A stretch of 64,000 nt of DNA from Methanococcus aeolicus Nankai-3 (GTDB lineage: Archaea; AGJL01; Methanococci; Methanococcales; Methanococcaceae). The notes beneath the pieces were generated by a model. The model saw nothing but the letters and a program-made list of their open reading frames with translations, searched no databases and was not told the DNA's origin. This document shows positions 1 through 64,000 of this stretch, piece by piece. Positions within the stretch are counted from its first letter, which is position 1; the number at the start of each line of letters is the position of its first letter. The DNA lies in the NCBI RefSeq assembly GCF_000017185.1, contig NC_009635.1, forward strand, positions 622,563 to 686,562, read 5' to 3'. Made by a program: the position numbers and the translations under genes.

Positions 1-361
1 TTTTTTCATAGGTAATTACTTTACCATTTTTACCAACGGCATTTGCTAAATATATCGTTAAAGCTGCGGAGCCTGTTCCGGCTTCTACCACTGTCTCCCC
101 GTCCTCTATACCGCAATATGCTATTATCATACCAATATCTTTTGGCAACAGCGTAGTTACACTTCTTTTCATTTTCTTAATAATATCGTAGGTTGTTGGC
201 TCGACTAAATAAAATTCGTGGCCATTGTGGGACTTTATTGCTGTTCCTAATGGTTTATCCGATATATTAATTACGCCCAAATCATTTCCAAACTCATTTA
301 CTTTGTTTTTTAATAAATATTTTTTTTCTCTTTCGTCAATTATTAATTTTTTAGTTTTCAA
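1..361 (-). CDS. trmI: tRNA (adenine-N1)-methyltransferase TrmI, partial (N-terminal 120 residues)
   Basis: The gene runs off the left edge of the window; only the first 120 codons are visible. It should be the SAM-dependent enzyme that methylates N1 of A57/A58 in the T loop of tRNA. The visible part has the archaeal TrmI N-terminal beta domain and SAM motif I, VVEAGTGSAALT, at residues 91-102. I start it at a TTG (361-359) rather than an internal codon, because GGTGG sits 4-8 nt upstream and the TTG overlaps the TGA stop of rnhB (TTGA), the usual sign of translational coupling. It is therefore co-transcribed with rnhB. The family assignment is firm; the exact target position is inferred from the family. 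Confidence 0.85.
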   Translation of the reverse strand, partial: MKTKKLIIDEREKKYLLKNKVNEFGNDLGVINISDKPLGTAIKSHNGHEFYLVEPTTYDIIKKMKRSVTTLLPKDIGMIIAYCGIEDGETVVEAGTGSAALTIYLANAVGKNGKVITYEK

Positions 362-1191
362 AATTCCACCAGTTTAGTTTGTTTTAATTCTATATTGGTT
401 TTAATGCGTTTTGAATCTTTAATTTTATCTACGGTATTTTTATCTTCAATTTTTTTTAATAATTTTTTTGAAGTATTCCAACTTTTTCTTGCAATTTCAG
501 GGAGCTCCCTGTTTTTTTCAACATAATTTGCCAAATATTTTTGTGTTATTTTATCACTTGGATAGCCACTACCAATCTCACCATATATCTTTTTATATTC
601 TTCTATTTTTCTATCTCTTATTACTTTCGCAATTATCGATGCAGCTGAAACAATTTTATAATTTTCGTCGGCCTTATGTTCGGCTATAATTTTAATATTA
701 TTTTCGTCATTTACTATTAATTTAGATTTTATTTGATTTGCAAATGCCTTTTCATTGCTACTACAAGCATCAATATATATTTCTATTTGCGGAGTGGCTG
801 TTTGAATTTTACTATTTTCCTTATAATTCGGATATTCTTCCTTTAAAACAGAATTTATTAATTTAGTGAAAGCCATTAATTCTATTTTATTTAAATTTAT
901 GGTATTCATTAATTTATCAATAGTTTTTGCTTCAAGAATTTCATATCTTACATCATAATTATTTATAATCATCTCAAATAGCTCTTCTCGTCTATTTTTA
1001 CTATGTTTTTTACTATCTTTAATATCCAACTTTTCAAAGTTTTTTAGGTCTTGCCCTTTAATTTTTACCAATGCAATAACCATAGGTCCCAAAACAGGAC
1101 CCCTACCAGCTTCATCTAATCCAATTATTAGTTTATTATTATCATTCATTGTATCAATATTATCCTTATCAATATTATCATTATCATTCAT
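358..1191 (-). CDS. rnhB: Ribonuclease HII
   Basis: Degrades RNA in RNA-DNA hybrids and removes misincorporated ribonucleotides. The signature GLDEAGRGPVLGPM lies at residues 24-37 and gives the first Asp-Glu catalytic pair; further acidic residues are seen in YIDACSS and in EHKADENYKIVSAASIIAK. At 277 aa it is longer than the usual ~230 aa. The extra length is an Asn/Asp-rich N-terminus, an imperfect repeat of MNDND, and a charged C-terminal tail. Translation may begin instead at the second Met (1149), immediately before the conserved core, so the N-terminus is uncertain. Its stop overlaps the TTG start of trmI, so the two form an operon. A GGAGCTCC palindrome lies inside the gene at 501-508. 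Confidence 0.93.
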   Translation of the reverse strand: MNDNDNIDKDNIDTMNDNNKLIIGLDEAGRGPVLGPMVIALVKIKGQDLKNFEKLDIKDSKKHSKNRREELFEMIINNYDVRYEILEAKTIDKLMNTINLNKIELMAFTKLINSVLKEEYPNYKENSKIQTATPQIEIYIDACSSNEKAFANQIKSKLIVNDENNIKIIAEHKADENYKIVSAASIIAKVIRDRKIEEYKKIYGEIGSGYPSDKITQKYLANYVEKNRELPEIARKSWNTSKKLLKKIEDKNTVDKIKDSKRIKTNIELKQTKLVEF

Positions 1192-1261
1192 TGTATCACG
1201 GAATATTATATATACTTTAAACTACTTATTATATTTGCAGTTGATTATATGATACTGTGGA

Positions 1262-1336
1262 GACAGTCCCACCTATAAGGCGACCGTATTGAGATGCCAT
1301 CAGGTTTCAGTGAATATACGATTTTCCAAAGGTGGG
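1262..1336 (+). ncRNA. Candidate structured RNA with K-turn-like motif (H/ACA-like?)
   Basis: A GC-rich island in the 263-nt gap between the divergent rnhB and eno genes. A 7-bp outer stem CCCACCT/AGGTGGG encloses two facing single-stranded strips, then a CGTAT/ATACG stem. Next come UGA on each strand around a GATGCC/GGTTTC stem, which can form a kink-turn. Stem, pocket, stem and K-turn is the layout of archaeal H/ACA guide RNAs, but the expected ACA after the outer stem is not there (UAUA follows). A small hairpin (ACTGT/ACAGT) sits just upstream. Strand is uncertain; plus is chosen because both UGA motifs lie on it. It could instead be a leader element of eno. Confidence 0.45.
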
Positions 1337-1454
1337 TATATTTTATGTCTTAATCTAAATATTATATTGCTATTCTCTAAATTATTACAATTATTGTTAT
1401 TATGTACGCTTTTTTTTATTTTATACACCCAATATTTAAAACCGAGGTGAAATA

Positions 1455-2744
1455 TTGTTAAAAAATATGGATAATTCTTTTGATATTTTAGATATTAAAG
1501 CAAGAGAAGTTATAGACTCAAGAGGAAACCCTACCGTAGAGGTTGAGGTATTAACCGCAGGTGGATATGGTAGTGCCATAGTTCCAAGTGGTGCATCAAC
1601 GGGAACCCATGAAGCCGTAGAATTGAGAGACAAAAGCCAGAGATTTGGTGGAAAAGGAGTTTTAGTTGCTGTGGATAATGTCAATAGTATTATTGCACCT
1701 GAATTAATCGGATTTGATTCAAGAACGCAAAGGGAAATTGATACCTATATGATAGAATTGGATAGAACGGCAAATAAAGGAAAATTAGGAGCTAATGCAA
1801 TACTTGCCGTATCAATGGCAGTGGCAAAAGCAGCAGCAAGCACGGCATCACTTCCATTATACAAATACATTGGTGGATGTAATTCATATATTATGCCTGT
1901 TCCAATGATGAATGTTATTAATGGAGGGGAGCATGCGGGAAATGCCCTTGAATTCCAAGAATTTATGATTATGCCCGTTGGAGCAGATTCAATCAGCGAA
2001 GCCATAAGAATGTGTGCTGAAACATACCACACACTAAAAAAAGTGATAGTTAGCAAATATGGGAAAAATGCTTCAAATGTTGGAGATGAAGGAGGATTTG
2101 CACCACCGGTAAGCGATATAAGGGAAACACTTGATTTATTAACCGATGCCGTTAAAATGGCAGGTTATGAAGATGAAATTACATTTGCTTTGGATTGTGC
2201 GGCAAGTGAATTTTACAATAAAGATGATAACAAATATATTGTAAAGGGAGCTCCTTTATCTTCCGACCAACTTATTTCATTATATAAAGAAATATGTGAT
2301 GAATATCCAGTAATATCCATAGAAGACCCACTTGATGAGGAGGACTTTGAAGGATTTGCCTCACTTACCAAAGAATTAAAAGGAGTTCAAATAGTTGGGG
2401 ACGATTTATTTGTTACAAACACAGAGAGATTGAAAAAGGGAATAGAAATGGGAGCTGGAAATGCCTTATTATTAAAGGTAAATCAGATAGGAACACTATC
2501 AGAATCAATAGATGCGGCAAATCTTGCTTTTAGAAATGGATATGGTGTGGTTGTATCCCACAGAAGTGGGGAAAGTGAGGATAACACAATTGCAGATATT
2601 TCCGTTGCTTTAAATGCGGGACAGATTAAAACGGGAGCTCCTGCGAGAGGGGAAAGGACAGCCAAATATAATCAATTAATTAGGATTGAAGAAGAAATAG
2701 GATATCCTAAGTATGCAGGTAAAAATATTAGATGTCCTTTTTAA
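1455..2744 (+). CDS. eno: Enolase (phosphopyruvate hydratase)
   Basis: Interconverts 2-phosphoglycerate and phosphoenolpyruvate in gluconeogenesis and glycolysis. The 429-aa protein is the normal length. Visible motifs are [15 protein letters not shown] near residues 45-59, the metal-binding Asp and Glu residues in [10 protein letters not shown] and [17 protein letters not shown], the catalytic-lysine segment [13 protein letters not shown], and the signature [14 protein letters not shown] near the C-terminus. Start: a TTG at 1455 has GAGGTGA 4 nt upstream; the next ATG (1467) is too far from that site, so TTG is preferred. A monocistronic transcript is likely, because the next gene is on the other strand. 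Two GGAGCTCC palindromes lie inside the gene. Confidence 0.96.
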
Positions 2745-2770
2745 ATATTTTTTTTATTAAATATTTTTTA

Positions 2771-3712
2771 TTAAATACCTTTAACTTCATTCCAATATCT
2801 TTTTACAATTTCAACAGATTTTTTAAAGTCGTTAAATTCCTTTTCATCCAATTCAATAGGAACAATTCTTTCTATTCCTTTTTTTCCAATTACTACGGGA
2901 ACACCAATACATACATCTTTTATACCATCTAATTCACCGTCAAGGTATGTGGATAATGTTAAATATTTTTTATTATCATTTGCAATGCATCTAACCACAT
3001 TTAACACCGCAGATGCTGGACCATACTCAGAACCTCCTTTTAATTGTATAATCCGTTTTCCCCCATTTTTAACAAAATCCACCACTTCATTATATGGAAA
3101 ATCCTTATATTCTGGCAATCTTGTTATTGGTATCCCCCCTATCGCCGTGGAGCTAATTAATGGAACCATACTATCCCCATGCTCCCCAATTATTCTGGTT
3201 CTAACATCTCCGATATGTGCATTAAAATATTTTGCAATTGCCACCTTAAACCTCATGGAGTCAAGATGAGTCCCCAAACCAAAAACTTGGCTTTTATCAT
3301 ATCCACTTTCAATAAGTGCCTTATGTGTCATCACATCAACAGGATTTGTAATCATAAATAATTTTGTATCGCAAGTTTTACCTATATCTTTTGCATATCT
3401 TTTTACAATTCCCGCATTTTTTTTAGCTAAATCCAACCTTGTCATATCTCCTGTCCTCGGAGCTCCGGCTGGAATTATTGTAATTTTACTATTGCAAACT
3501 ACCGAAAGATCTTTCTCATCATGAACAGAGATTTCAACATCTAATTCTTCTGCGGCTATGGCATCGTATATATCCAATTTAAGTCCCTTTAACTTATCCA
3601 GTGATTTTTCCCGTGATATTAAATTAATATGCCTTACATATTTTTCCTTTGCAAGTAATACAGATATTGCAGTTCCTATTTTTCCTGACGCCCCTATTAT
3701 TGATATTTCCAT
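2771..3712 (-). CDS. mdh: Malate dehydrogenase (LDH-like, MJ0490 type)
   Basis: NAD(P)-dependent 2-hydroxyacid dehydrogenase reducing oxaloacetate to malate, part of the incomplete reductive TCA pathway of methanococci. The Rossmann glycine motif GASGKIG is at residues 7-13. The catalytic Asp-Arg-His set is visible as D151 and R154 in LGTHLDSMRF and H178 in IIGEHGDSMVPL. The length of 313 aa fits the family. It is convergent with eno, with only 26 nt between the two stops. A fumarase alpha subunit, the next step of the same pathway, is also in this window (26.0-26.9 kb). The coenzyme (NADP rather than NAD) is inferred from the M. jannaschii relative. Confidence 0.92.
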   Translation of the reverse strand: MEISIIGASGKIGTAISVLLAKEKYVRHINLISREKSLDKLKGLKLDIYDAIAAEELDVEISVHDEKDLSVVCNSKITIIPAGAPRTGDMTRLDLAKKNAGIVKRYAKDIGKTCDTKLFMITNPVDVMTHKALIESGYDKSQVFGLGTHLDSMRFKVAIAKYFNAHIGDVRTRIIGEHGDSMVPLISSTAIGGIPITRLPEYKDFPYNEVVDFVKNGGKRIIQLKGGSEYGPASAVLNVVRCIANDNKKYLTLSTYLDGELDGIKDVCIGVPVVIGKKGIERIVPIELDEKEFNDFKKSVEIVKRYWNEVKGI

Positions 3713-3946
3713 ATTATCACCTCTCTTTTTTAATTCTTGTTTTAATGATTTTGATTTTGTAATTATCTATGTGCCATAAAATATATATAATATAATTGTT
3801 GTAATACTTATTATAAAATTATTATTATCTTATAGTATAAATATTAAAAAAATAATACTCCACAGAAAGAATAAATTTATATATTATATAATAATTAAAT
3901 TAAGATAAGTTTATACATTATAAAATTTAATTTAATTGGTGAAAAT

Positions 3947-4195
3947 ATGAATGGCATAATTCGATATACCAACAATAAGGCAAAAACATTATTTAATATT
4001 GATGAAATTGATAAACAGGCGATAGCTATTTTGGCAAATGCTCCATTAATGACTGAAAAGGAAATGAGAATAGCCACAAATAGATTAAAAATTATGGCGA
4101 AAAAGAAAAAAATTAGGGGCAGAAGAAACATAGGCGATATATTAGATGATTGGGCATATAAAGCATATACTACCACAATGGAATCAATCCAATAG
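3947..4195 (+). CDS. Small conserved-looking hypothetical protein
   Basis: Encodes 82 aa, lysine/arginine-rich in the middle (residues 43-60, with runs such as AKKKKIRGRR) and predicted mainly helical. I do not recognise the family. Support for a real gene: a good ribosome-binding site, GGTGA, 5 nt before the ATG; an AT-rich promoter-like stretch upstream; and coding-like composition. It stands alone between mdh (divergent) and the carbonic-anhydrase-like gene. A nucleic-acid-binding role is only a guess from the charge. Confidence 0.65.
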   Translation: MNGIIRYTNNKAKTLFNIDEIDKQAIAILANAPLMTEKEMRIATNRLKIMAKKKKIRGRRNIGDILDDWAYKAYTTTMESIQ

Positions 4196-4416
4196 AGATA
4201 ATCGTATAATTCAATGATGAATTTTATCAAATTTGGGCGAAATGATAAATACCCATATTTTTTTTGTTTCTTCATGGCATAATGTATGCTTTAAATATTC
4301 GCCTCATTGGGAGCTCCCTGTGCCTAAGGTTTTTTATGGGTGGTATAGTAGTATATTGTATATAGTATAATACCAACTTTTACCAGCTTAATTTAAAAAA
4401 TATTTGAGGCGATATA

Positions 4417-4908
4417 TTGAATAATAATATTAATAATGAATACAGCAGTTCAGTTCAAATTGCAAAAAATGCTACTGTATTGGGCGGCGTAATACTTGAA
4501 GACTATGTAAATGTTTGGTATGGTGCAGTTATACGGGCAGATGTGGATAAAATAACCATTAAAAAAGGTTCCAACATTCAAGATAATTGCGTAATTCACT
4601 GTTCAAAAGGATATCCAACCGAAATAGGAGAATATGTATCGGTTGGACATGGTGCTGTTGTTCATGGTTGTAAAATTGGCAATAATGTGATTGTTGGTAT
4701 GAATGCCACCATACTTAACGGTGCAAAAATAGGAAACAACTGCATCATTGGGGCAAATACACTTATTACACAGCATAAAGAAATACCAGATAATAGTCTT
4801 GTTGTGGGAGCTCCCGGGAACGCAATAAGAACAATTACGGAAGACGAAATATTGGATATTAAAGATAATGCACTGAGATACATAGAATTGTCTAAAAATA
4901 TGCAATAG
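4417..4908 (+). CDS. Gamma-type carbonic anhydrase-like left-handed beta-helix protein
   Basis: A 163-aa hexapeptide-repeat protein of the gamma carbonic anhydrase / ferripyochelin-binding family; it probably hydrates CO2 or is a metal-dependent relative. The helix repeats run from about residue 15 to 140. Histidines expected to bind the metal are seen in NCVIHCSKG, VGHGAVVHG and the second of that pair. The conserved RADVDKITI segment is also present. A TTG start at 4417 follows GAGGCGAT by 3-4 nt. The gene ends 5 bp before the stop of the tnpB pseudogene, so the insertion sequence landed right behind it. Actual carbonic anhydrase activity is not certain; many family members are untested. 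Confidence 0.85.
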   Translation: MNNNINNEYSSSVQIAKNATVLGGVILEDYVNVWYGAVIRADVDKITIKKGSNIQDNCVIHCSKGYPTEIGEYVSVGHGAVVHGCKIGNNVIVGMNATILNGAKIGNNCIIGANTLITQHKEIPDNSLVVGAPGNAIRTITEDEILDIKDNALRYIELSKNMQ

Positions 4909-4918
4909 TGAATTACCC

Positions 4919-5100
4919 CTCCCTTACGGACGGGGTTGAACGAAAACCTTTCGGTTTTCGTAGCCCTCGCCCTTCGGGCAAGGCTTCCTGACTCATAGGG
5001 GATACTTGCCCAGAGATTACTTTCATATAAGGTATAACTCTGAGTAGAGGTTTCCCCTCCGCAGGCACAACGGACTCTCCAAGCCCTGACTTTAATATAT
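4919..5100 (-). ncRNA. Possible omega (reRNA) guide scaffold at the element's right end
   Basis: In IS605-group elements the guide RNA of TnpB is made from the 3' end of tnpB and the right end. Here that zone overlaps the last ~60 codons of tnpB and holds three consecutive hairpins: GCCC/GGGC at 4969-4979, CGAAAACC/GGTTTTCG at 4941-4960, and the CCCC...GGGG terminal palindrome. The placement rests on family knowledge and visible structure only; the exact ends are not visible. Confidence 0.3.
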
Positions 5101-5947
5101 TCAAGGATGCGTTGTAATCCCTATCAATTTTCCAACTGCAGTTTGGACAAAAAAAGATTCTATCGGATAATTTTAATTTATCAACAACACAACCGCAGTT
5201 GGAACATTTTTTAGAAGTATGAGCAGGATTTATGAGTATTACCTCTCTACCAGCACCCTCCGCCTTATAGAGAAGTAGATTTATGAATTTACGCCAAGAA
5301 CCGTCAATAATATGACGATTTAAGGTCTTCTGGCTTTTTCTGTTTTTAACCATGGACTTAATGTTTAAGTCCTCTAAAACTATTTTATCATAGTTATTTA
5401 TGTAGTATCTTGATAATTTATGAAGGAAATCATTTTTCTGATTGTTCAGTTTATCATAAACTTTAATAAGTTTTAATTTGGTCTTTTTATAGTTATTAGA
5501 ACCCCTAACCTTTCGAGATAGGTTCTTTTGGACTTTCTTTATTTTATCTAATGTTTCATCTATGAATTTGGGATTTTCAAACTTGTTCCCGTCTGAATCA
5601 ACGGTGTAGGCATTAATTCCCAAATCTATACCTACAACCTTATTGGTTTTAGGTAGTGGGTTAAGTTCTTCTTCCACTTGAAAGAAGGCAAACCATTTAT
5701 CAGTTGGTTCTTTTTTTATGATTACTCCTTTGATTACTCCTTTAATTTTTCTATGTAGTTTTATGGAAATTTCTCCTATTTTAGATAAGTAAAGTTTGTT
5801 ATCCTTAATCTTAAAACCTGATTGATTGTATTCTATCGTTTTGTAATGGTTTTTAGATGATTTGAATCTTAATTTACCTACTTTATGACCATTCTGTTTT
5901 AGTTTTCCTAACGCTTTAAGATTCCCCCAAAGTTTATTATTTACTAT

Positions 5948-6000
5948 TTTCGAGCGTAGCGAGAAAATCGTATAAAAATCTCGAAGAGATTTTTTGAGAT
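5948..6000. repeat. 53-nt palindromic insert inside tnpB
   Basis: The segment that separates the two tnpB reading frames. It contains a perfect 21-nt hairpin at 5974-5994 (arms AAAAATCTC and GAGATTTTT, loop GAA) and a second imperfect palindrome at about 5947-5967 (TTTTC...GAAAA around CGAGCGTAGCG). Removing it joins KVLQ to IVNNKLWGNL in a continuous TnpB-like frame, which is how the boundaries were set. The length of 53 is not a multiple of three. Similar hairpins lie in nearby spacers. Confidence 0.6.
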
Positions 6001-6446
6001 TTGAAGGACTTTAGAATGGACTTTTTTAAGTTCAGGATTCTCCTTTTTATGCTCTGTGATTAGTTTTTGAGTATCCATTTTGTTTAGTTTCGGATTTTTA
6101 GTTTTTTGTTCTAAAAGGTAATTATGGAGGTATCTACAAATGTTTAAGTGCTCTTCTATTGTTTCTTGGATACTCTTGGATGGGTAAATCCTGAACTTAT
6201 AAGTCCTCATCATTGGCATCACAGTTTGATTACTTATAAATAGTAGTAGTTTATGCTAAAAACTATATAAATGTTTTGCCCGCATTTCCGAGCGAAGCGA
6301 AGGAAATATATAAAAACCGAAGGTTTTTATCATAATTCATCCCCCCGTAGCGAAGCGAAGACCTAAAACCTAACGGTTTTAAGTTTTCCTCACTATTGTT
6401 CGGAAATGCTACAAAATCCGAAGGATTTTGTTTAATCCCTTACGGA

Positions 6447-6752
6447 AGGGGACTTCTTGCGGAATAAGTTAAAAATGGCAAAAACTTATATACGGTGTGC
6501 CATATACTATTTTCGCAATATTATGATTTTATATATTATTATATTTATTAATATATATTTATTATTAATAAATATTAATATGGTTCGTTAGGGAGCTCCT
6601 TGCAGCCATAAAATTCATACGATATGATTTTAATATTATGGTTTAATACATAGATTTTATGGCTATTGAACATATTATAAATTATTTTGTTTTTTCAATG
6701 ATTTTTATTAATAAATTTAAAAAAGGATATGAAAATATTATTTGAGGATATT
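6447..6752. other. Spacer upstream of fae-hps
   Basis: About 300 nt with no gene. It holds a GGAGCTCC at about 6594 and a run of TATTAATA-type AT-rich sequence from 6530 to 6580 that could contain the promoter. The Shine-Dalgarno GAGGAT that decides the fae-hps start lies at its right end. No convincing RNA structure was seen here. Confidence 0.5.
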
Positions 6753-7928
6753 ATGATAAAATTTGGTGAGGCAATTCTTGGAACTGATTTAAAGGCTATT
6801 GTAAATGTAATAATAGGAAAAGGAACTGAAATAGATACAGCATTTACAAATGCCCTCACACGGAGACCTTCTCCAATATTTGCCAATTTAAGAGATAATT
6901 TAATAGTAAGACCACTAACAATAGTAGTCCCACAGAACGATATTAATTCAGAAATTCAGGTGGAGCTCCTCAATGGAGTAATACAATATGGAGTGGCTAA
7001 GGCAATAGCAGATATGGGCGAAAAAGAAGGAATTGACAATGATTTAAAAGCCGTAATTACTGTATCTGTTCCCGATGTTCCATTTACTACGATAAATAAA
7101 AGAAAATTATTTCAATATTATTATGGGGCCACAAAATTAGCAATAAATAGGGCATTATCAGAATATCCTTCGGCTGAAAAAATTAAAAAGGAAAAATACA
7201 GGGCATTGCACCCATTAGTTGGATTTAGAGATATAAAATTAGAACGACCCCCCTATTTACAGGTTGCCCTTGATGTGCCAACCATTGAAAGTATGGAAAA
7301 TATCGTTGAGTCATTACCTCAAAGTGATAGAATAATAATAGAGGCAGGAACTCCATTGATTAAAAAATACGGAATTGAAGTAATAGAGCAAATTAGAGAA
7401 ATATTTGATGGATTTATCGTAGCTGACTTAAAAACATTAGATACGGGTAGGATTGAGGTAAGAATGGCTTTTGAAGCTACTGCAAATGCTGTTGTTCTTA
7501 GCGGACTTGCACCAAAATCTACAATATTAAAAGGTATTCATGAATGTCAAAAGTGCGGTATAATGAGTTATCTTGACACCATAAACTTAAATAATCCAGT
7601 AGAATTATACAATAAATTAGAATTAAAGCCAGATGTATTAATGGTGCATAGGGGAATTGATGAAGAAATAAATAAAGATAATAATAAAAATAGGAGCTCC
7701 CTATCAAAAGAAGATTTTGATAACAATATAATTTTAGGAGTGGCTGGCGGAGTTTCTGCGGAAACCGTTGAGGATTTAAAAAATAAATACGATATATTGG
7801 TTGTTGGAAGAGGAATTACAAAATCAAGAGAACCTGCACGAGTTGCAAGGTCAATAGTCAATAAATTGGGGGACGATATTGAACAATATAGGCTTTACCT
7901 TGATGAAGACGAAGATATTGCATATTAA
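6753..7928 (+). CDS. fae-hps: Bifunctional formaldehyde-activating enzyme / 3-hexulose-6-phosphate synthase
   Basis: The N-terminal ~160 residues are Fae (formaldehyde plus tetrahydromethanopterin to methylene-H4MPT). The C-terminal ~220 are Hps, an orotidine-decarboxylase-fold TIM barrel, seen in LQVALDVPTIE, GFIVADLKTLDTG, VMVHRG-like and GVAGGVSAETV. In archaea lacking the oxidative pentose route, Hps run in reverse supplies ribulose 5-phosphate and formaldehyde, and Fae captures the formaldehyde. ATG at 6753 is chosen over 6729 because GAGGAT lies 4 nt before it and because relatives begin MIKFGEA. An Asn/Lys-rich insert (NKDNNKNRSS) interrupts the Hps domain and itself contains a GGAGCTCC. 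Confidence 0.92.
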   Translation: MIKFGEAILGTDLKAIVNVIIGKGTEIDTAFTNALTRRPSPIFANLRDNLIVRPLTIVVPQNDINSEIQVELLNGVIQYGVAKAIADMGEKEGIDNDLKAVITVSVPDVPFTTINKRKLFQYYYGATKLAINRALSEYPSAEKIKKEKYRALHPLVGFRDIKLERPPYLQVALDVPTIESMENIVESLPQSDRIIIEAGTPLIKKYGIEVIEQIREIFDGFIVADLKTLDTGRIEVRMAFEATANAVVLSGLAPKSTILKGIHECQKCGIMSYLDTINLNNPVELYNKLELKPDVLMVHRGIDEEINKDNNKNRSSLSKEDFDNNIILGVAGGVSAETVEDLKNKYDILVVGRGITKSREPARVARSIVNKLGDDIEQYRLYLDEDEDIAY

Positions 7929-8004
7929 AGATAGTAATACAATAAAATAATGTTATATTGTGTGAGATATTAATAGATAATAAAATATTATATTGTGTGA
8001 TATG

Positions 8005-9087
8005 ATGCCCATAATATCTATAAATGATACCGTTGGATTTTTGGATAAAATAAAGGATAATATAAATAATAATAAAAAAATCCAATTTTCCTGTGTGCTT
8101 TCCTCCATAGAAACTACAAAATATGTTCCAATATCTGGAGTTCATAAAGATGTCATAGAATACACACCCGCAGCGGATATGGAGCTTGTAATGATGGGCA
8201 AAAGTTTATCGATGCCTAACCCTCCAATTGATGCCACAGGTTGCCCAACTCCTGCAACTATTACTCGGGCAAATGTGGTATTAAATAACATTCCAGTTTT
8301 AACCATTGATGCAGGTAGTGCCATAAAACCAAAAATACCCCATATGTCAGTTGATAGCACTCCCACAGGCGATATTTATAAAGGTAAAGCCATGCCTAAT
8401 TCAAAAGAATTATTTAAAATCGGGGAGCTCCTTGGTAAAAACATAATATCCGATACATTAATTATTGGAGAATGTGTTCCAGGAGGAACCACAACGGCAT
8501 TGGGCGTATTAATGGGATTAGGATATGATGCAAAAAACAAAATATCCTCGGGCTCTGTGGATAATCCCATTGGTTTAAAATTAAAAGTCGTAGAAACAGG
8601 ATTAAAAAAGGCAAAATCAAATAATGTATTTGAAGTATTAAATGCCGTCGGGGATAAAATGATGCCAGTAGTGGCTGGAATGGTATTTTCCTCAATTAAT
8701 CAAAATAAGCCAGTAATTTTAGCAGGAGGGACACAGATGGCTTCTGTACTCTCAGTAATTCAAAAAATTGATGAAAAATATAAAAAAGAGAATATTTTAA
8801 ATTCCGGACTTGTAGCACTGGGAACTACGGAATTTGTTTTAAATGATAAAAATGCCGATTTAAAAAGCCTCGTAGAACAGATAAATCAAAATGTTCCATT
8901 ATTTGCTTCAAAATTCAATTACGAAAACTCAAAACTTGATGGTTTAAAATCATATTGTTCTGGCTCTGTAAAGGAAGGAGTTGGAGCTGGGGGCATATCT
9001 TTATACAGTTATGTTTCTGGTTTAACTCCTGAGGATATTAAATTATATGTGGAGGAACATTATTCTAATTGGTTTAATAATATTTAA
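8005..9087 (+). CDS. cobT: Archaeal CobT-like nicotinate-nucleotide phosphoribosyltransferase (UPF0284)
   Basis: A 360-aa protein of the archaeal CobT/UPF0284 family (MJ1598 type), thought to make the alpha-ribotide of the lower base for the cobamide of methyltransferases. Visible family segments include the glycine-rich SVKEGVGAGGISLYSY near the C-terminus, GECVPGGTTTALGVLMGLG in the middle and the ILAGGTQMASVL motif. There are three possible starts (TTG 7993, ATG 8002, ATG 8005); 8005 is preferred from its spacing to the GTGTGAT sequence, but 8002 is equally possible. It follows fae-hps by about 75 nt and may be co-transcribed. The reaction is assigned from the family. Confidence 0.82.
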   Translation: MPIISINDTVGFLDKIKDNINNNKKIQFSCVLSSIETTKYVPISGVHKDVIEYTPAADMELVMMGKSLSMPNPPIDATGCPTPATITRANVVLNNIPVLTIDAGSAIKPKIPHMSVDSTPTGDIYKGKAMPNSKELFKIGELLGKNIISDTLIIGECVPGGTTTALGVLMGLGYDAKNKISSGSVDNPIGLKLKVVETGLKKAKSNNVFEVLNAVGDKMMPVVAGMVFSSINQNKPVILAGGTQMASVLSVIQKIDEKYKKENILNSGLVALGTTEFVLNDKNADLKSLVEQINQNVPLFASKFNYENSKLDGLKSYCSGSVKEGVGAGGISLYSYVSGLTPEDIKLYVEEHYSNWFNNI

Positions 9088-9173
9088 AAATTTTCTGAAA
9101 GAAAATCTTTATAATCTTAAACTTGTTTTGCAGGTTAGATATAAAGATAGAGCAATAGTTTAGGTGGTATGAC

Positions 9174-9662
9174 ATGACGACTAAAAATAATAAAAACACA
9201 ATGAAAACAAAAGTTTTAGTATTGGCAGATGATGCTCAAACATCCCCCTCGAAATTATTTAGATTTATAAACTCATTAGATTATGATATAAAAGTAAAAG
9301 AAACCTGTTTTGGAGGATATATTGAAGGTGAATGGGGCGTAGTTGAAGAAGTTGCCGAAAAAGTCAGAAATTTAGAAAAAAATAAAATATTTTGTAGGGA
9401 CAGAGGATTTCCAATATGGGATAAAAGAAGATGTAGGGCATATAGGGGAGGTGGAGCTAGGGAAGGTTTTCACCAGTTAGAGGCAGAACAGAAAAATTTA
9501 ACGATAATTTCAAAGGCATTGGATGAATTGGAAAAAGAAGAAAATAAAAAATTAGATGCAGAAGAAATAAACAGAGAATATGATAATATTATTAAACGAG
9601 ATAAAAAAATTAAAGTAGACTTATTTAAAGAAATAGTTGAGGAAGAATTATCTTCAAAGTAA
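9174..9662 (+). CDS. Probable methanogenesis marker protein 6 (DUF2102-like)
   Basis: A 162-aa soluble protein with a compact N-terminal domain (residues ~10-105). Conserved-looking blocks are ETCFGGYIEGE, FCRDRGFPIWDKRRCRAYRGGG and REGFHQLEAE, followed by a charged coiled-coil-like C-terminal tail. These blocks match my memory of methanogenesis marker protein 6, a family confined to methanogens and of unknown function, often tied to maturation of methyl-coenzyme M reductase. AGGTGG lies 6 nt before the ATG. Genes on either side share the strand, with gaps of about 85 and 56 nt. The family name is a recollection, not a search result. Confidence 0.6.
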   Translation: MTTKNNKNTMKTKVLVLADDAQTSPSKLFRFINSLDYDIKVKETCFGGYIEGEWGVVEEVAEKVRNLEKNKIFCRDRGFPIWDKRRCRAYRGGGAREGFHQLEAEQKNLTIISKALDELEKEENKKLDAEEINREYDNIIKRDKKIKVDLFKEIVEEELSSK

Positions 9663-9718
9663 TATAATATTATTATTTTTACTATTTTTATATAATTTTT
9701 AATGTTGGTGAGTTTGAA

Positions 9719-10120
9719 TTGAAAAGACAATTATATATAAAAGGCTCAAATTTTGAAAGAGAGCTCAAAAAATTATTTGAAAATAAAGGTTTTGCCGTAA
9801 TTAGAAGTGCGGGAAGTCATGGTGTGGACATAGTGGCTGGAAAAAAAGGAAAAATATATGCTTTTGAATGTAAGGCCACATCAAATGAAAAATTTTATAT
9901 TTCAAATAATGATGTCGATAAATTAATAAATTTCTCGGAGCTCTTTGGAGCTATACCTTATATAGCTCTAAAAGTAAAATTACCAGGGGAGCTCCAACGG
10001 AAATCGGATAAAAAGATATTATTTATAAATCCATATCTTTTAGTTAGTTCGGGAAAAAATTATTCATTGGATTATCATAAAATATACCCAATATCGGAAA
10101 AAATTGAAGATTTATTATAG
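9719..10120 (+). CDS. hjc: Holliday junction resolvase Hjc
   Basis: A 133-aa archaeal resolvase that cuts four-way DNA junctions in recombination. The nuclease-fold residues are visible: Glu in FERELKKLF, SAGSHGVDIVAG with the catalytic Asp, and AFECKAT with the Glu-x-Lys pair. It begins with TTG at 9719, preceded by GGTGAG with 6 nt spacing; no ATG is available in the conserved N-terminus. It is preceded on the same strand by the marker-6-like gene and converges with AMP phosphorylase. Two GGAGCTCC-type palindromes (one perfect, near 9989) lie in its second half. Confidence 0.92.
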   Translation: MKRQLYIKGSNFERELKKLFENKGFAVIRSAGSHGVDIVAGKKGKIYAFECKATSNEKFYISNNDVDKLINFSELFGAIPYIALKVKLPGELQRKSDKKILFINPYLLVSSGKNYSLDYHKIYPISEKIEDLL

Positions 10121-10161
10121 TCCTTCGGAAAGCATGTTTATCGGAGCTCCAATATTATAAT

Positions 10162-11676
10162 TTAAAATTTACTCAATCTTTTAAGCATCATTCCCTCAAC
10201 TTTAATGGGATATGTTCTTCTTGCAAAATTAACGGCTGCATCTAATCGCTCCTCTGAACTTGAATATATGGTATATAATATATCCTCTTTATTTACCTTA
10301 TTTCCTGTTTTTACCCCTAAAAAAATTCCTGCTTTTTTATCCTTTGGGCATCCTGCCTCTTTTGCCAATTTTGTTATTAATTTATTCGATATTCCCGTAA
10401 CATATCCATCTTTTGGTGAGCGAATATCCATTGTATATTCTCCCAATTCAATTTCCTCCGGCTTTGTTATTGTTCCCCCCTGTTCAACCACTATTTCATT
10501 GAATTTTTCAAGTGCTTTTCCAGATTCCAATATTTCCCACGCCACTTTTTGACCTTGCCCAATTTGTGCTCTACCCCCGAGCTCCAATAATACTCCTGCA
10601 AGAGATACTGATTTTTCAATTAAACTATTTGGTGCTGATTTTGGGTCGTGCAATGCCATTAGAGCCTCTTTTATTTCAAGAGCTGGACCTATTGCCCTAC
10701 CTATTGGCTGACCACCATAGGTTAAAACACATTCAACACGAATACCGAGGAGCTCCCCCAACTCTATAAATTTTCTTGCCAACTGGTTTCCTTCCTTTTC
10801 ATTTTTTATTTTAACTCCATATCCAACAGGTATATCTATTACCGTATAATCAATTCCAGTTGCTATCTTTTTAGCCATTACACTTGCCAATAATTGAGGT
10901 TGTGGGTCTATTGATAAGGGCCTTTCCACATTTATAATAATATCGTCAGCAGGTGCTAAATTTACAGCTCCGCCCCATGCCAAACATCCTCCTGTTGTTT
11001 TTGCCACTCTTTGTATTTCCTCACAGCTTAAATTTACATTTGTTATTACTTCTAAAACATCAGCTGTTCCAGCTGCGGAGGTAATTGCTCGAGAAGAGGT
11101 TTTTGGAATAGTCATTCCGGCCGCTGCCACTATGGGAATAGTTAAAAGAGCATATTTGTTACCTGGAACGCCCCCAATACTATGGACATCTACAACGGGT
11201 CTTTTTTCCCATTGTATTGTGTCCCCTGTCTCCGCCATTCTTTTTGTCATCGCTACTATTTCCTCCGTATTCATTCCTCTTATGTATGTGGATACTAAAA
11301 ATGCAGAAAGTTCGACATTGGTTAATTTTTTTGAAACTATTTCATCAATAATGGTATGAATTTCATCAGCAGTTAAGGTTTGACCATTCATTTTTTTTCG
11401 TATATATGAGACAGACTGTGGTTTTTGAGCATGTCTTACTCGAACCTCTTCACCTTCATTTAATTTTACATCTTTAATATATTTGCTAACTCCTACTTCG
11501 CCCGGTTTAATCATTGTTTTTGTTGATTGAAGTGTCCCGATAAAAGAACATGTTTTGGATTCTATTAATACTCTGTCTTGTGAATAATATGCTGTGCCTT
11601 TTATATCCTCCTCATTTATAATCACGGCATTAGCCTCTAAATCCAAGTCTAAAAATTTAACTTCTAAAAATAGCAT
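10162..11676 (-). CDS. deoA: AMP phosphorylase
   Basis: Splits AMP with phosphate to adenine and ribose 1,5-bisphosphate, the first step of the archaeal pathway that feeds AMP ribose through R15P isomerase and type III RuBisCO into 3-phosphoglycerate. The 504-aa length and the extra ~85-residue N-terminal domain (MLFLEVKFLDLDLEA onward) separate it from bacterial thymidine phosphorylase. The thymidine-phosphorylase-family signature SSRAITSAAGTADVLEV is near residues 192-208. A strong GGAGGGAT precedes the ATG. The isomerase and RuBisCO genes are not in this window. Confidence 0.93.
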   Translation of the reverse strand: MLFLEVKFLDLDLEANAVIINEEDIKGTAYYSQDRVLIESKTCSFIGTLQSTKTMIKPGEVGVSKYIKDVKLNEGEEVRVRHAQKPQSVSYIRKKMNGQTLTADEIHTIIDEIVSKKLTNVELSAFLVSTYIRGMNTEEIVAMTKRMAETGDTIQWEKRPVVDVHSIGGVPGNKYALLTIPIVAAAGMTIPKTSSRAITSAAGTADVLEVITNVNLSCEEIQRVAKTTGGCLAWGGAVNLAPADDIIINVERPLSIDPQPQLLASVMAKKIATGIDYTVIDIPVGYGVKIKNEKEGNQLARKFIELGELLGIRVECVLTYGGQPIGRAIGPALEIKEALMALHDPKSAPNSLIEKSVSLAGVLLELGGRAQIGQGQKVAWEILESGKALEKFNEIVVEQGGTITKPEEIELGEYTMDIRSPKDGYVTGISNKLITKLAKEAGCPKDKKAGIFLGVKTGNKVNKEDILYTIYSSSEERLDAAVNFARRTYPIKVEGMMLKRLSKF

Positions 11677-11786
11677 AATATCCCTCCAATAATTATATAT
11701 TATAATTTGTATTGGACAGTATATAAAAATATGTGTAAAAATAGAGATAAAATTTAAAAAAAATAAAAAAATAAAATAAAATAAAA

Positions 11787-11864
11787 GGAACTCCTTGGAA
11801 TTTCAAACTTGCTTCGCAAGTTTTATGACTTTAAAATTTTCCAAGAAAAAATTTTAAAGCCCCC
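11787..11864. repeat. 78-bp double-hairpin repeat, copy 1
   Basis: Shares a nearly identical core with 36108-36185. Two hairpins follow one another. The first is a 19-nt perfect one with arms AAACTTGC/GCAAGTTT and loop TTC (11805-11823). The second has 12-bp arms CTTTAAAATTTT/AAAATTTTAAAG (11829-11859). The left edge is GGAACTCC, a one-base derivative of the window's GGAGCTCC palindrome. It sits between the ends of metG and the start of deoA. Confidence 0.8.
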
Positions 11865-11872
11865 ATAAAATA

Positions 11873-13891
11873 TTAACAAATTGTGCTTCCTACTGGAAGG
11901 TCTTTTTCAGGCGATAATAAAGCCACTTCCTCATCACCAGCAGCCAATACCATTCCTTGGGATTCAACGCCACATAATTTAGCAGGTTTTAAATTACATA
12001 CTAATACAATTTTTTTACCAATTAATTCTTCTGGCGTGTAATGTCCTTTAATTCCAGCTACAACCTGCCTTTTTTCGTCTCCAATATCTACAATTAATTT
12101 TAAAAGTTTTTTGGACTTAGGAACTTCCTCAGCTTCCAATATTTGAGCAACTTTTAATTCAATTTTAGCAAAATCATCAATACCAATTAATTCCATTTTT
12201 TCACCGTTTTTATTTTTCTTTGTATTTTTCTTTTTATTCTTTGTATTTTTACTATTTTCTGATTTTAATAGTTTTTCCTTTACCATTTTAATTGTATCAT
12301 TTTCAATTTTTGAAAATACAACGATTGGCTTTTTTAATTCATTTCCTCTTATTTCTAAATCCATCTCTTCATTCATTAAATCCAATAATTCATTTGTTTT
12401 ATTTGGCATAAATGGATACAATAAATAAGCAATATGCTTTGTAATTACTCCGCAAACAAACATTATTTGTTTTAATCTATTTTCATCATCAACTGTCCAA
12501 GGCTCCATTTTTTGGAAGTAGTTATTTCCTTCTTTTGCTAAATGTATTATATCAACCAGTGCATCTTTTAAATTACAATCCATCATATTTTTATTATATT
12601 TTTCAATGGTTTCCGAGCATTTATCAAGTAAAGCCAAATCTTCTTTATTCAATTCCTCTTCTGGTTTATCTATAACAGGTAAGGCTCCAAATTTTCTATG
12701 GGAGAATACTAAAGCCCTATGTGTGAAGTTTGCAATGATTGCAATGAGCTCCGTATTTATCCTTTTTTGGAATTCATCAAATGAAAAATCACAATCTCTA
12801 TTTAATGGAGCATTTGCCATTAAAAAGTATCTCAAATAATCGGAATCAAAGTATTTAATAAAATCATCGACCCAAACAACCCACTTTTTACTGGTGCTCA
12901 TCTTTTTTCCTTCAAGAGTTAAATAGCCACCGCTAAATATTGAATTTGGTAGGTTGTATTCACCATGCCCAAGCAACATCCCTGGCCAAAATACGGCATG
13001 ATGCACAGTAATATCCTTACCTATGAAGTGCCATATTTTTGTGTTCTGGTTTTCTGTGTTATTATCATTATTTTTTAACCAGTATTCTTTCCAAATATCG
13101 CCCATCATCTTTGTAAATGAGATATATCCAATAGGAGCTTCCAACCAAACATACATAACTTGGTTTTCGTCATCTGGAATTGGCACTCCCCATTTTATAC
13201 CTCGGGATATATCCCAATCATGGAGCTCCCTAATCCAACTGTATGCCATATTTTTTATATGGTCGGGCATATTTGAATTTTTTACATAATTGTCCAAATT
13301 ATCAGATAAAGCACTTAATTTAAAGAAATAGTGGGTGGTTTTTTTAAGCTGGGGAGTAGCATTACAAATTACACAGTAAGGATTTACCAACTCGGTAGGT
13401 TCAAGATGCCTTCCGCAAACTTCACAGTGGTCTCCTCTTGCCTCACCCTCGCAAAATGGGCAACTTCCTTCAACATACCTATCTGCTAAAAATTTATCGC
13501 AATCAGGACAGTAAAATTGTTCTATTTCTTTTTCATAAATATATCCATTTTCTTTAAGTTTTTTGTAAAATTCCTGAGCATTTTGTATATGGGTATCGCT
13601 GTGGGTTTTTCCATAGCTATCAAACTCTACGCTTAAATTGTCCAAATCTCTTTTTATTTCATTATGATATTTATTTACAATATCCTCGGGTTTTACTCCT
13701 TCCTTTTCCGCTGTAAGTGTGATGGGAACACCATGATTATCTGTTCCCCCAACATGAATTACATCATTGCCCTTTAATTTCAAATATCTTTTTATTATGT
13801 CCGCAGGTATGTATGTGCTTCTAGCATGTCCCAAATGAAGTGGTCCATTTGTATATGCCAATGCCGTAGTTAAAAGGTATTTATTATTCAT
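11873..13891 (-). CDS. metG: Methionyl-tRNA synthetase
   Basis: Class I aminoacyl-tRNA synthetase charging tRNA-Met, 672 aa. The HIGH-type motif is PLHLGHA (residues ~17-23) and the KMSKS-type motif is GKKMSTSKK (~330). Four CxxC knuckles for zinc are seen from residue ~127 (CPDC, CPFC, CEVC, CVIC), as in the MetG1-type enzymes with two zincs. A lysine-rich linker joins the catalytic body to a C-terminal tRNA-binding EMAP-II/Trbp111-like OB domain (residues ~565-672, [19 protein letters not shown]), which also dimerises. The ATG is closely preceded by GAGGTAAAAA. It ends beside the 78-bp repeat. Confidence 0.96.
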
Positions 13892-14060
13892 TTTTTACCT
13901 CTGTTATTTATTATCATTATTATATTGCATGATATTATAAAATATTGAATTATAAAAGATTGTAAAAATGTAAAAATTATAAGCATCTTAATATAACTAA
14001 TATAATTAAAATAAGAAATATATAATATTTGTTATAGGTTGTCCCTGTTTAATAAATGTC

Positions 14061-14885
14061 CTATTGATAAATTTTACATATAATAGGATTATTTAATATA
14101 GATAATACATCATTTAAATCCTTATTTTCACATATGCAAAACACAGTATTGCCCAGCATAGCCTGAGAAGCCCCCACTGTAAAATTTAAATCATTGCAAA
14201 TATTTATTATTTTATCCGTTGCTAATCCCGTATTTTTTGCAAAATAATAGGATAAATCCATAAAATTATGAAGTGTTGGATTTTTTAATAATTTTAATAA
14301 TAATTCATCGCCTATTTTATTTATTTTCTCTATCCATTGGGGATTATTTATAATTTGACTGGTCTCCTTTTTCCCAAGTATTTCAACAACAACATTATAA
14401 TTATCTATATTTTTTATAGATATTTTTTGAACTTTTTGAGTTTTAAAATTTGGAACTCCAGGGAGTTCCCTCACAACAAAACCTTTTGTCCGTTGTGCTA
14501 TTACATCACCAAGCCCAGTTCCGCATTTGACTTCTGATATGTGTGCCATTTCTAATGAATTATTATTTTTATTATTATCTTTATTTAATAAATTAGCAAC
14601 TCCCAAGGCACAGGCACCAGAGACGCCCAGCCCACTGCTTAATGGAAAATCTGATTTATGGGATATTTTATAATTATCAATATTACATTGATTAATTACT
14701 TCTATTGTTGGACGCAAATTGATTTTTTTGTTGTTAAAGTATATTTCATTGTCTCCTTTTGTTATGGTGGTATCTACGCCCTTATTTAATGTTATTCCTG
14801 CACCAATTGAGCCTATTTGTAGTATATTTTTATTACTGTCCTTATATATTTTAAAAAATCCAGTTATATGGGATGGCACAAACAT
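14061..14885 (-). CDS. Pantoate kinase (archaeal CoA biosynthesis)
   Basis: A 274-aa GHMP-superfamily kinase matching the archaeal pantoate kinase that phosphorylates pantoate to 4-phosphopantoate in the archaeal route to coenzyme A. The GHMP ATP-binding motif is PLSSGLGVSGACALG at residues 81-95. The opening FVPSHITGFFKIY and GSIGAGITL are typical of the family. The C-terminal end holds GASQAMLGNTVF. It has its own upstream AT-rich spacer of about 110 nt. The partner phosphopantothenate synthetase is not in the window. It could be another GHMP kinase, but the N-terminus strongly suggests pantoate kinase. Confidence 0.83.
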   Translation of the reverse strand: MFVPSHITGFFKIYKDSNKNILQIGSIGAGITLNKGVDTTITKGDNEIYFNNKKINLRPTIEVINQCNIDNYKISHKSDFPLSSGLGVSGACALGVANLLNKDNNKNNNSLEMAHISEVKCGTGLGDVIAQRTKGFVVRELPGVPNFKTQKVQKISIKNIDNYNVVVEILGKKETSQIINNPQWIEKINKIGDELLLKLLKNPTLHNFMDLSYYFAKNTGLATDKIINICNDLNFTVGASQAMLGNTVFCICENKDLNDVLSILNNPIICKIYQ

Positions 14886-14994
14886 ATTTTTATCACTATT
14901 TCTTGTATTATATTATTTATTCTTCTATAATTTATTATATCCTAATATCTATCAAATACATATCTATAATAAATAGGGAGCTCCCATGAAATAA

Positions 14995-17727
14995 TTATAA
15001 TTCACCAACAACCTTACTTTTAAGAGTTTCAATGTCATCAGCACATTTTCCCTGTGCCATTTTGTCTTTCCCTCCCCCTTTTGCTATTTTTCTTAACAAT
15101 TCTCCCATTTTTATTTCTACTTTTTCGCCACATTTGCATAAAATATATCCACTATTGTTCAATAATATAACAATAGAATTATCCTTTTCATTTACTAAAT
15201 TATCGGCAATAGACATTAACTCCTTAGGAGCTCCCTCAACTTTTTCAACCAATAAATCATATTTTCCAACTTTTTCAAATTTATCATTGAGATTTCCTTT
15301 TTCCAATTCTCCAATTTTTTTATGGAGCTCCTCAATTATTTTCTTTTGTTCCTTCCATTCTTCGAAAAATCTATTTACGGTTTTTGGCAAATTTTCACAT
15401 GGAACTCCCACAATGGAAGAGGCATTTAATAAAATATCCTCCATCAGACTTACCTCATTTACGGAATTTATACCGCTGGTATATTCCAATCTTTCTACTC
15501 CATCTTGAATTCGTTCTGTTTTAAGTATTTTTATATATCCTACTTCGGAAGTGTTTTGGCAATGCGTTCCACCACATGCTTCAACATCTACGCCCTCAAT
15601 ATCCAATATTCTCAATATATTTCCTGGAACTACTCCTCCCTGATATATTTTAAATCCATATTTCTGCTCTGCTTCATTTCTGCCCATAACCGTAGATTTG
15701 ACTGGTATGGCATCCAATACTATTTGATTTGCTATTTTTTCTATTTCCTTTATTTCTTCCCTGGTTATTCTTTTGTAGTGTGTTATGTCCAACCTTGCTT
15801 TATTTGATTCAACATTTGAACCAGTTTGCCAAATATGTTTTCCAAGCACTTTTGAAGCTGCGGCATTTATTATGTGGGTTGCCGTGTGGTTTCTCATTAA
15901 ATTTAATCTATTTTCCCAATTTAATTTTGCTATTATTGTGTCCTCTTCATTTAATCCATCAGTATTTTCCACAGTATGGCACACTATACCGTTATTATTT
16001 TTTTGAACGCTTATTATTTTTTTATTTCCTATTAATCCAATATCGTATTTTTGTCCCCCTCCTTCTGGATAAAATACTGTTTTATCAAGTATTACGACAT
16101 TTCCGATTATTTTTAAAATTTTTGCTTCAACTTCTTTTTGATATGGGTTGCTGTAAAATAATAATTCTGTTTCTGGTATATCATCTAAATTTATAGATAT
16201 TGTGGATTTTTCTGCTGTATTTTCTCCTTTTTCTGATTTGCTGTCTTCTTTCTTTTCCTCGTGTCTTTCTGCCACAATGGTATAGAAATTATCTGGAACA
16301 GTTATTTTTATTGTTTTATTGCCTTTATTATTTTTACTTCCTTTTTTATTAATCTCTTCTACAATGTCCCTTACAACCTCTGGCGGTAATCCCTTACTAT
16401 CATATAATTCAATTAAATCGTCAAGGGTTATTTCATCTTTGGATTTGGCAATTCTTTCCACAGCTCCCTTTCCTTTGGTAATTGTTTGAATATATTTATT
16501 TTCCTCCTCTTCAAGCACATCCATAATATATTCTTTCATATCCATTAATTCGGGATATATTTCCTTTAAATTTTCAAGTTGCATGGCTACAATGTCCTTT
16601 AATGATAAAGACAATCCAACATTTTTAATATATCTAAGTGTTTTTCTAACTAATAACCTTGCTAAATAGCCATCTTTTACATTTGATGGAACAATACCAT
16701 CTCCAAGCATAAAGGCAAGACATCTGGTATGGTCTGCAATGGCATAAATATTTTCAATAGGGGATAATATACTATCAAGCTCATTTACATCTAAATTTAA
16801 TTTTTCAGCAACTTTTTGCCTCAATATTCGTAAATCCCCTACATTTTCTATATCCATTAATCCAGCAAGAGTTGCACTTTCTGCAAGGATTTTTGGGCCT
16901 ATGTCATTCATGTTTATATTTGCATCATCCATTAATTTACCAATAATATCTCCAAATACTGCTTCATATACAGTAGGTGTTCCTTTTGAAGCCCATACAA
17001 ATCTTTCAAGACCATATCCAGTATCAACTATTTTTAAAGGCATTTCTATATAGTCTCCTTGTTCTGTTTTTTCATACTGCATAAATACAAGGGTTGCCAA
17101 CTCTACACCGTGGGTAATTACTTCATAACATGGTCCAGCATTTCCTCCGCCTTCCCACCAGCTTTCTATAAATGTTATGGAGCTCCCATCTATTCCTAAA
17201 TTTGTAAAGAAATTATAGCATAATTCCACAGTTCTATCTGTCCAATATTTGAAATCTTCGTCTGTGTTAAAGGCATGATGTCCCCCCATTGTAAAACAGG
17301 TCATATGTCGCCCTGTTCTTCCAACATTGTCTATATCATTTAACCTTATACATGGTTGGGCTATCACAAGGGGGTTAGCTACTGGTTTTACTATTCCTTT
17401 TGTTACCCAAGGCTGAAATACTGCAATAGATGCTATTGTTAATAATATATCATCTCTCCACCTTCTCGCACTAACGGGGTATCTTTTTATTGGAGTATGT
17501 CCGTTTTTATCAAAGAAATTTAAAAATTCTTTTACCATCTCATTGTAAGTATATTCTTTATTTGTGATGGAGCTCCCTATAAATGAATATTCATCGCAAG
17601 GGCTATCTCCACAAGTCTCTCTTTTAGGGTCCAAAGTCCAAAAATATTGATTGCATTCTTTGCATTGTTTTCTGATAAATCCTTTTTCTTTAAATAATTG
17701 CACATTATAATCATGTTTAATTTCCAT
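14995..17727 (-). CDS. alaS: Alanyl-tRNA synthetase (archaeal type)
   Basis: Class II synthetase for tRNA-Ala, 910 aa, as usual for archaea. An N-terminal Cys-rich segment (CKECNQYFW...CGDSPC, residues ~19-39) is specific to archaeal AlaRS. The catalytic domain follows, with [16 protein letters not shown] near residue 88. The editing domain carries the zinc ligands [10 protein letters not shown] and CGGTHCQNT. The C-terminal part includes the oligomerisation domain and [13 protein letters not shown]-like glycine-rich stretch near the end. A Lys/Glu-rich loop of about 35 residues near position 470-510 looks like a lineage-specific insert. The gap to the next gene is about 200 nt and AT-rich. 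Confidence 0.96.
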
Positions 17728-17929
17728 TATATCTCCTTTTCCGTTTATTATTTGATTAATTATGTTTATTTTATTATAGTTACTATTCTTTAATTTTATA
17801 AAAATATTGTCCTTATCGTATGAACTTATTTTTATAATTTTATAATATAATAGTAATTGAATAACTTGAAAAAAAGACAGGATTTTAAATTTAAAAAAGT
17901 TAAAAAATAGTATGTTAAAATGTATATTT

Positions 17930-19135
17930 TTATTTATTTTTATTTTTCACAGATTCATATATTGAAGCTTGTAATCCATGGAATTTAACAGCCCCTATTG
18001 TTTCTCTTTGGTCTATTTCTTTATCCTCAAATGAAACTAATTCTTGGCTAAATAGTGCATAATTGCTTTCTTTTCCTACAACTCTGATTGAACCAGCATA
18101 TAATTTTACAACCACTTTTCCACTTACTCTTTCCTGTGTTTTATCAATGAAAGCATCTAAATCCAACCTAAGTGGTTCATGCCATAATCCTTTATATATT
18201 AAATCTGCATAAGTGGAATCTACTATTTCTTTAAATTTAATCTCTTCTCTGGTTAGTGTTAATTGTTCAAGTGCCTTATGTGCCGTAATAAGCATTATAG
18301 CCCCCGGACATTCGTAGTTTTCTCTTGATTTTAATCCTAAAATCCTATCCTCAATTATATCTACTCTACCTACCCCATTTCTTCCAGCAATTTTATTAGC
18401 TTCCCTTATTAATTCCACTGCATCATATTCTTTATTATTTATTTTTACCGGAATACCATTTTCAAATTCTATCTCAACATATTCTGGCCCTGTGCATTCC
18501 ATTGGATTTTTAGTCCAACCATAAGCTTCCTCTGGTGTTTCAAACATTGGGTCTTCTAATTCTCCCCCCTCCACACTTCTTCCCCAAAGGTTTTCGTCAA
18601 TACTATATTTTTTGCTTTCTGTTGGGATTGGTATTCCGTGTTTTTTAGCATATTCTATTTCTTCACTTCTTGTAAGGTTTAAATCCCTAATTGGAGCAAT
18701 TATTTTAACTTCTGGTGCTTTTGCCCTCATAATTGATTCAAATCTAAATTGGTCATTTCCTTTTCCGGTGCAACCATGAGATATTGCCTCTGCATTTAAT
18801 TCTTTTGCCAATTCTACTAATTTTAAACCTATAAGGGGTCTTGCAAGTGCTGTTGATAGTGGGTATCCTTCATATATTGCATTTGCTTTAATTGCTCTGA
18901 ATATATATTCTTTTGCAAATTCCTCCTTAGCATCTATGGTATAATGGGCAAATACTCCGTATTCTTTTGCTTTTTCCACTGGTTTTGTTATTTCCTCCTC
19001 TGGTTGTCCCACATCTACACAGGCAGTTACTACCTTATAATTATAATTTTCTTCCAATAGTTTTAAACAACAACTTGTGTCTAATCCACCAGAATATGCC
19101 AAAACTGCTATTTTTTCTTTGTTTTCGTTTGTCAT
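17930..19135 (-). CDS. argG: Argininosuccinate synthase
   Basis: ATP-dependent joining of citrulline and aspartate in arginine biosynthesis, 401 aa, normal length. The PP-loop [11 protein letters not shown] is at residues 13-23. The conserved [15 protein letters not shown] block binds substrate and ATP. GATG-type ribosome-binding sequence lies before the ATG (GGTGAGATAATG). argD, another arginine gene, lies in this window at 34.8 kb but is not linked to it. Unusually for this window the gene contains no GGAGCTCC palindrome. A 21-nt perfect hairpin lies just upstream (19187-19207). Confidence 0.96.
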
Positions 19136-19186
19136 TATCTCACCATTTCTTTTTTTGGTTTAGTAAATCGACCGATAGGTCAAGCA

Positions 19187-19207
19187 ATGAAATCCGCAGG
19201 ATTTCAT
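19187..19207. repeat. Perfect triloop hairpin upstream of argG
   Basis: Arms ATGAAATCC and GGATTTCAT with loop GCA. It lies 50 nt upstream of the argG start, so it may be in the 5' leader. It belongs to the set of 17-27 nt hairpins with 3-nt loops seen throughout the window. Confidence 0.7.
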
Positions 19208-19312
19208 CTAATCTTTGATTTACTTCACCTTTTTTATTATGCTTTATATATTGTTTTTATCATCTAATCATTTGATTCAAAATATAAATATTTTGTAGAT
19301 TTTTATTATTAA

Positions 19313-20323
19313 TCATCTTTTAGTTTTATTTAACAATTCTGCTACGGCAAAACTTGGAGTAGCAAGAGATACATCTTTATTATATCCTTCTTTTATTGAT
19401 ATAATATTATATTCTTGTCTTAGGGCATCAATTAATATTGGCTCCCCCAATCCAGTAATAACAATATTGTTAATATTATATTTAGTTGCTACCTTATCCA
19501 CATTAGATTTTATTAAATTTAAAAGTTTTGCATAAAATTGTTTTGCAACTTCATTTATTTCTTCTTCGCCTATTTGTTCCAAATCCCCACATAATACTTT
19601 TGACAATCTAATTTTACAATTTTGTTTATTTGTAGGAGCTCCGTCAGGAGTGTCGCAGGTGTAATCATTTGTAGTTATTTTATCCATAATAATATTAATA
19701 TCTCCCGTAATGGCAAAATATTCAGAAGATACATTTATTGTTGTATTTTCATTTTTACATTTGTATTCCACAGTATTACTTAAAAATGAAATTGGAGTTC
19801 TAAGTGTTCCGACATACAATAATTCGTTATTAATTAATCTATCAAGGTCTGTTTTTTGTGCCACTATTTTTCCATTAACTATTGGTATTATGTCCGTAGT
19901 TGTTGAACCCATATCAATTAATATACAATTATCATTTGGACATATGTTATTTTTTACAAATTCCGCCGTAGCCGTCCAATTTGATGCTGAAACCTTTATA
20001 TGCTGTTTCACAGCCTCCGAGGGCGTTAAAAAATTCCCATCTACATCAAAAATAAATATTTCTTTATTTGGAAAGGCATTTTTCACAGAATTTAATATAT
20101 CAATTACTCCTTCTTTTTTAGTTTCATAGGAATCCGCAAGTTCTGCTGTCATTACAAGTGCTATTTTTGTAATGTCTTTATGATTATATTTTGCCAATAA
20201 ATTAGTCAATTCTTTATTGTTTCTCCACATTGGAAAATATATATGGTGTATTTTATAAGTTCCATCTGATTTCATTTCTGTTATTTTGGTGTTAGCTCCG
20301 CCTATATCTATTCCAAGTATCAT
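19313..20323 (-). CDS. H4MPT-linked C1 transfer pathway protein (hydantoinase/ASKHA fold)
   Basis: About 336 aa, resembling the conserved protein found next to tetrahydromethanopterin-dependent C1 genes (MJ1427 type). The phosphate-binding loops of the ASKHA/hydantoinase-oxoprolinase fold are visible: GIDIGGANTK at the N-terminus and LIDMGSTTTDIIPI in the middle, with ITGLGEPILIDALR near the C-terminus. A kinase or ATP-dependent lyase activity is possible; the true reaction is not known to me. ATG 20323 is preferred to 20338, which would overlap the GTGAT ribosome-binding sequence. Two GGAGCTCC-like sites, one perfect near 19638, lie in it. Confidence 0.75.
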   Translation of the reverse strand: MILGIDIGGANTKITEMKSDGTYKIHHIYFPMWRNNKELTNLLAKYNHKDITKIALVMTAELADSYETKKEGVIDILNSVKNAFPNKEIFIFDVDGNFLTPSEAVKQHIKVSASNWTATAEFVKNNICPNDNCILIDMGSTTTDIIPIVNGKIVAQKTDLDRLINNELLYVGTLRTPISFLSNTVEYKCKNENTTINVSSEYFAITGDINIIMDKITTNDYTCDTPDGAPTNKQNCKIRLSKVLCGDLEQIGEEEINEVAKQFYAKLLNLIKSNVDKVATKYNINNIVITGLGEPILIDALRQEYNIISIKEGYNKDVSLATPSFAVAELLNKTKR

Positions 20324-20515
20324 ATTATCCCATATCACAATTTTTATTATTATTTTTAATCAATAATCATATCAATTATATATAATTAATATAAACTACA
20401 TTTAATAATATTTAAAATAATAAGAATAATAATAGAGAATAATAAGAGAGTAATAATAAGAACAATAATAAAAATAAAATAATAATTCATTAACTAACTA
20501 AAACACGGTGAATTT

Positions 20516-21643
20516 ATGAAATACATCACAGAAGGAAACACCAAATTAAAAATACCCGAAGATGCCACAATATCAAAAAAGGATAAAATATTTTATAATC
20601 CAATAATGGAAGTAAATAGGGACATATCAGTTTCAATAGTACAAAGTTTTTTAAATAAGTACGATAGAGATGAATTTTTTATTTGTGACCCTTTGGGGGG
20701 AAGTGGAGCTCGGGGATTAAGGTATGCCAATGAATTAAAAATAAATTCAGGAACAGGAGCTCCTCACATCACCATAGGAGACATAAACCCAAATGCCATA
20801 TCGTTAGCACAAGAAAATGCAAAATTAAATAATTTAAACAATGTAAATATAGTTCATAAAGATGCAAATGTGCTTCTTTCGGAGAATTTTAGAAAATTTA
20901 ATGTTGTAGATATTGACCCATTCGGAGCTCCCTCCCCATATTTAGATAGTGCTATAAGAAGTATTATAACCAAAAATGGTATATTATGTATGACTGCCAC
21001 AGATACGGCTGTGCTTTACGGCTCATATAGAAAAACATGTATAAGAAATTACGATGCCACACCATTAAAAGGAAATAAAGAACTTGCCATTAGGTTGTTG
21101 GTGGGACATGCCATAAGAATGGCATCAAAATACGATATTGGTCTTAAACCAATTTTTTCACATTTCACGGCACATTATGTTAGAACTTTTTTAATGACTG
21201 AAAGAGGAGCTAAAAAAGCCGATGAAGCCGTTGATAAATTAGGATATGTTAAAAATATAGAGGAAGAATATATTATTAAATCCAGAAAAGAAGGCAATAG
21301 TGATGGTTTCTGTGGATTGTATTATTTGGATAATTTAACAGATGAAAATATAACAAAAGATGCCATAAAAATTGCAGAAGAAAGAAATTACTCAAAAGAA
21401 AGCGTTAAAGTAATGAAAACCGTATATGAGGAAAGTTTAATAAATAATGTTGGTTGTTATGATGTTCATAAAATATGTAAAAACATAAAAAAGAAAGTGC
21501 CTCCTGTCGACATATTAATGAGTGGATTAAATGAAATGGGCTTTAACGCGTGTAGAACTCACCATAACCCACATAGTATAAAATCTGATGCAAAATTAAT
21601 CGATATTGTTGAATTTATTTATAAATACGATGGAAATAAATGA
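20516..21643 (+). CDS. trm1: tRNA (guanine26-N2)-dimethyltransferase Trm1
   Basis: SAM-dependent enzyme making m2,2G26 in tRNA, 375 aa. The opening YITEGNTKLKIP and FYNPIMEVNRDISV are characteristic. SAM motif I is DPLGGSGARGLRYANE (~residue 60). The catalytic motif is DIDPFGAPSPYLDSA (~137), where the GAP tripeptide is written by a GGAGCTCC palindrome. CGTG-type leader GGTGAATTT precedes the ATG. It is divergent from the C1-pathway gene, and the ~190-nt gap between them is a long purine-rich AATAATAAG repeat-like stretch. Confidence 0.94.
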   Translation: MKYITEGNTKLKIPEDATISKKDKIFYNPIMEVNRDISVSIVQSFLNKYDRDEFFICDPLGGSGARGLRYANELKINSGTGAPHITIGDINPNAISLAQENAKLNNLNNVNIVHKDANVLLSENFRKFNVVDIDPFGAPSPYLDSAIRSIITKNGILCMTATDTAVLYGSYRKTCIRNYDATPLKGNKELAIRLLVGHAIRMASKYDIGLKPIFSHFTAHYVRTFLMTERGAKKADEAVDKLGYVKNIEEEYIIKSRKEGNSDGFCGLYYLDNLTDENITKDAIKIAEERNYSKESVKVMKTVYEESLINNVGCYDVHKICKNIKKKVPPVDILMSGLNEMGFNACRTHHNPHSIKSDAKLIDIVEFIYKYDGNK

Positions 21644-21758
21644 AACTATGAACCTGGAATAATTACATTAAATAGCAAATTCCGGTATAATGATTGAATT
21701 GCAAAAGAAACCATGGAAATATTGAAAAAGAAATAAAAATAATACATATTTTAATTTT

Positions 21759-22421
21759 TTAAATAGTTCTTCCTTTTACTTTATTTATGTCAAATTTAGC
21801 CGTATCTGCAACAGCCATTACTGCAATCACTCCCGCTTGAACTGGGTCGGTAATTACTAAATCTGCCACTTTTGGCACACTTCCAACCATATTTAAAGAT
21901 ATAATTTGTATATCTGTTTTTTCTTTTAATGTTTTAACAGCCTCGGTTATTTTTCCACCCATAATCGAACCAGCCAAAACCAACAATTCGACTCGCGGGA
22001 GATTTTCCACAGATAGCACTGCATCAGCCAAATTATCTTCTCCTACAACAGGCATTGTATCTATACTTATTCTTTCCCCTCTTATATTGTGCCTATCCGC
22101 CTCACTTATTGCCCCCATTGCTACCTGCGATACCTGAGCTCCCCCCCCAATTATAATAATTCTTTTACCAAATATTTTTTTAAGTGTATCGTGGAGCTCC
22201 ACTGATTTTATACATTCCATAGAATTTAATGTGTCAATTAGTAATTTTTCATTGTCAATATTTTCAATTTCCATATATATTAATCCAATATCACTATTTT
22301 TTACAAACTGTTGAGTATATAATATATTCCCCCCTAATTTTGATATGATTCCTGTTAAATTATGTAATACTCCTATTTTATTATCTGCTCTTACAGTTAG
22401 CCCTAATTCTTTACTGTCCAT
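21759..22421 (-). CDS. ACT-domain protein with DUF5612-like C-terminal domain
   Basis: A 220-aa protein. Residues ~5-75 form an ACT domain (GLTVRADNKIGVLHNLTGIISKLGGNI), a small regulatory fold that usually binds amino acids. The rest (residues ~88-220) is a Rossmann-like domain beginning KRIIIIGGGAQVSQVAMGAI and containing LLVLAGSIMGGKITEAVK. Methanogen genomes carry this combination as a protein of unknown function. It may sense an amino acid or nucleotide. It is followed by htpX on the same strand with a gap of 24 nt, htpX lying upstream, so the two are probably one operon. Confidence 0.75.
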   Translation of the reverse strand: MDSKELGLTVRADNKIGVLHNLTGIISKLGGNILYTQQFVKNSDIGLIYMEIENIDNEKLLIDTLNSMECIKSVELHDTLKKIFGKRIIIIGGGAQVSQVAMGAISEADRHNIRGERISIDTMPVVGEDNLADAVLSVENLPRVELLVLAGSIMGGKITEAVKTLKEKTDIQIISLNMVGSVPKVADLVITDPVQAGVIAVMAVADTAKFDINKVKGRTI

Positions 22422-22445
22422 AATATTGCCTTTAATTTAATATAT

Positions 22446-23300
22446 TTAATTATATTTCGGATTTCTTGCCATTTCCATCAATTTTTCCACTCTTTCCTGT
22501 GTTGGCGGATGTGTTGAAAATAATTTCATTATACTATTGCCCCTAAATGGATTTACTATAAACATATGTTCTGTTGCAGGATTTCCATGTTCCATAGGAT
22601 ATCTGCTAACTCCTCGTTCCAATTTTTGAAGTGCATTTGCTAAATATATAGGATTTGAATATTTGGCTCCCCCTTCATCTGCATAAAATTCCCTTTGCCT
22701 TGATATTGCAAATTGAACTATTGTAGCCCCAATTGGTGCAAATATTATAAATAATAATGAACCGATAAATCCTAATGGATTGTCTTCATCATCACCTCCA
22801 AATCCAAAAATCATTCCCCATTGCATTACATTTGCCAAATACATAATAGAACCAGCTAATACCGCAACAATTGAACTTATTAATATATCCCTATGTTTTA
22901 TATGACTCATTTCATGGGCTATAACCCCCTCTAATTCCTGCGGAGTTAGTATGTCCATAATACCCGTAGTTACTGCAACAACTCCGTTTTTTGGATTTCT
23001 ACCTGTTGCAAAAGCATTTGGGGTAGCACTATGCACTATTGCAATTTTTGGTTTAGGAACGCCCGCCCTATTTGCCACAGTTTCAACAATCCTATGAAGT
23101 GCAGGGGCTTCTCTTTCATCGACAATTTTTGCCCCATAACTTGCCAATACCATTTTATCGCTATAAAAATATGCTATCAAATTTGGTATTAATGCAAATA
23201 TTATAGCAAATATTGGCGATACATTAAATAATGTAAATGCACTATATAATATGCCTGTTAAAACAGCCATTAATATTCCTACTTTTAAAGTTGAAAACAT
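22446..23300 (-). CDS. htpX: Membrane zinc protease HtpX (M48B)
   Basis: A 284-aa heat-shock-type metalloprotease that degrades misfolded membrane proteins. Two N-terminal transmembrane segments (residues ~5-25 and 28-48) and two more around 140-160 and 175-197 are apparent. The zinc site is HEMSH at residues 129-133, and the third ligand is the Glu in QREFYADEGG. The following LANALQKLE and STHPPTQERVEKL segments are conserved in the family. A GGTGAAT sequence precedes the ATG. The ACT-domain gene follows 24 nt downstream. Confidence 0.93.
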   Translation of the reverse strand: MFSTLKVGILMAVLTGILYSAFTLFNVSPIFAIIFALIPNLIAYFYSDKMVLASYGAKIVDEREAPALHRIVETVANRAGVPKPKIAIVHSATPNAFATGRNPKNGVVAVTTGIMDILTPQELEGVIAHEMSHIKHRDILISSIVAVLAGSIMYLANVMQWGMIFGFGGDDEDNPLGFIGSLLFIIFAPIGATIVQFAISRQREFYADEGGAKYSNPIYLANALQKLERGVSRYPMEHGNPATEHMFIVNPFRGNSIMKLFSTHPPTQERVEKLMEMARNPKYN

Positions 23301-23833
23301 TTTGTATTCACCATTTGGTTTAATGTTTTTTAAATTTATTTTATCTATATATTTAATATATATTTATATATTTTTAATCTTTTTGCTAGATTGTTGTAGT
23401 TAATTTTAGTTAATTTGCTATTATTTTTTATATATTATAATTCTTATTTATATTCCATATGCTCCGTTTTTTGGATAATATTTAATAAATATATATACAT
23501 ATATTGTGAATCGATAATTAACTGACCTTAACCGTCTAAAATGATTAAGGAAATAAAATATGTTAGTAATAATTAAAGTGTAGTTATGTCTTATTTATAT
23601 ATGGATTTAATGTAAAATATTCGTTGATTTACTATAAGAATATATCTATATATTTATCCAATATTGCGAAAATATTAATATTATAAATATCATAATTGTA
23701 TTGTATATATAATATATTCATACTATTATATGAGACTGTTAATGTAGCATATACATACATAAAAAATATATGTAAAATCTACAAAACATATGATGTAAAT
23801 TATGAATTATAAAAACATAAAATAGGTGGCACA
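23301..23833. other. Long AT-rich divergent spacer, htpX to gap
   Basis: 533 nt, more than 80% A+T, and no open reading frame worth calling. It must hold two divergent promoters; TATA-like ATATATA runs occur at about 23350-23370, 23490-23500 and 23700-23715. One modest hairpin, CCTTAA/TTAAGG with a 13-nt loop, lies at about 23526-23550 next to a sequence resembling a box C (ATGATTA), but there is no matching box D. Nothing stronger was seen. Confidence 0.5.
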
Positions 23834-24856
23834 ATGGCAAAAGTCTTAATAAATGGATATGGTTCAATCGGAAAAAGAGTAGCTGATGCTGTATCAATGC
23901 AAAAAGATATGGAAGTAATAGGAGTTACAAAAACAAGACCGAACTTTGAAGCCGATATGGCAGTTCAAAAAGGATATGATTTATACAGTGCAGTTGAAGG
24001 TAGAGAATCATTATTTGAGGAAAAAGGAATAGATATTCAAGGAAATATATTTGATATTATTGAGGAGGCAGATATTGTTGTAGATTGTGCCCCGGGAGGA
24101 ATTGGTAAAGATAATATCGAAAATATTTACAAAAAATACAACAAAAAGGCAATAGTCCAAGGAGGGGAAAAAGCACCATTTGTAGAGGATAGCTTTAACT
24201 CGTTATGGAGCTATGATAGATGCTATGGTAAAAATATTATTAGGGCAGTATCTTGTAATACCACAGGATTATGTAGGACGCTATATGCCATAAACTCCAC
24301 AACAGACATATTAAAGGCAAGAGTTGTATTAATTAGAAGAGGAGCTGACCCGAACGATGCAAAAAGAGGACCTATTAATGCAATAGTGCCAAATCCTCCA
24401 ACAGTTCCATCTCACCACGGACCAGATGTAGGAACAGTAATTCCAGAATTCAAGGATAAAATAATTACTTCGGCAATAATTGTTCCTACTACGCTAATGC
24501 ATATGCACTCTTTAATGGTTGAAACCACTGGAACAACCAAAGACGATGTTATTGATGCCATCGAAAAAACTCCAAGAATATTTACAGTTAGTGCGGAAAA
24601 TGGATTGGATTCAACTGCCACAATTATAGAATATGCAAGAGATATTGGAAGACCTAGATATGATTTATGGGAAATTCCAGTATGGGAAGAAAGTGTAAAT
24701 GTTGTAGATAATGAAATATTTTTAATGCAGGCAGTTCATCAAGAAAGCGATGTAATCCCCGAAAATATCGACTGTATAAGGTCAATGTTAAAAATGGAAG
24801 AAGATAATATTAAATCCATTGAAATGACAAATAAAGCTATGGGAATATTGAAATAA
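23834..24856 (+). CDS. gap: Glyceraldehyde-3-phosphate dehydrogenase, archaeal type II
   Basis: Phosphorylating GAPDH of gluconeogenesis, 340 aa, tetramer in relatives. The Rossmann motif [13 protein letters not shown] is at residues 8-20. The nucleophilic Cys is C141 in [13 protein letters not shown], with a conserved His in [17 protein letters not shown] is placed 5 nt before the ATG. The long AT-rich leader region suggests a strong or regulated promoter. Together with enolase in this window it serves sugar synthesis from methanogenic pyruvate. No GGAGCTCC occurs in the gene. Confidence 0.96.
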
Positions 24857-24935
24857 AATATTATTTTTAATAAATTTTTTTTATATTCTATTTTTTTATA
24901 TTTATTAATTTAATTTACACAATTTTAGGGAAATT

Positions 24936-26009
24936 ATGAAAACAACATATTTGGATATTTTAAAAGAAAAATTAAATAAAGATTCGGTGGTTGAGGAAAT
25001 CTCAAAGAATAGTAAAAATAGAAAAAATAAAGAAATTTTAGCTTTTAAGGTGCTTATATCCACAGTATTAAGTGCAAGAACTAAGGACGAAACCACAGAT
25101 GAAGTTTCAAAAAGGCTATATAAAAAAGTTAAAAATATAGACGATTTAATAAATATTGATATTGAGGAGCTCCAAGAATTAATTTATCCAGTTGGATTTT
25201 ATAAAACCAAAGCAAAACATTTAAAAGAGTTAGCTTTGATGGTAAAAAACAATTACAACGGCAAAATACCAAATGATATTAATGAGCTGGTAAAACTTCC
25301 AGGAGTGGGGCGAAAAACTGCAAATTTAGTTATTACGCTGGCTTTTGACGACTATGGTATTTGTGTGGATACTCATGTCCATAGAATAAGCAACAGGTGG
25401 AATTTTGTAAATACTCCCTCTCCTGAAAAAACTGAGATGGAGCTCCGTAAAAAATTGCCAAAAAAATATTGGAAAACCATCAATAATTCACTGGTTGTAT
25501 ATGGTAGGGAGGTTTGTGCCCCAATTCCAAAATGTAGCAAATGTATTCAAGAAATAAAAGAAACCTGTCCTTATTATGATAAATTGATTTACTTTAATAG
25601 TTTGTTAAATAAATATAATTTTAGAAAAATATCCAAATCCAATATTCCAAATGAAAAGGGAACCTATATTTTAAAAATAAAACTAAATGGTAGTAAAGTT
25701 ATTGAATATGGAAAAACTAAAAAAGAAAAATTCCAACGAGGATATTATTTTTATGTTGGTTCTGCCATGGGGAGCTCCTCAAACTTAAAAAATAGAATAG
25801 GGAGACATCTTAAAAATGAGAATGAGAAAAAACTCCACTGGCATATTGATTATTTGTTAAAATATGGCAATGTAAAAGAGATATTTATTACAAATAATGC
25901 CGTTGAATGCGAAGTTTCAAAAGATTTAAAGGAAAAATTTGAATTTATAAAGGGATTTGGTTGTTCTGACTGTGGTTGTGATAGTCATTTATATTATTTA
26001 AAACCGTGA
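24936..26009 (+). CDS. nth: Endonuclease III fused to a GIY-YIG-like DUF123 domain
   Basis: Residues 1-~220 are an endonuclease III base-excision glycosylase/AP lyase. The helix-hairpin-helix is [12 protein letters not shown], with catalytic K127, and the catalytic Asp is D145 in CVDTHVHR. Four Cys that can bind a 4Fe-4S cluster are C194, C200, C203 and C211, spaced 5-2-7 instead of the textbook 6-2-5. Residues ~235-357 are DUF123, with [32 protein letters not shown] and a C-terminal [10 protein letters not shown] motif. The fusion is known in methanococci. The DUF123 function is unknown, but its fold relates to GIY-YIG nucleases. Confidence 0.92.
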
Positions 26010-26034
26010 ATATTATTGGTATTATTGTTAATAT

Positions 26035-26886
26035 TTATAATTTTACAGTTCTTGAAGCACTTCTTCCAGCCCAACACTGAATACATATACCAACAGGAAG
26101 CGAAGCCGTATGACAGCCATTTATTTCAATAAATACATCTAATGCCGTGGTATTTCCCCCCAGCCCCATAGTTCCAATACCTAATTTGTTTATTTTTTCC
26201 AATAATTCTGCCTCTAATTCTGCCACTTCGTTATCATTATTTCTTTCCCCAACTTTCCTCAATAATGCTTTTTTTGCCAATTTTAAAGATATATCTGCTG
26301 TTCCACCAATTCCAACACCAACCAATATTGGGGGGCAAGGTTTTCCTCCTGCACTTGCTATTGTTTCCAATACGAATTTTTTTATCCCCTTTACTCCTTC
26401 CGATGGAGTTAACATTTTTAGGGAGCTCATATTTTCACTACCTGCTCCCTTTGGAAATACTCTTATTTCTATTTCTCTGTCAAGTTGTTCTGTAAATTCT
26501 ATGTTTATAAAGGGAGCTCCCAAACCGCAATTTGTTTTAAAATTTTCTCTTATCAATGGATGCACCACATTAGGCCTAAGTGGGACTTCTTTTGTGGCTT
26601 TTTCCACTCCCTTTTTAATTTTATCAGTAATTTCCATAATTTCAGTAGAATTGATATTTTTACCAACTTTTAAAAATAATATTGGGACTCCTGTATCTTG
26701 ACACATTGGAATATTTTCTTTCTCTGCAATTTCTATATTTTTTAATATTGCACCAAGAGTATTTTTTGAAAGCTCATTTTCTTCAATTTTTTCTGCCCGT
26801 TTCAATGCTTCTTTTACATCATTAGGCAAATGGATAACTGCTTCTTTAAAAAGTTCTACCACAATATTTTCAATATTATTGTCCAT
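26035..26886 (-). CDS. Fumarate hydratase class I, alpha subunit
   Basis: Alpha subunit (283 aa) of the two-subunit iron-sulfur fumarase/tartrate dehydratase family, converting fumarate and malate in the reductive TCA branch. Likely cluster ligands are the Cys residues in IPMCQDTGVPI, KTNCGLGAPFI and GKPCPPILVGVGIGG. The GLGAP tripeptide is coded by a GGAGCTCC palindrome. The beta subunit is not adjacent, as is usual in methanococci. Tartrate dehydratase cannot be excluded by sequence, but malate dehydrogenase in the same window fits fumarase. GGTGATTTT is located before the ATG. Confidence 0.88.
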   Translation of the reverse strand: MDNNIENIVVELFKEAVIHLPNDVKEALKRAEKIEENELSKNTLGAILKNIEIAEKENIPMCQDTGVPILFLKVGKNINSTEIMEITDKIKKGVEKATKEVPLRPNVVHPLIRENFKTNCGLGAPFINIEFTEQLDREIEIRVFPKGAGSENMSSLKMLTPSEGVKGIKKFVLETIASAGGKPCPPILVGVGIGGTADISLKLAKKALLRKVGERNNDNEVAELEAELLEKINKLGIGTMGLGGNTTALDVFIEINGCHTASLPVGICIQCWAGRSASRTVKL

Positions 26887-27014
26887 AAAATCACCATAAA
26901 TAATAAATAAGCCTATAAAATAAATATTATAAAAAATAAAATTACAATAACTTATGATTATTGAATTTTCTAATGAAAATGGAAATAAAAAAAATGGAAT
27001 ATTAATATTAAATA

Positions 27015-27854
27015 TTATTCTTTAAAATAAGCCAATATATCCTTTTCAGTAATTATTCCAACTAATTTACTTCCATCCATAACAGGTAAAGCCCAGGTAT
27101 TTTCTTTTTCCATTATTTCTACGGCCTCCCTTAATGGTGCATCGTTGCTTATTGTAGGATTTTTCTTCCCATTTATAATATCTTCAACCCTCATATTTGT
27201 TAATTCCCTTATATTTCCTGTTTTTAATTTTTCAAATACCATATCACTACCTAAAAACTCTATGAAGTCTTTTGAAGTAATTTTCCCTATTAATTTTCCA
27301 TGGGATACTACTGGCAATCTCCTAAATTCATTTCTAACCATAGTTCGTGCTACATCTTTTATTCTTTCTCCCCCTGATGCAACAACAGGATTTTTAGTCA
27401 TGTAGTCTTCTACGGTTTCTTTTTCGCCAATATCTTCTTTTAAACTTTTAAGAATAATTCTTTCTGTAATCATGGATATTAATTTATTATCTTTATCCAC
27501 AATAGGAGCTCCCCCAATATGCTTCTCAGAAAAAGTATTCAATACATCTTTTAATCTCGCAGTTTCTTTTACACATATTGGATTTGAAGCCATTATTGAT
27601 TTTACGGGTTCATTTATTGCAGCATATAAATTTCTGTTGTGTTTTGATTTAACCAAATTATATTTTGAACCTCCACCCATAAAATCCACAATATCTACGG
27701 AAGATAAAACACCCTCTACCCTATTGCTTCCAGCATCTACCACGGCAATTCTTCGAATATCCGATTCATCCATAATTTGTAAAGCATCTCTTATTGTCGT
27801 AGATGGATATATCATTATGGCATTATTGCCTTCTATTATTTTTGTTATTTTCAT
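27015..27854 (-). CDS. Four-CBS-domain protein
   Basis: A 279-aa soluble protein made of two CBS pairs: repeated units begin near residues 8, 72, 140 and 210 (for example YPSTTIRDALQIMDESDIRRIAVVD and DAPLREAVEIMEKENTWALPVMDG). CBS pairs bind adenosyl ligands such as AMP, ATP or SAM and act as energy or ligand sensors. No catalytic domain is attached. A second CBS protein follows upstream in the same orientation but 168 nt away, so co-transcription is doubtful. Its function is unknown. Confidence 0.85.
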   Translation of the reverse strand: MKITKIIEGNNAIMIYPSTTIRDALQIMDESDIRRIAVVDAGSNRVEGVLSSVDIVDFMGGGSKYNLVKSKHNRNLYAAINEPVKSIMASNPICVKETARLKDVLNTFSEKHIGGAPIVDKDNKLISMITERIILKSLKEDIGEKETVEDYMTKNPVVASGGERIKDVARTMVRNEFRRLPVVSHGKLIGKITSKDFIEFLGSDMVFEKLKTGNIRELTNMRVEDIINGKKNPTISNDAPLREAVEIMEKENTWALPVMDGSKLVGIITEKDILAYFKE

Positions 27855-28022
27855 TGCACTCCCCTCGCTATTATATTATATATTGCATATGGTAAGTCAA
27901 AATTTATATTAAGTCCATATATAAATAAGATATAACTACAATTAATATTACTCATAGATTTTATTTTCTTAATCATTTTGGGCGGATTCCAATTTCTATG
28001 GTTTTTATTTATTAATATGTTT

Positions 28023-28592
28023 TTATTTTTGCTCTAAGCAATCATCACAAATATATTGACCATTTATGTAATGCACATTACCATGATATCCGCAAACCTC
28101 ACAAATTCCTTCTGTGGTTGTGGTGGTCTCTTCATAAGTGTTTACATAATTATCGGCCTCGTCATAAGTGTCTTCTATTTTAGAGGCTTCCTTCATTATT
28201 TCAAACAATTTAGGAGATATGCTAATAATATCACTAACTGTAATTATTCCCAATAATTCATCATTTTCAATTACTGGAAGTCTTTTGATATTTTTTTTAG
28301 CCATTAATTCCGCGGCATCCATTATACTATCATTAGGAGATATTGAAATAAGTTTTAATGATGCTATCTCCTTTACCAATACATCTTTTGACCTTAAATT
28401 TTTTGCCACAATATTTTTTAACATATCTGTTTCTGTGATAATTCCAACAGGTTTTGACATGCCACCTACAATGGTCAAAGCCCCAATATCTTTTACCTTT
28501 AATATATTTGCAACTTCATAGCAGGTTGCGTCTAAGGATACCGTTTCTACGGGCGTATTCATTACTTCTGAAACCCTCAAATTAATTTCCAT
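28023..28592 (-). CDS. CBS-pair protein with C-terminal zinc ribbon
   Basis: A 189-aa protein. Residues ~8-125 form a CBS pair (MNTPVETVSLDATCYEVANIL; ISPNDSIMDAAELMAKKNIKR). An acidic/Thr-rich linker leads to a C-terminal zinc knuckle, CEVCGYHGNV and YICDDC (CxxC...CxxC, residues ~165-185). The combination of a nucleotide sensor with a possible nucleic-acid- or protein-binding zinc ribbon suggests a regulator; this is inference. ATG is preceded by GGTGATATT. A perfect hairpin-like AT-rich spacer lies upstream. Confidence 0.85.
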   Translation of the reverse strand: MEINLRVSEVMNTPVETVSLDATCYEVANILKVKDIGALTIVGGMSKPVGIITETDMLKNIVAKNLRSKDVLVKEIASLKLISISPNDSIMDAAELMAKKNIKRLPVIENDELLGIITVSDIISISPKLFEIMKEASKIEDTYDEADNYVNTYEETTTTTEGICEVCGYHGNVHYINGQYICDDCLEQK

Positions 28593-28731
28593 AATATCAC
28601 CAAATTATTTAAGTGTAAATTTAAATTGTAATTAATAATAATGAATAATATATATTATTATTTATAAATAATTTGTTATTTAGTTTATAATATATTCAAA
28701 ATTATTCGTTGGAAGGAGCTCCCAAATTATA

Positions 28732-29235
28732 TTAAAAATTTAATCTATATGCGGCCCCCTGCCCAATACCTTCGTTTACCATAATTTCAATCCATTCAAT
28801 TGCACTATCTTCGTTTAATTCTTTTAATCTGTTTTTTATCCGTTCTGCAAAATAAATAGACAATTCTTCGGCAGTGGTGGAGGTTAATGGCAATAAAACC
28901 ACATCCTCCGATGGTATTTTATATTCTTTTGTTTTATTTTGTTTACAGAATGTAAATGTGATAGAATCGTCTTCTTCATTGGTCGTATATTTTAAATGAG
29001 GATGATTTATAGGAACTAATAATTTATGGTCTAATTCCCCATAAGTTTCTTTAACTATATTTTTCAAGGTTTTGAAATCACATACAAACCCAAACTCACC
29101 GGAGGGAGCTCCACATAATTTTACATCTACATAATAAGAATGCCCGTGAATTACTCCACAACTACTATGTCCAAATACGATATGTGCTGATGCAAATCTT
29201 AATCCTGCGTATATTCCGTTTAATTCTAAAATCAT
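28732..29235 (-). CDS. 6-pyruvoyl-tetrahydropterin synthase / QueD family protein
   Basis: A 167-aa T-fold enzyme acting on a dihydroneopterin-triphosphate-like substrate, probably for archaeosine/queuosine-type 7-deazaguanine synthesis. The zinc His residues are visible in FASAHIVFGHSSCGVIHGHS (three His), and a catalytic Glu is likely in the C-terminal IEWIEIMVNEGIGQG. The tripeptide CGAPSGEFG contains a GGAGCTCC. It stands alone. In archaea some PTPS homologs serve pterin synthesis instead, so the precise product is open. Confidence 0.8.
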   Translation of the reverse strand: MILELNGIYAGLRFASAHIVFGHSSCGVIHGHSYYVDVKLCGAPSGEFGFVCDFKTLKNIVKETYGELDHKLLVPINHPHLKYTTNEEDDSITFTFCKQNKTKEYKIPSEDVVLLPLTSTTAEELSIYFAERIKNRLKELNEDSAIEWIEIMVNEGIGQGAAYRLNF

Positions 29236-29500
29236 GATTTTTCCTCGTTTTAATTATAATTTTATATAAAAATGATAATATTAATATCATAATTAATACT
29301 AATATGACATCATATTATTTAAATTTTTAAAATTTCCGATAGGAAATTCAAAATCTCTGATTTGGGTATAGAAGCTTCGCTAATATCTAAAAAAATAGGA
29401 ATATAATACACACATAATAGATTATGATAATTATTATAATAATTCATTAAAAAATTAAAAGAAAAAAGAATAATAAAGAAAAGAATAAAAGAAAGTAAAA
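29236..29500. other. Spacer with hairpins behind fwdG
   Basis: 265 nt with no gene. It holds a 7-bp hairpin AATTTCC/GGAAATT (29331-29348) followed by a copy (29350-29390) of a sequence that recurs at about 43017 and 48242 (AAATCTTTGATTTGGGTATA). As fwdG on the minus strand ends at 29501, this region may supply its 3' end; the T-rich run read on the minus strand near 29470 could act as a terminator. Confidence 0.45.
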
Positions 29501-29740
29501 TTATTCTACTATTAATTTTATTGCATCCACAGGACAGGATTCAACACATGCACCACATCCATTACATAAATCTGGATTTAATAATTTTATTACTCCATTT
29601 ATTACCTGCATAATTAATATACTATCTTCATCAGGTCCTGCACCGCCATGCACATTATCGTCCTTTGCATTTACTGGGCATGAAATTACACAATTTCCGC
29701 ATCCATGACATTTTTCAGGATATACTTCCAATTTATACAT
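29501..29740 (-). CDS. fwdG: Formylmethanofuran dehydrogenase ferredoxin subunit FwdG
   Basis: A 79-aa protein with two 4Fe-4S motifs, CHGCGNCVISCP at residues ~11-22 and CNGCGACVESCP at ~59-70. It feeds electrons from the polyferredoxin FwdF to the catalytic FwdBD site that reduces CO2 to formylmethanofuran, the first step of methanogenesis. The assignment relies on size, cluster number and its place 198 nt behind fwdF. The catalytic subunits (A, B, C, D) are not in the window. It could also be a generic 2x[4Fe-4S] ferredoxin. GGTGGTTGA precedes the ATG. Confidence 0.78.
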   Translation of the reverse strand: MYKLEVYPEKCHGCGNCVISCPVNAKDDNVHGGAGPDEDSILIMQVINGVIKLLNPDLCNGCGACVESCPVDAIKLIVE

Positions 29741-29938
29741 TCAACCACCTATGTATCTATTTAATAGTTTTTTTATCTAATTGTATTTTTATCTGATTAT
29801 ATTATTTTATTATTAATCTTGTGTATCGTCCTTTTTATGACATGTTTGATTTGTTATATATTTTACTATAATATGGCCACCATGTGGATCTCAGAACGCA
29901 TCATACATAATTTTAGGATAAGGAACCGATATTATTTA

Positions 29939-31003
29939 TTACTTTTTTAATCTTTCAAATGAACTTTGCCATGCTAATGACTGAACATTTTCCATGTTTA
30001 TGTTTGTTCTTTTAACTGATATTACATCAATTGGGCAGGCTTGCACACAGGCACCACATAATATACATGCCTCTTGAACTACTGCAACTGGCTCAGGTCT
30101 TTGACCTACATCTGTATGTGGTGGGAAGTATAATACTTGACATGGACATACTGCCACACAGGCACCACATGCATTACATTTTTCTGCATCAATGCATAAT
30201 TCTCCTTCAAATGGTTTTTCCACAACTAATGCATCAGCAGGACATACAATTTCACATTTACTACAGGATACACATTTATCTTCATCAATTATTGTCTGTC
30301 CTTTGATTTCTTTGTATATCTCTGGCGTTTTAATTCTAACTGCCAATGGACATTTATAACAAATTACCTCAATAGCATCATGAGGACATGCCTTTTCACA
30401 TACTTTACAATATACACATGTTTCGGTATCTACTACAATATCTGAAAATGGTTTTATGCTTGTTGGGTCATCATTAGGTATTAGCGTAATTGAATCAGCT
30501 GGACAATATTCAGCACAAATGCTACAATATTTACATTTATCTTTGTTAATTGTGATTTCTCCCAATACTAATGTTTCTCTATTAGGGAGCTCCCTTTCAA
30601 CATGTATTGCATCTTGCGGACATACAAGTTCGCACTGCTCACATAAAACACATGCATCTTGATTTAATGTAATGCTTCTTTTTATTTTTGGATATTGAGG
30701 ATATTCTTTTGTAGATGTTCCATTTATCTCTAACTCCATAGCATTAAATGGACATGCTGATGCACACATACCACATAATACACAGTCGGTGCTAATATCT
30801 AATTTTAAATCACTTACCACTCCTTTATAAACTGCTCCCAGGGCTCCCATAGATATTGCCTCGGTTGGACATATATCTTTACAGATTCCACAACCTACAC
30901 AGGATTTATCATTCCAGTTTAAAACCCTTTTTTCTTTTGCTCCATCTCTTATTATCTTGATAGTAGAATCGCTTTTTTCTTTCATAACTTCTATTGCTAC
31001 CAT
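29939..31003 (-). CDS. fwdF: Polyferredoxin subunit FwdF of formylmethanofuran dehydrogenase
   Basis: A 354-aa protein with eight CxxCxxCxxxCP motifs (for example CVGCGICKDICP, CVLCGMCASACP, CKYCSICAEYCP and CNACGACVAVCP), so it should hold eight 4Fe-4S clusters. That matches FwdF, the electron wire that connects formylmethanofuran dehydrogenase to heterodisulfide reductase. An extra CYKCP lies between motifs five and six. It has the HTH-ferredoxin gene 60 nt upstream and fwdG 198 nt downstream, all on the same strand, suggesting one regulated unit. The spacer to fwdG contains a GGCCACCATGTGG palindrome. Confidence 0.9.
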   Translation of the reverse strand: MVAIEVMKEKSDSTIKIIRDGAKEKRVLNWNDKSCVGCGICKDICPTEAISMGALGAVYKGVVSDLKLDISTDCVLCGMCASACPFNAMELEINGTSTKEYPQYPKIKRSITLNQDACVLCEQCELVCPQDAIHVERELPNRETLVLGEITINKDKCKYCSICAEYCPADSITLIPNDDPTSIKPFSDIVVDTETCVYCKVCEKACPHDAIEVICYKCPLAVRIKTPEIYKEIKGQTIIDEDKCVSCSKCEIVCPADALVVEKPFEGELCIDAEKCNACGACVAVCPCQVLYFPPHTDVGQRPEPVAVVQEACILCGACVQACPIDVISVKRTNINMENVQSLAWQSSFERLKK

Positions 31004-31063
31004 TTTATCACTTCGGAATTACACACATATTACGGTTATTGTTATTATAATTAGATGATTTTA

Positions 31064-31510
31064 TTATTTAATATCAATATGTTCGGGACATATTTTTAAA
31101 CATTTCCCACATAAAACACATGACTTATTGTCTATGTTAATTAAATAATTAGTATTATTTATGGAAATAGCATCATATTCGCATTCAAGACAGCCCCCAC
31201 AAAGAATACATGTATCGCTGTTTATCTCAATAGCCGTGCTATCGCCATATATATTTTTTATAATTCGATTTGTTAATTCTTTATCCCTACTAAGAGTATT
31301 TATTATAAATATGCCCTGTTTAATGGGGAGCTCCACAATTTCATTTGCAACGGCCAAAACTTTTTCAGAAGGATATCTACCATTTACATAATGGGATACA
31401 GCAGACCTATCTATTTTTAGATATTCTGCTATTTCTCTTTGTAGTTTTCCTTCTTTTTTTAGTTTTATCGCAATTATTGCTTTAATACCTGATAAAATGT
31501 GTTCGGGCAT
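31064..31510 (-). CDS. HTH-ferredoxin fusion regulator upstream of fwdF
   Basis: A 148-aa protein. Residues ~5-55 form a helix-turn-helix (LQREIAEYLKIDRSAVSHYVNGRYP) like that of Xre/Lambda-repressor or ParB-type regulators. The C-terminal half has two Cys clusters: CILCGGCLEC (spaced 2-2-2, so an odd or incomplete site) and CVLCGKCLKICP (canonical). It is probably a transcription factor whose DNA binding responds to redox state, iron or the clusters' integrity. Being 60 nt upstream of fwdF on the same strand, it likely controls the fwd genes and itself. I know of the domain combination in methanogens but no settled function. Confidence 0.8.
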   Translation of the reverse strand: MPEHILSGIKAIIAIKLKKEGKLQREIAEYLKIDRSAVSHYVNGRYPSEKVLAVANEIVELPIKQGIFIINTLSRDKELTNRIIKNIYGDSTAIEINSDTCILCGGCLECEYDAISINNTNYLINIDNKSCVLCGKCLKICPEHIDIK

Positions 31511-31666
31511 ATTTTTATCTCATTGTAGATTTATTGTATATATGGATAGATATTATAGATAGGTTAGTAATATACACATTTATTTTAATAGTATATATAA
31601 TATATTTCTTATGTCAAATCATAAAATATATATAGTGATGTGAGAGTAGCACACATTAATAAATAT

Positions 31667-32485
<819 letters not shown>

Positions 32486-32544
32486 ATTCTCACAATTTAT
32501 ATATAATAATTATAAATTATAATTAAAGTTAATGGTGTGATATT

Positions 32545-32982
32545 ATGGATTATGTATGTGATTATATTATTAAAAACTACTACCATGTTAAAAATGAAAA
32601 TGATAAAAAAAACAGTGAATCATTTAAAATAATAGAAATTGGAGTTGGATATTATTTCAATATAGCAAAATCACTTAATAATCATGAAAATTTAAATTTA
32701 ATAGTAATAGATGCAAATAATGATGCGGTGGAGAAGGCAAAAAAAGAAGGATTAAATGCCTTTGTTGATGATATATTTAATCCAAAATTGGATATTTATA
32801 AAGATGCAGATTTAATATACTCCATAAGACCCCCGAGAGATTTACAACCGTTTATATTGAATATATGTAAAAAATACGGTATTTCATTATTAATAAAACC
32901 ACTTTACGGCGAAACTCCGATAAATGATTTAAAATTAATTAATTATAAAGGAAATGCATTGTATTGTTTCAATCCATATTAA
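32545..32982 (+). CDS. UPF0146 family protein (Rossmann fold)
   Basis: A 145-aa protein with a methyltransferase-like Rossmann beginning (IIEIGVGYYFNIAKSL, residues ~29-44) and the conserved YSIRPPRDLQPFIL block, then LLIKPLYGETPI. This is the archaeal UPF0146 family. The SAM-binding loop looks minimal and there is no obvious catalytic motif, so its activity is unknown. It starts 59 nt from taw2 on the opposite strand; the shared spacer carries both promoters. GGTGTGATATT precedes the ATG. Confidence 0.75.
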   Translation: MDYVCDYIIKNYYHVKNENDKKNSESFKIIEIGVGYYFNIAKSLNNHENLNLIVIDANNDAVEKAKKEGLNAFVDDIFNPKLDIYKDADLIYSIRPPRDLQPFILNICKKYGISLLIKPLYGETPINDLKLINYKGNALYCFNPY

Positions 32983-33093
32983 TTTTCTATTTATAATTAT
33001 ATTATATATTTATATATATTACTATATTATTATATTATAGGAACTCCTTATATTAAACTTATAACATATATAATATTAAATTATGGTGATATT

Positions 33094-33945
33094 ATGAACA
33101 ATAATATAAAAAACATTCCAATTACAGATAATCACATACATATAGATGGAGTAAATGGATATGGTGCTGAAAAGGTTGCAAAAATCTTTAAAAACGCCGA
33201 CGGAAAGGTAATGATAGTTTTAAACAAACCTGCCTTTAACAATGATTTAAAAAAGCCCATGGACATATTGATAAAAGATATTGAAACCATAAATAAAACC
33301 GTAGATGGTGTAAAAGCTTATGGTTTAGTTGGGGTGCATCCCGCAGAACTAACTGTGATGATAAACAATGGCATAGAATTGGAAGAGGCAAAAAACAAAA
33401 TGATTGATGCATTGGATTATGCAAAAAAACTCATATCAGAAACGGATTATTTAGTTGGAATTGGGGAGGTTGGAAGACCACATTATCCAGTAAGTGCTGA
33501 AATATGGGAATCTTCAAATGAAATATTATTATATGCTATGGAAATTGCGAATGATTTAAATTGTGCCATTCAAATACACGCCGAAAGCACATCGGAAGAG
33601 CAATTTAAAAAGTTAAATAATATGGCAAAATCAGTTAATTTAAATCCAAATAAGGTAATAAAACATCATAGTGATAGCTCTGCCCTAAATTATGAAAAAT
33701 ATAATATATTTCCTTCGATTGTGGCAACAAATCAAATTAATGAAGCAATTACCAAATCCCATAGGTTTGTTATGGAAACAGATTATATTGACGATTTAAA
33801 AAGACCAGGAGTAGTGCTTGGAATTAAAACAGTTCCAAGAAGAACAAAAAAACTGATTGATTTAGGGTTAATTGATGAGGAAATTTGTTATAAAATCCAT
33901 AAAGACAATATTGAAAAATTATATAATATTGAAATTAATTTATAA
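33094..33945 (+). CDS. TatD-related metal-dependent hydrolase
   Basis: A 283-aa amidohydrolase-like TIM barrel of the archaeal TatD-related family. Metal ligands are visible: ITDNHIHIDG (HxH), a Glu in VGIGEVGRPHYP, CAIQIHAES (His), KVIKHHSDSS (His) and METDYIDD (Asp). A nuclease or other phosphodiesterase activity is possible; the substrate is unknown. GGTGATATT lies before the ATG. It converges with the MJ0882-like methyltransferase. Confidence 0.82.
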   Translation: MNNNIKNIPITDNHIHIDGVNGYGAEKVAKIFKNADGKVMIVLNKPAFNNDLKKPMDILIKDIETINKTVDGVKAYGLVGVHPAELTVMINNGIELEEAKNKMIDALDYAKKLISETDYLVGIGEVGRPHYPVSAEIWESSNEILLYAMEIANDLNCAIQIHAESTSEEQFKKLNNMAKSVNLNPNKVIKHHSDSSALNYEKYNIFPSIVATNQINEAITKSHRFVMETDYIDDLKRPGVVLGIKTVPRRTKKLIDLGLIDEEICYKIHKDNIEKLYNIEINL

Positions 33946-33996
33946 TTATATATGTTTTTATATGTTGTGGGAGCTCCCATATATACAACCCAATAA

Positions 33997-34602
33997 TTAT
34001 TTATTTACGGACTTTAAAACTCTAAATCCCCCTTTAATTGTGATTATTTCCACATTTCCATATATTTCTTCCATATATTTTGTTATGGATTTTGCCCCAT
34101 GTTTTGTTTGAATTACAAGCCAAATACTACCATTTTGCTTTAAAATTTCTTTTCCGTCTTTTATTATCTGTTGTATTATATCTTTTCCTGCCTTTATTGG
34201 AGGATTTGAGATAATTAAATCATATTTTTTATTTTTTACATTTTGATATAAATTGCCCTGGACTATTGTTATTTTGTCTTCTTCAAGATATTTATCAATA
34301 TTATTTAGCTTTAAATTCTTTTTTGCAAGATTTACTGCCCTATTATTTATGTCTGTCATAGTGATGCTATTTACTTCATTTGCTATGGATATTCCCACAA
34401 CACCATAACCGCATCCTATATCTAGAATATCATAGTTTTTACCTAATTGTAGGGCTTCTACCAATATTTTAGTCCCTTTATCTATCTTTTTAGGGGAGAA
34501 TATTCCAGAATCTGTTTTAAATGTAAATTTTTTATTTCTAATTATTCCTTCAATGGTGGTTTCATTTCTTGCTGATTCGGGGTTTTCAGAAAAATAGTGC
34601 AT
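33997..34602 (-). CDS. RsmC/MJ0882-like class I methyltransferase
   Basis: A 201-aa SAM-dependent methyltransferase. It shows the opening HYFSENPESARNE, typical of the RsmC/MJ0882 family, SAM motif I DILDIGCGYGVVGIS (~residues 58-72), and the catalytic NPPI in DLIISNPPIKAG, which marks amino-group methylation of nucleobases or amides. The likely substrate is a guanine in rRNA or tRNA, but the target is not established. The spacer between it and the TatD-like gene carries a GGAGCTCC. The gene reads away from argD, to which it is divergent. Confidence 0.82.
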   Translation of the reverse strand: MHYFSENPESARNETTIEGIIRNKKFTFKTDSGIFSPKKIDKGTKILVEALQLGKNYDILDIGCGYGVVGISIANEVNSITMTDINNRAVNLAKKNLKLNNIDKYLEEDKITIVQGNLYQNVKNKKYDLIISNPPIKAGKDIIQQIIKDGKEILKQNGSIWLVIQTKHGAKSITKYMEEIYGNVEIITIKGGFRVLKSVNK

Positions 34603-34765
34603 AATTTCACTTTTAATTATTTTTATATATTATAAATTATTAATACTTTATAAATTAAGTATATCGTATAGTATATGGTTTATAATGTATTGATGTATAA
34701 TAGTTTAATGTATAATAGTACATAGAGACAATATATAATATATTTTATAAATAAATGGTGATTTT

Positions 34766-35974
34766 ATGGATTATTTCTCTGAGATTTATGATAATATCGA
34801 TGAAAAAACAATGATAAAAAATGATAAAAAATACATAATTGGAACATATGGGAGATATGGAATCGTCCCAGTAAAGGGATATGGGATGATTGTAGAAGAC
34901 ATCAACGGAAAAAAATATAAGGATTTTCTTGCTGGTATTGGCGTAAATAATGTAGGGCATTGCCATCCAGAAGTAGTTAAAACATTGCAAAAACAGGCGG
35001 AGCTCCTTATTCATACATCAAATTTATACCACATAATACCACAAGTTCAACTCGGTAAAAAATTGGTGGAATTAACTGGAATGGATAAAGCCTTTTTCTC
35101 AAACAGTGGGGCTGAAGCCAATGAAGCCGCAATAAAACTTGCTCGAAAACATGGGAAAAACAACAACATAGGAGAGGGAGAAATTATTACTATGGAACAT
35201 AGCTTCCACGGTAGAACTTTAACCACAATAACGGCAACGGCAAAACCAGCATATCAAGAAGGATATGAACCACTCCCAAAAGGATTTAAATATGTTAAAT
35301 TTAATGATATTGAAGCACTAAAAGAAGGCATATCAAATAAAACAACGGCAATAATGTTGGAACCTATTCAAGGGGAAGGGGGCATACATATAGCAGATAA
35401 AGAATATTTAAAAGGAGTTAGAGACATCTGCAATGATAAAAATATAGTGTTAATATTTGATGAAGTTCAATGTGGTATGGGGAGAACAGGAAAAATGTTT
35501 GCATATGAACATTATAATATAAAACCAGACATATTAACATTGGCAAAAGCTCTCGGTGGTGGAGCTCCGATAGGTGCAACAATTGCAACGGAAGAAGTGG
35601 CGACTGCCTTTACACCAGGAAGTCATGGAACCACATTTGGAGGAAATCCATTAGCCTGTTCTGCATCTTATGCATCAGTTAGAGTATTAGAAGGACTTTT
35701 AGAAAATACTCAAAATATGGGAGAATATTTTATAACTGAATTAAATAAATTAAAAAATAAATATGGATTTATTAAAGAGGTTAGAGGAATAGGATTAATG
35801 ATAGGAATAGAACTATCATTTAATGGTGGAGATATTGTTAAAAAAATGCTTGAAAAAGGTTATTTAATAAATTGCACATCAGATGTGGTTTTAAGATTTT
35901 TGCCACCGCTTATCGTGGAAAAAACAGATATTGATGGATTGATTAATGCCTTAGATGAAGTATTTTCAGAAATA
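34766..35974 (+). CDS. argD: Acetylornithine aminotransferase
   Basis: PLP-dependent class III aminotransferase of arginine biosynthesis, converting N-acetylglutamate semialdehyde to N-acetylornithine (and possibly the lysine analogue). 403 aa. The PLP-binding region contains FSNSGAEANEAAIKLARKHG and the Schiff-base lysine in TLAKALGGGAPIGA. EHSFHGRTL and FGGNPLACSA are conserved. The final TAG stop (35975-35977) is part of the left end of a MITE-like element, so its insertion probably set the present C-terminus. GGTGATTTT precedes the ATG. Confidence 0.95.
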
Positions 35975-36096
35975 TAGTCAATCTTTAATTAAATATCATT
36001 TATTAGTCAAGGTACCTAAGCATTCTTTAACTGTATTTTATAGTTTAAAGGAATATTTGCTTTTATTCAACACCAAGTGTTCGAAGATTGACTATA
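35973..36096. repeat. MITE-like element, copy A (124 bp)
   Basis: Begins TATAGTCAATCTT and ends with the inverted CGAAGATTGACTATA. The interior is AT-rich, contains the hairpin AACAC/GTGTT with loop CAA and an imperfect hairpin around TTTAACTG...AGTTTAAA, and codes for nothing. It touches the argD stop codon, which it supplies. Copies B (40451-40584) and C (52991-53112) share the ends but not the interior. Confidence 0.8.
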
Positions 36097-36107
36097 ATAA
36101 AATAAAT

Positions 36108-36185
36108 GGAGCTCCAAGGAGTCTCAAACTTGCTTCGCAAGTTTTACGGCTTTAAAATTTCCCCTTGGAAAATGTTAAAGCTCCC
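36108..36185. repeat. 78-bp double-hairpin repeat, copy 2
   Basis: Same two hairpins as 11787-11864. The first has arms AAACTTGC/GCAAGTTT with loop TTC (36126-36144). The second has CTTTAAAATTTCC opposite GGAAAATGTTAAAG. Its left edge is the intact GGAGCTCC palindrome, where copy 1 has GGAACTCC. It lies 11 bp after MITE copy A and just before the start of the transglutaminase-like gene, so it is in that gene's leader. Confidence 0.8.
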
Positions 36186-36215
36186 AAAATATCAATATTT
36201 TTTTCAGGGGGTATT

Positions 36216-37079
36216 ATGAATAAAAATTTTAAGATAATATCTGTATTATTTTCAATTTTCTTAATTTTGTATGGCTATATAGGGGGAATAGGTATATTTA
36301 TAAATCTAGACCCTACAATTAATAAAGATATTAATGAATTGCCAACTTCATACAATGATTCAATATTTGACTATGGAGCTCCTAACTCCAAATTTAAAAA
36401 TTATCATAAATCGGTATATTTACCAAAAAATTATTATAAAATAGCCGATGAAACCTATCCAGATGTAAAAAATAAAGATATTGATTCATTATATGTGGTA
36501 TTAATGAATATTAAATTACCTAATTATAATCGGAACGATTACGACTGCTCCGATGTTTCGGCACAGTTGGACTGGATTTTAGAAGGACATGGTTTTAAAA
36601 CATATCTTGCATCATCTCCATATTCATTGGATAAATATGGAAATATTAATAACAATTCTGGGCACATGTGGTTAATAGTGCAATTAGACAGTGGGGAAAA
36701 AGTTGCTATTGAAAGCACATACTTTACACAGCATTCGTTCCATCCTCCAGGAATAATATTAAGGAAAGATATGAAATATAAAAAATATTCGTATTTATAT
36801 CGGGATTATATAGGATATATAAAAAAATATTCAAATAGCAATTATATACTACCCAATAATTTTGAAGGATATCTTCTATCGTACAAACCTCCAATAGATG
36901 AGAATTATATAAATAAATGTGATTACTACTATTACCATCCTAAATTTATACACGATACACCTGATGAATATATTGAAGGTTATTATGATGGCAATGTTAG
37001 ATATTATATGCCATTATCTGAGTTTGATTGGTGGTCCGATGATTATAATGGATATTTTAAAAACCAGCTTGATGGCTAA
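36216..37079 (+). CDS. Membrane-anchored transglutaminase-like protein
   Basis: A 287-aa protein, with one N-terminal hydrophobic segment (residues ~5-28, IISVLFSIFLILYGYIGGIGIF) acting as signal or anchor, then an extracytoplasmic domain. Residues ~110-185 resemble the papain-like transglutaminase core: Cys in NDYDCSDVSAQLDWIL, His in SGHMWLIVQL, and an acidic residue in AIESTYF as third member. Tyr-rich sequence follows. Start at 36216 is favoured by GGGGGT located 6 nt before. The family could also be a cysteine peptidase; the substrate is unknown. Its 5' region carries the 78-bp repeat, so it may have its own promoter there. Confidence 0.7.
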   Translation: MNKNFKIISVLFSIFLILYGYIGGIGIFINLDPTINKDINELPTSYNDSIFDYGAPNSKFKNYHKSVYLPKNYYKIADETYPDVKNKDIDSLYVVLMNIKLPNYNRNDYDCSDVSAQLDWILEGHGFKTYLASSPYSLDKYGNINNNSGHMWLIVQLDSGEKVAIESTYFTQHSFHPPGIILRKDMKYKKYSYLYRDYIGYIKKYSNSNYILPNNFEGYLLSYKPPIDENYINKCDYYYYHPKFIHDTPDEYIEGYYDGNVRYYMPLSEFDWWSDDYNGYFKNQLDG

Positions 37080-37137
37080 AATTAATATAAATTAAATATG
37101 TATATTAATTGAAAATATTAACAATTTCTTTTATCTT

Positions 37138-38373
37138 TTATTTTCTTTTTGTTTTAATTATTATTTCTTCTTTTTTATAAACAAAACTATCTTTTTCTAT
37201 ATCATTATTAATTAAGCAATTTGCACCAATCCAGCTATTACTTCCTATTTTTACACCAGGCATAAATGAAACCTGTATTCCTGTTTTTACATTGTGGCCG
37301 ATTATTGCCCCAAATTTTCTAACACTTTTAACTTTTTCCTCTTTAATATTTACCATTACTGGTTTGTTATCGAATCTTAAATTTGCTGTAATGGTGTTGC
37401 AACCCATATTACAATTTTCTCCTATTATGCTATCTCCAATATATGATAAATGTGGCACTTTTGAATTTTTCATTATTATGCTTCCTTTTATTTCTGAGGA
37501 ATTACCCACACCTGTATTTTCCATTAAAACAGTATTTGGTCTTATGTGTGCCAATGGTCCAACAATTGCACCAGATTTTATTATTGCAGGTCCCTCTATC
37601 ACAGTATTTGGTTTTATTTCCGTCCCTTCCTCTATTATTACGGCTCCTTCAATTACCACATTTTTCCCGATTTTTCCTTTTATGTCTGTTTTTATGTTTT
37701 TTAGAATATGGGTATTTGCATCTAATAAATCCCATGGTTTGCCTATGTCATTCCAATATCCGTTTAATTTAATTCCTTTTATATTATTTTCTTTAATTAG
37801 TTCCTTAATTGCATCAGTTAATTCTACCTCTCCCCTCTCTGATGGCCGTAATGTTTCCAATATATCAAATATTTTATTTTCAAATTTGTAAATTCCCGCA
37901 TTTATTAGATTAGATTTTGGATTTTTTGGCTTTTCCTGTAATTCTATTATATTATTTTGATTATCCACTACAATAACCCCGAAATTACTTGGATTATCTA
38001 CCTCATTTAGTGTTATTATGTTTTTAACATCATCATTTACTATATTTGTTAAATCGTCATCAAATATTATGTCTCCATTTATTACTAAAAAATCTCCGCT
38101 TATATGATTTTTTGCCATTAATACGGCATATCCTGTTCCGTCTATATCCGTCTGTTCTATAAATTTTATTTTATCATTGTTTTTGAAGTGGTTTATTATT
38201 ATTTCTTTTTCATATTTCACAATTAAATATATATTTTCCACCAGTTTATCAATTTTATTAATAATTCGTTCTAAAATGGGAGCTCCCCCAACTGGCAACA
38301 TTGGCTTTGGTATATTTTCTGTTAATGGCATTAATCTTGTTCCTTTTCCAGCACATAATATTACAGCATCCAT
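37138..38373 (-). CDS. Bifunctional sugar-1-phosphate nucleotidylyltransferase / acetyltransferase
   Basis: A 411-aa GlmU-like enzyme (MJ1101 type), making a nucleotide sugar such as UDP-GlcNAc. The N-terminal nucleotidyltransferase has AVILCAGKGTRLMPLTE (residues ~3-19) and a substrate lysine in the IPKPMLPVGG block. From residue ~230 a left-handed beta-helix of hexapeptide repeats runs to about 400 and should be the acetyltransferase domain. The product would feed surface glycans and N-glycosylation of the S-layer and pilins encoded nearby. Substrate specificity is inferred from the relative. Confidence 0.88.
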   Translation of the reverse strand: MDAVILCAGKGTRLMPLTENIPKPMLPVGGAPILERIINKIDKLVENIYLIVKYEKEIIINHFKNNDKIKFIEQTDIDGTGYAVLMAKNHISGDFLVINGDIIFDDDLTNIVNDDVKNIITLNEVDNPSNFGVIVVDNQNNIIELQEKPKNPKSNLINAGIYKFENKIFDILETLRPSERGEVELTDAIKELIKENNIKGIKLNGYWNDIGKPWDLLDANTHILKNIKTDIKGKIGKNVVIEGAVIIEEGTEIKPNTVIEGPAIIKSGAIVGPLAHIRPNTVLMENTGVGNSSEIKGSIIMKNSKVPHLSYIGDSIIGENCNMGCNTITANLRFDNKPVMVNIKEEKVKSVRKFGAIIGHNVKTGIQVSFMPGVKIGSNSWIGANCLINNDIEKDSFVYKKEEIIIKTKRK

Positions 38374-38505
38374 ATTTTCCCCTATTTTTGTTTTTATAAT
38401 TTTATAATTATTTTTATTATTTTTATTGTCGTTTTTATAATTATCATTTATATATTATATATCACTAACCATATTTATCTTTAAATATAATTTGAGTGTG
38501 AAATA

Positions 38506-39561
38506 ATGAATAATATACTTAAAAATGAAAATAATAACCCATACCATAGCGATAATATCGACCATTTAAAAAAATTATTTAAGGAAAAAAATAATATTCT
38601 ATTTTTATGTCATCATAATGCAGACCCCGATGCAATTGGAGGAGCCCTAGGATTAAAATATCTTGCAAATAGTTTTAATAAAAATAAAAACCCCAATATA
38701 ATCATATCTACAAATTCAGTTAGTAAATTAACTCGAAATATATTGTTGGAATTAAATGAATCTGTGGAAATTGTTAATTATCCTAAATTATTGGACATTG
38801 TTTGTTTTGTAGATACGGCAAGTTTAAATCAAGTTATGATTGACGAAAATAAATTATTGGATAAAAACATAATTTTAATTGACCACCACAAAAAAACAGA
38901 TTTAGTAAATATATGTGATTTGGTAATTGTTGATGAAAATTCTACCTCTGTGTGCGAAATTGTTGCCAATATATTTAAAAAAATTAATATTTATCCCCCT
39001 AAAAATATAAGAACAGCTTTATTATGTGGTATTGTTTATGACACAAAACATTTAAAACTTGCTACGGAGGGGACATTTAATATAATTTCATGGCTAATAA
39101 AGGACATAAGTTTTCAAAAAATATTGTATCTTCTTACACAGGAAAGCGATGAAAGTAAAAAACTGGCACATTTGAAGGCATGTAGTAGGATGGAGCTCCA
39201 TACCATAAAGCAGGGTAATCAGAAATATATAGTTGCATTGTCCAACTCCTCATCTAATGAAGCATCTTGTGCTAAAACTATGGTTTCCATTGGGGCAGAT
39301 ATTGCCTTTGTTGTTGCCGTTAGAAAAAAAGATAAGGAAATAAGAGTAAGTGCTAGATGCAGAAAACAACTTTCAAAACAAGTCCATTTAGGTGGTTTAA
39401 TGGAAAAAATAGCAAAGAAATTAAATGGAAGGGGAGGAGGTCATGCAGAAGCCGCAGGTTTAAATGCAAATTTTGAAAAGGGAGCTCCCAAGGACGAAAC
39501 TATAAAAAAAGTATTAAATTTATGTTTAAATTCGTTTGAAAAAGAATTGATTAAAAAATAA
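38506..39561 (+). CDS. DHH/DHHA1 phosphoesterase (NrnA-like)
   Basis: A 351-aa RecJ-superfamily phosphoesterase. The DHH domain has HHNADPDAIGGALGL (residues ~38-52), FVDTAS and IDHHKKTDLV. A C-terminal DHHA1 domain ends with GRGGGHAEAAGLNANF. The closest functional classes are NrnA-type nano-RNase/pAp phosphatase and archaeal RecJ-like nuclease; which one is not decidable here. It is followed by mptD with a gap of 26 nt on the same strand, so they are likely co-transcribed. Confidence 0.85.
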   Translation: MNNILKNENNNPYHSDNIDHLKKLFKEKNNILFLCHHNADPDAIGGALGLKYLANSFNKNKNPNIIISTNSVSKLTRNILLELNESVEIVNYPKLLDIVCFVDTASLNQVMIDENKLLDKNIILIDHHKKTDLVNICDLVIVDENSTSVCEIVANIFKKINIYPPKNIRTALLCGIVYDTKHLKLATEGTFNIISWLIKDISFQKILYLLTQESDESKKLAHLKACSRMELHTIKQGNQKYIVALSNSSSNEASCAKTMVSIGADIAFVVAVRKKDKEIRVSARCRKQLSKQVHLGGLMEKIAKKLNGRGGGHAEAAGLNANFEKGAPKDETIKKVLNLCLNSFEKELIKK

Positions 39562-39587
39562 TTATAAAATTAAAATACGGTGAAATT

Positions 39588-39953
39588 ATGAAACTTGAAG
39601 AAAACCAAATATTTAACAATTATTTTAAAAATTTATCAGATAGAGAGAGGGCAGTTTTTGAAGGGGGTATTACTATGGGGGCCCTATTCCATCAATTTGT
39701 GGGAGCTCCCATAAGTTCAAAAAATAAGGAAATAATGGAAAAATCTATTGAGGAATCTATGAAAAATCAACCTTGTGTTGAGGATATTTGGGTGGAGATT
39801 TTGGGAGCTCCGAAAGATAAATATGTTTCATTAGATGGCAATATGTTAATCGTTAAATTAAAAATAAAAATAAATAATACTACGGCAATATTGGGGTTAA
39901 AATATATAAAAGAACTGGATTATCCTTTAATGTATGTTGAAGAGATTTTATAA
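39588..39953 (+). CDS. mptD: Dihydroneopterin aldolase MptD
   Basis: A 121-aa enzyme of tetrahydromethanopterin biosynthesis that cleaves 7,8-dihydroneopterin to 6-hydroxymethyl-dihydropterin and glycolaldehyde (archaeal family DUF372, MJ1585 type). The N-terminus FKNLSDRERAVFEGGITMGALFHQF is characteristic. Two GGAGCTCC palindromes (39702 and 39804) both code Gly-Ala-Pro. It follows the DHH gene closely (26 nt), and its 3' end overlaps that of the convergent membrane-protein gene by 34 nt. Confidence 0.88.
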   Translation: MKLEENQIFNNYFKNLSDRERAVFEGGITMGALFHQFVGAPISSKNKEIMEKSIEESMKNQPCVEDIWVEILGAPKDKYVSLDGNMLIVKLKIKINNTTAILGLKYIKELDYPLMYVEEIL

Positions 39954-40435
39954 TTTTTATTTAAAATTATAATTGTAATCAATATACTACTAAAAATTAG
40001 TGCAATAGTTGGAATTGGTGTTTTTACGGGTTCGGTTATATGAATATTTTTTAATTTATAATATGGTGTGTAGTTGGGAGCTCCCATATTATTTCCAACC
40101 ATTTTTAAAGTGTTATCCCCATTATTTAAATAATTTGTAATGTCAATAGAAATTGATTTTTTATAACTTCCCGAACCCGTGTTATTGTTAGATTTGCTTA
40201 TTGTGTATATTTCTTTATTGTTTATAAATATTTTAACCACAGTATAGTTTTTAATGTTTCCAAAATGGGTAAATGATATATTATAATTATCATAGTTTGA
40301 AATTTTATTTATGGTAAATGATATATTTTTTTCTGGAATATTTGAATTTATTGATATTTCAGAGGTATAATATGCATTTATTGGAACAATTATTATTAAA
40401 ACCAATAATATTATTAAAATATTAATTAATTTCAT
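39920..40435 (-). CDS. Small secreted or membrane protein, N- and C-terminal hydrophobic segments
   Basis: A 171-aa protein of unknown family. It has an N-terminal signal/anchor (residues ~4-20), a Ser/Asn/Thr-rich beta-like exterior with several NxS/T sites for N-glycosylation, and a C-terminal membrane segment (TIALIFSSILITIIIL) plus a short basic tail, so it is probably anchored outside the cell. The ATG follows GGGGTAA. It lies downstream of the large membrane protein and prepilins on the same strand, separated by a MITE-like element. Confidence 0.65.
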   Translation of the reverse strand: MKLINILIILLVLIIIVPINAYYTSEISINSNIPEKNISFTINKISNYDNYNISFTHFGNIKNYTVVKIFINNKEIYTISKSNNNTGSGSYKKSISIDITNYLNNGDNTLKMVGNNMGAPNYTPYYKLKNIHITEPVKTPIPTIALIFSSILITIIILNKNYKISSTYIKG

Positions 40436-40450
40436 AATTTACCCCATAAA

Positions 40451-40584
40451 TATAGTTAATCTTCGATAACTGTCCATTATCCGTTCCATATCATCCAGAT
40501 TTCTTTGGGTTTGGTGGTTTGTTAGAGAAATTTAATTTAACTATATATAATTATTTAGTGAAATTGTCCAAAGATTGACTATAA
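40451..40584. repeat. MITE-like element, copy B (134 bp)
   Basis: Ends TATAGTTAATCTTCGATAACTG and the inverted CCAAAGATTGACTATA. The interior shows no relation to copies A and C. It starts 3 nt after the stop codon of the large membrane-protein gene (read on the minus strand) and lies 15 bp upstream of the 171-aa gene. Confidence 0.8.
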
Positions 40585-40587
40585 TAT

Positions 40588-42438
40588 TTATTTTATTTTT
40601 ACTAATTTTGCATTTCCTTTGATATGGATTATTTTAAAATATTTGCTGTTGTTAAAAAATCCACCATCGTATTTTCCTAAGTATTCAGGCATATAAATAT
40701 AACTAATATTCTCCTTTTTGCAACTATTTAATATTGTTGTATAATTTTTATTGTCGATTGCTGAAATTATGCTGTCAAATGAAGTATTACCAACCGTGGC
40801 ATTGTTGGACTGGAATTTATAAAAATAAAATACTGGCTTATTTTTCGTATATATTGGTAAAAACTGTCCTGCATCTTCACCAAAGTTTAAAATTATTTGG
40901 TTTGTTATGTTGTGTTTGTTCATATATTCAAAGATTTTTAAATCATTGTTGTGTATTACGAAACTATCTTTCTGTTTTTCTGATATTATTTCATAATTTG
41001 TATATGCTGAAATCGTAGAAAATAATAATATAGAAATTATGAAAAGTGGTTTTAATATATTGTATGTGCTTATTTTGGTTTTTTTATTGGATTCTATTAG
41101 TTTATATATTGCATATAATCCTGCACCATAAAATATTGGCATAATTATTTGAATATGAATTGCCATTCTTGCACTATCGTATTGACTGCTAAAAAATGGA
41201 ATAGGTATATGGATAAATTTTATATTTATTATATTTAAAATTAATAAAATTAATAGTAAGATAAACGGAGCTCCGTTATTTAAATTATTATTTTTTGTTT
41301 TACTTAAATTATATATTCCAATAATTAATAAAACCGTAAATATAAGGGATATGAAAACCGTATTTGTATTATCCAATATACCTGTTTTTGATGAATTTGT
41401 CCAAATATATAAATAAATTATTCCCATTCCTGCTAAAATGTTTCGTATTATCGCCGAAATAGGTTCAGGAGTAAAATTTGTAGATTTTCCATAAGATACA
41501 ATATTTTCTGCCATTTTTGAATATATCAATAATACCGCCGATAGTATTGACAATATAAGGGAGCTCCAATATTTTACTATATTTTTATAATATTTTAGAT
41601 ATAAATCATAAATAGATAGAGATATTAAAAATAATACCAATATAATTAATGGGAATGTATGAATATATACTAATGATATTGTAATAAATGAAAATAATAT
41701 TAAATATATATTATTTTTTGTAGTTCTATATTTCAATATAAAGAAAATACAAATTAGCATTAAGGCATACCCCAATGTATTTGGAAGCAATACCCCTACA
41801 ATTCTATAAACTACATTAGTTAATGGCAAAAACAAGGCAATCCAACAACCCAGTCCTTTTTTAATTGCTTCCCCTATTAAATAATATCCCAATACAAATA
41901 ATAGTAATATATAGAATTTTATAAATTGAATAGAATTTAATATATCACTTACCGAAGAGGATAAATAATAAACCAGGGAATGAAATCCTGCGGGATAACT
42001 TACATAATATTTATATGGAATTTCATTAGTTTTATAGAATATTGTTTTTTCTTCAATCATTGCCTTTGATTTATAGGAATGAAATTGTGTATCTGTTGTA
42101 TTTGCTGGATTTGGGGGAAATATATTGTATCCCATAAAAATTGTAAATAATAATATTATAGATAATATTATATATTTTCGTTTCAAGGCTTGTTTTATTG
42201 CATTATATTCTTTATTGAAATTGAGTTTTTTAGTTTTAAGATAATATATTGAAAAAATTAGCAAAGGCATAATATATAAAAATTTATATATTGAAATATT
42301 TAATAACGATAAAATATAGGTCATTATTATAACATAAGAAACAGTTAAAAACGGTGTTGTAAATAATTTTTCTTCATTTTTCAATGGATTTACAAAATAG
42401 ATTAATATTAACAGTGTTATGGGGTAGATTATATCCAT
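40588..42438 (-). CDS. Polytopic membrane protein, GT-C-glycosyltransferase-like
   Basis: A 616-aa protein with at least a dozen hydrophobic segments over the first ~480 residues and a ~130-residue extracytoplasmic C-terminal part. In the first large loop, NPANTTDTQFHSYKSKAM and YVSYPAGFHSLVYYL place acidic and His residues as in GT-C glycosyltransferases and their relatives. This suggests a lipid-linked sugar transferase or oligosaccharyl-type enzyme. It begins 10 nt after the prepilin pair on the same strand, so a role in pilin or surface glycosylation is plausible but inferred. I do not recognise the exact family. Confidence 0.65.
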   Translation of the reverse strand: MDIIYPITLLILIYFVNPLKNEEKLFTTPFLTVSYVIIMTYILSLLNISIYKFLYIMPLLIFSIYYLKTKKLNFNKEYNAIKQALKRKYIILSIILLFTIFMGYNIFPPNPANTTDTQFHSYKSKAMIEEKTIFYKTNEIPYKYYVSYPAGFHSLVYYLSSSVSDILNSIQFIKFYILLLFVLGYYLIGEAIKKGLGCWIALFLPLTNVVYRIVGVLLPNTLGYALMLICIFFILKYRTTKNNIYLILFSFITISLVYIHTFPLIILVLFLISLSIYDLYLKYYKNIVKYWSSLILSILSAVLLIYSKMAENIVSYGKSTNFTPEPISAIIRNILAGMGIIYLYIWTNSSKTGILDNTNTVFISLIFTVLLIIGIYNLSKTKNNNLNNGAPFILLLILLILNIINIKFIHIPIPFFSSQYDSARMAIHIQIIMPIFYGAGLYAIYKLIESNKKTKISTYNILKPLFIISILLFSTISAYTNYEIISEKQKDSFVIHNNDLKIFEYMNKHNITNQIILNFGEDAGQFLPIYTKNKPVFYFYKFQSNNATVGNTSFDSIISAIDNKNYTTILNSCKKENISYIYMPEYLGKYDGGFFNNSKYFKIIHIKGNAKLVKIK

Positions 42439-42448
42439 TATTTCCCTT

Positions 42449-42667
42449 TTATAGATTACTTATGGAATTAGCATATTGAACAGATTTATTCCCTAAAATT
42501 ACTATGGCTTTATTTGCCGATATTCCTGCATTTTCTGGATGAGATTCTTTGACATTCCATATATAATAGTATGCTGCAATAGCTGCAACTGCAACTGCTG
42601 CTGCCACTAAGATACCTATTTCCATTGAAACCTGTCCTTTTTTAGAAAAAAGTTTTTTAATTAACAT
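42449..42667 (-). CDS. Class III signal-peptide prepilin A
   Basis: A 72-aa type IV-like pilin precursor of methanococci. The short leader ends KKG and is followed by QVSMEIGILVAAAVAVAAIAAYYY: the EppA peptidase should cut between G and Q. Gln+1 and Glu+5 are as required. The hydrophobic stretch packs the filament core; the 35-residue C-terminal head is small. A neighbouring prepilin is identical over this region (see the repeat entry). Spacing of 33 nt to prepilin B upstream indicates an operon. Confidence 0.88.
   Translation of the reverse strand: MLIKKLFSKKGQVSMEIGILVAAAVAVAAIAAYYYIWNVKESHPENAGISANKAIVILGNKSVQYANSISNL
42570..42643. repeat. 74-nt exact duplicate shared by the two prepilins, copy 1
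   Basis: Identical to 42819-42892, in the same orientation, offset 249 nt. It covers the leader end, the cleavage site and most of the hydrophobic core. Confidence 0.9.
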
Positions 42668-42700
42668 AAAACACCAAAAAAAAGAAAAATTTTAATTATT

Positions 42701-42919
42701 TTATAGATTACTAAGACTATCGGTATAGTTTGTAGCTACATTTGCTAATTTAGAGGATGATGTTTGTGCTGCAGCTCCTGAGTTGGCTGCACTACTTTTA
42801 ACATTAGATACATAGTAATATGCTGCAATAGCTGCAACTGCAACTGCTGCTGCCACTAAGATACCTATTTCCATTGAAACCTGTCCTTTTTTGGAGGTTA
42901 ATTTTTTTAACAATTTCAT
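42701..42919 (-). CDS. Class III signal-peptide prepilin B
   Basis: A 72-aa precursor when started at ATG 42919, which has GGTGATATT before it; an upstream ATG (42952) is rejected. It carries the same TSKKGQVSMEIGILVAAAV processing site and core helix as prepilin A, with a different, Ala/Ser-rich head (KSSAANSGAAAQTSS). Both heads end in (D/N)S(I/L)SNL, so the mature pilins are alike at both ends. The nucleotide identity over 74 nt points to a recent duplication or gene conversion. Together with prepilin A and the downstream membrane protein it forms the minus-strand pilus cluster. Confidence 0.88.
   Translation of the reverse strand: MKLLKKLTSKKGQVSMEIGILVAAAVAVAAIAAYYYVSNVKSSAANSGAAAQTSSSKLANVATNYTDSLSNL
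42819..42892. repeat. 74-nt exact duplicate shared by the two prepilins, copy 2
   Basis: Identical to 42570-42643. Exact identity, including third codon positions, points to recent duplication or gene conversion. Confidence 0.9.
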
Positions 42920-43258
<339 letters not shown>

Positions 43259-44944
43259 TTAGTAGTTTTTAATTAATTCTAATGCTGCTTCTCTTGTAGC
43301 TGCTCTGTCCCCACCTGCAACAACTAAAACATCGTTTCCGTTTGCTGCGTTATCAACTACTGCCAATGTTGCTGGGCTTGTGTTATCAATTGTAATTTTA
43401 CCAGCTGTTTGTAAAGCTTCTGCTAATTTGTTTACAACAGGTCCCCCAACTACTATTAAGTTTTTGTCTGCTGTGTCTAATGTAACTTCACTGTCCAATT
43501 TTGCAATTGGTGCTGTTACTGGAACCATTTGTTGTGCAGTTGCTTTGAGGTCATTTAATTTGATATCTGCGTTTAATACTGATGCTTTTTGTCCAACGCT
43601 TAATGTTGCATCTTTTGATACATCCATCTCATATTTTGCAAATAAACTAGGTGATGAGTCATCGTCTGTAAATTTCAAACTTGCGTAATTGTTTACAAAG
43701 TCTGCTGATTTTCCATCTTTCAATGTTTCTATTTTATCTCCATCATATTTTAATGCAAGACCAATAACCTTGTTTGTACCATCTGTTAAACTTTTTTCTT
43801 TTGAATTTCCTGCATTAAGTTGTGTCTTATCTTCCTTTAAGTCATTATCGGATAAATCAAGGTTTCCTGCATTATCTGTTACAGCATATAATTTCCAATC
43901 TTTTATATATTCATCTCCTAAGTCATAACCTTTTACATCTTTTGAGATTATCAATGATGCGTACCCATAGTTTCCTCCAACATCTTTGAATGCATCATAT
44001 ACATTTACTCCAATATCTCCACTTCTTAATTCAAATGGTGCTTGGTCATCTTTGGATGCAACTTCTTTTCCATCTTTTAATATTGCAACATCTACTTGTG
44101 GATTTCCCCCTCCAAGTGGTATTAAGACACTTTTAACTTTTACGGTGTATCCGTTTCCTAAATCATAGGATTCGCCTTCTTTAATATTTCCATCGTATGC
44201 TTTTTTACCTAAATATATTGTAGCATCGTCAGTATCCACAATTGTTGTAGCATCTCCAAGGAAAGGTATTTCCATTCCAAGATATAGGTCTTGATCATTT
44301 GCCATTGCATCTTTTCCGTCTTTAAATGCAACAGTACCATATACTAAGTTTCCTTTGTTAATATCATAATCATCTGCTCCATTTTTGAGAACTGACGCCA
44401 ACAAAAATTCTGTTGCATCTGCTGAATCATCATCACTAACATCAGAAGGATCTATATCTTTACTTCTTGTCAAGGTGGATAATCTCGGTAAATTTTCAAT
44501 TAACCCTGCACCTGCTGCATCAGCTACAACATTGCTGTTACCCACTATAGTAGTAGTTCCCAAACTTGTTGTATAACTTCTTTTTGATGTTGTAAATATT
44601 GCGAATTGATTACCATTTGCATAAGCATTTAAATTACTTGTTAAATCAGTTTCAGATGAAACATGAACATTTAATTCTGCACTTCCATCTGTAACTGCTC
44701 CTGTTTTGTAGCACATTGAACCGATTTTTGCTCCAATATTTGTTGCTGAAACAACATCGCTTGTTGCTGCGTTTGAACCTACTACAATATCTACATTTGG
44801 CTGTCCGTCTTTAACTGCATTTGCCATAAATCCTGAAACATCTCCTGATGTTGTAGCTGCTGCCATAGCACCACTTGCTAATGCGGAAGCTACCATAGCT
44901 CCTCCTACTGCCATTGCTCCTATTTTCTTTAAGCTCATACTCAT
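43259..44944 (-). CDS. S-layer protein
   Basis: A 561-aa secreted protein forming the cell's surface lattice. The signal peptide SLKKIGAMAVGGAMVASALASGAMAA is typical of Methanococcus S-layer proteins, and cleavage after the final Ala-rich part is expected. The mature protein is acidic and rich in Asp, Ala and Val, with the family's C-terminal block VLVVAGGDRAATREAALELI. ATG is set by GAGGTAATAAAT. Codon use favours frequent codons, and no GGAGCTCC occurs over its length. A strong TATA box lies upstream. Being abundant, it likely is glycosylated. Confidence 0.93.
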   Translation of the reverse strand: MSMSLKKIGAMAVGGAMVASALASGAMAAATTSGDVSGFMANAVKDGQPNVDIVVGSNAATSDVVSATNIGAKIGSMCYKTGAVTDGSAELNVHVSSETDLTSNLNAYANGNQFAIFTTSKRSYTTSLGTTTIVGNSNVVADAAGAGLIENLPRLSTLTRSKDIDPSDVSDDDSADATEFLLASVLKNGADDYDINKGNLVYGTVAFKDGKDAMANDQDLYLGMEIPFLGDATTIVDTDDATIYLGKKAYDGNIKEGESYDLGNGYTVKVKSVLIPLGGGNPQVDVAILKDGKEVASKDDQAPFELRSGDIGVNVYDAFKDVGGNYGYASLIISKDVKGYDLGDEYIKDWKLYAVTDNAGNLDLSDNDLKEDKTQLNAGNSKEKSLTDGTNKVIGLALKYDGDKIETLKDGKSADFVNNYASLKFTDDDSSPSLFAKYEMDVSKDATLSVGQKASVLNADIKLNDLKATAQQMVPVTAPIAKLDSEVTLDTADKNLIVVGGPVVNKLAEALQTAGKITIDNTSPATLAVVDNAANGNDVLVVAGGDRAATREAALELIKNY

Positions 44945-45011
44945 ATTTATTACCTCTTTATTTTATTTTTTTGGTTGGTATAATTTTTCACAAATAACAC
45001 TTGTCATTATG

Positions 45012-45023
45012 AGTATATATACT
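45012..45023 (-). promoter_or_regulatory. TATA box of the S-layer gene
   Basis: AGTATATATACT, a perfect palindromic TATA element preceded on the coding strand by purine-rich GGTAA as a possible BRE. It lies 68-79 nt upstream of the ATG, which implies a leader of about 45 nt. Confidence 0.65.
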
Positions 45024-45227
45024 TTACCAGTCGAAACAGTTATAACAATAGTTTCACCACTACAACTCATATATTATAACGATAAAAAGAAAAATAAACC
45101 TAAAAACCAGTTATTTTAAAAAAATAAAAGGTTGCAAATAATTGCAACTATTTTAAAGGAGATTTATTATGCATTTAAAAATAGTATATTCTATTGCCCT
45201 ATTGTATTCCCAAGTATAAATAAAATT

Positions 45228-45773
45228 TTAATTTCTATTTTTTAACTCATCTCTAATATCCTTCAAAATTTCTTTTATTTCCTCCTGCCCATTTATTATT
45301 GTGTCTTGTCCCTTTATTATTGTGTCTTGTCCCTTTATTATTGTGTCTTGTCCCTTTATTATTGTGTCTTGTCCCTTTATTATTGTGTCTTGTCCTTTTT
45401 TAACTTCCTCCAAAACTCCAAAAATCATTTTAATATATTTAACTCCTTCATCTAATTTTTTATTAAGTTCTAATAAATCATCTGCGGAAATTCTATTAAT
45501 CCCTTTTGGGAATTCAATAAATGCGTTTAGTTCTTTTTCTTCAATTTCTTTTATTTTGATTAAATTGTCTTTTTTCTCCAAAAACTTTATACTCCTTTTA
45601 AAAAATTCTTTTAATTCCTCATCATCAAAGTTCGCTAAAATTCTAACTGTTTCGTCTTTATAATTATAAACTACCCCATCAATACCCAAACCTCTTCCAA
45701 TATCTTCTATTCTATCTCTAAATCCCACATGTTGAACTTGTCCGCATATTTTTAACTCATAGGTTGTTGCCAT
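45228..45773 (-). CDS. Acylphosphatase domain with heptad-repeat coiled-coil tail
   Basis: A 181-aa protein. The first ~90 residues are an acylphosphatase fold with the signature [16 protein letters not shown] (catalytic Arg) and [10 protein letters not shown] (catalytic Asn); both residues are kept. The tail is a coiled coil that contains five copies of the heptad GQDTII(K/N) and a degenerate sixth, encoded by 21-bp tandem repeats. Free acylphosphatases are ~90 aa, so the long tail is unusual. It probably makes the protein oligomeric; its partners are unknown. It lies between the S-layer and ABCE1 genes. Confidence 0.85.
45292..45396 (-). repeat. 21-bp tandem repeat (5 units) coding a heptad
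   Basis: Units start TTTATTATTGTG on the plus strand and are essentially identical, including silent positions. A minisatellite inside the acylphosphatase-like gene; each unit adds exactly one heptad of coiled coil. Confidence 0.92.
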
Positions 45774-45892
45774 ACTTTCACCAGTTAGTAATTTATAACC
45801 CAGTTTATTTATATTTATCTGATATCGGTGGGAAGAACTCTTTCAATAATATTTTACTTCATATAGTTATCAATGACTATTTTCTATTTTCG

Positions 45893-47671
45893 TTATTCTT
45901 CCGTATAATAATATTCTCCAATTTCTTTTTGATATTGGTCTCTTTGGCTACCTTCTTTATTTACCCTTGGTCTTCCTGTTTCTGCATCTCTCCTAAATGT
46001 TATATTCATCTCCTTTAAAAATTTATTAGCTCCACTTCTTTTATCCAATGGTGCCGAACCTTTCCCTATTTTTCCAGCTTCTCCACTAAATACTATAAAT
46101 CTATCGGAAATATAATCTTGGAATAATATATCGTGGTCTATTACAAACATAGCCCCTTCTTTTTCGTCCGCCATTCTCCTAATTGTTCGAGATACTACCA
46201 ACCTCTGCTCTACATCTAAAAACGCAGATGGTTCATCAATTAAATAAATATCTGCATCCATACTTAAACAGGAAGCTATTGCCACTCTTTGCAATTCCCC
46301 CCCAGATAAATTTTTTACTTCGAAATCCATTATTTTTTCTAAACTAAGGGGCTTAATTATTTCAGATTTATAAAATGAAGTGTTTATATTTGCCACACTC
46401 ATTAATAAATCCCTCACTGTCCCATCAAAATCTGTTGCAATATATTGGGGTTTGTATGATATTTTTACCTCTTTTGCTGAAACCGTACCATTATCTGGTT
46501 TTATTATTCCTGCAAGTATTTTGGCAAAAGTAGTTTTACCTATTCCATTTGGTCCCAATATACCTACAACCTCTCCCTTATGAATTGTCCCTCCCTCTAC
46601 GGTTAAATTAAAATTACCAAGGGTTTTTGATACCTTTGAATAATTAAGCAATTCTGGACGATTTGTATAATTTATAGGTGGTCTTTTTTCAAATACTATT
46701 GGGCTTTTTCTAACTCTTATATTTTCCTCCCTTAAAAATCCATCAAGATATGTATTTATTCCTGTTCTTGTTGCCCGGGGGTGAGTTACAACACCATAAG
46801 CCGATGGAATACCATACATAATATGGATATTATCCGAAAGATAATCTAAAACTATTAAATCGTGCTCTACTGCTACAACCTTTTTATTTTCGGCAATTTT
46901 TCTTATAATTTTTGCAGCATTAAACCTCTGCCTAACATCAAGCCATGAGGAAGGTTCATCATAATAATAAATATCCCCTTCCCTTAATGACGCCGCAGCA
47001 ATTGCTACCCTTTGGAGCTCCCCTCCGGAAAGTTGGTCAAAACTTCTATCAAGTAAATTATTTAATTCAAGAACTTCTATTATTTCATTAAACATCCTCT
47101 TTTCATCTACTTTTTTTAGGAGCTCCCCTACGGTTCCCTTTACAACCTTTGGAAGAGCATCAATATATTGCGGTTTATGGATAGGAATTATTTCTTTTTT
47201 TGATAATTTTTCAAAATATGTTTGGAGCTCCGTGCCTGAAAACCGTTTTATAACTGTTTCATATTTTGGCTCTTCATCTAAATTATTTAAATTTGGAGTT
47301 GTAATTCCGCTTAATATGGATAATATTGTAGATTTACCAACACCATTTGGACCCAATATACCAACCACTCCATCTCTTGGAGTAATTAACCCATACAACC
47401 TAAATCTATTTTTACCGTAGGAATGTATTATTTTATCCTCTGTAAGCTCCCCTGGAAGTCCAATTATATTTATTGCAGCAAATGGGCATCTTTTTACACA
47501 AATACCACAACCACCACATAATTCTTCTGAAATTATCGGTTTTCCCAAATCTTCGTCCATAACAATGGTTTCTTCGTCCATTCTAACTCCCGGGCAGTAT
47601 TTCATACATTCCGTAGAGCATCTTCGGGGCTGACATCTATCATAATCTAAAATTGCCAATCTTCCTGTCAT
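45893..47671 (-). CDS. Ribosome-recycling ATPase ABCE1 (Rli1)
   Basis: A 592-aa twin-ATPase that splits archaeal ribosomes after termination. The N-terminal region holds two 4Fe-4S sites (residues ~13-28, CQPRRCSTECMKYCP; and CGGCGICVKRCPF). Each ATPase half has Walker A (GILGPNGVGKSTILS; GILGPNGIGKTTFAK), signature (LSGGELQRVAIA, twice) and Walker B (DIYYYDEPSSWLD; DIYLIDEPSAFLD). Hinge motifs are present. Three GGAGCTCC sites at 47014, 47119 and 47224 happen to be 105 nt apart. It stands in a minus-strand run with the HacB-like gene upstream. Confidence 0.96.
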   Translation of the reverse strand: MTGRLAILDYDRCQPRRCSTECMKYCPGVRMDEETIVMDEDLGKPIISEELCGGCGICVKRCPFAAINIIGLPGELTEDKIIHSYGKNRFRLYGLITPRDGVVGILGPNGVGKSTILSILSGITTPNLNNLDEEPKYETVIKRFSGTELQTYFEKLSKKEIIPIHKPQYIDALPKVVKGTVGELLKKVDEKRMFNEIIEVLELNNLLDRSFDQLSGGELQRVAIAAASLREGDIYYYDEPSSWLDVRQRFNAAKIIRKIAENKKVVAVEHDLIVLDYLSDNIHIMYGIPSAYGVVTHPRATRTGINTYLDGFLREENIRVRKSPIVFEKRPPINYTNRPELLNYSKVSKTLGNFNLTVEGGTIHKGEVVGILGPNGIGKTTFAKILAGIIKPDNGTVSAKEVKISYKPQYIATDFDGTVRDLLMSVANINTSFYKSEIIKPLSLEKIMDFEVKNLSGGELQRVAIASCLSMDADIYLIDEPSAFLDVEQRLVVSRTIRRMADEKEGAMFVIDHDILFQDYISDRFIVFSGEAGKIGKGSAPLDKRSGANKFLKEMNITFRRDAETGRPRVNKEGSQRDQYQKEIGEYYYTEE

Positions 47672-47717
47672 TATATCACTTTTTTTAAATTTTAAATTTT
47701 GTTTTCTATTTCTTAAC

Positions 47718-48215
47718 TTATTTTTTTAACTTATTTTTTGTATATTGTACTAATCCACCAGCATCTAAAATTTCTTTTTCTATCCCTTTGGGAGCTCCAC
47801 AATTTAACATCATAGAATTTATTTTTATTGTTTCATTTTGCAAATCAATTTCTATTGTGTCGCCATCTTTTAGGTTTTGGATTTGTTCATTTATTCCTTC
47901 GCAAGTTATAGGTATTAATCCTATATTAATACAATTTCTATAAAATATCCGTGCAAAACTTTCAGCAACTACTGCCTTTATTCCGGTGTGTTTTATGGAT
48001 ATTGGTGCCTGTTCCCTACTACTTCCACAGCCAAAATTTTCACCTGCAACAATTATATCGCCGTCTTTTACCTTTGTTGAAAATTTTTCATCAATTCCAG
48101 CCATGCAATGAGATGCCAACTCCTTTGGGTCTGTTGTTTTAAGGTAGGCCCCGGGAATTATGGCATCGGTATCAATATCATCACCAAATAAATGAATATT
48201 TCCTTTTATTATCAT
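47718..48215 (-). CDS. hacB: Homoaconitase-type small subunit (HacB-like)
   Basis: A 165-aa small subunit of the isopropylmalate dehydratase/homoaconitase family, with the swivel-domain motif [19 protein letters not shown]. The substrate loop reads GAYLKTTDP. In M. jannaschii, YLRT marks the homoaconitase small subunit of the coenzyme B pathway, whereas LeuD has a different residue there. YLKT keeps the positive charge, and the sequence ASHCMAGID matches that homoaconitase, so a 2-oxosuberate/coenzyme B role is more likely than leucine synthesis. The large subunit is elsewhere. Confidence 0.8.
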
Positions 48216-48426
48216 AGTATCACCATATAATCTTTGAGGTTAAAATCTTTGATTTGAATATAGAGAAGCTTCGCTTCTATCTCTAAATTTCCTTTGGAAA
48301 TTATTGAGTGAATTTTTATAATATGTAATGGATATACAATCACAATATTCATTATATATTAATCATAATCATTTTAATTATTAACCATAAATAATTTACC
48401 TAATTTTTATATATTGTGGTGTTATC
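48216..48426. other. Divergent spacer hacB / polB with three hairpins
   Basis: 211 nt. At 48242-48302 it contains a chain of three hairpins: AAATC/GATTT (loop TTT), AGAAGC/GCTTCT (loop TTC, 48264-48278) and AATTTCC/GGAAATT (loop TTT, 48286-48302). The first two match sequences near 29350. Divergent promoters for hacB and polB are expected here. Confidence 0.5.
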
Positions 48427-50862
48427 ATGCTTTTAGATATTGATTATAATTCAAAAGAAAACCGTATTTATATATATACTACAAAGAAAATAATTAAAAA
48501 AGATTTTAAACCATATTTATACATAGATGCCGATAAAAATACCATAAATAAGTTTATAGATGAGGAAGAACCACAACTTAAAGAATATATAACGGCAATA
48601 GAAAGAGTAAAAAAAATTATTATAAATTTAAATGACATTGAAAATCCATATAAAAATAGGACAGTAGAAAAGACTTTATCAAAAATAACAACAGACCACC
48701 CCAAAGACATTCCAAAATTACGAAAATTGCAAAAAATAAAGGCTAATCAGAGATTAGCCAATTTTCCCAATGGGAAAATAGGAACAACCTACGAACATGA
48801 CATTCCATTTACAAAACGGTATTTAATTGATAATAATAAAAATATTGATTTATTAAATTATAATAATATACCAGATTTAAAAGCCGTATCTTTTGATATG
48901 GAGGTGCATTTTAAAGATAGGGAGCCAGAACCTGAAAAAGATGCCATATTAATGACAAGTTTTTACTCACACGATAAAAAAATAAATAAAAAAATAAAAA
49001 AAGTAATTACCTACAAACCATTTGAGCATGAAAGCGTTGAAATTGTAAAGGACGAAAAGGAATTAATTAAAAAAACCATGGAGCTCCTAAAACAATATAA
49101 TATAATATACACCTACAACGGAGATAATTTTGATTTCCCATATTTAAAAAGACGGGCAGAACATTTAAAAATACCATTAAATTTTGGAGAAAATCATAAA
49201 TTAAAATTATCAAAAGGGGGCATGAATTTAAAAAGTGCAATTTCTGGAATTGTGCATATTGACCTTTACCCCATAGCAAGAAGAACCTTAAATTTAACCA
49301 AATATAAATTAGAAGATGTTTCAAAAGAATTATTTAACATAGAAAAATTAGAGGTTGGACATCATAATATAGTGCCACTATGGAACAATAATAACCCCAA
49401 ATTAGTAGAATACTCACTCCAAGATGCAGAATATACATATAAAATAGGGGAATATTTTTTGCCATTAGAAATTATGTTTTCAAATATTGTTGGCCAATGT
49501 TTATTTGATATAAGTAGAATGAGTAGTAGCAATATGGTAGAATATCTACTTTTAAAGCATTCATTCAATAAAAATTATTTGGCACCAAATAGACCTTATG
49601 GCAATGAATACCAAAACAGATTAAAAGAAGGTTATGAGGGAGGATATGTAAAAGAGCCCATAAAAGGCATGCATGATAACATAGTTAGCATGGATTTCAG
49701 AGCTCTATATCCATCTATAATAATAAGCTATAATATAAGCCCCGATACAATAAACTGCCCTTGTTGTGGTGATACCAACGATAAAATATTGGGTTATTGG
49801 TTCTGTAAAAAAAAGATAGGTATTATACCTGAAATTCTAAAAGATTTAATTGAAAGAAGGAAAAATATTAAAGATGTTTTAAAAAATAAAAATACAACAG
49901 AGAATAATAAAGACGATAATAACAAAAACAACAACGAAAATTATAAATTATTAAATTATGAACAACAATCAATAAAAATTTTAGCAAATTCATTCTATGG
50001 TTATATGGCTTATCCGCGGGCAAGATGGTATTCCAAAGAATGTGCCGAAGTAATTACTCATTTAGGTAGGGCATATATACGAAAAACAATAGAGGAAGCG
50101 GAAAATAACGGATTTAATGTAATATATGCAGATACTGACGGATTATATGCGATATTAGACGAAAATAAAAATAAAAATACAAATAAAGAAAATATATTAA
50201 ATAAAACCATCAAATTTTTAAATGAAATAAACAGGGAGCTCCCCGAAAAGATGGAGCTCGAATTTGAAGGATACTACAAAAGAGGTATATTCATAACTAA
50301 AAAAAGATATGCCTTAATTGATGAAAACAATAAAATTATAGTAAAAGGTTTGGAATTTGTAAGAAGGGATTGGTCAAATATAGCCAAAAAAACCCAAAAA
50401 AAAGTATTAAATACACTTTTAAAAGAAGGAGATGTAGAAACTGCAAAACAGATTATTAAAGATACAATAAATGATTTAAAAAATCTACCCCAATCGAAGA
50501 TTGGTGAATCCCCGGGGGGAGATAAAAAAATAAACCCCAAAGATTTAATAATATATAAACAACTAACAAAAGATATTAGCGAATATTCCACAGCCACACC
50601 CCACATAGCAGTTGCCAAAAAAATGAGAGACAGAGGAGATAGGTTAAAAATCGGTGATGTAATTGGTTTCGTAATTGTAAATGGGAGCTCCCCAATAAGT
50701 GAAAGGGCTACCATCCCAGAACAAGCCACCAACTACGATGCAAATTATTATATTGATAATCAGGTGCTACCCCCAGTATTAAGAATTATGGAAGCTATTG
50801 GAATTACCAAAGATGAGCTAAAAAACAATAATAAACAAATTACACTTGATAATTTCTTTTAA
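48427..50862 (+). CDS. DNA polymerase family B (intein-free)
   Basis: An 811-aa replicative/repair DNA polymerase with 3'-5' exonuclease. Exo motifs: SFDMEVHF (Exo I), YNGDNFDFPYLKRR (Exo II) and YSLQDAEYTYKIG (Exo III). Polymerase motifs: SMDFRALYPSIIISYNISPD (A), LANSFYGYMAYPRARW (B) and YADTDGLYAI (C). The M. jannaschii orthologue carries inteins, while here the same motifs are uninterrupted. An Asn/Lys-rich loop (about 30 residues, before LLNYEQQS) separates motifs A and B. Two tandem perfect hairpins lie inside the coding region at 48741-48779. ATG follows GGTGTTATC. Confidence 0.95.
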   Translation: MLLDIDYNSKENRIYIYTTKKIIKKDFKPYLYIDADKNTINKFIDEEEPQLKEYITAIERVKKIIINLNDIENPYKNRTVEKTLSKITTDHPKDIPKLRKLQKIKANQRLANFPNGKIGTTYEHDIPFTKRYLIDNNKNIDLLNYNNIPDLKAVSFDMEVHFKDREPEPEKDAILMTSFYSHDKKINKKIKKVITYKPFEHESVEIVKDEKELIKKTMELLKQYNIIYTYNGDNFDFPYLKRRAEHLKIPLNFGENHKLKLSKGGMNLKSAISGIVHIDLYPIARRTLNLTKYKLEDVSKELFNIEKLEVGHHNIVPLWNNNNPKLVEYSLQDAEYTYKIGEYFLPLEIMFSNIVGQCLFDISRMSSSNMVEYLLLKHSFNKNYLAPNRPYGNEYQNRLKEGYEGGYVKEPIKGMHDNIVSMDFRALYPSIIISYNISPDTINCPCCGDTNDKILGYWFCKKKIGIIPEILKDLIERRKNIKDVLKNKNTTENNKDDNNKNNNENYKLLNYEQQSIKILANSFYGYMAYPRARWYSKECAEVITHLGRAYIRKTIEEAENNGFNVIYADTDGLYAILDENKNKNTNKENILNKTIKFLNEINRELPEKMELEFEGYYKRGIFITKKRYALIDENNKIIVKGLEFVRRDWSNIAKKTQKKVLNTLLKEGDVETAKQIIKDTINDLKNLPQSKIGESPGGDKKINPKDLIIYKQLTKDISEYSTATPHIAVAKKMRDRGDRLKIGDVIGFVIVNGSSPISERATIPEQATNYDANYYIDNQVLPPVLRIMEAIGITKDELKNNNKQITLDNFF
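48741..48779. repeat. Twin perfect triloop hairpins inside polB
   Basis: Two 19-nt perfect palindromes in succession: arms GGCTAATC/GATTAGCC with loop AGA (48741-48759), and ATTTTCCC/GGGAAAAT with loop AAT (48761-48779). They code for ANQRLANFPNGK in the N-terminal domain. Confidence 0.8.
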
Positions 50863-50911
50863 ATAATTATATTATAAAATGTCCTGTATTAAAAAATAAA
50901 TATAAAATTAT

Positions 50912-51055
50912 CGTGATATTATCCGATGAATTTCACTTCGTGAAAATTCATTACTAATATCACCTAAAAATAAAAAAATCGGTGATATTATCTGCTAAAA
51001 ATCACAGATTTTTAGACTAATATCACCTAAAAATAAAAAAATCGGTGATATTATG
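50912..51055 (+). promoter_or_regulatory. Duplicated, self-complementary leader of dadD
   Basis: A 38-bp direct repeat lies at 50955-50992 and 51018-51055, and a third, partial unit (CGTGATATTAT) at 50912. Each unit brings GGTGATATTAT, the ribosome-binding site and start context of dadD, and its inverse TAATATCACC. GGTGATATTA (50981-50990) and TAATATCACC (51018-51027) form a 10-bp stem that contains a second perfect hairpin (arms CTAAAAATC/GATTTTTAG, 50995-51015). The real RBS at 51044-51049 can pair with the same TAATATCACC. Confidence 0.8.
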
Positions 51056-52324
51056 ACAATATTAATAACAAATCTATCCTATTCAATAGATAATAATTTA
51101 AATGTATATAAAGATGTAGATATTTTAATAGATAATAACAATATAAAAATCGGAAAATTTTTAATGGAAAAAGAAAATATAAACCAAAAAGATTTAAAAA
51201 TAATAGATGGAAAAAATAAATGTGCCATGCCTGGATTGACAAATACTCACACCCACATACCAATGACATTATTAAGGGGCATCTCCGACGATATGATTTT
51301 ACAGGATTGGCTAAAAGAAAAAATATGGGTAAATGAGGCCAAACTCACAAAAGAAGCCGTTTATTATGGTTCATTGTTGGGCTGTCTTGAAATGTTAAGA
51401 TTTGGAATTACTTCATTTAATGATATGTATTTTTTCAGTGAAGAAATATTAAAAGCCACAAAAGAAATTGGATTAAAGGGAACAATTTGCTATCCAATAA
51501 TTGATTTTGGAACTCCTGAACATGACAATTTAGATAAATTATTAAATGGTGCGGAGAACTTTATAAAAAAATATAAAGACGAAAAAACCGTTAAACCTGC
51601 AATAGCTCCACATGCTCCATATACATGTTCAGAAAACACATATATAAAATGTAAAGAAATAGCAAATAAATATAATACGATTTTACACACCCACATATCA
51701 GAAACTAGATATGAAGTGGTGGAAATGGAAAATAATAAAAATATAAGGCCTGTGGATTATTTAAATAACCTAAATATATTGGATAAAAATACAATTGTAG
51801 CACATTGTGTATGGATTACAAAAGACGAAGCAAAAACATTGGCAAAAACAGAAACAAAAATATCCCACTGCTCAACAAGTAATATGAAGCTGGCAAGTGG
51901 TGGAGTTATGCCATTGGTGGAGCTCCTTCAACACGGCGCAAATATATCACTTGGAACCGATGGTGTAGCAAGTAATAATAATATGGACATATTGGAACAA
52001 ATGAAAATAACTTCATTACTACATAAAGCCCATAGATGGGACCCAACAGTAGCCGACATAGATACAGTTTTAAAAATGGGAATTAATAGCCAATCTATTG
52101 GATTTGAAAATAATGATATTATATTAATTGATTTGGGAGCTCCACATATGCGACCAATACATAACATAAAATCAAATATAGTTTATTCTGCAAATGGAAA
52201 TGATGTTGATACAGTAATTGTTAATGGAAAAATATTGATGGAAAATAAAAAATTCATATTTGAAGATGCAGTTATAAATAATATATATAATAAAGTAAAT
52301 AAGATAGTAGAAAAATTTATTTAA
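51053..52324 (+). CDS. dadD: 5'-deoxyadenosine / SAH / MTA deaminase DadD
   Basis: A 423-aa metal-dependent amidohydrolase (MJ1541 type) that deaminates 5'-deoxyadenosine, S-adenosylhomocysteine and related nucleosides, the archaeal way to recycle SAM by-products. Metal ligands: LTNTHTHIPMTLL (HxH), TILHTHISETRYE (His), AHCVWI (His) and LGTDGVASNNNMD (Asp). Length as expected. Its leader is duplicated and can mask the ribosome-binding site (see that entry). The PHP gene follows 18 nt after the stop, indicating an operon. Confidence 0.93.
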   Translation: MTILITNLSYSIDNNLNVYKDVDILIDNNNIKIGKFLMEKENINQKDLKIIDGKNKCAMPGLTNTHTHIPMTLLRGISDDMILQDWLKEKIWVNEAKLTKEAVYYGSLLGCLEMLRFGITSFNDMYFFSEEILKATKEIGLKGTICYPIIDFGTPEHDNLDKLLNGAENFIKKYKDEKTVKPAIAPHAPYTCSENTYIKCKEIANKYNTILHTHISETRYEVVEMENNKNIRPVDYLNNLNILDKNTIVAHCVWITKDEAKTLAKTETKISHCSTSNMKLASGGVMPLVELLQHGANISLGTDGVASNNNMDILEQMKITSLLHKAHRWDPTVADIDTVLKMGINSQSIGFENNDIILIDLGAPHMRPIHNIKSNIVYSANGNDVDTVIVNGKILMENKKFIFEDAVINNIYNKVNKIVEKFI

Positions 52325-52342
52325 TAGGTATTTGGGTGAATT

Positions 52343-52984
52343 ATGAAAATTGATATGCATGTTCATACTATAAATTCAAGATGTTCAATAAATCCAATAA
52401 AATTATTAAAAAAAATCTGTAATTTAAAAAAAATAACCCCAATTACGGCTGATCACAATGTATTAACTAAATTAGATTTTGCCATAGCAGGGGAAGAAAT
52501 TGGCACAAATAGAGGAGAATTTATAGGGGCCTTTTTAAATGAACAAATAAATGAAAAAGATATATTTGAAGCCATGGATAAGGTAAAAGAACAGGGTGGA
52601 ATAATATATTTGCCCCATCCATTTGACCAAAGGCGACGAAGGGCATTATGTAGATTTGACATATTACACGATAAAGAATTCATAAAAAAAATAGACATAG
52701 TTGAAATATTTAACAGCAGATGTTTAAATAACCACCCAAATAATGAAGCAGAAGAATATGCTGAAAAATACAATATATTAAAAGGAGTAGGTAGTGATTC
52801 ACATTTTCCATGGGAGATAGGAAATTCATATATGGAATTAGATGAATTTGACAAAGATAACCCAAAAGAATTTTTAAAATCACTGAAAAATGCAAATAAA
52901 TTCCATACAAAATTGGGAACTCCTGCAAATATATTGTTATATAGTAAAATATCAAAAAAGATACATAAAATTGCAAAATTTTAA
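52343..52984 (+). CDS. PHP-domain metal-dependent phosphoesterase
   Basis: A 213-aa PHP-family protein. Metal ligands are seen in KIDMHVHTINSRCSI (HxH, residues ~4-8), PITADHNV, LPHPFDQRRRRALC and VGSDSHFPWEIG. It probably hydrolyses a phosphomonoester; in archaea such proteins are largely uncharacterised. The gene is 18 nt downstream of dadD and has GGTGAATT at its start, so co-expression is likely, hinting at nucleotide salvage. A MITE-like element begins 6 nt beyond its stop. Confidence 0.85.
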   Translation: MKIDMHVHTINSRCSINPIKLLKKICNLKKITPITADHNVLTKLDFAIAGEEIGTNRGEFIGAFLNEQINEKDIFEAMDKVKEQGGIIYLPHPFDQRRRRALCRFDILHDKEFIKKIDIVEIFNSRCLNNHPNNEAEEYAEKYNILKGVGSDSHFPWEIGNSYMELDEFDKDNPKEFLKSLKNANKFHTKLGTPANILLYSKISKKIHKIAKF

Positions 52985-52990
52985 TTTAAG

Positions 52991-53112
52991 TATAGTCAAT
53001 CTTCGAACTGTTTCACCCCATATTTTCGTAAATAAAACTATATTCTATTAATATATCATATTCAACTAATATTTGGGACAATTAAAGGGACAGTTATTGA
53101 AGATTAACTATA
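52991..53112. repeat. MITE-like element, copy C (122 bp)
   Basis: Ends TATAGTCAATCTTCGAACTG and the inverted CAGTTATTGAAGATTAACTATA. Right behind the PHP gene stop and before the RNA ligase. Interior unlike copies A and B. Confidence 0.85.
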
Positions 53113-53174
53113 AATATACTGGTATAATGCAGATATACTCACATAAGTAGTAGAAAATCGCATTGTGATAATAT

Positions 53175-54416
53175 ATGGACATAGATATAGATATGTTAAA
53201 ACGAAACAAAAATCAAAGATTGTTGAATATCCTGCCGAAAATATCGGAACGATTAAATATAACCGAATCTGATTTAAAAAATGCCATCAATAGGAAAATA
53301 ATAGCTCATGACACATATAAAAATCAAAAATATATATTATTTAAAAAAAAATATAGGCATATCGAAAGAGGAACAATATTATTTTTGAATGAAAATTTGG
53401 ATTATATAATGGGATATCCAAAAATTAGGAGGGCAATGGTATTGGACCCAACTTTAAAAAATTATTTTATAGATAAAATTGCAATAGAGGAAAAATTAGA
53501 TGGATATAATGTTAGAATAGCAAAAATAAACAATACTGAAATTGTGGCAATTACTCGGGGCGGTAGAATATGCCCATTCACTACAAAAAAGGCATTGAAA
53601 TTTATTGATACAAAAATATTAAATGACTATCCTGACATTATGTTATGCGGTGAAATGATAGGGTTAAATAATCCATATGTTCCATATTATTATCCTGAAG
53701 TAGATAATAATATAAACTATGAGGGAGATACTAGCGATAATAGCAACGACATTGAAAATTTAGGATTTTATATATTTGATATACGAAATAAAGAAACTAA
53801 TAAATCATTGACAATATCCCAAAAAGGGGAGCTCCTTAAAAAATATAATCTCCCCCACATACAACCAATAGATATAGTCAATAAGGAAGAAATATCTAAA
53901 ATCAAGGAAATAATATTAAAATTAGACCATGAAAAAAGAGAAGGAATAATTTTAAAAGACCCTGATATGGTTATAAACCCCATAAAATATACTACTCATC
54001 ATACTCAATGTAGCGATTTATCCATTGCTTTTACATATATGTATGATTTAGGCATTAATTTTATGTTTAGTAGGTTAGTTAGGGAAGGATACCAATCCAT
54101 AGAATTTAACGAAAATAAAGAAGAAATGGAACAAAGGGCAAAAGAAATTGGAGAATCAATATTATATCCAATGATAAATACCATTAAAAAGGTTTCAAAA
54201 AATGAAACTATTAGAGAAGATTTTGAAATATTTATGGATAATGAAGAAGATTTAAATGAGTTCTTAGTATATTTAAAAAAATTACATATTGCATATGTTA
54301 TACTAGAAAAAGAACAAATTAATAACTCCATTATCAAAATTAAAATTGGTAGATTATATAATTCCACAAATGATAAAATAAAAAGCCATTTAAATGGAAA
54401 TCTATGGTCTGATTAA
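53175..54416 (+). CDS. ATP-dependent RNA ligase (Rnl3 type)
   Basis: A 413-aa archaeal RNA ligase of the Pab1020/MthRnl type. The nucleotidyl-transfer motif I is AIEEKLDGYNVRIAK, with the lysine that becomes AMP-bound; later motifs include LCGEMIGLNNP, GFYIFDIRNK and REGIILKDPDMVINPIKYT. The C-terminal ~120 residues are the helical dimerisation domain. It circularises or seals RNA ends; cellular targets are unknown, but box C/D RNA circles are known in archaea, and a C/D RNA gene follows 9 nt downstream. The start (53175) has GTGATAATAT in front. Confidence 0.9.
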   Translation: MDIDIDMLKRNKNQRLLNILPKISERLNITESDLKNAINRKIIAHDTYKNQKYILFKKKYRHIERGTILFLNENLDYIMGYPKIRRAMVLDPTLKNYFIDKIAIEEKLDGYNVRIAKINNTEIVAITRGGRICPFTTKKALKFIDTKILNDYPDIMLCGEMIGLNNPYVPYYYPEVDNNINYEGDTSDNSNDIENLGFYIFDIRNKETNKSLTISQKGELLKKYNLPHIQPIDIVNKEEISKIKEIILKLDHEKREGIILKDPDMVINPIKYTTHHTQCSDLSIAFTYMYDLGINFMFSRLVREGYQSIEFNENKEEMEQRAKEIGESILYPMINTIKKVSKNETIREDFEIFMDNEEDLNEFLVYLKKLHIAYVILEKEQINNSIIKIKIGRLYNSTNDKIKSHLNGNLWSD

Positions 54417-54424
54417 TCCATAAA

Positions 54425-54491
54425 ATATCCAATGATGAGAGTCATCCCTGCTGATGCTGTAATTGATGAGACCTGGGGTAGCTGAGGATAT
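54425..54491 (+). ncRNA. Box C/D guide sRNA
   Basis: A 67-nt archaeal 2'-O-methylation guide. Box C ATGATGA (54432-54438), D' CTGA (54451-54454), C' TTGATGA (54463-54469) and D CTGA (54482-54485) are in the right order and spacing, with a 12-nt guide before each D box. Outer stem ATATCC/GGATAT closes it. By the N+5 rule the D' guide GAGTCATCCCTG targets the fifth base (G) of CAGGGATGACTC, and the D guide GACCTGGGGTAG targets the fifth base (C) of CTACCCCAGGTC. The target RNAs were not identified. It is directly behind the RNA ligase gene, with no promoter seen between, so it may be processed from that transcript. Confidence 0.9.
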
Positions 54492-54686
54492 TTTTTTATA
54501 ACAAATATATGTTTTTAATAATTTTATAATATTAATCCTTACTTTTTTTTATTTTTTATTTTTTATTTTTTTTATAAATTGTTGTATTATTAAATAATTA
54601 TAAGAATAATGATAATAATATACCTTTTAACGAACAACTTTTTTAACATACTATAATCCAAAATTAGCTAATTCTGAGGGAAAAAT

Positions 54687-55310
54687 ATGATATATAAATT
54701 AAATGGTATCGGACATGACTCTAACAGTTATTTAATTGTTGGAAAAAAGAATATATTAATTGACCCTGGAACTCCGGGCACTTTTGACTTAATAAGGGGC
54801 GAAATAGAACAGATTACAAAAAATATTGATTATATAGTCAATACTCACTGCCATTATGACCATGCAGGAGCTAATTATTTATATGAAGAATACTTTAATG
54901 CCCCAGTAATTATAAGCGATAAAGAATTAAAAGATTTAAAAAACGACACCCCTACAACAGTATCAAAATTGTTTAGAAGTAAATTAATACCTCCAAAAGA
55001 AATAATACCAATAAATGATGCCAAAATTACAGAGGAATTAAAATTTTGCGGCATTGAATATATTGAAACCCCAGGGCATACTGAGGGAGGAATAACAATA
55101 ATATATAAAAATTCAATGATTACAGGAGATACGCTATTTGCATATGGCGTTGGAAGATGGGATTTTCCGACTGGAAATATTATTGATTTAAGAAATTCAA
55201 TAGCAAAATTGGAAGTAATTGCCAACCAAAAAAATATAATTGAAATACTACCCGGACATGGTGAAAAAGGAGATTTAAGTGCTTTCAATAATGCCAAATT
55301 ATTTTTATAA
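54687..55310 (+). CDS. Metallo-beta-lactamase-fold hydrolase
   Basis: A 207-aa protein with the binuclear metal motif THCHYDHAGAN (HxHxDH, residues ~54-64), a metal-binding His in TPGHTEGG, the bridging Asp in MITGDTLFAYGVGRWDFP and the last His in LPGHGEKGD. The shape is that of glyoxalase II-like thiolesterases or similar hydrolases. The substrate cannot be read from sequence. It is followed by cofC, with a 70-nt gap on the same strand. A 195-nt AT-rich, apparently empty stretch precedes it after the sRNA. Confidence 0.86.
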   Translation: MIYKLNGIGHDSNSYLIVGKKNILIDPGTPGTFDLIRGEIEQITKNIDYIVNTHCHYDHAGANYLYEEYFNAPVIISDKELKDLKNDTPTTVSKLFRSKLIPPKEIIPINDAKITEELKFCGIEYIETPGHTEGGITIIYKNSMITGDTLFAYGVGRWDFPTGNIIDLRNSIAKLEVIANQKNIIEILPGHGEKGDLSAFNNAKLFL

Positions 55311-55380
55311 TATTTTTATAATAAATTTTTTATGACAACTAAAACTATAACTAAAAACCAATAAAATATCGTGATAATTT

Positions 55381-56055
55381 ATGTTTTCTGCCTTAATACC
55401 TGTATCTCCACTAAATGCTGTAAAAACACGACTTAAAGATTTTTTAACGCCCGATGAACGAATTGAATTAATAAAAAATATGTTATTAGATGTTTATGAA
55501 GGCATAAGCCCAATATGTGATAAAATATATGTTGTTAGTAAGGATAAAGAAATATTGGAGTTTTTAAAACCCTACGCCGTAATACCAATTATGGAAACAG
55601 AAAATATAAAAGGACTAAATGATGCTTTAAATTATGCCTTTAATTATATTGAGGAGGACAATATTATAATAACTCCCGCAGACATTCCATTAATTAAAAA
55701 AGAGAATATTAATAATATAGTAAAAGAATGTAAAGAAAATTCAGTAATATTGTGCCCTTCAAGAGGGGGAGGAACTAACTTAATGGTATTAAATCGGAGC
55801 TCCATAAAAACCAGATATGAAGGATTTAGTTTTTTGAAACATATTGAGGAATGCAAAGAAAATAATATAAATCCTATAATTTTTCCATCTTTTTATATTT
55901 CAATAGATATAAACACAGTGGAGGATTTGGGGGAAATTTTAATTCATGGTGGGGGGACATATACATACAACTATCTAAAAAAGTTAAATATAAATGCAAA
56001 ACCCAAACATTCATCTGCGGGTAGATTTGAAGTAATTCGACAAAACACAGAATAA
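55381..56055 (+). CDS. cofC: 2-phospho-L-lactate guanylyltransferase CofC
   Basis: A 224-aa enzyme of coenzyme F420 biosynthesis that joins GTP and 2-phospholactate. Signs are the N-terminal [20 protein letters not shown] (nucleotide-binding segment with Lys), [10 protein letters not shown] (metal-binding Asp) and [14 protein letters not shown] with SFLKHIEEC. The C-terminal tail (residues ~190-224) is Gly/Tyr/Lys-rich. F420 carries electrons in methanogenesis, fitting this organism. GTGATAATTT precedes the ATG. It is co-oriented with the MBL-fold gene. Confidence 0.92.
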
Positions 56056-56159
56056 AAGCAATGTTCCATATAATAGTAATAGCAAAATCGAAGATTTTGC
56101 CTAATTCATATTTTTTTAAAAATTGTAGGTTAATCGATATAAATTAAAAAATATATCTA

Positions 56160-56245
56160 AAAAAAATAATATCCGCCTTTCGTTGCCCCCGTATAACAAG
56201 GGGAGATAATGAACACAAAAAAGTTTTCATTTAATTCGGCGGGTT
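56160..56245 (-). ncRNA. Candidate structured RNA in the 3' region of the histone gene
   Basis: A GC-richer island in AT-rich spacer. It pairs as an outer stem CCGCC/GGCGG around two inner hairpins, CCCC/GGGG (loop of about 10 nt) and ATGAA/TTCAT. Read on the histone strand, it is followed by a run of T residues (ATATTATTTTTTTT), a typical archaeal termination signal. It may be the histone mRNA's 3' structure, a separate small RNA or a terminator. No known class is recognised. Confidence 0.45.
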
Positions 56246-56253
56246 TATCGTAA

Positions 56254-56454
56254 TTATCTTAATGCTAATTTTATATCGTCAGCTTTAACTGTTTTTCTTC
56301 CTGCATGTTTTGATAAATCTGCTGCTGATTTAGCAATATCCATTGCAATTTCTTCTAATGCTTCTGCGAGGAGTATAGCTGCTTCTCTGCTTACTCTTTC
56401 AGCACCTGCATTTTTTAATATTCTTTCCATTGGAGCTACTGGTATTTCTGCCAT
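56254..56454 (-). CDS. Archaeal histone (HMf-like)
   Basis: A 66-aa histone-fold protein, [22 protein letters not shown] at the N-terminus and [14 protein letters not shown] at the C-terminus. It dimerises and wraps DNA, compacting the chromosome. Start is at 56454, with GGTGAT 5 nt ahead of the ATG; an in-frame upstream ATG (56463) would overlap that site. The promoter shows a classic archaeal BRE/TATA arrangement (see next entry). Expected to be highly expressed. Confidence 0.95.
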
Positions 56455-56524
56455 GTATATCACCTATTTTTTTATATGGTATGTATTTATTTGTATTAAC
56501 ATTAATAAAATGATAATATCACAC

Positions 56525-56532
56525 TATTTAAA
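56525..56532 (-). promoter_or_regulatory. TATA box and BRE of the histone gene
   Basis: On the coding strand: CCGAAAAG (BRE-like) directly before TTTAAATA, about 70 nt upstream of the ATG. Both match archaeal consensus well, so this should be a strong promoter. Confidence 0.7.
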
Positions 56533-56666
56533 CTTTTCGGTTATATTTGTATTTTATTTTAATATTTATTTAATATTATACCTTAATATTATATTGTGGG
56601 CATTATTAAATTATATTATTATATTGTAGTATAATAATTATTATCCGCAATTTATATTTAAATTTA

Positions 56667-57811
<1,145 letters not shown>

Positions 57812-57917
57812 ACTATTTCCCAAAAATATTATGGTAGGTTTAAAAGTTTGTCCCATATAGCCCTAAAAAATCTAATGTGCCACAAAATATAATAAACTAT
57901 AAAATTTATAATTAAAA

Positions 57918-58682
57918 TTAGTTAGGAATAGGAATAGGCTGAGATTTATGCTTATTTGATTCAATTCTATTTAATATTTCTTCTATTTTTTCAATTGGCA
58001 CAGTTAATTCTTTTGAAATGTCTTCTTTTTCTTTATTTTGTTCAATTGCCATTAGAACCTTATCAAGCAATTCATAGGTTATACCCAATTCTTTTTCATC
58101 GGTTTGACCTTCCCACAATCCAGCTGATGGAGCTTTATTTATTATTTCATCTGGAACACCCAAATATTTAGAGAGCTCCCTAACTTCTGTTTTAAATAGG
58201 TTTCCGATTAATAAAAAATCACTTCCCAAATCGCCGTATTTTGTCCCATATCCCATATATATTTCCGATTTATTTGAAGTTCCTGCCACAAGAAGATTAT
58301 TTTTATTTGCAAAATAATATAATATACACATTCTTATCCTTGGTTTAAGATTTCCATCAGCCATTTTATCAAATTCTTTTGTTGGAATATATCCCCCTGC
58401 ACCAAAAGATTTTAAAACATCGGTTATATCAGATACAGTATATTTTATTCCAAGTTGATTTGCTAAAAGCTCAGCATGTTCTTTATCCTGTGTATTTGAG
58501 TTCTTTTCGGGCATTATTACTCCCAATACATTATCCTTTCCTAATGCCTTTACACATATCGTAGCCACAAGTGAGCTATCAATACCACCACTTAAACCTA
58601 AAACTACACCTTTTGCATTAGCTTCCCCTACTTTTGACAGTACAAAATTTGTTAATTTATTTGTTAATTCTTCGCAGTTCAT
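57918..58682 (-). CDS. nadE: NH3-dependent NAD+ synthetase
   Basis: A 254-aa ATP-pyrophosphatase-fold enzyme converting deamido-NAD to NAD with ammonia; no glutaminase domain is present. The P-loop is GLSGGIDSSLVATI (residues ~27-40). NKSEIYMGYGTKYGD and PSAGLWEGQTDEKELG are conserved. GGTGGAACA precedes the ATG. It is divergent from arfB, with about 110 nt between. It follows the Toprim/RibD-like operon on the same strand, 107 nt upstream. Confidence 0.94.
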   Translation of the reverse strand: MNCEELTNKLTNFVLSKVGEANAKGVVLGLSGGIDSSLVATICVKALGKDNVLGVIMPEKNSNTQDKEHAELLANQLGIKYTVSDITDVLKSFGAGGYIPTKEFDKMADGNLKPRIRMCILYYFANKNNLLVAGTSNKSEIYMGYGTKYGDLGSDFLLIGNLFKTEVRELSKYLGVPDEIINKAPSAGLWEGQTDEKELGITYELLDKVLMAIEQNKEKEDISKELTVPIEKIEEILNRIESNKHKSQPIPIPN

Positions 58683-58791
58683 TGTTCCACCTATATTAAT
58701 ATGATACTATGATAATATAATAATATATAATATATTTAATACGCAGTTAGAATATATAATTAACATTAAATAAATATTTTTGTGTGTAATT

Positions 58792-59520
58792 ATGGAAAAA
58801 ATGGAAAATATAAAGAATAATAAAATAAACGAAATAAAAGACATTGAAAATTTACGCCTAACTTCTGGAAAAATAATAAATAAAAATGTTCATCAAATTG
58901 GCATAATTGCATTAGGTTCATATTTGGAAAATCATGGCACAGTTCTTCCAATTGATACGGATATAAAAATAGCCTCATATATTGCCTTAAATGTAGCAAT
59001 ACAAACAGGGGCAAAGTTTTTAGGCTGTGTGCTACCCTCTACGGAGTACGAATATGTTAAACATGGAATACATAACACACCAAATGAAGTAGTTGAATAT
59101 ATTGACTTTTTAGTGGAACAAGGTAAAAAAATAGGCATAAATAAATTTCTAATAATAAATTGTCATGGTGGGAATACCCTAATAAATGAATTAATAGAGG
59201 AGCTCCCATATAAATCAGATATTAAATTAAAAATAAAAAATATAACGAGTACCCATGCATCAACAGAAGAACTATCCGTTGGATATGTTATAGGAATAGC
59301 CGATAAAAGCAAATTAAAAGAACATAATCCAAAAGATTATCCTGAAATAGCAATGATAGGACTAACAGAAGCTAGGAAAAATAATAAATATATTGATAAT
59401 GAAGCTAAAATAGCCGAAAAAAAAGGTATAACTATTAATGAGGATTTGGGAAATAAAATATTAAAAAACGCAATTAACGAATGTATTTTAGAGGTAGAAT
59501 TATTACTAAATAATAAATAA
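58792..59520 (+). CDS. arfB: ArfB: FAPy nucleotide deformylase
   Basis: A 242-aa creatininase-fold protein (MJ0116 type), hydrolysing the formamide of 2-amino-5-formylamino-6-ribosylaminopyrimidinone 5'-phosphate in F420/riboflavin synthesis. Metal ligands are placed in [16 protein letters not shown] (Glu, His and Asp) and [12 protein letters not shown] (His). [15 protein letters not shown] is also typical. The start at 58792 is not backed by a strong RBS; a TTG at 58780 is possible. Next to the Fic gene, but the operator repeats between suggest separate control. Confidence 0.86.
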
Positions 59521-59539
59521 AATTTTATATCTTATCAAT

Positions 59540-59575
59540 ACTATCAAAATCTATCAATTACTATCAAATTGATAG
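59540..59575 (+). promoter_or_regulatory. Operator repeat 1 upstream of fic
   Basis: A 36-nt sequence repeated exactly at 59588-59623. It contains a perfect 9-bp inverted repeat CTATCAATT / AATTGATAG (59551-59559 and 59567-59575), with a 7-nt spacer. Extra half-sites (TATCAA) occur on its left. It stands just upstream of the TATA-like sequence. Confidence 0.85.
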
Positions 59576-59576
59576 T

Positions 59577-59590
59577 TAATAATATATACT
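59577..59590 (+). promoter_or_regulatory. TATA-like element between the fic operators
   Basis: TAATAATATATACT, in the 12-nt gap between the two 36-nt repeats. A repressor bound at either or both would cover the promoter. Confidence 0.5.
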
Positions 59591-59623
59591 ATCAAAATCT
59601 ATCAATTACTATCAAATTGATAG
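59588..59623 (+). promoter_or_regulatory. Operator repeat 2 upstream of fic
   Basis: Exact copy of the 36-nt repeat. It ends 2 nt before the GGTGA ribosome-binding site (59626-59630), so it would be in the mRNA leader and could also form a hairpin. Confidence 0.85.
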
Positions 59624-59635
59624 ATGGTGAATATT

Positions 59636-60940
59636 ATGAAACTTCCAGAAGTTTTAGAATATACAAAGGAGGACGAAAAAAAAGCATTATATTATTATAA
59701 CGATGAAATTATAGGGTATATTAAAAAATACAATATTATAGAATATATTCATTGGGACAACTTAAAATATAAAAAGGGACTGCCCATTGAACCGAAATAT
59801 CTTTGGATTTTATTAAATATGGATAGAAAAATACATTTTAAAGAGTTAAATTTCCATAATTGGACTTTTAAATATTATATAAATGGTAAAATTCAGCAAT
59901 TTTTAGGGGCGTTTGATAGATTAAAAAATATAGAATTTTCCAAGAAAATAAACGATTTAATTAATGATAAATACAAAATAAATGCAATAATTGAGGAATC
60001 CATAGCATCAAGTCAAATTGAAGGGGCAAAAACAACCACAAAAATGGCAAAAGAAGTTATAAAAAGCGGTAAAAAGCCCAAAAATAATGACGAAATTATG
60101 GTATATAATAACCATGTGGCTATGAAATATATTACAAATGAATTAAAAAATAAAGATTTCACAATTGATGAAATTTTAAAAATACATGATTTAATTTCAA
60201 AAGATTTAATTGAAAATAAATATGTGGGAGAATTTAGAACTATCGATGATGTAATTGTTAAAGACATAAAAACTAACAAAACATTACATATTCCCCCAAA
60301 TCATGAATTAATTGAACCTTTAATAAATGAACTATGTAATTTTGCAAACAATAAAGAGGATAGCACACATCCAATAATTAAAGGAATAATCATCCACTTT
60401 TTGATTGGCTATATTCACCCATTTGTTGATGGGAATGGTAGAACTGCAAGGGCTTTATTTTATTGGTATATGCTGAATAGTAGATATACGATTTTTGAAT
60501 ATTTGAAAGTTTCAGAGTTTATAAATAAATCAAAAGGGAAATATAAAAATTCATATTTATATGTGGAATCCCATAAATGCGATGAATATGAGGGCGATTT
60601 AACTTACTTTATTGGTTATATATTGGATTGTATTGAAAAATCCATAAATAAATTTAATGAGGAACTTAAAGTATTAGAAAACGAATTAAAACATAATAAC
60701 ATATATAATAATTTATTGAATGATTTAAAGAATAATAATTTAAATCTACGACAATTAGGTATTTTAGAGGAAATAATTAAAAATCCTAAAAAGAAATTTA
60801 CTATAAAATATATTGTAAATAGCTATGGTGTAGCATATGCCACGGCAAGAAATGATTTAAATATTTTTGCAGAATTTGGGATACTACAAAAGAAAAAAGC
60901 GGGAAAAGAATTTATATATGTCCCAAATATTGATTTTTGA
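59636..60940 (+). CDS. Fic-domain AMP-transferase with C-terminal winged helix
   Basis: A 434-aa class II Fic protein. The catalytic loop HPFVDGNGRTARALFYW is complete, so it should AMPylate (or otherwise nucleotidylate) a target. The inhibitory helix SSQIEGAKTT in the N-terminal part has the S-x-x-x-E-G pattern, placing it in the self-inhibited class II. The C-terminal ~60 residues (ILEEIIKNPKKKF to the end) resemble a winged helix that could bind DNA. Start at ATG 59636 (GGTGA before). Twin 36-bp operators flank its promoter, so autoregulation is likely. No partner toxin/antitoxin gene was found. Confidence 0.88.
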   Translation: MKLPEVLEYTKEDEKKALYYYNDEIIGYIKKYNIIEYIHWDNLKYKKGLPIEPKYLWILLNMDRKIHFKELNFHNWTFKYYINGKIQQFLGAFDRLKNIEFSKKINDLINDKYKINAIIEESIASSQIEGAKTTTKMAKEVIKSGKKPKNNDEIMVYNNHVAMKYITNELKNKDFTIDEILKIHDLISKDLIENKYVGEFRTIDDVIVKDIKTNKTLHIPPNHELIEPLINELCNFANNKEDSTHPIIKGIIIHFLIGYIHPFVDGNGRTARALFYWYMLNSRYTIFEYLKVSEFINKSKGKYKNSYLYVESHKCDEYEGDLTYFIGYILDCIEKSINKFNEELKVLENELKHNNIYNNLLNDLKNNNLNLRQLGILEEIIKNPKKKFTIKYIVNSYGVAYATARNDLNIFAEFGILQKKKAGKEFIYVPNIDF

Positions 60941-61042
60941 TATTTTAAGTTAAAAAAATGTTATATATTAAAAGTATGTGTTAAAAAGGAGCTCCTGCCC
61001 CGACATAAAAAAATAATATGGATTGGAGCATAAATAGCTCGT

Positions 61043-61186
61043 TTATCCTCTGGACTCCTTAGCTTTTGGTCTTAATTTTGTGTATCCACATTTTCTACAT
61101 TTTGTAGCTTTCCATGGATTTCTTGCCGTGCATCTTAAACATATTTTTTTATGAAACACTCTGTTCATAGCTTCTTCAAATGCCAT
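61043..61186 (-). CDS. rpl40e: Ribosomal protein L40e
   Basis: A 47-aa zinc ribbon ribosomal protein: [20 protein letters not shown] followed by [20 protein letters not shown], with the CxxC...CxxC knuckle. Universal in archaea and usually missed for its size. GGTGAGAAT precedes the ATG at the ideal distance. It follows tsr3 on the same strand by 63 nt, suggesting that a ribosomal protein and an rRNA-modifying enzyme are co-expressed. Confidence 0.95.
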
Positions 61187-61249
61187 ATTCTCACCAAATT
61201 ATCATTTATTCGTTTTTTAGGTTTTATTATCAATTGCTACTTTTCCCTA

Positions 61250-61783
61250 TTATCTCTTATTCTTTTTATATCTTTTGGAATTATCTTCAATATATTTGTT
61301 TTGAATTTCAATAATTTCCGCGGAGCTCCTGCCCCGATATTTTTCAAGCAATTCTTCATTAAGGTCAATGAATGTATCTGCCCATTTGAAACCATCTAAT
61401 AAAGAGAGGGCATCATTTTTATAGTTTGCGATATATAGTGTAGCAATAAATGCTTCCAAAGTTGTTAATTTACAGGGTTTTCCATAATTTACAGGATTTC
61501 CCGCAATTAAAAGAGGCAAACTTCTTTGATTTTTTGCATTAGTTATACTGAATACTTTTTCAGCCTGTTTCCATGAGCAGTCAAGAGCCATTATTCCGTA
61601 TTTTTTAATTATGTCCCTGTCATCAACAGAAACAGTAGTTTCAGCATAAGGATTTAATAACAAACTATTTCTAGGAAGTTTGTATGTGTTTTTTATGATT
61701 TTTGCATATCCAAGCTTACCCATTTTTAATGCTGTGCATCTTTTCGGGTCGCACTGGTTAGCATGGTATATATATAAGTTCAT
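61250..61783 (-). CDS. tsr3: Tsr3: 16S rRNA aminocarboxypropyltransferase
   Basis: A 177-aa SPOUT-like enzyme (DUF367) that adds the SAM-derived 3-amino-3-carboxypropyl group to the small-subunit rRNA hypermodified uridine. Visible blocks: YIYHANQCDPKRCTALKMGK, VSVDDRDII, ALDCSWKQAEKVF, LPLLIAGNPVNYGKP and LTTLEAFIATLYI. I start at 61783 (GGTGCT upstream) and not at an in-frame hydrophobic extension to 61825. L40e follows on the same strand. Confidence 0.92.
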   Translation of the reverse strand: MNLYIYHANQCDPKRCTALKMGKLGYAKIIKNTYKLPRNSLLLNPYAETTVSVDDRDIIKKYGIMALDCSWKQAEKVFSITNAKNQRSLPLLIAGNPVNYGKPCKLTTLEAFIATLYIANYKNDALSLLDGFKWADTFIDLNEELLEKYRGRSSAEIIEIQNKYIEDNSKRYKKNKR

Positions 61784-61936
61784 AAAAATAGCACCAAATA
61801 TAAAATATAATATTAATATTACCATATATGGAATTATAATATATAAGTAAGTAGGATAATATAATATATAAATATATAAGATATTTAAGATATATGCATG
61901 ATTTAAGCATAAATATACATCGTTGTAGGTTAAATT

Positions 61937-63040
61937 ATGAATAATAACAATAAAATAGGATTTTTACTATCAAAAGAATTTGATGAATCTAAAAATTTTC
62001 TAAAAGAAAATTTTTACGATGGTAAAACTTATGAAATAAGTTTGACATTACCAAAACATGAATTAACTTCCTTATTAAATACAAGCGGAAAATACCCCAT
62101 AACCACAAAAAACAATTATGTTATTGTTGATGGGCTAAATGAAAAAGAAGGAGCAAATATAATAGATAAAGGGGCATATATAAATGAATGTCATCTAATA
62201 TTATTCGGAGCTCCGTCGTTAAATGAATTATATGAAAAATTAAATAATTTTGATTTTCGTTCTGCATACCCCATACTACCAGAACATAGTTTTGCAGTTA
62301 GAACGCTAAAAATTATACAAAATAATAATATTGACAGTGGCATAACTTCAATGGACATAGAACGAAAAGTAGGGGCAATTATTAAAAATAAAACTAATTC
62401 ACCAGTTAATTTAAAAAATCCCGATAAAACCATAAAAATAATAATATTGGATAACATAATTTATTTTGCAATATTAATAAATGAAAGAAATAAAGAATAT
62501 TATTTAAAAAATAGACCGCATTTAAGGGCATATTTCCACCCCGGTTGCATACTTCCAAAATTGGCAAGGTGCATGGTCAATATGGCACAGTTAAAAGAAG
62601 GAGATATAATTTTAGACCCCTTTTGTGGAACTGGTGGCTTTTTAATAGAGGGAGGATTAATTGGCTGTAAATTAATTGGTAGCGACATAGATAATAGAAT
62701 GGTTCAAGGTGCCTTATTGAATTTAAAAACCTATGAATTGGATAACAATGTAATATCAATTAAACAGTGGGACGCCTTAGATGCTAAAAACTATTTAAAA
62801 TCATTAAATATTGAAAAAGTAGATACTATAATTACGGACCCTCCTTATGGTATGTCCACAGCTAAAAAGGGAGACATTGAACATATTTTAAATAATTTAA
62901 AAGAATGTTTAAAAGATGGAGGATATTTGATATTTGCATCGCCAACGATATTAAATTTGGAGGATTTGGAGTTAGAGGGATTATATTCCATATACATACA
63001 TAAAAGTTTAACAAGATATATCCACATATACAAAAAATAA
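61937..63040 (+). CDS. tRNA (guanine10-N2)-dimethyltransferase (Trm-G10)
   Basis: A 367-aa methyltransferase of the Trm11/TrmG10 type. It has an N-terminal THUMP-containing region (residues ~1-165) for tRNA binding, then a Rossmann domain with SAM motif ILDPFCGTGGFLIEGGLIG (~218-236) and catalytic DPPYGMS (TIITDPPYGMSTAK). A 27-nt perfect hairpin lies in the coding sequence (61990-62016). GTAGG-type sequence precedes the ATG. Neighbour TrmY also modifies tRNA, but the genes between run the other way. Confidence 0.92.
   Translation: MNNNNKIGFLLSKEFDESKNFLKENFYDGKTYEISLTLPKHELTSLLNTSGKYPITTKNNYVIVDGLNEKEGANIIDKGAYINECHLILFGAPSLNELYEKLNNFDFRSAYPILPEHSFAVRTLKIIQNNNIDSGITSMDIERKVGAIIKNKTNSPVNLKNPDKTIKIIILDNIIYFAILINERNKEYYLKNRPHLRAYFHPGCILPKLARCMVNMAQLKEGDIILDPFCGTGGFLIEGGLIGCKLIGSDIDNRMVQGALLNLKTYELDNNVISIKQWDALDAKNYLKSLNIEKVDTIITDPPYGMSTAKKGDIEHILNNLKECLKDGGYLIFASPTILNLEDLELEGLYSIYIHKSLTRYIHIYKK
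61990..62016. repeat. 27-nt perfect hairpin inside the trmG10 gene
   Basis: Arms TAAAAATTTTCT and AGAAAATTTTTA (12 bp), loop AAA. It codes for KNFLKENFY in the N-terminal region and lies 53 nt after the start codon. Confidence 0.75.
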
Positions 63041-63053
63041 TAAAATATATTTT

Positions 63054-63554
63054 TTATAAAAAATATTCTTTTTTTAAAATTTCTACAAATTTATTGATTG
63101 TCTTATCAATGCCGTTTTTCTGTCTTTGAATTATATTTTTTTTAGATATTAAATCCCCCTCAATATCTGTTGTAAATAAATATTCATTTTTATCCGATAT
63201 TATACAAATGCCCCCTCTCCCAACTCCTGCGGTGGTGGCTATTGCAATATTACAGTTTAACGAGTTTTTAAGACCTTTTGCCAATATATGAGCTACCTTT
63301 AAATCGTTCTTTTCCGTGTATGCCTTTGAATAACTATATTCATAATCACATTTAGGTAGGGGAGCTCCTAAATTTAAAAGTTTTTCAGCCCCTTCAATAG
63401 ATGGAATAAATGAGGAGGAGATTATTTTTACATTTCCATTAATAATATTATAATATCTGTGGTTTTTGCATTCCTCATATCCAGAGGCTATTTTATGTAT
63501 TGTAGTTCCTATTTTTCCAAGTGTGAAGCATTCTGCTGTGGCTACTGTTATCAT
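63054..63554 (-). CDS. UPF0254 family protein
   Basis: A 166-aa protein of the methanogen family UPF0254 (MJ1251 type). The opening ITVATAECFTLGKIGTTIHKI and IATTAGVGRGGICI (glycine-rich) and the C-terminal RQKNGIDKTINKFVEILKKEY are typical. Function unknown; its restriction to methanogens suggests a link to methanogenesis or cofactor maturation. It precedes no obvious partner; the trmY-type gene ends about 8 nt from its start on the same strand, so an operon is likely. Confidence 0.85.
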   Translation of the reverse strand: MITVATAECFTLGKIGTTIHKIASGYEECKNHRYYNIINGNVKIISSSFIPSIEGAEKLLNLGAPLPKCDYEYSYSKAYTEKNDLKVAHILAKGLKNSLNCNIAIATTAGVGRGGICIISDKNEYLFTTDIEGDLISKKNIIQRQKNGIDKTINKFVEILKKEYFL

Positions 63555-63561
63555 TTTATCA

Positions 63562-64000
63562 TTATTTTAATTTTGCCTTATCCAGTGCATTATGAACTAT
63601 GGTTATACAATGATTTGCATGGAGCTCCAAGGGAGATAATGATACTTTTAGAGCTCCGATATCTTCTAAAAATTTCTCATCCTCTTCCCCTATTCCTATG
63701 TGGTCCCCTAAAATAAATACTATATTTTTATTTTCCGCATTATTTTCCTTATTAAATATATTTTCAATATCTTCCCCATCTTTATGTAAATAATATATTT
63801 CTTTTCCTTCGTTCTTTTTTTCTAAAATTATGTCCTTAAATTCTTTTTTTGCTATGTATATTCCGCTGGTGCTTTCTTTCCATAGTTGCATTGGGCTTTT
63901 ATCCAGTGCTTTTTTTATAAATAGTGCTATACTTCGCTCGTCTGGGCTCACCCGTTTTAATTCTGAACCTACAAATTTTATGGCTACTGGTGGGTTGGGA
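63562..64000 (-). CDS. trmY: TrmY: tRNA pseudouridine-54 N1-methyltransferase (partial, C-terminal part)
   Basis: Continues past the right edge; about 146 C-terminal residues are visible. A SPOUT-class methyltransferase making m1-pseudouridine-54 in archaeal tRNA. Conserved blocks are [40 protein letters not shown] (SPOUT SAM knot) and [17 protein letters not shown]. The visible frame is open to the edge ([16 protein letters not shown] before VSPDER). An internal GTG (63951) is not the start. The UPF0254 gene follows 7 nt downstream. Confidence 0.9.

Follow-up and report, generated by a model that had tools for sequence, protein, structure and literature searches.

The window, by which we mean the whole 64,000-nucleotide stretch analysed here (G000:C1:622563-686562 of a 1,569,500-bp genome), contains an intergenic stretch bounded on one side by a family-B DNA polymerase gene (48427-50862) and on the other by dadD (51053-52324, forward strand), and two leader cassettes are found within it. 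The dadD-like product is an amidohydrolase of the 5'-deoxyadenosine/MTA/SAH deaminase family (Pfam Amidohydro_1, 8e-60) that NCBIfam deaminase models match with scores below the model cut-offs. A candidate TATA box, TTATAAAA (50872-50879, forward strand), is proposed from a sequence match only, and a start ~25-30 nt 3' of it would place both cassette units within the 5' UTR.

A unit is ~63 nt in length and comprises a decoy, which is a copy of the Shine-Dalgarno (SD) sequence, a core hairpin, an anti-SD, an A-rich spacer and the true SD with its ATG; at dadD the order in both units is SD copy, core hairpin, ACTAATATCACC, TAAAAATAAAAAAATC, GGTGATATTAT, and all elements lie on the forward strand. 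Unit 1 opens with decoy 1, CGTGATATTAT (50912-50922), which differs by a single letter from GGTGATATTAT and which flank alignment indicates is probably the ancestral SD with the AT of the former start codon. It continues with core hairpin 1 (ATGAATTT/AAATTCAT, 50923-50952), anti-SD 1 (TAATATCACC, 50955-50964) and A-rich spacer 1 (TAAAAATAAAAAAATC, 50965-50980). The SD supplied by unit 1 serves as decoy 2 (GGTGATATTAT, 50981-50991) and is followed by core hairpin 2 (CTGCTAAAAATCACAGATTTTTAG, 50992-51015, arms CTAAAAATC/GATTTTTAG), by anti-SD 2 (TAATATCACC, 51018-51027), whose partner is either decoy 2 or the true SD, and by A-rich spacer 2 (51028-51043); both spacers recur in other family copies. 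The true SD GGTGAT (51044-51049) and the dadD ATG (51053) complete the leader (51044-51055). The second half of each unit corresponds to an exact direct repeat of 39 bp (50953-50991 and 51016-51054, 100% identical, spacing 63). A preliminary description of this DNA had reported a direct repeat and mutually exclusive pairings directly 5' of dadD, and both are found; the repeat is one base pair longer than the 38 bp given there, and the decoys are as described except that decoy 1 reads CGTGAT and not GGTGAT.

The RNA fold of positions 50905-51075 has a z of -7.4, with 0 of 200 shuffles as stable, and the dadD leader is the most structured (z -7.1) among 1025 leaders, a sample drawn from the window and from four genomes. 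Folded alone, dadD unit 2 is predicted to reach -18.9 kcal/mol with the decoy paired to the anti-SD and the SD free; when the decoy is removed, the anti-SD is predicted to pair with the SD at -10.4 kcal/mol. Decoy:anti-SD pairing with a free SD is the best predicted structure in 8 of the 9 single units folded, the exception being the histidine-phosphatase copy, whose decoy contains a C and whose SD is predicted to be closed. At equilibrium, which is what our predicted accessibility figures describe, the presence of one unit changes SD accessibility by no more than ~20% in 12 of 13 cases (37 °C, 12 coding nucleotides included); in 11 of 13 units the SD becomes at least 100-fold less accessible once the decoy is deleted. 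With the complete unit predicted to be near neutral and loss of its decoy to be strongly inhibitory, blocker and antidote are therefore combined in a single unit. When the RNA folds as it is being transcribed, the pairing of decoy with anti-SD, which lies upstream, should have the advantage. In the full two-unit dadD leader the predicted SD accessibility is 5-10 times or more below that of unit 2 alone, since pairing of core 2 with spacer 1 and decoy 2 can set anti-SD 2 free, and the two tandem copies at dadD may not be neutral.

The dadD units belong to a dispersed family. The pattern TATCACC-N4-32-GGTGATA occurs five times in the 1.57-Mb genome and not once in a reversed control, and searching with the leader locates the unit at the start of three more G000 genes: a pkAB-like gene (encoding a pyruvate-kinase-C-domain protein), a histidine phosphatase gene and ehbP. 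Pattern searches place the cassette in two congeners, at rplX, rps6e and rubredoxin in G015 and at rubredoxin and rps6e in G009. A covariance model finds diverged members at purB and ilvC in G000, where a YchF-type GTPase is matched weakly (E = 0.008). In G015 it adds purB, a YchF-type GTPase and a response regulator whose leader has the unit three times in tandem, and in G009 mtrB and a YchF-type GTPase. Five further leaders in G000 and ten in the two congeners carry the cassette or a close variant, the ilvC, rps6e, rplX and rubredoxin carriers having been identified by eye from sequence. All 19 matches at E <= 5e-4 in G000, G009 and G015 end at SD+ATG or sit in a tandem array that does. The order-wide covariance-model search covered 36 genomes, to which a search at phylum level added none, and in the 33 besides these three it returns weak matches only, those in Methanocaldococcaceae and other Methanococcaceae genera being unconvincing. 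One match in G023 (E = 7e-5) was rejected, its upstream arm falling inside the preceding gene.

Searched for apart from the element, the core hairpin occurs in G000 only inside four of these elements, and core and spacer are near-identical at unrelated loci. Across four genomes, each sampled over ~400 kb, a sequence-independent scan of gene starts for nearby SD complements gives no excess over controls except for family members, exact SD complements away from family leaders being at the control level. At mtrB, inside the mtr operon, and at the pkAB-like gene the cassette lies between closely spaced genes, a location that suits a role at the RNA level.

The letters of the SD vary by gene (GGTGATATT, GGTGATAAT, GGTGATAAC, GGTGAAATT, CGTGATAAC), usually with matching changes in decoy and complement. 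Across loci, 140 of 150 decoy:anti-SD and 135 of 150 SD:anti-SD positions are paired, neither value being reached in 20,000 permutations, and the set is biased toward SD:anti-SD pairing since early family members were found by patterns requiring it. Collapsing identical triplets leaves 0 (decoy:anti-SD) and 5 (SD:anti-SD) of 20,000 permutations at or above what is observed. In the model alignment 10 pairs are changed on both sides, with 41 double-change cells compared with a shuffled mean of 14 (0/500). The decoy, anti-SD and SD covary across unrelated genes, and they form mutually exclusive structures, the latter as had been anticipated for dadD; the leaders possess the two exclusive covarying helices of an SD/anti-SD translational switch. 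The units also share a conserved UCUG/AC internal loop. Departures from pairing are found in the G009 rubredoxin unit, where both direct copies read ACT and the complement still matches ATT, and at rps6e in both species, where the true SD no longer fully matches and the decoy is still paired. As a test of selection on the RNA strand, G-U mismatches number 11 and A-C mismatches 7, too slight an excess to establish such selection.

Orthologues that lack the cassette exist for dadD, ehbP, purB (in G009), ilvC, the response regulator, rplX, rps6e and rubredoxin. The comparison of dadD leaders among relatives that the preliminary description proposed finds the cassette absent from the orthologues in G009, G014, G015, L031 and L032, and it is not conserved with the gene. 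The empty G015 dadD leader, AAATTTTAGTGATAATATG, aligns better to the 28-nt flank of decoy 1 (score 15) than to the flank of the true SD (9.5), and at purB 64-66 nt separate a conserved upstream block from the decoy or the native start. From these dadD and purB alignments, the upstream copy probably represents the former SD, with the cassette having entered between the AT and the G of the start codon. The flank test is mixed elsewhere: rplX compared with G000 favours the opposite reading, and the A-richness of several other loci prevents a decision. As a repeat, the SD-ATG sequence is common in its own right: of the starts sampled, 5 of 436 in G000 and 11 of 419 in G009 have GGTGATATTATG, and we infer that it offers homology for spread of the cassette. 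Of the inverted ends and constant-length target duplication that mark a MITE, inverted copies are present, and the direct repeats vary from ~11 to 23 nt in length and are imperfect at some loci.

We lean, with modest confidence, towards a reading in which the dadD leader consists of two tandem copies of a dispersed start-codon cassette that provides a new SD together with a self-neutralised anti-SD and is ON by default. The cassette would insert between the AT and the G of a start codon, contributing the core hairpin, the SD complement, the A-rich spacer and a fresh SD by which the start is restored, and the old SD would stay upstream as the decoy. In the mRNA of the cell the decoy would pair first with the complement, leaving the new SD free and translation on by default; the complement would block the SD only when the decoy is missing, mutated or occupied, and a regulated OFF state is possible. 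Spread would probably proceed via SD-ATG homology, and template switching or gene conversion could keep the three SD-related copies alike. More tentatively, and with some reserve on our part, the cassette might represent a new class of archaeal start-codon element that spreads by SD homology, supplies a fresh ribosome-binding site, carries a blocker along with its antidote (the old SD) and can stack into arrays, giving rise to latent translational switches. The cassettes would then offer archaea a natural supply of ready-made elements for translational control, and would illustrate how a start codon can survive an insertion, by way of a replaced SD and a neutralised blocking strand. The three genomes offer both filled and empty orthologous sites, so that origin, spread and effect on translation are testable in methanogens.

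A translational switch, in which a signal (a protein, a small RNA, a ligand or a decoy-bound ribosome) releases the anti-SD, which then closes the true SD across a small regulon, would account for the three-way covariation, the conservation of the UCUG/AC loop and the G-U changes between rps6e orthologues that preserve pairing. It also agrees with the decoy mutation of the histidine-phosphatase copy, which flips the predicted state to SD closed, and with the MLKITDF* reading frame behind the decoy in two copies. We nevertheless consider it rather unlikely: the carriers have no obvious common pathway, many of their orthologues are devoid of the cassette, the closed state is the less stable one in most copies and no known riboswitch is matched in Rfam. 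A switch specific to dadD that senses heat or a SAM-derived ligand, as suggested in the preliminary description, is highly improbable. The strongly structured leader is compatible with it, but unrelated genes carry the cassette, and an Rfam scan of 50400-51400 at E <= 1 returns no match, SAM/SAH-type aptamer families included. Nothing ties the cassette to SAM chemistry, because the genes behind the other copies are functionally unrelated and dadD is found elsewhere without it. Nor is heat predicted to open the SD through the element as in an RNA thermometer; SD accessibility with the unit tracks the unit-free value in predictions from 37 to 60 °C.

A purely mutational footprint, with DNA template switching at hairpins around SDs leaving functionless direct and inverted copies, has in its favour that such hairpins do arise by template switching (PMC8794818), that the central loop is inverted between the rplX and rps6e copies and that the direct copies of the G009 rubredoxin unit share a C unmatched by the inverted copy. 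However, near-identical cores and spacers at unrelated loci need spread beyond local switching, and every good match sits at a start codon, and we regard this explanation as improbable. A local, hairpin-induced duplication accident alone, also raised for dadD at the outset, leaves the dispersal over unrelated genes unexplained.

In translational leaders with SD/anti-SD/anti-anti-SD pairing, exclusive hairpins set the availability of the SD. The start-codon cassette resembles these leaders in that exclusive hairpins decide access to the SD, but the cassette has a copy of the SD itself as its anti-anti-SD, occurs dispersed and in tandem repeats, and shows no sensor domain. Template switching produces RNA hairpins (PMC8794818) that share with the cassette both reverse-complement copies and concerted arm changes; unlike them, the cassette also spreads between loci and ends at the start codon. 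In Beggiatoaceae, TAACTGA repeats precede the start codons of unrelated genes, ribosomal protein genes included, and have been proposed to act in translation (PMC4679880). These repeats are likewise short and lie a few nucleotides upstream of such genes, but they are heptamer direct repeats, whereas the cassette is a hairpin that includes an SD together with its complement. MITE and REP palindromes are similarly short and dispersed, with near-terminal inverted repeats; in contrast, the cassette occurs only at SD+ATG, in one orientation, and its outer repeat matches the host SD. The extragenic insertion at large, untied to starts, of REP elements is not seen among the 19 matches in G000, G009 and G015 (E <= 5e-4). 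The cassette appears to be undescribed so far; no published description was found in the literature searched, in which subscription journals are thinly covered, and its novelty is provisional.

Some further features of individual leaders are worth recording. In L020 and L021 the decoy is followed by a seven-codon frame, ATG CTA AAA ATC ACA GAT TTT TAG (MLKITDF*), and the start of the corresponding frame in dadD unit 2 reads CTG. L167, L169 and L177, the leaders of the YchF-type GTPase (G009, G019) and of purB (G015), contain a nearly identical block, ...ATACATAAAATCAAAGATTTTATATTTTTTCTCCCGGAGGTCGAAAAAAT, which ends in the start codon in G019 and is followed by a further unit in G009 and G015. 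Between rplX and rps6e (L025, L029), the loop CCGACTAAGG of the former and CCTTAGTCGG of the latter are exact reverse complements, an inversion inside the hairpin.

Among other leaders, the argG-like leader of the window (minus strand, A of ATG at 19135, ~110 nt upstream) reads GGTGAAGTAAATC...GATTTACTAAACC-AAAAAAAGAA-ATGGTGAGATAATG; it forms an SD-copy hairpin like that of the cassette, with additional nested hairpins within the core, and may be a decayed relative. L234, the leader of an ORF from 6197 (+) in G019, which belongs to another genus, contains two tandem GGTGATTG...AGCTCACC hairpins and then TCATTTCATTC and GGTGATATCATG, an architecture similar to that of the cassette in different letters. 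In the window at 59500-59650, an ORF that begins at 59636 has repeated ATCTATCAATTACTATCAAATTGATAG palindromes directly 5' of its SD, and the palindrome GGAGCTCC is recurrent in G000 leaders (L178, L179, L190 and other sampled leaders).
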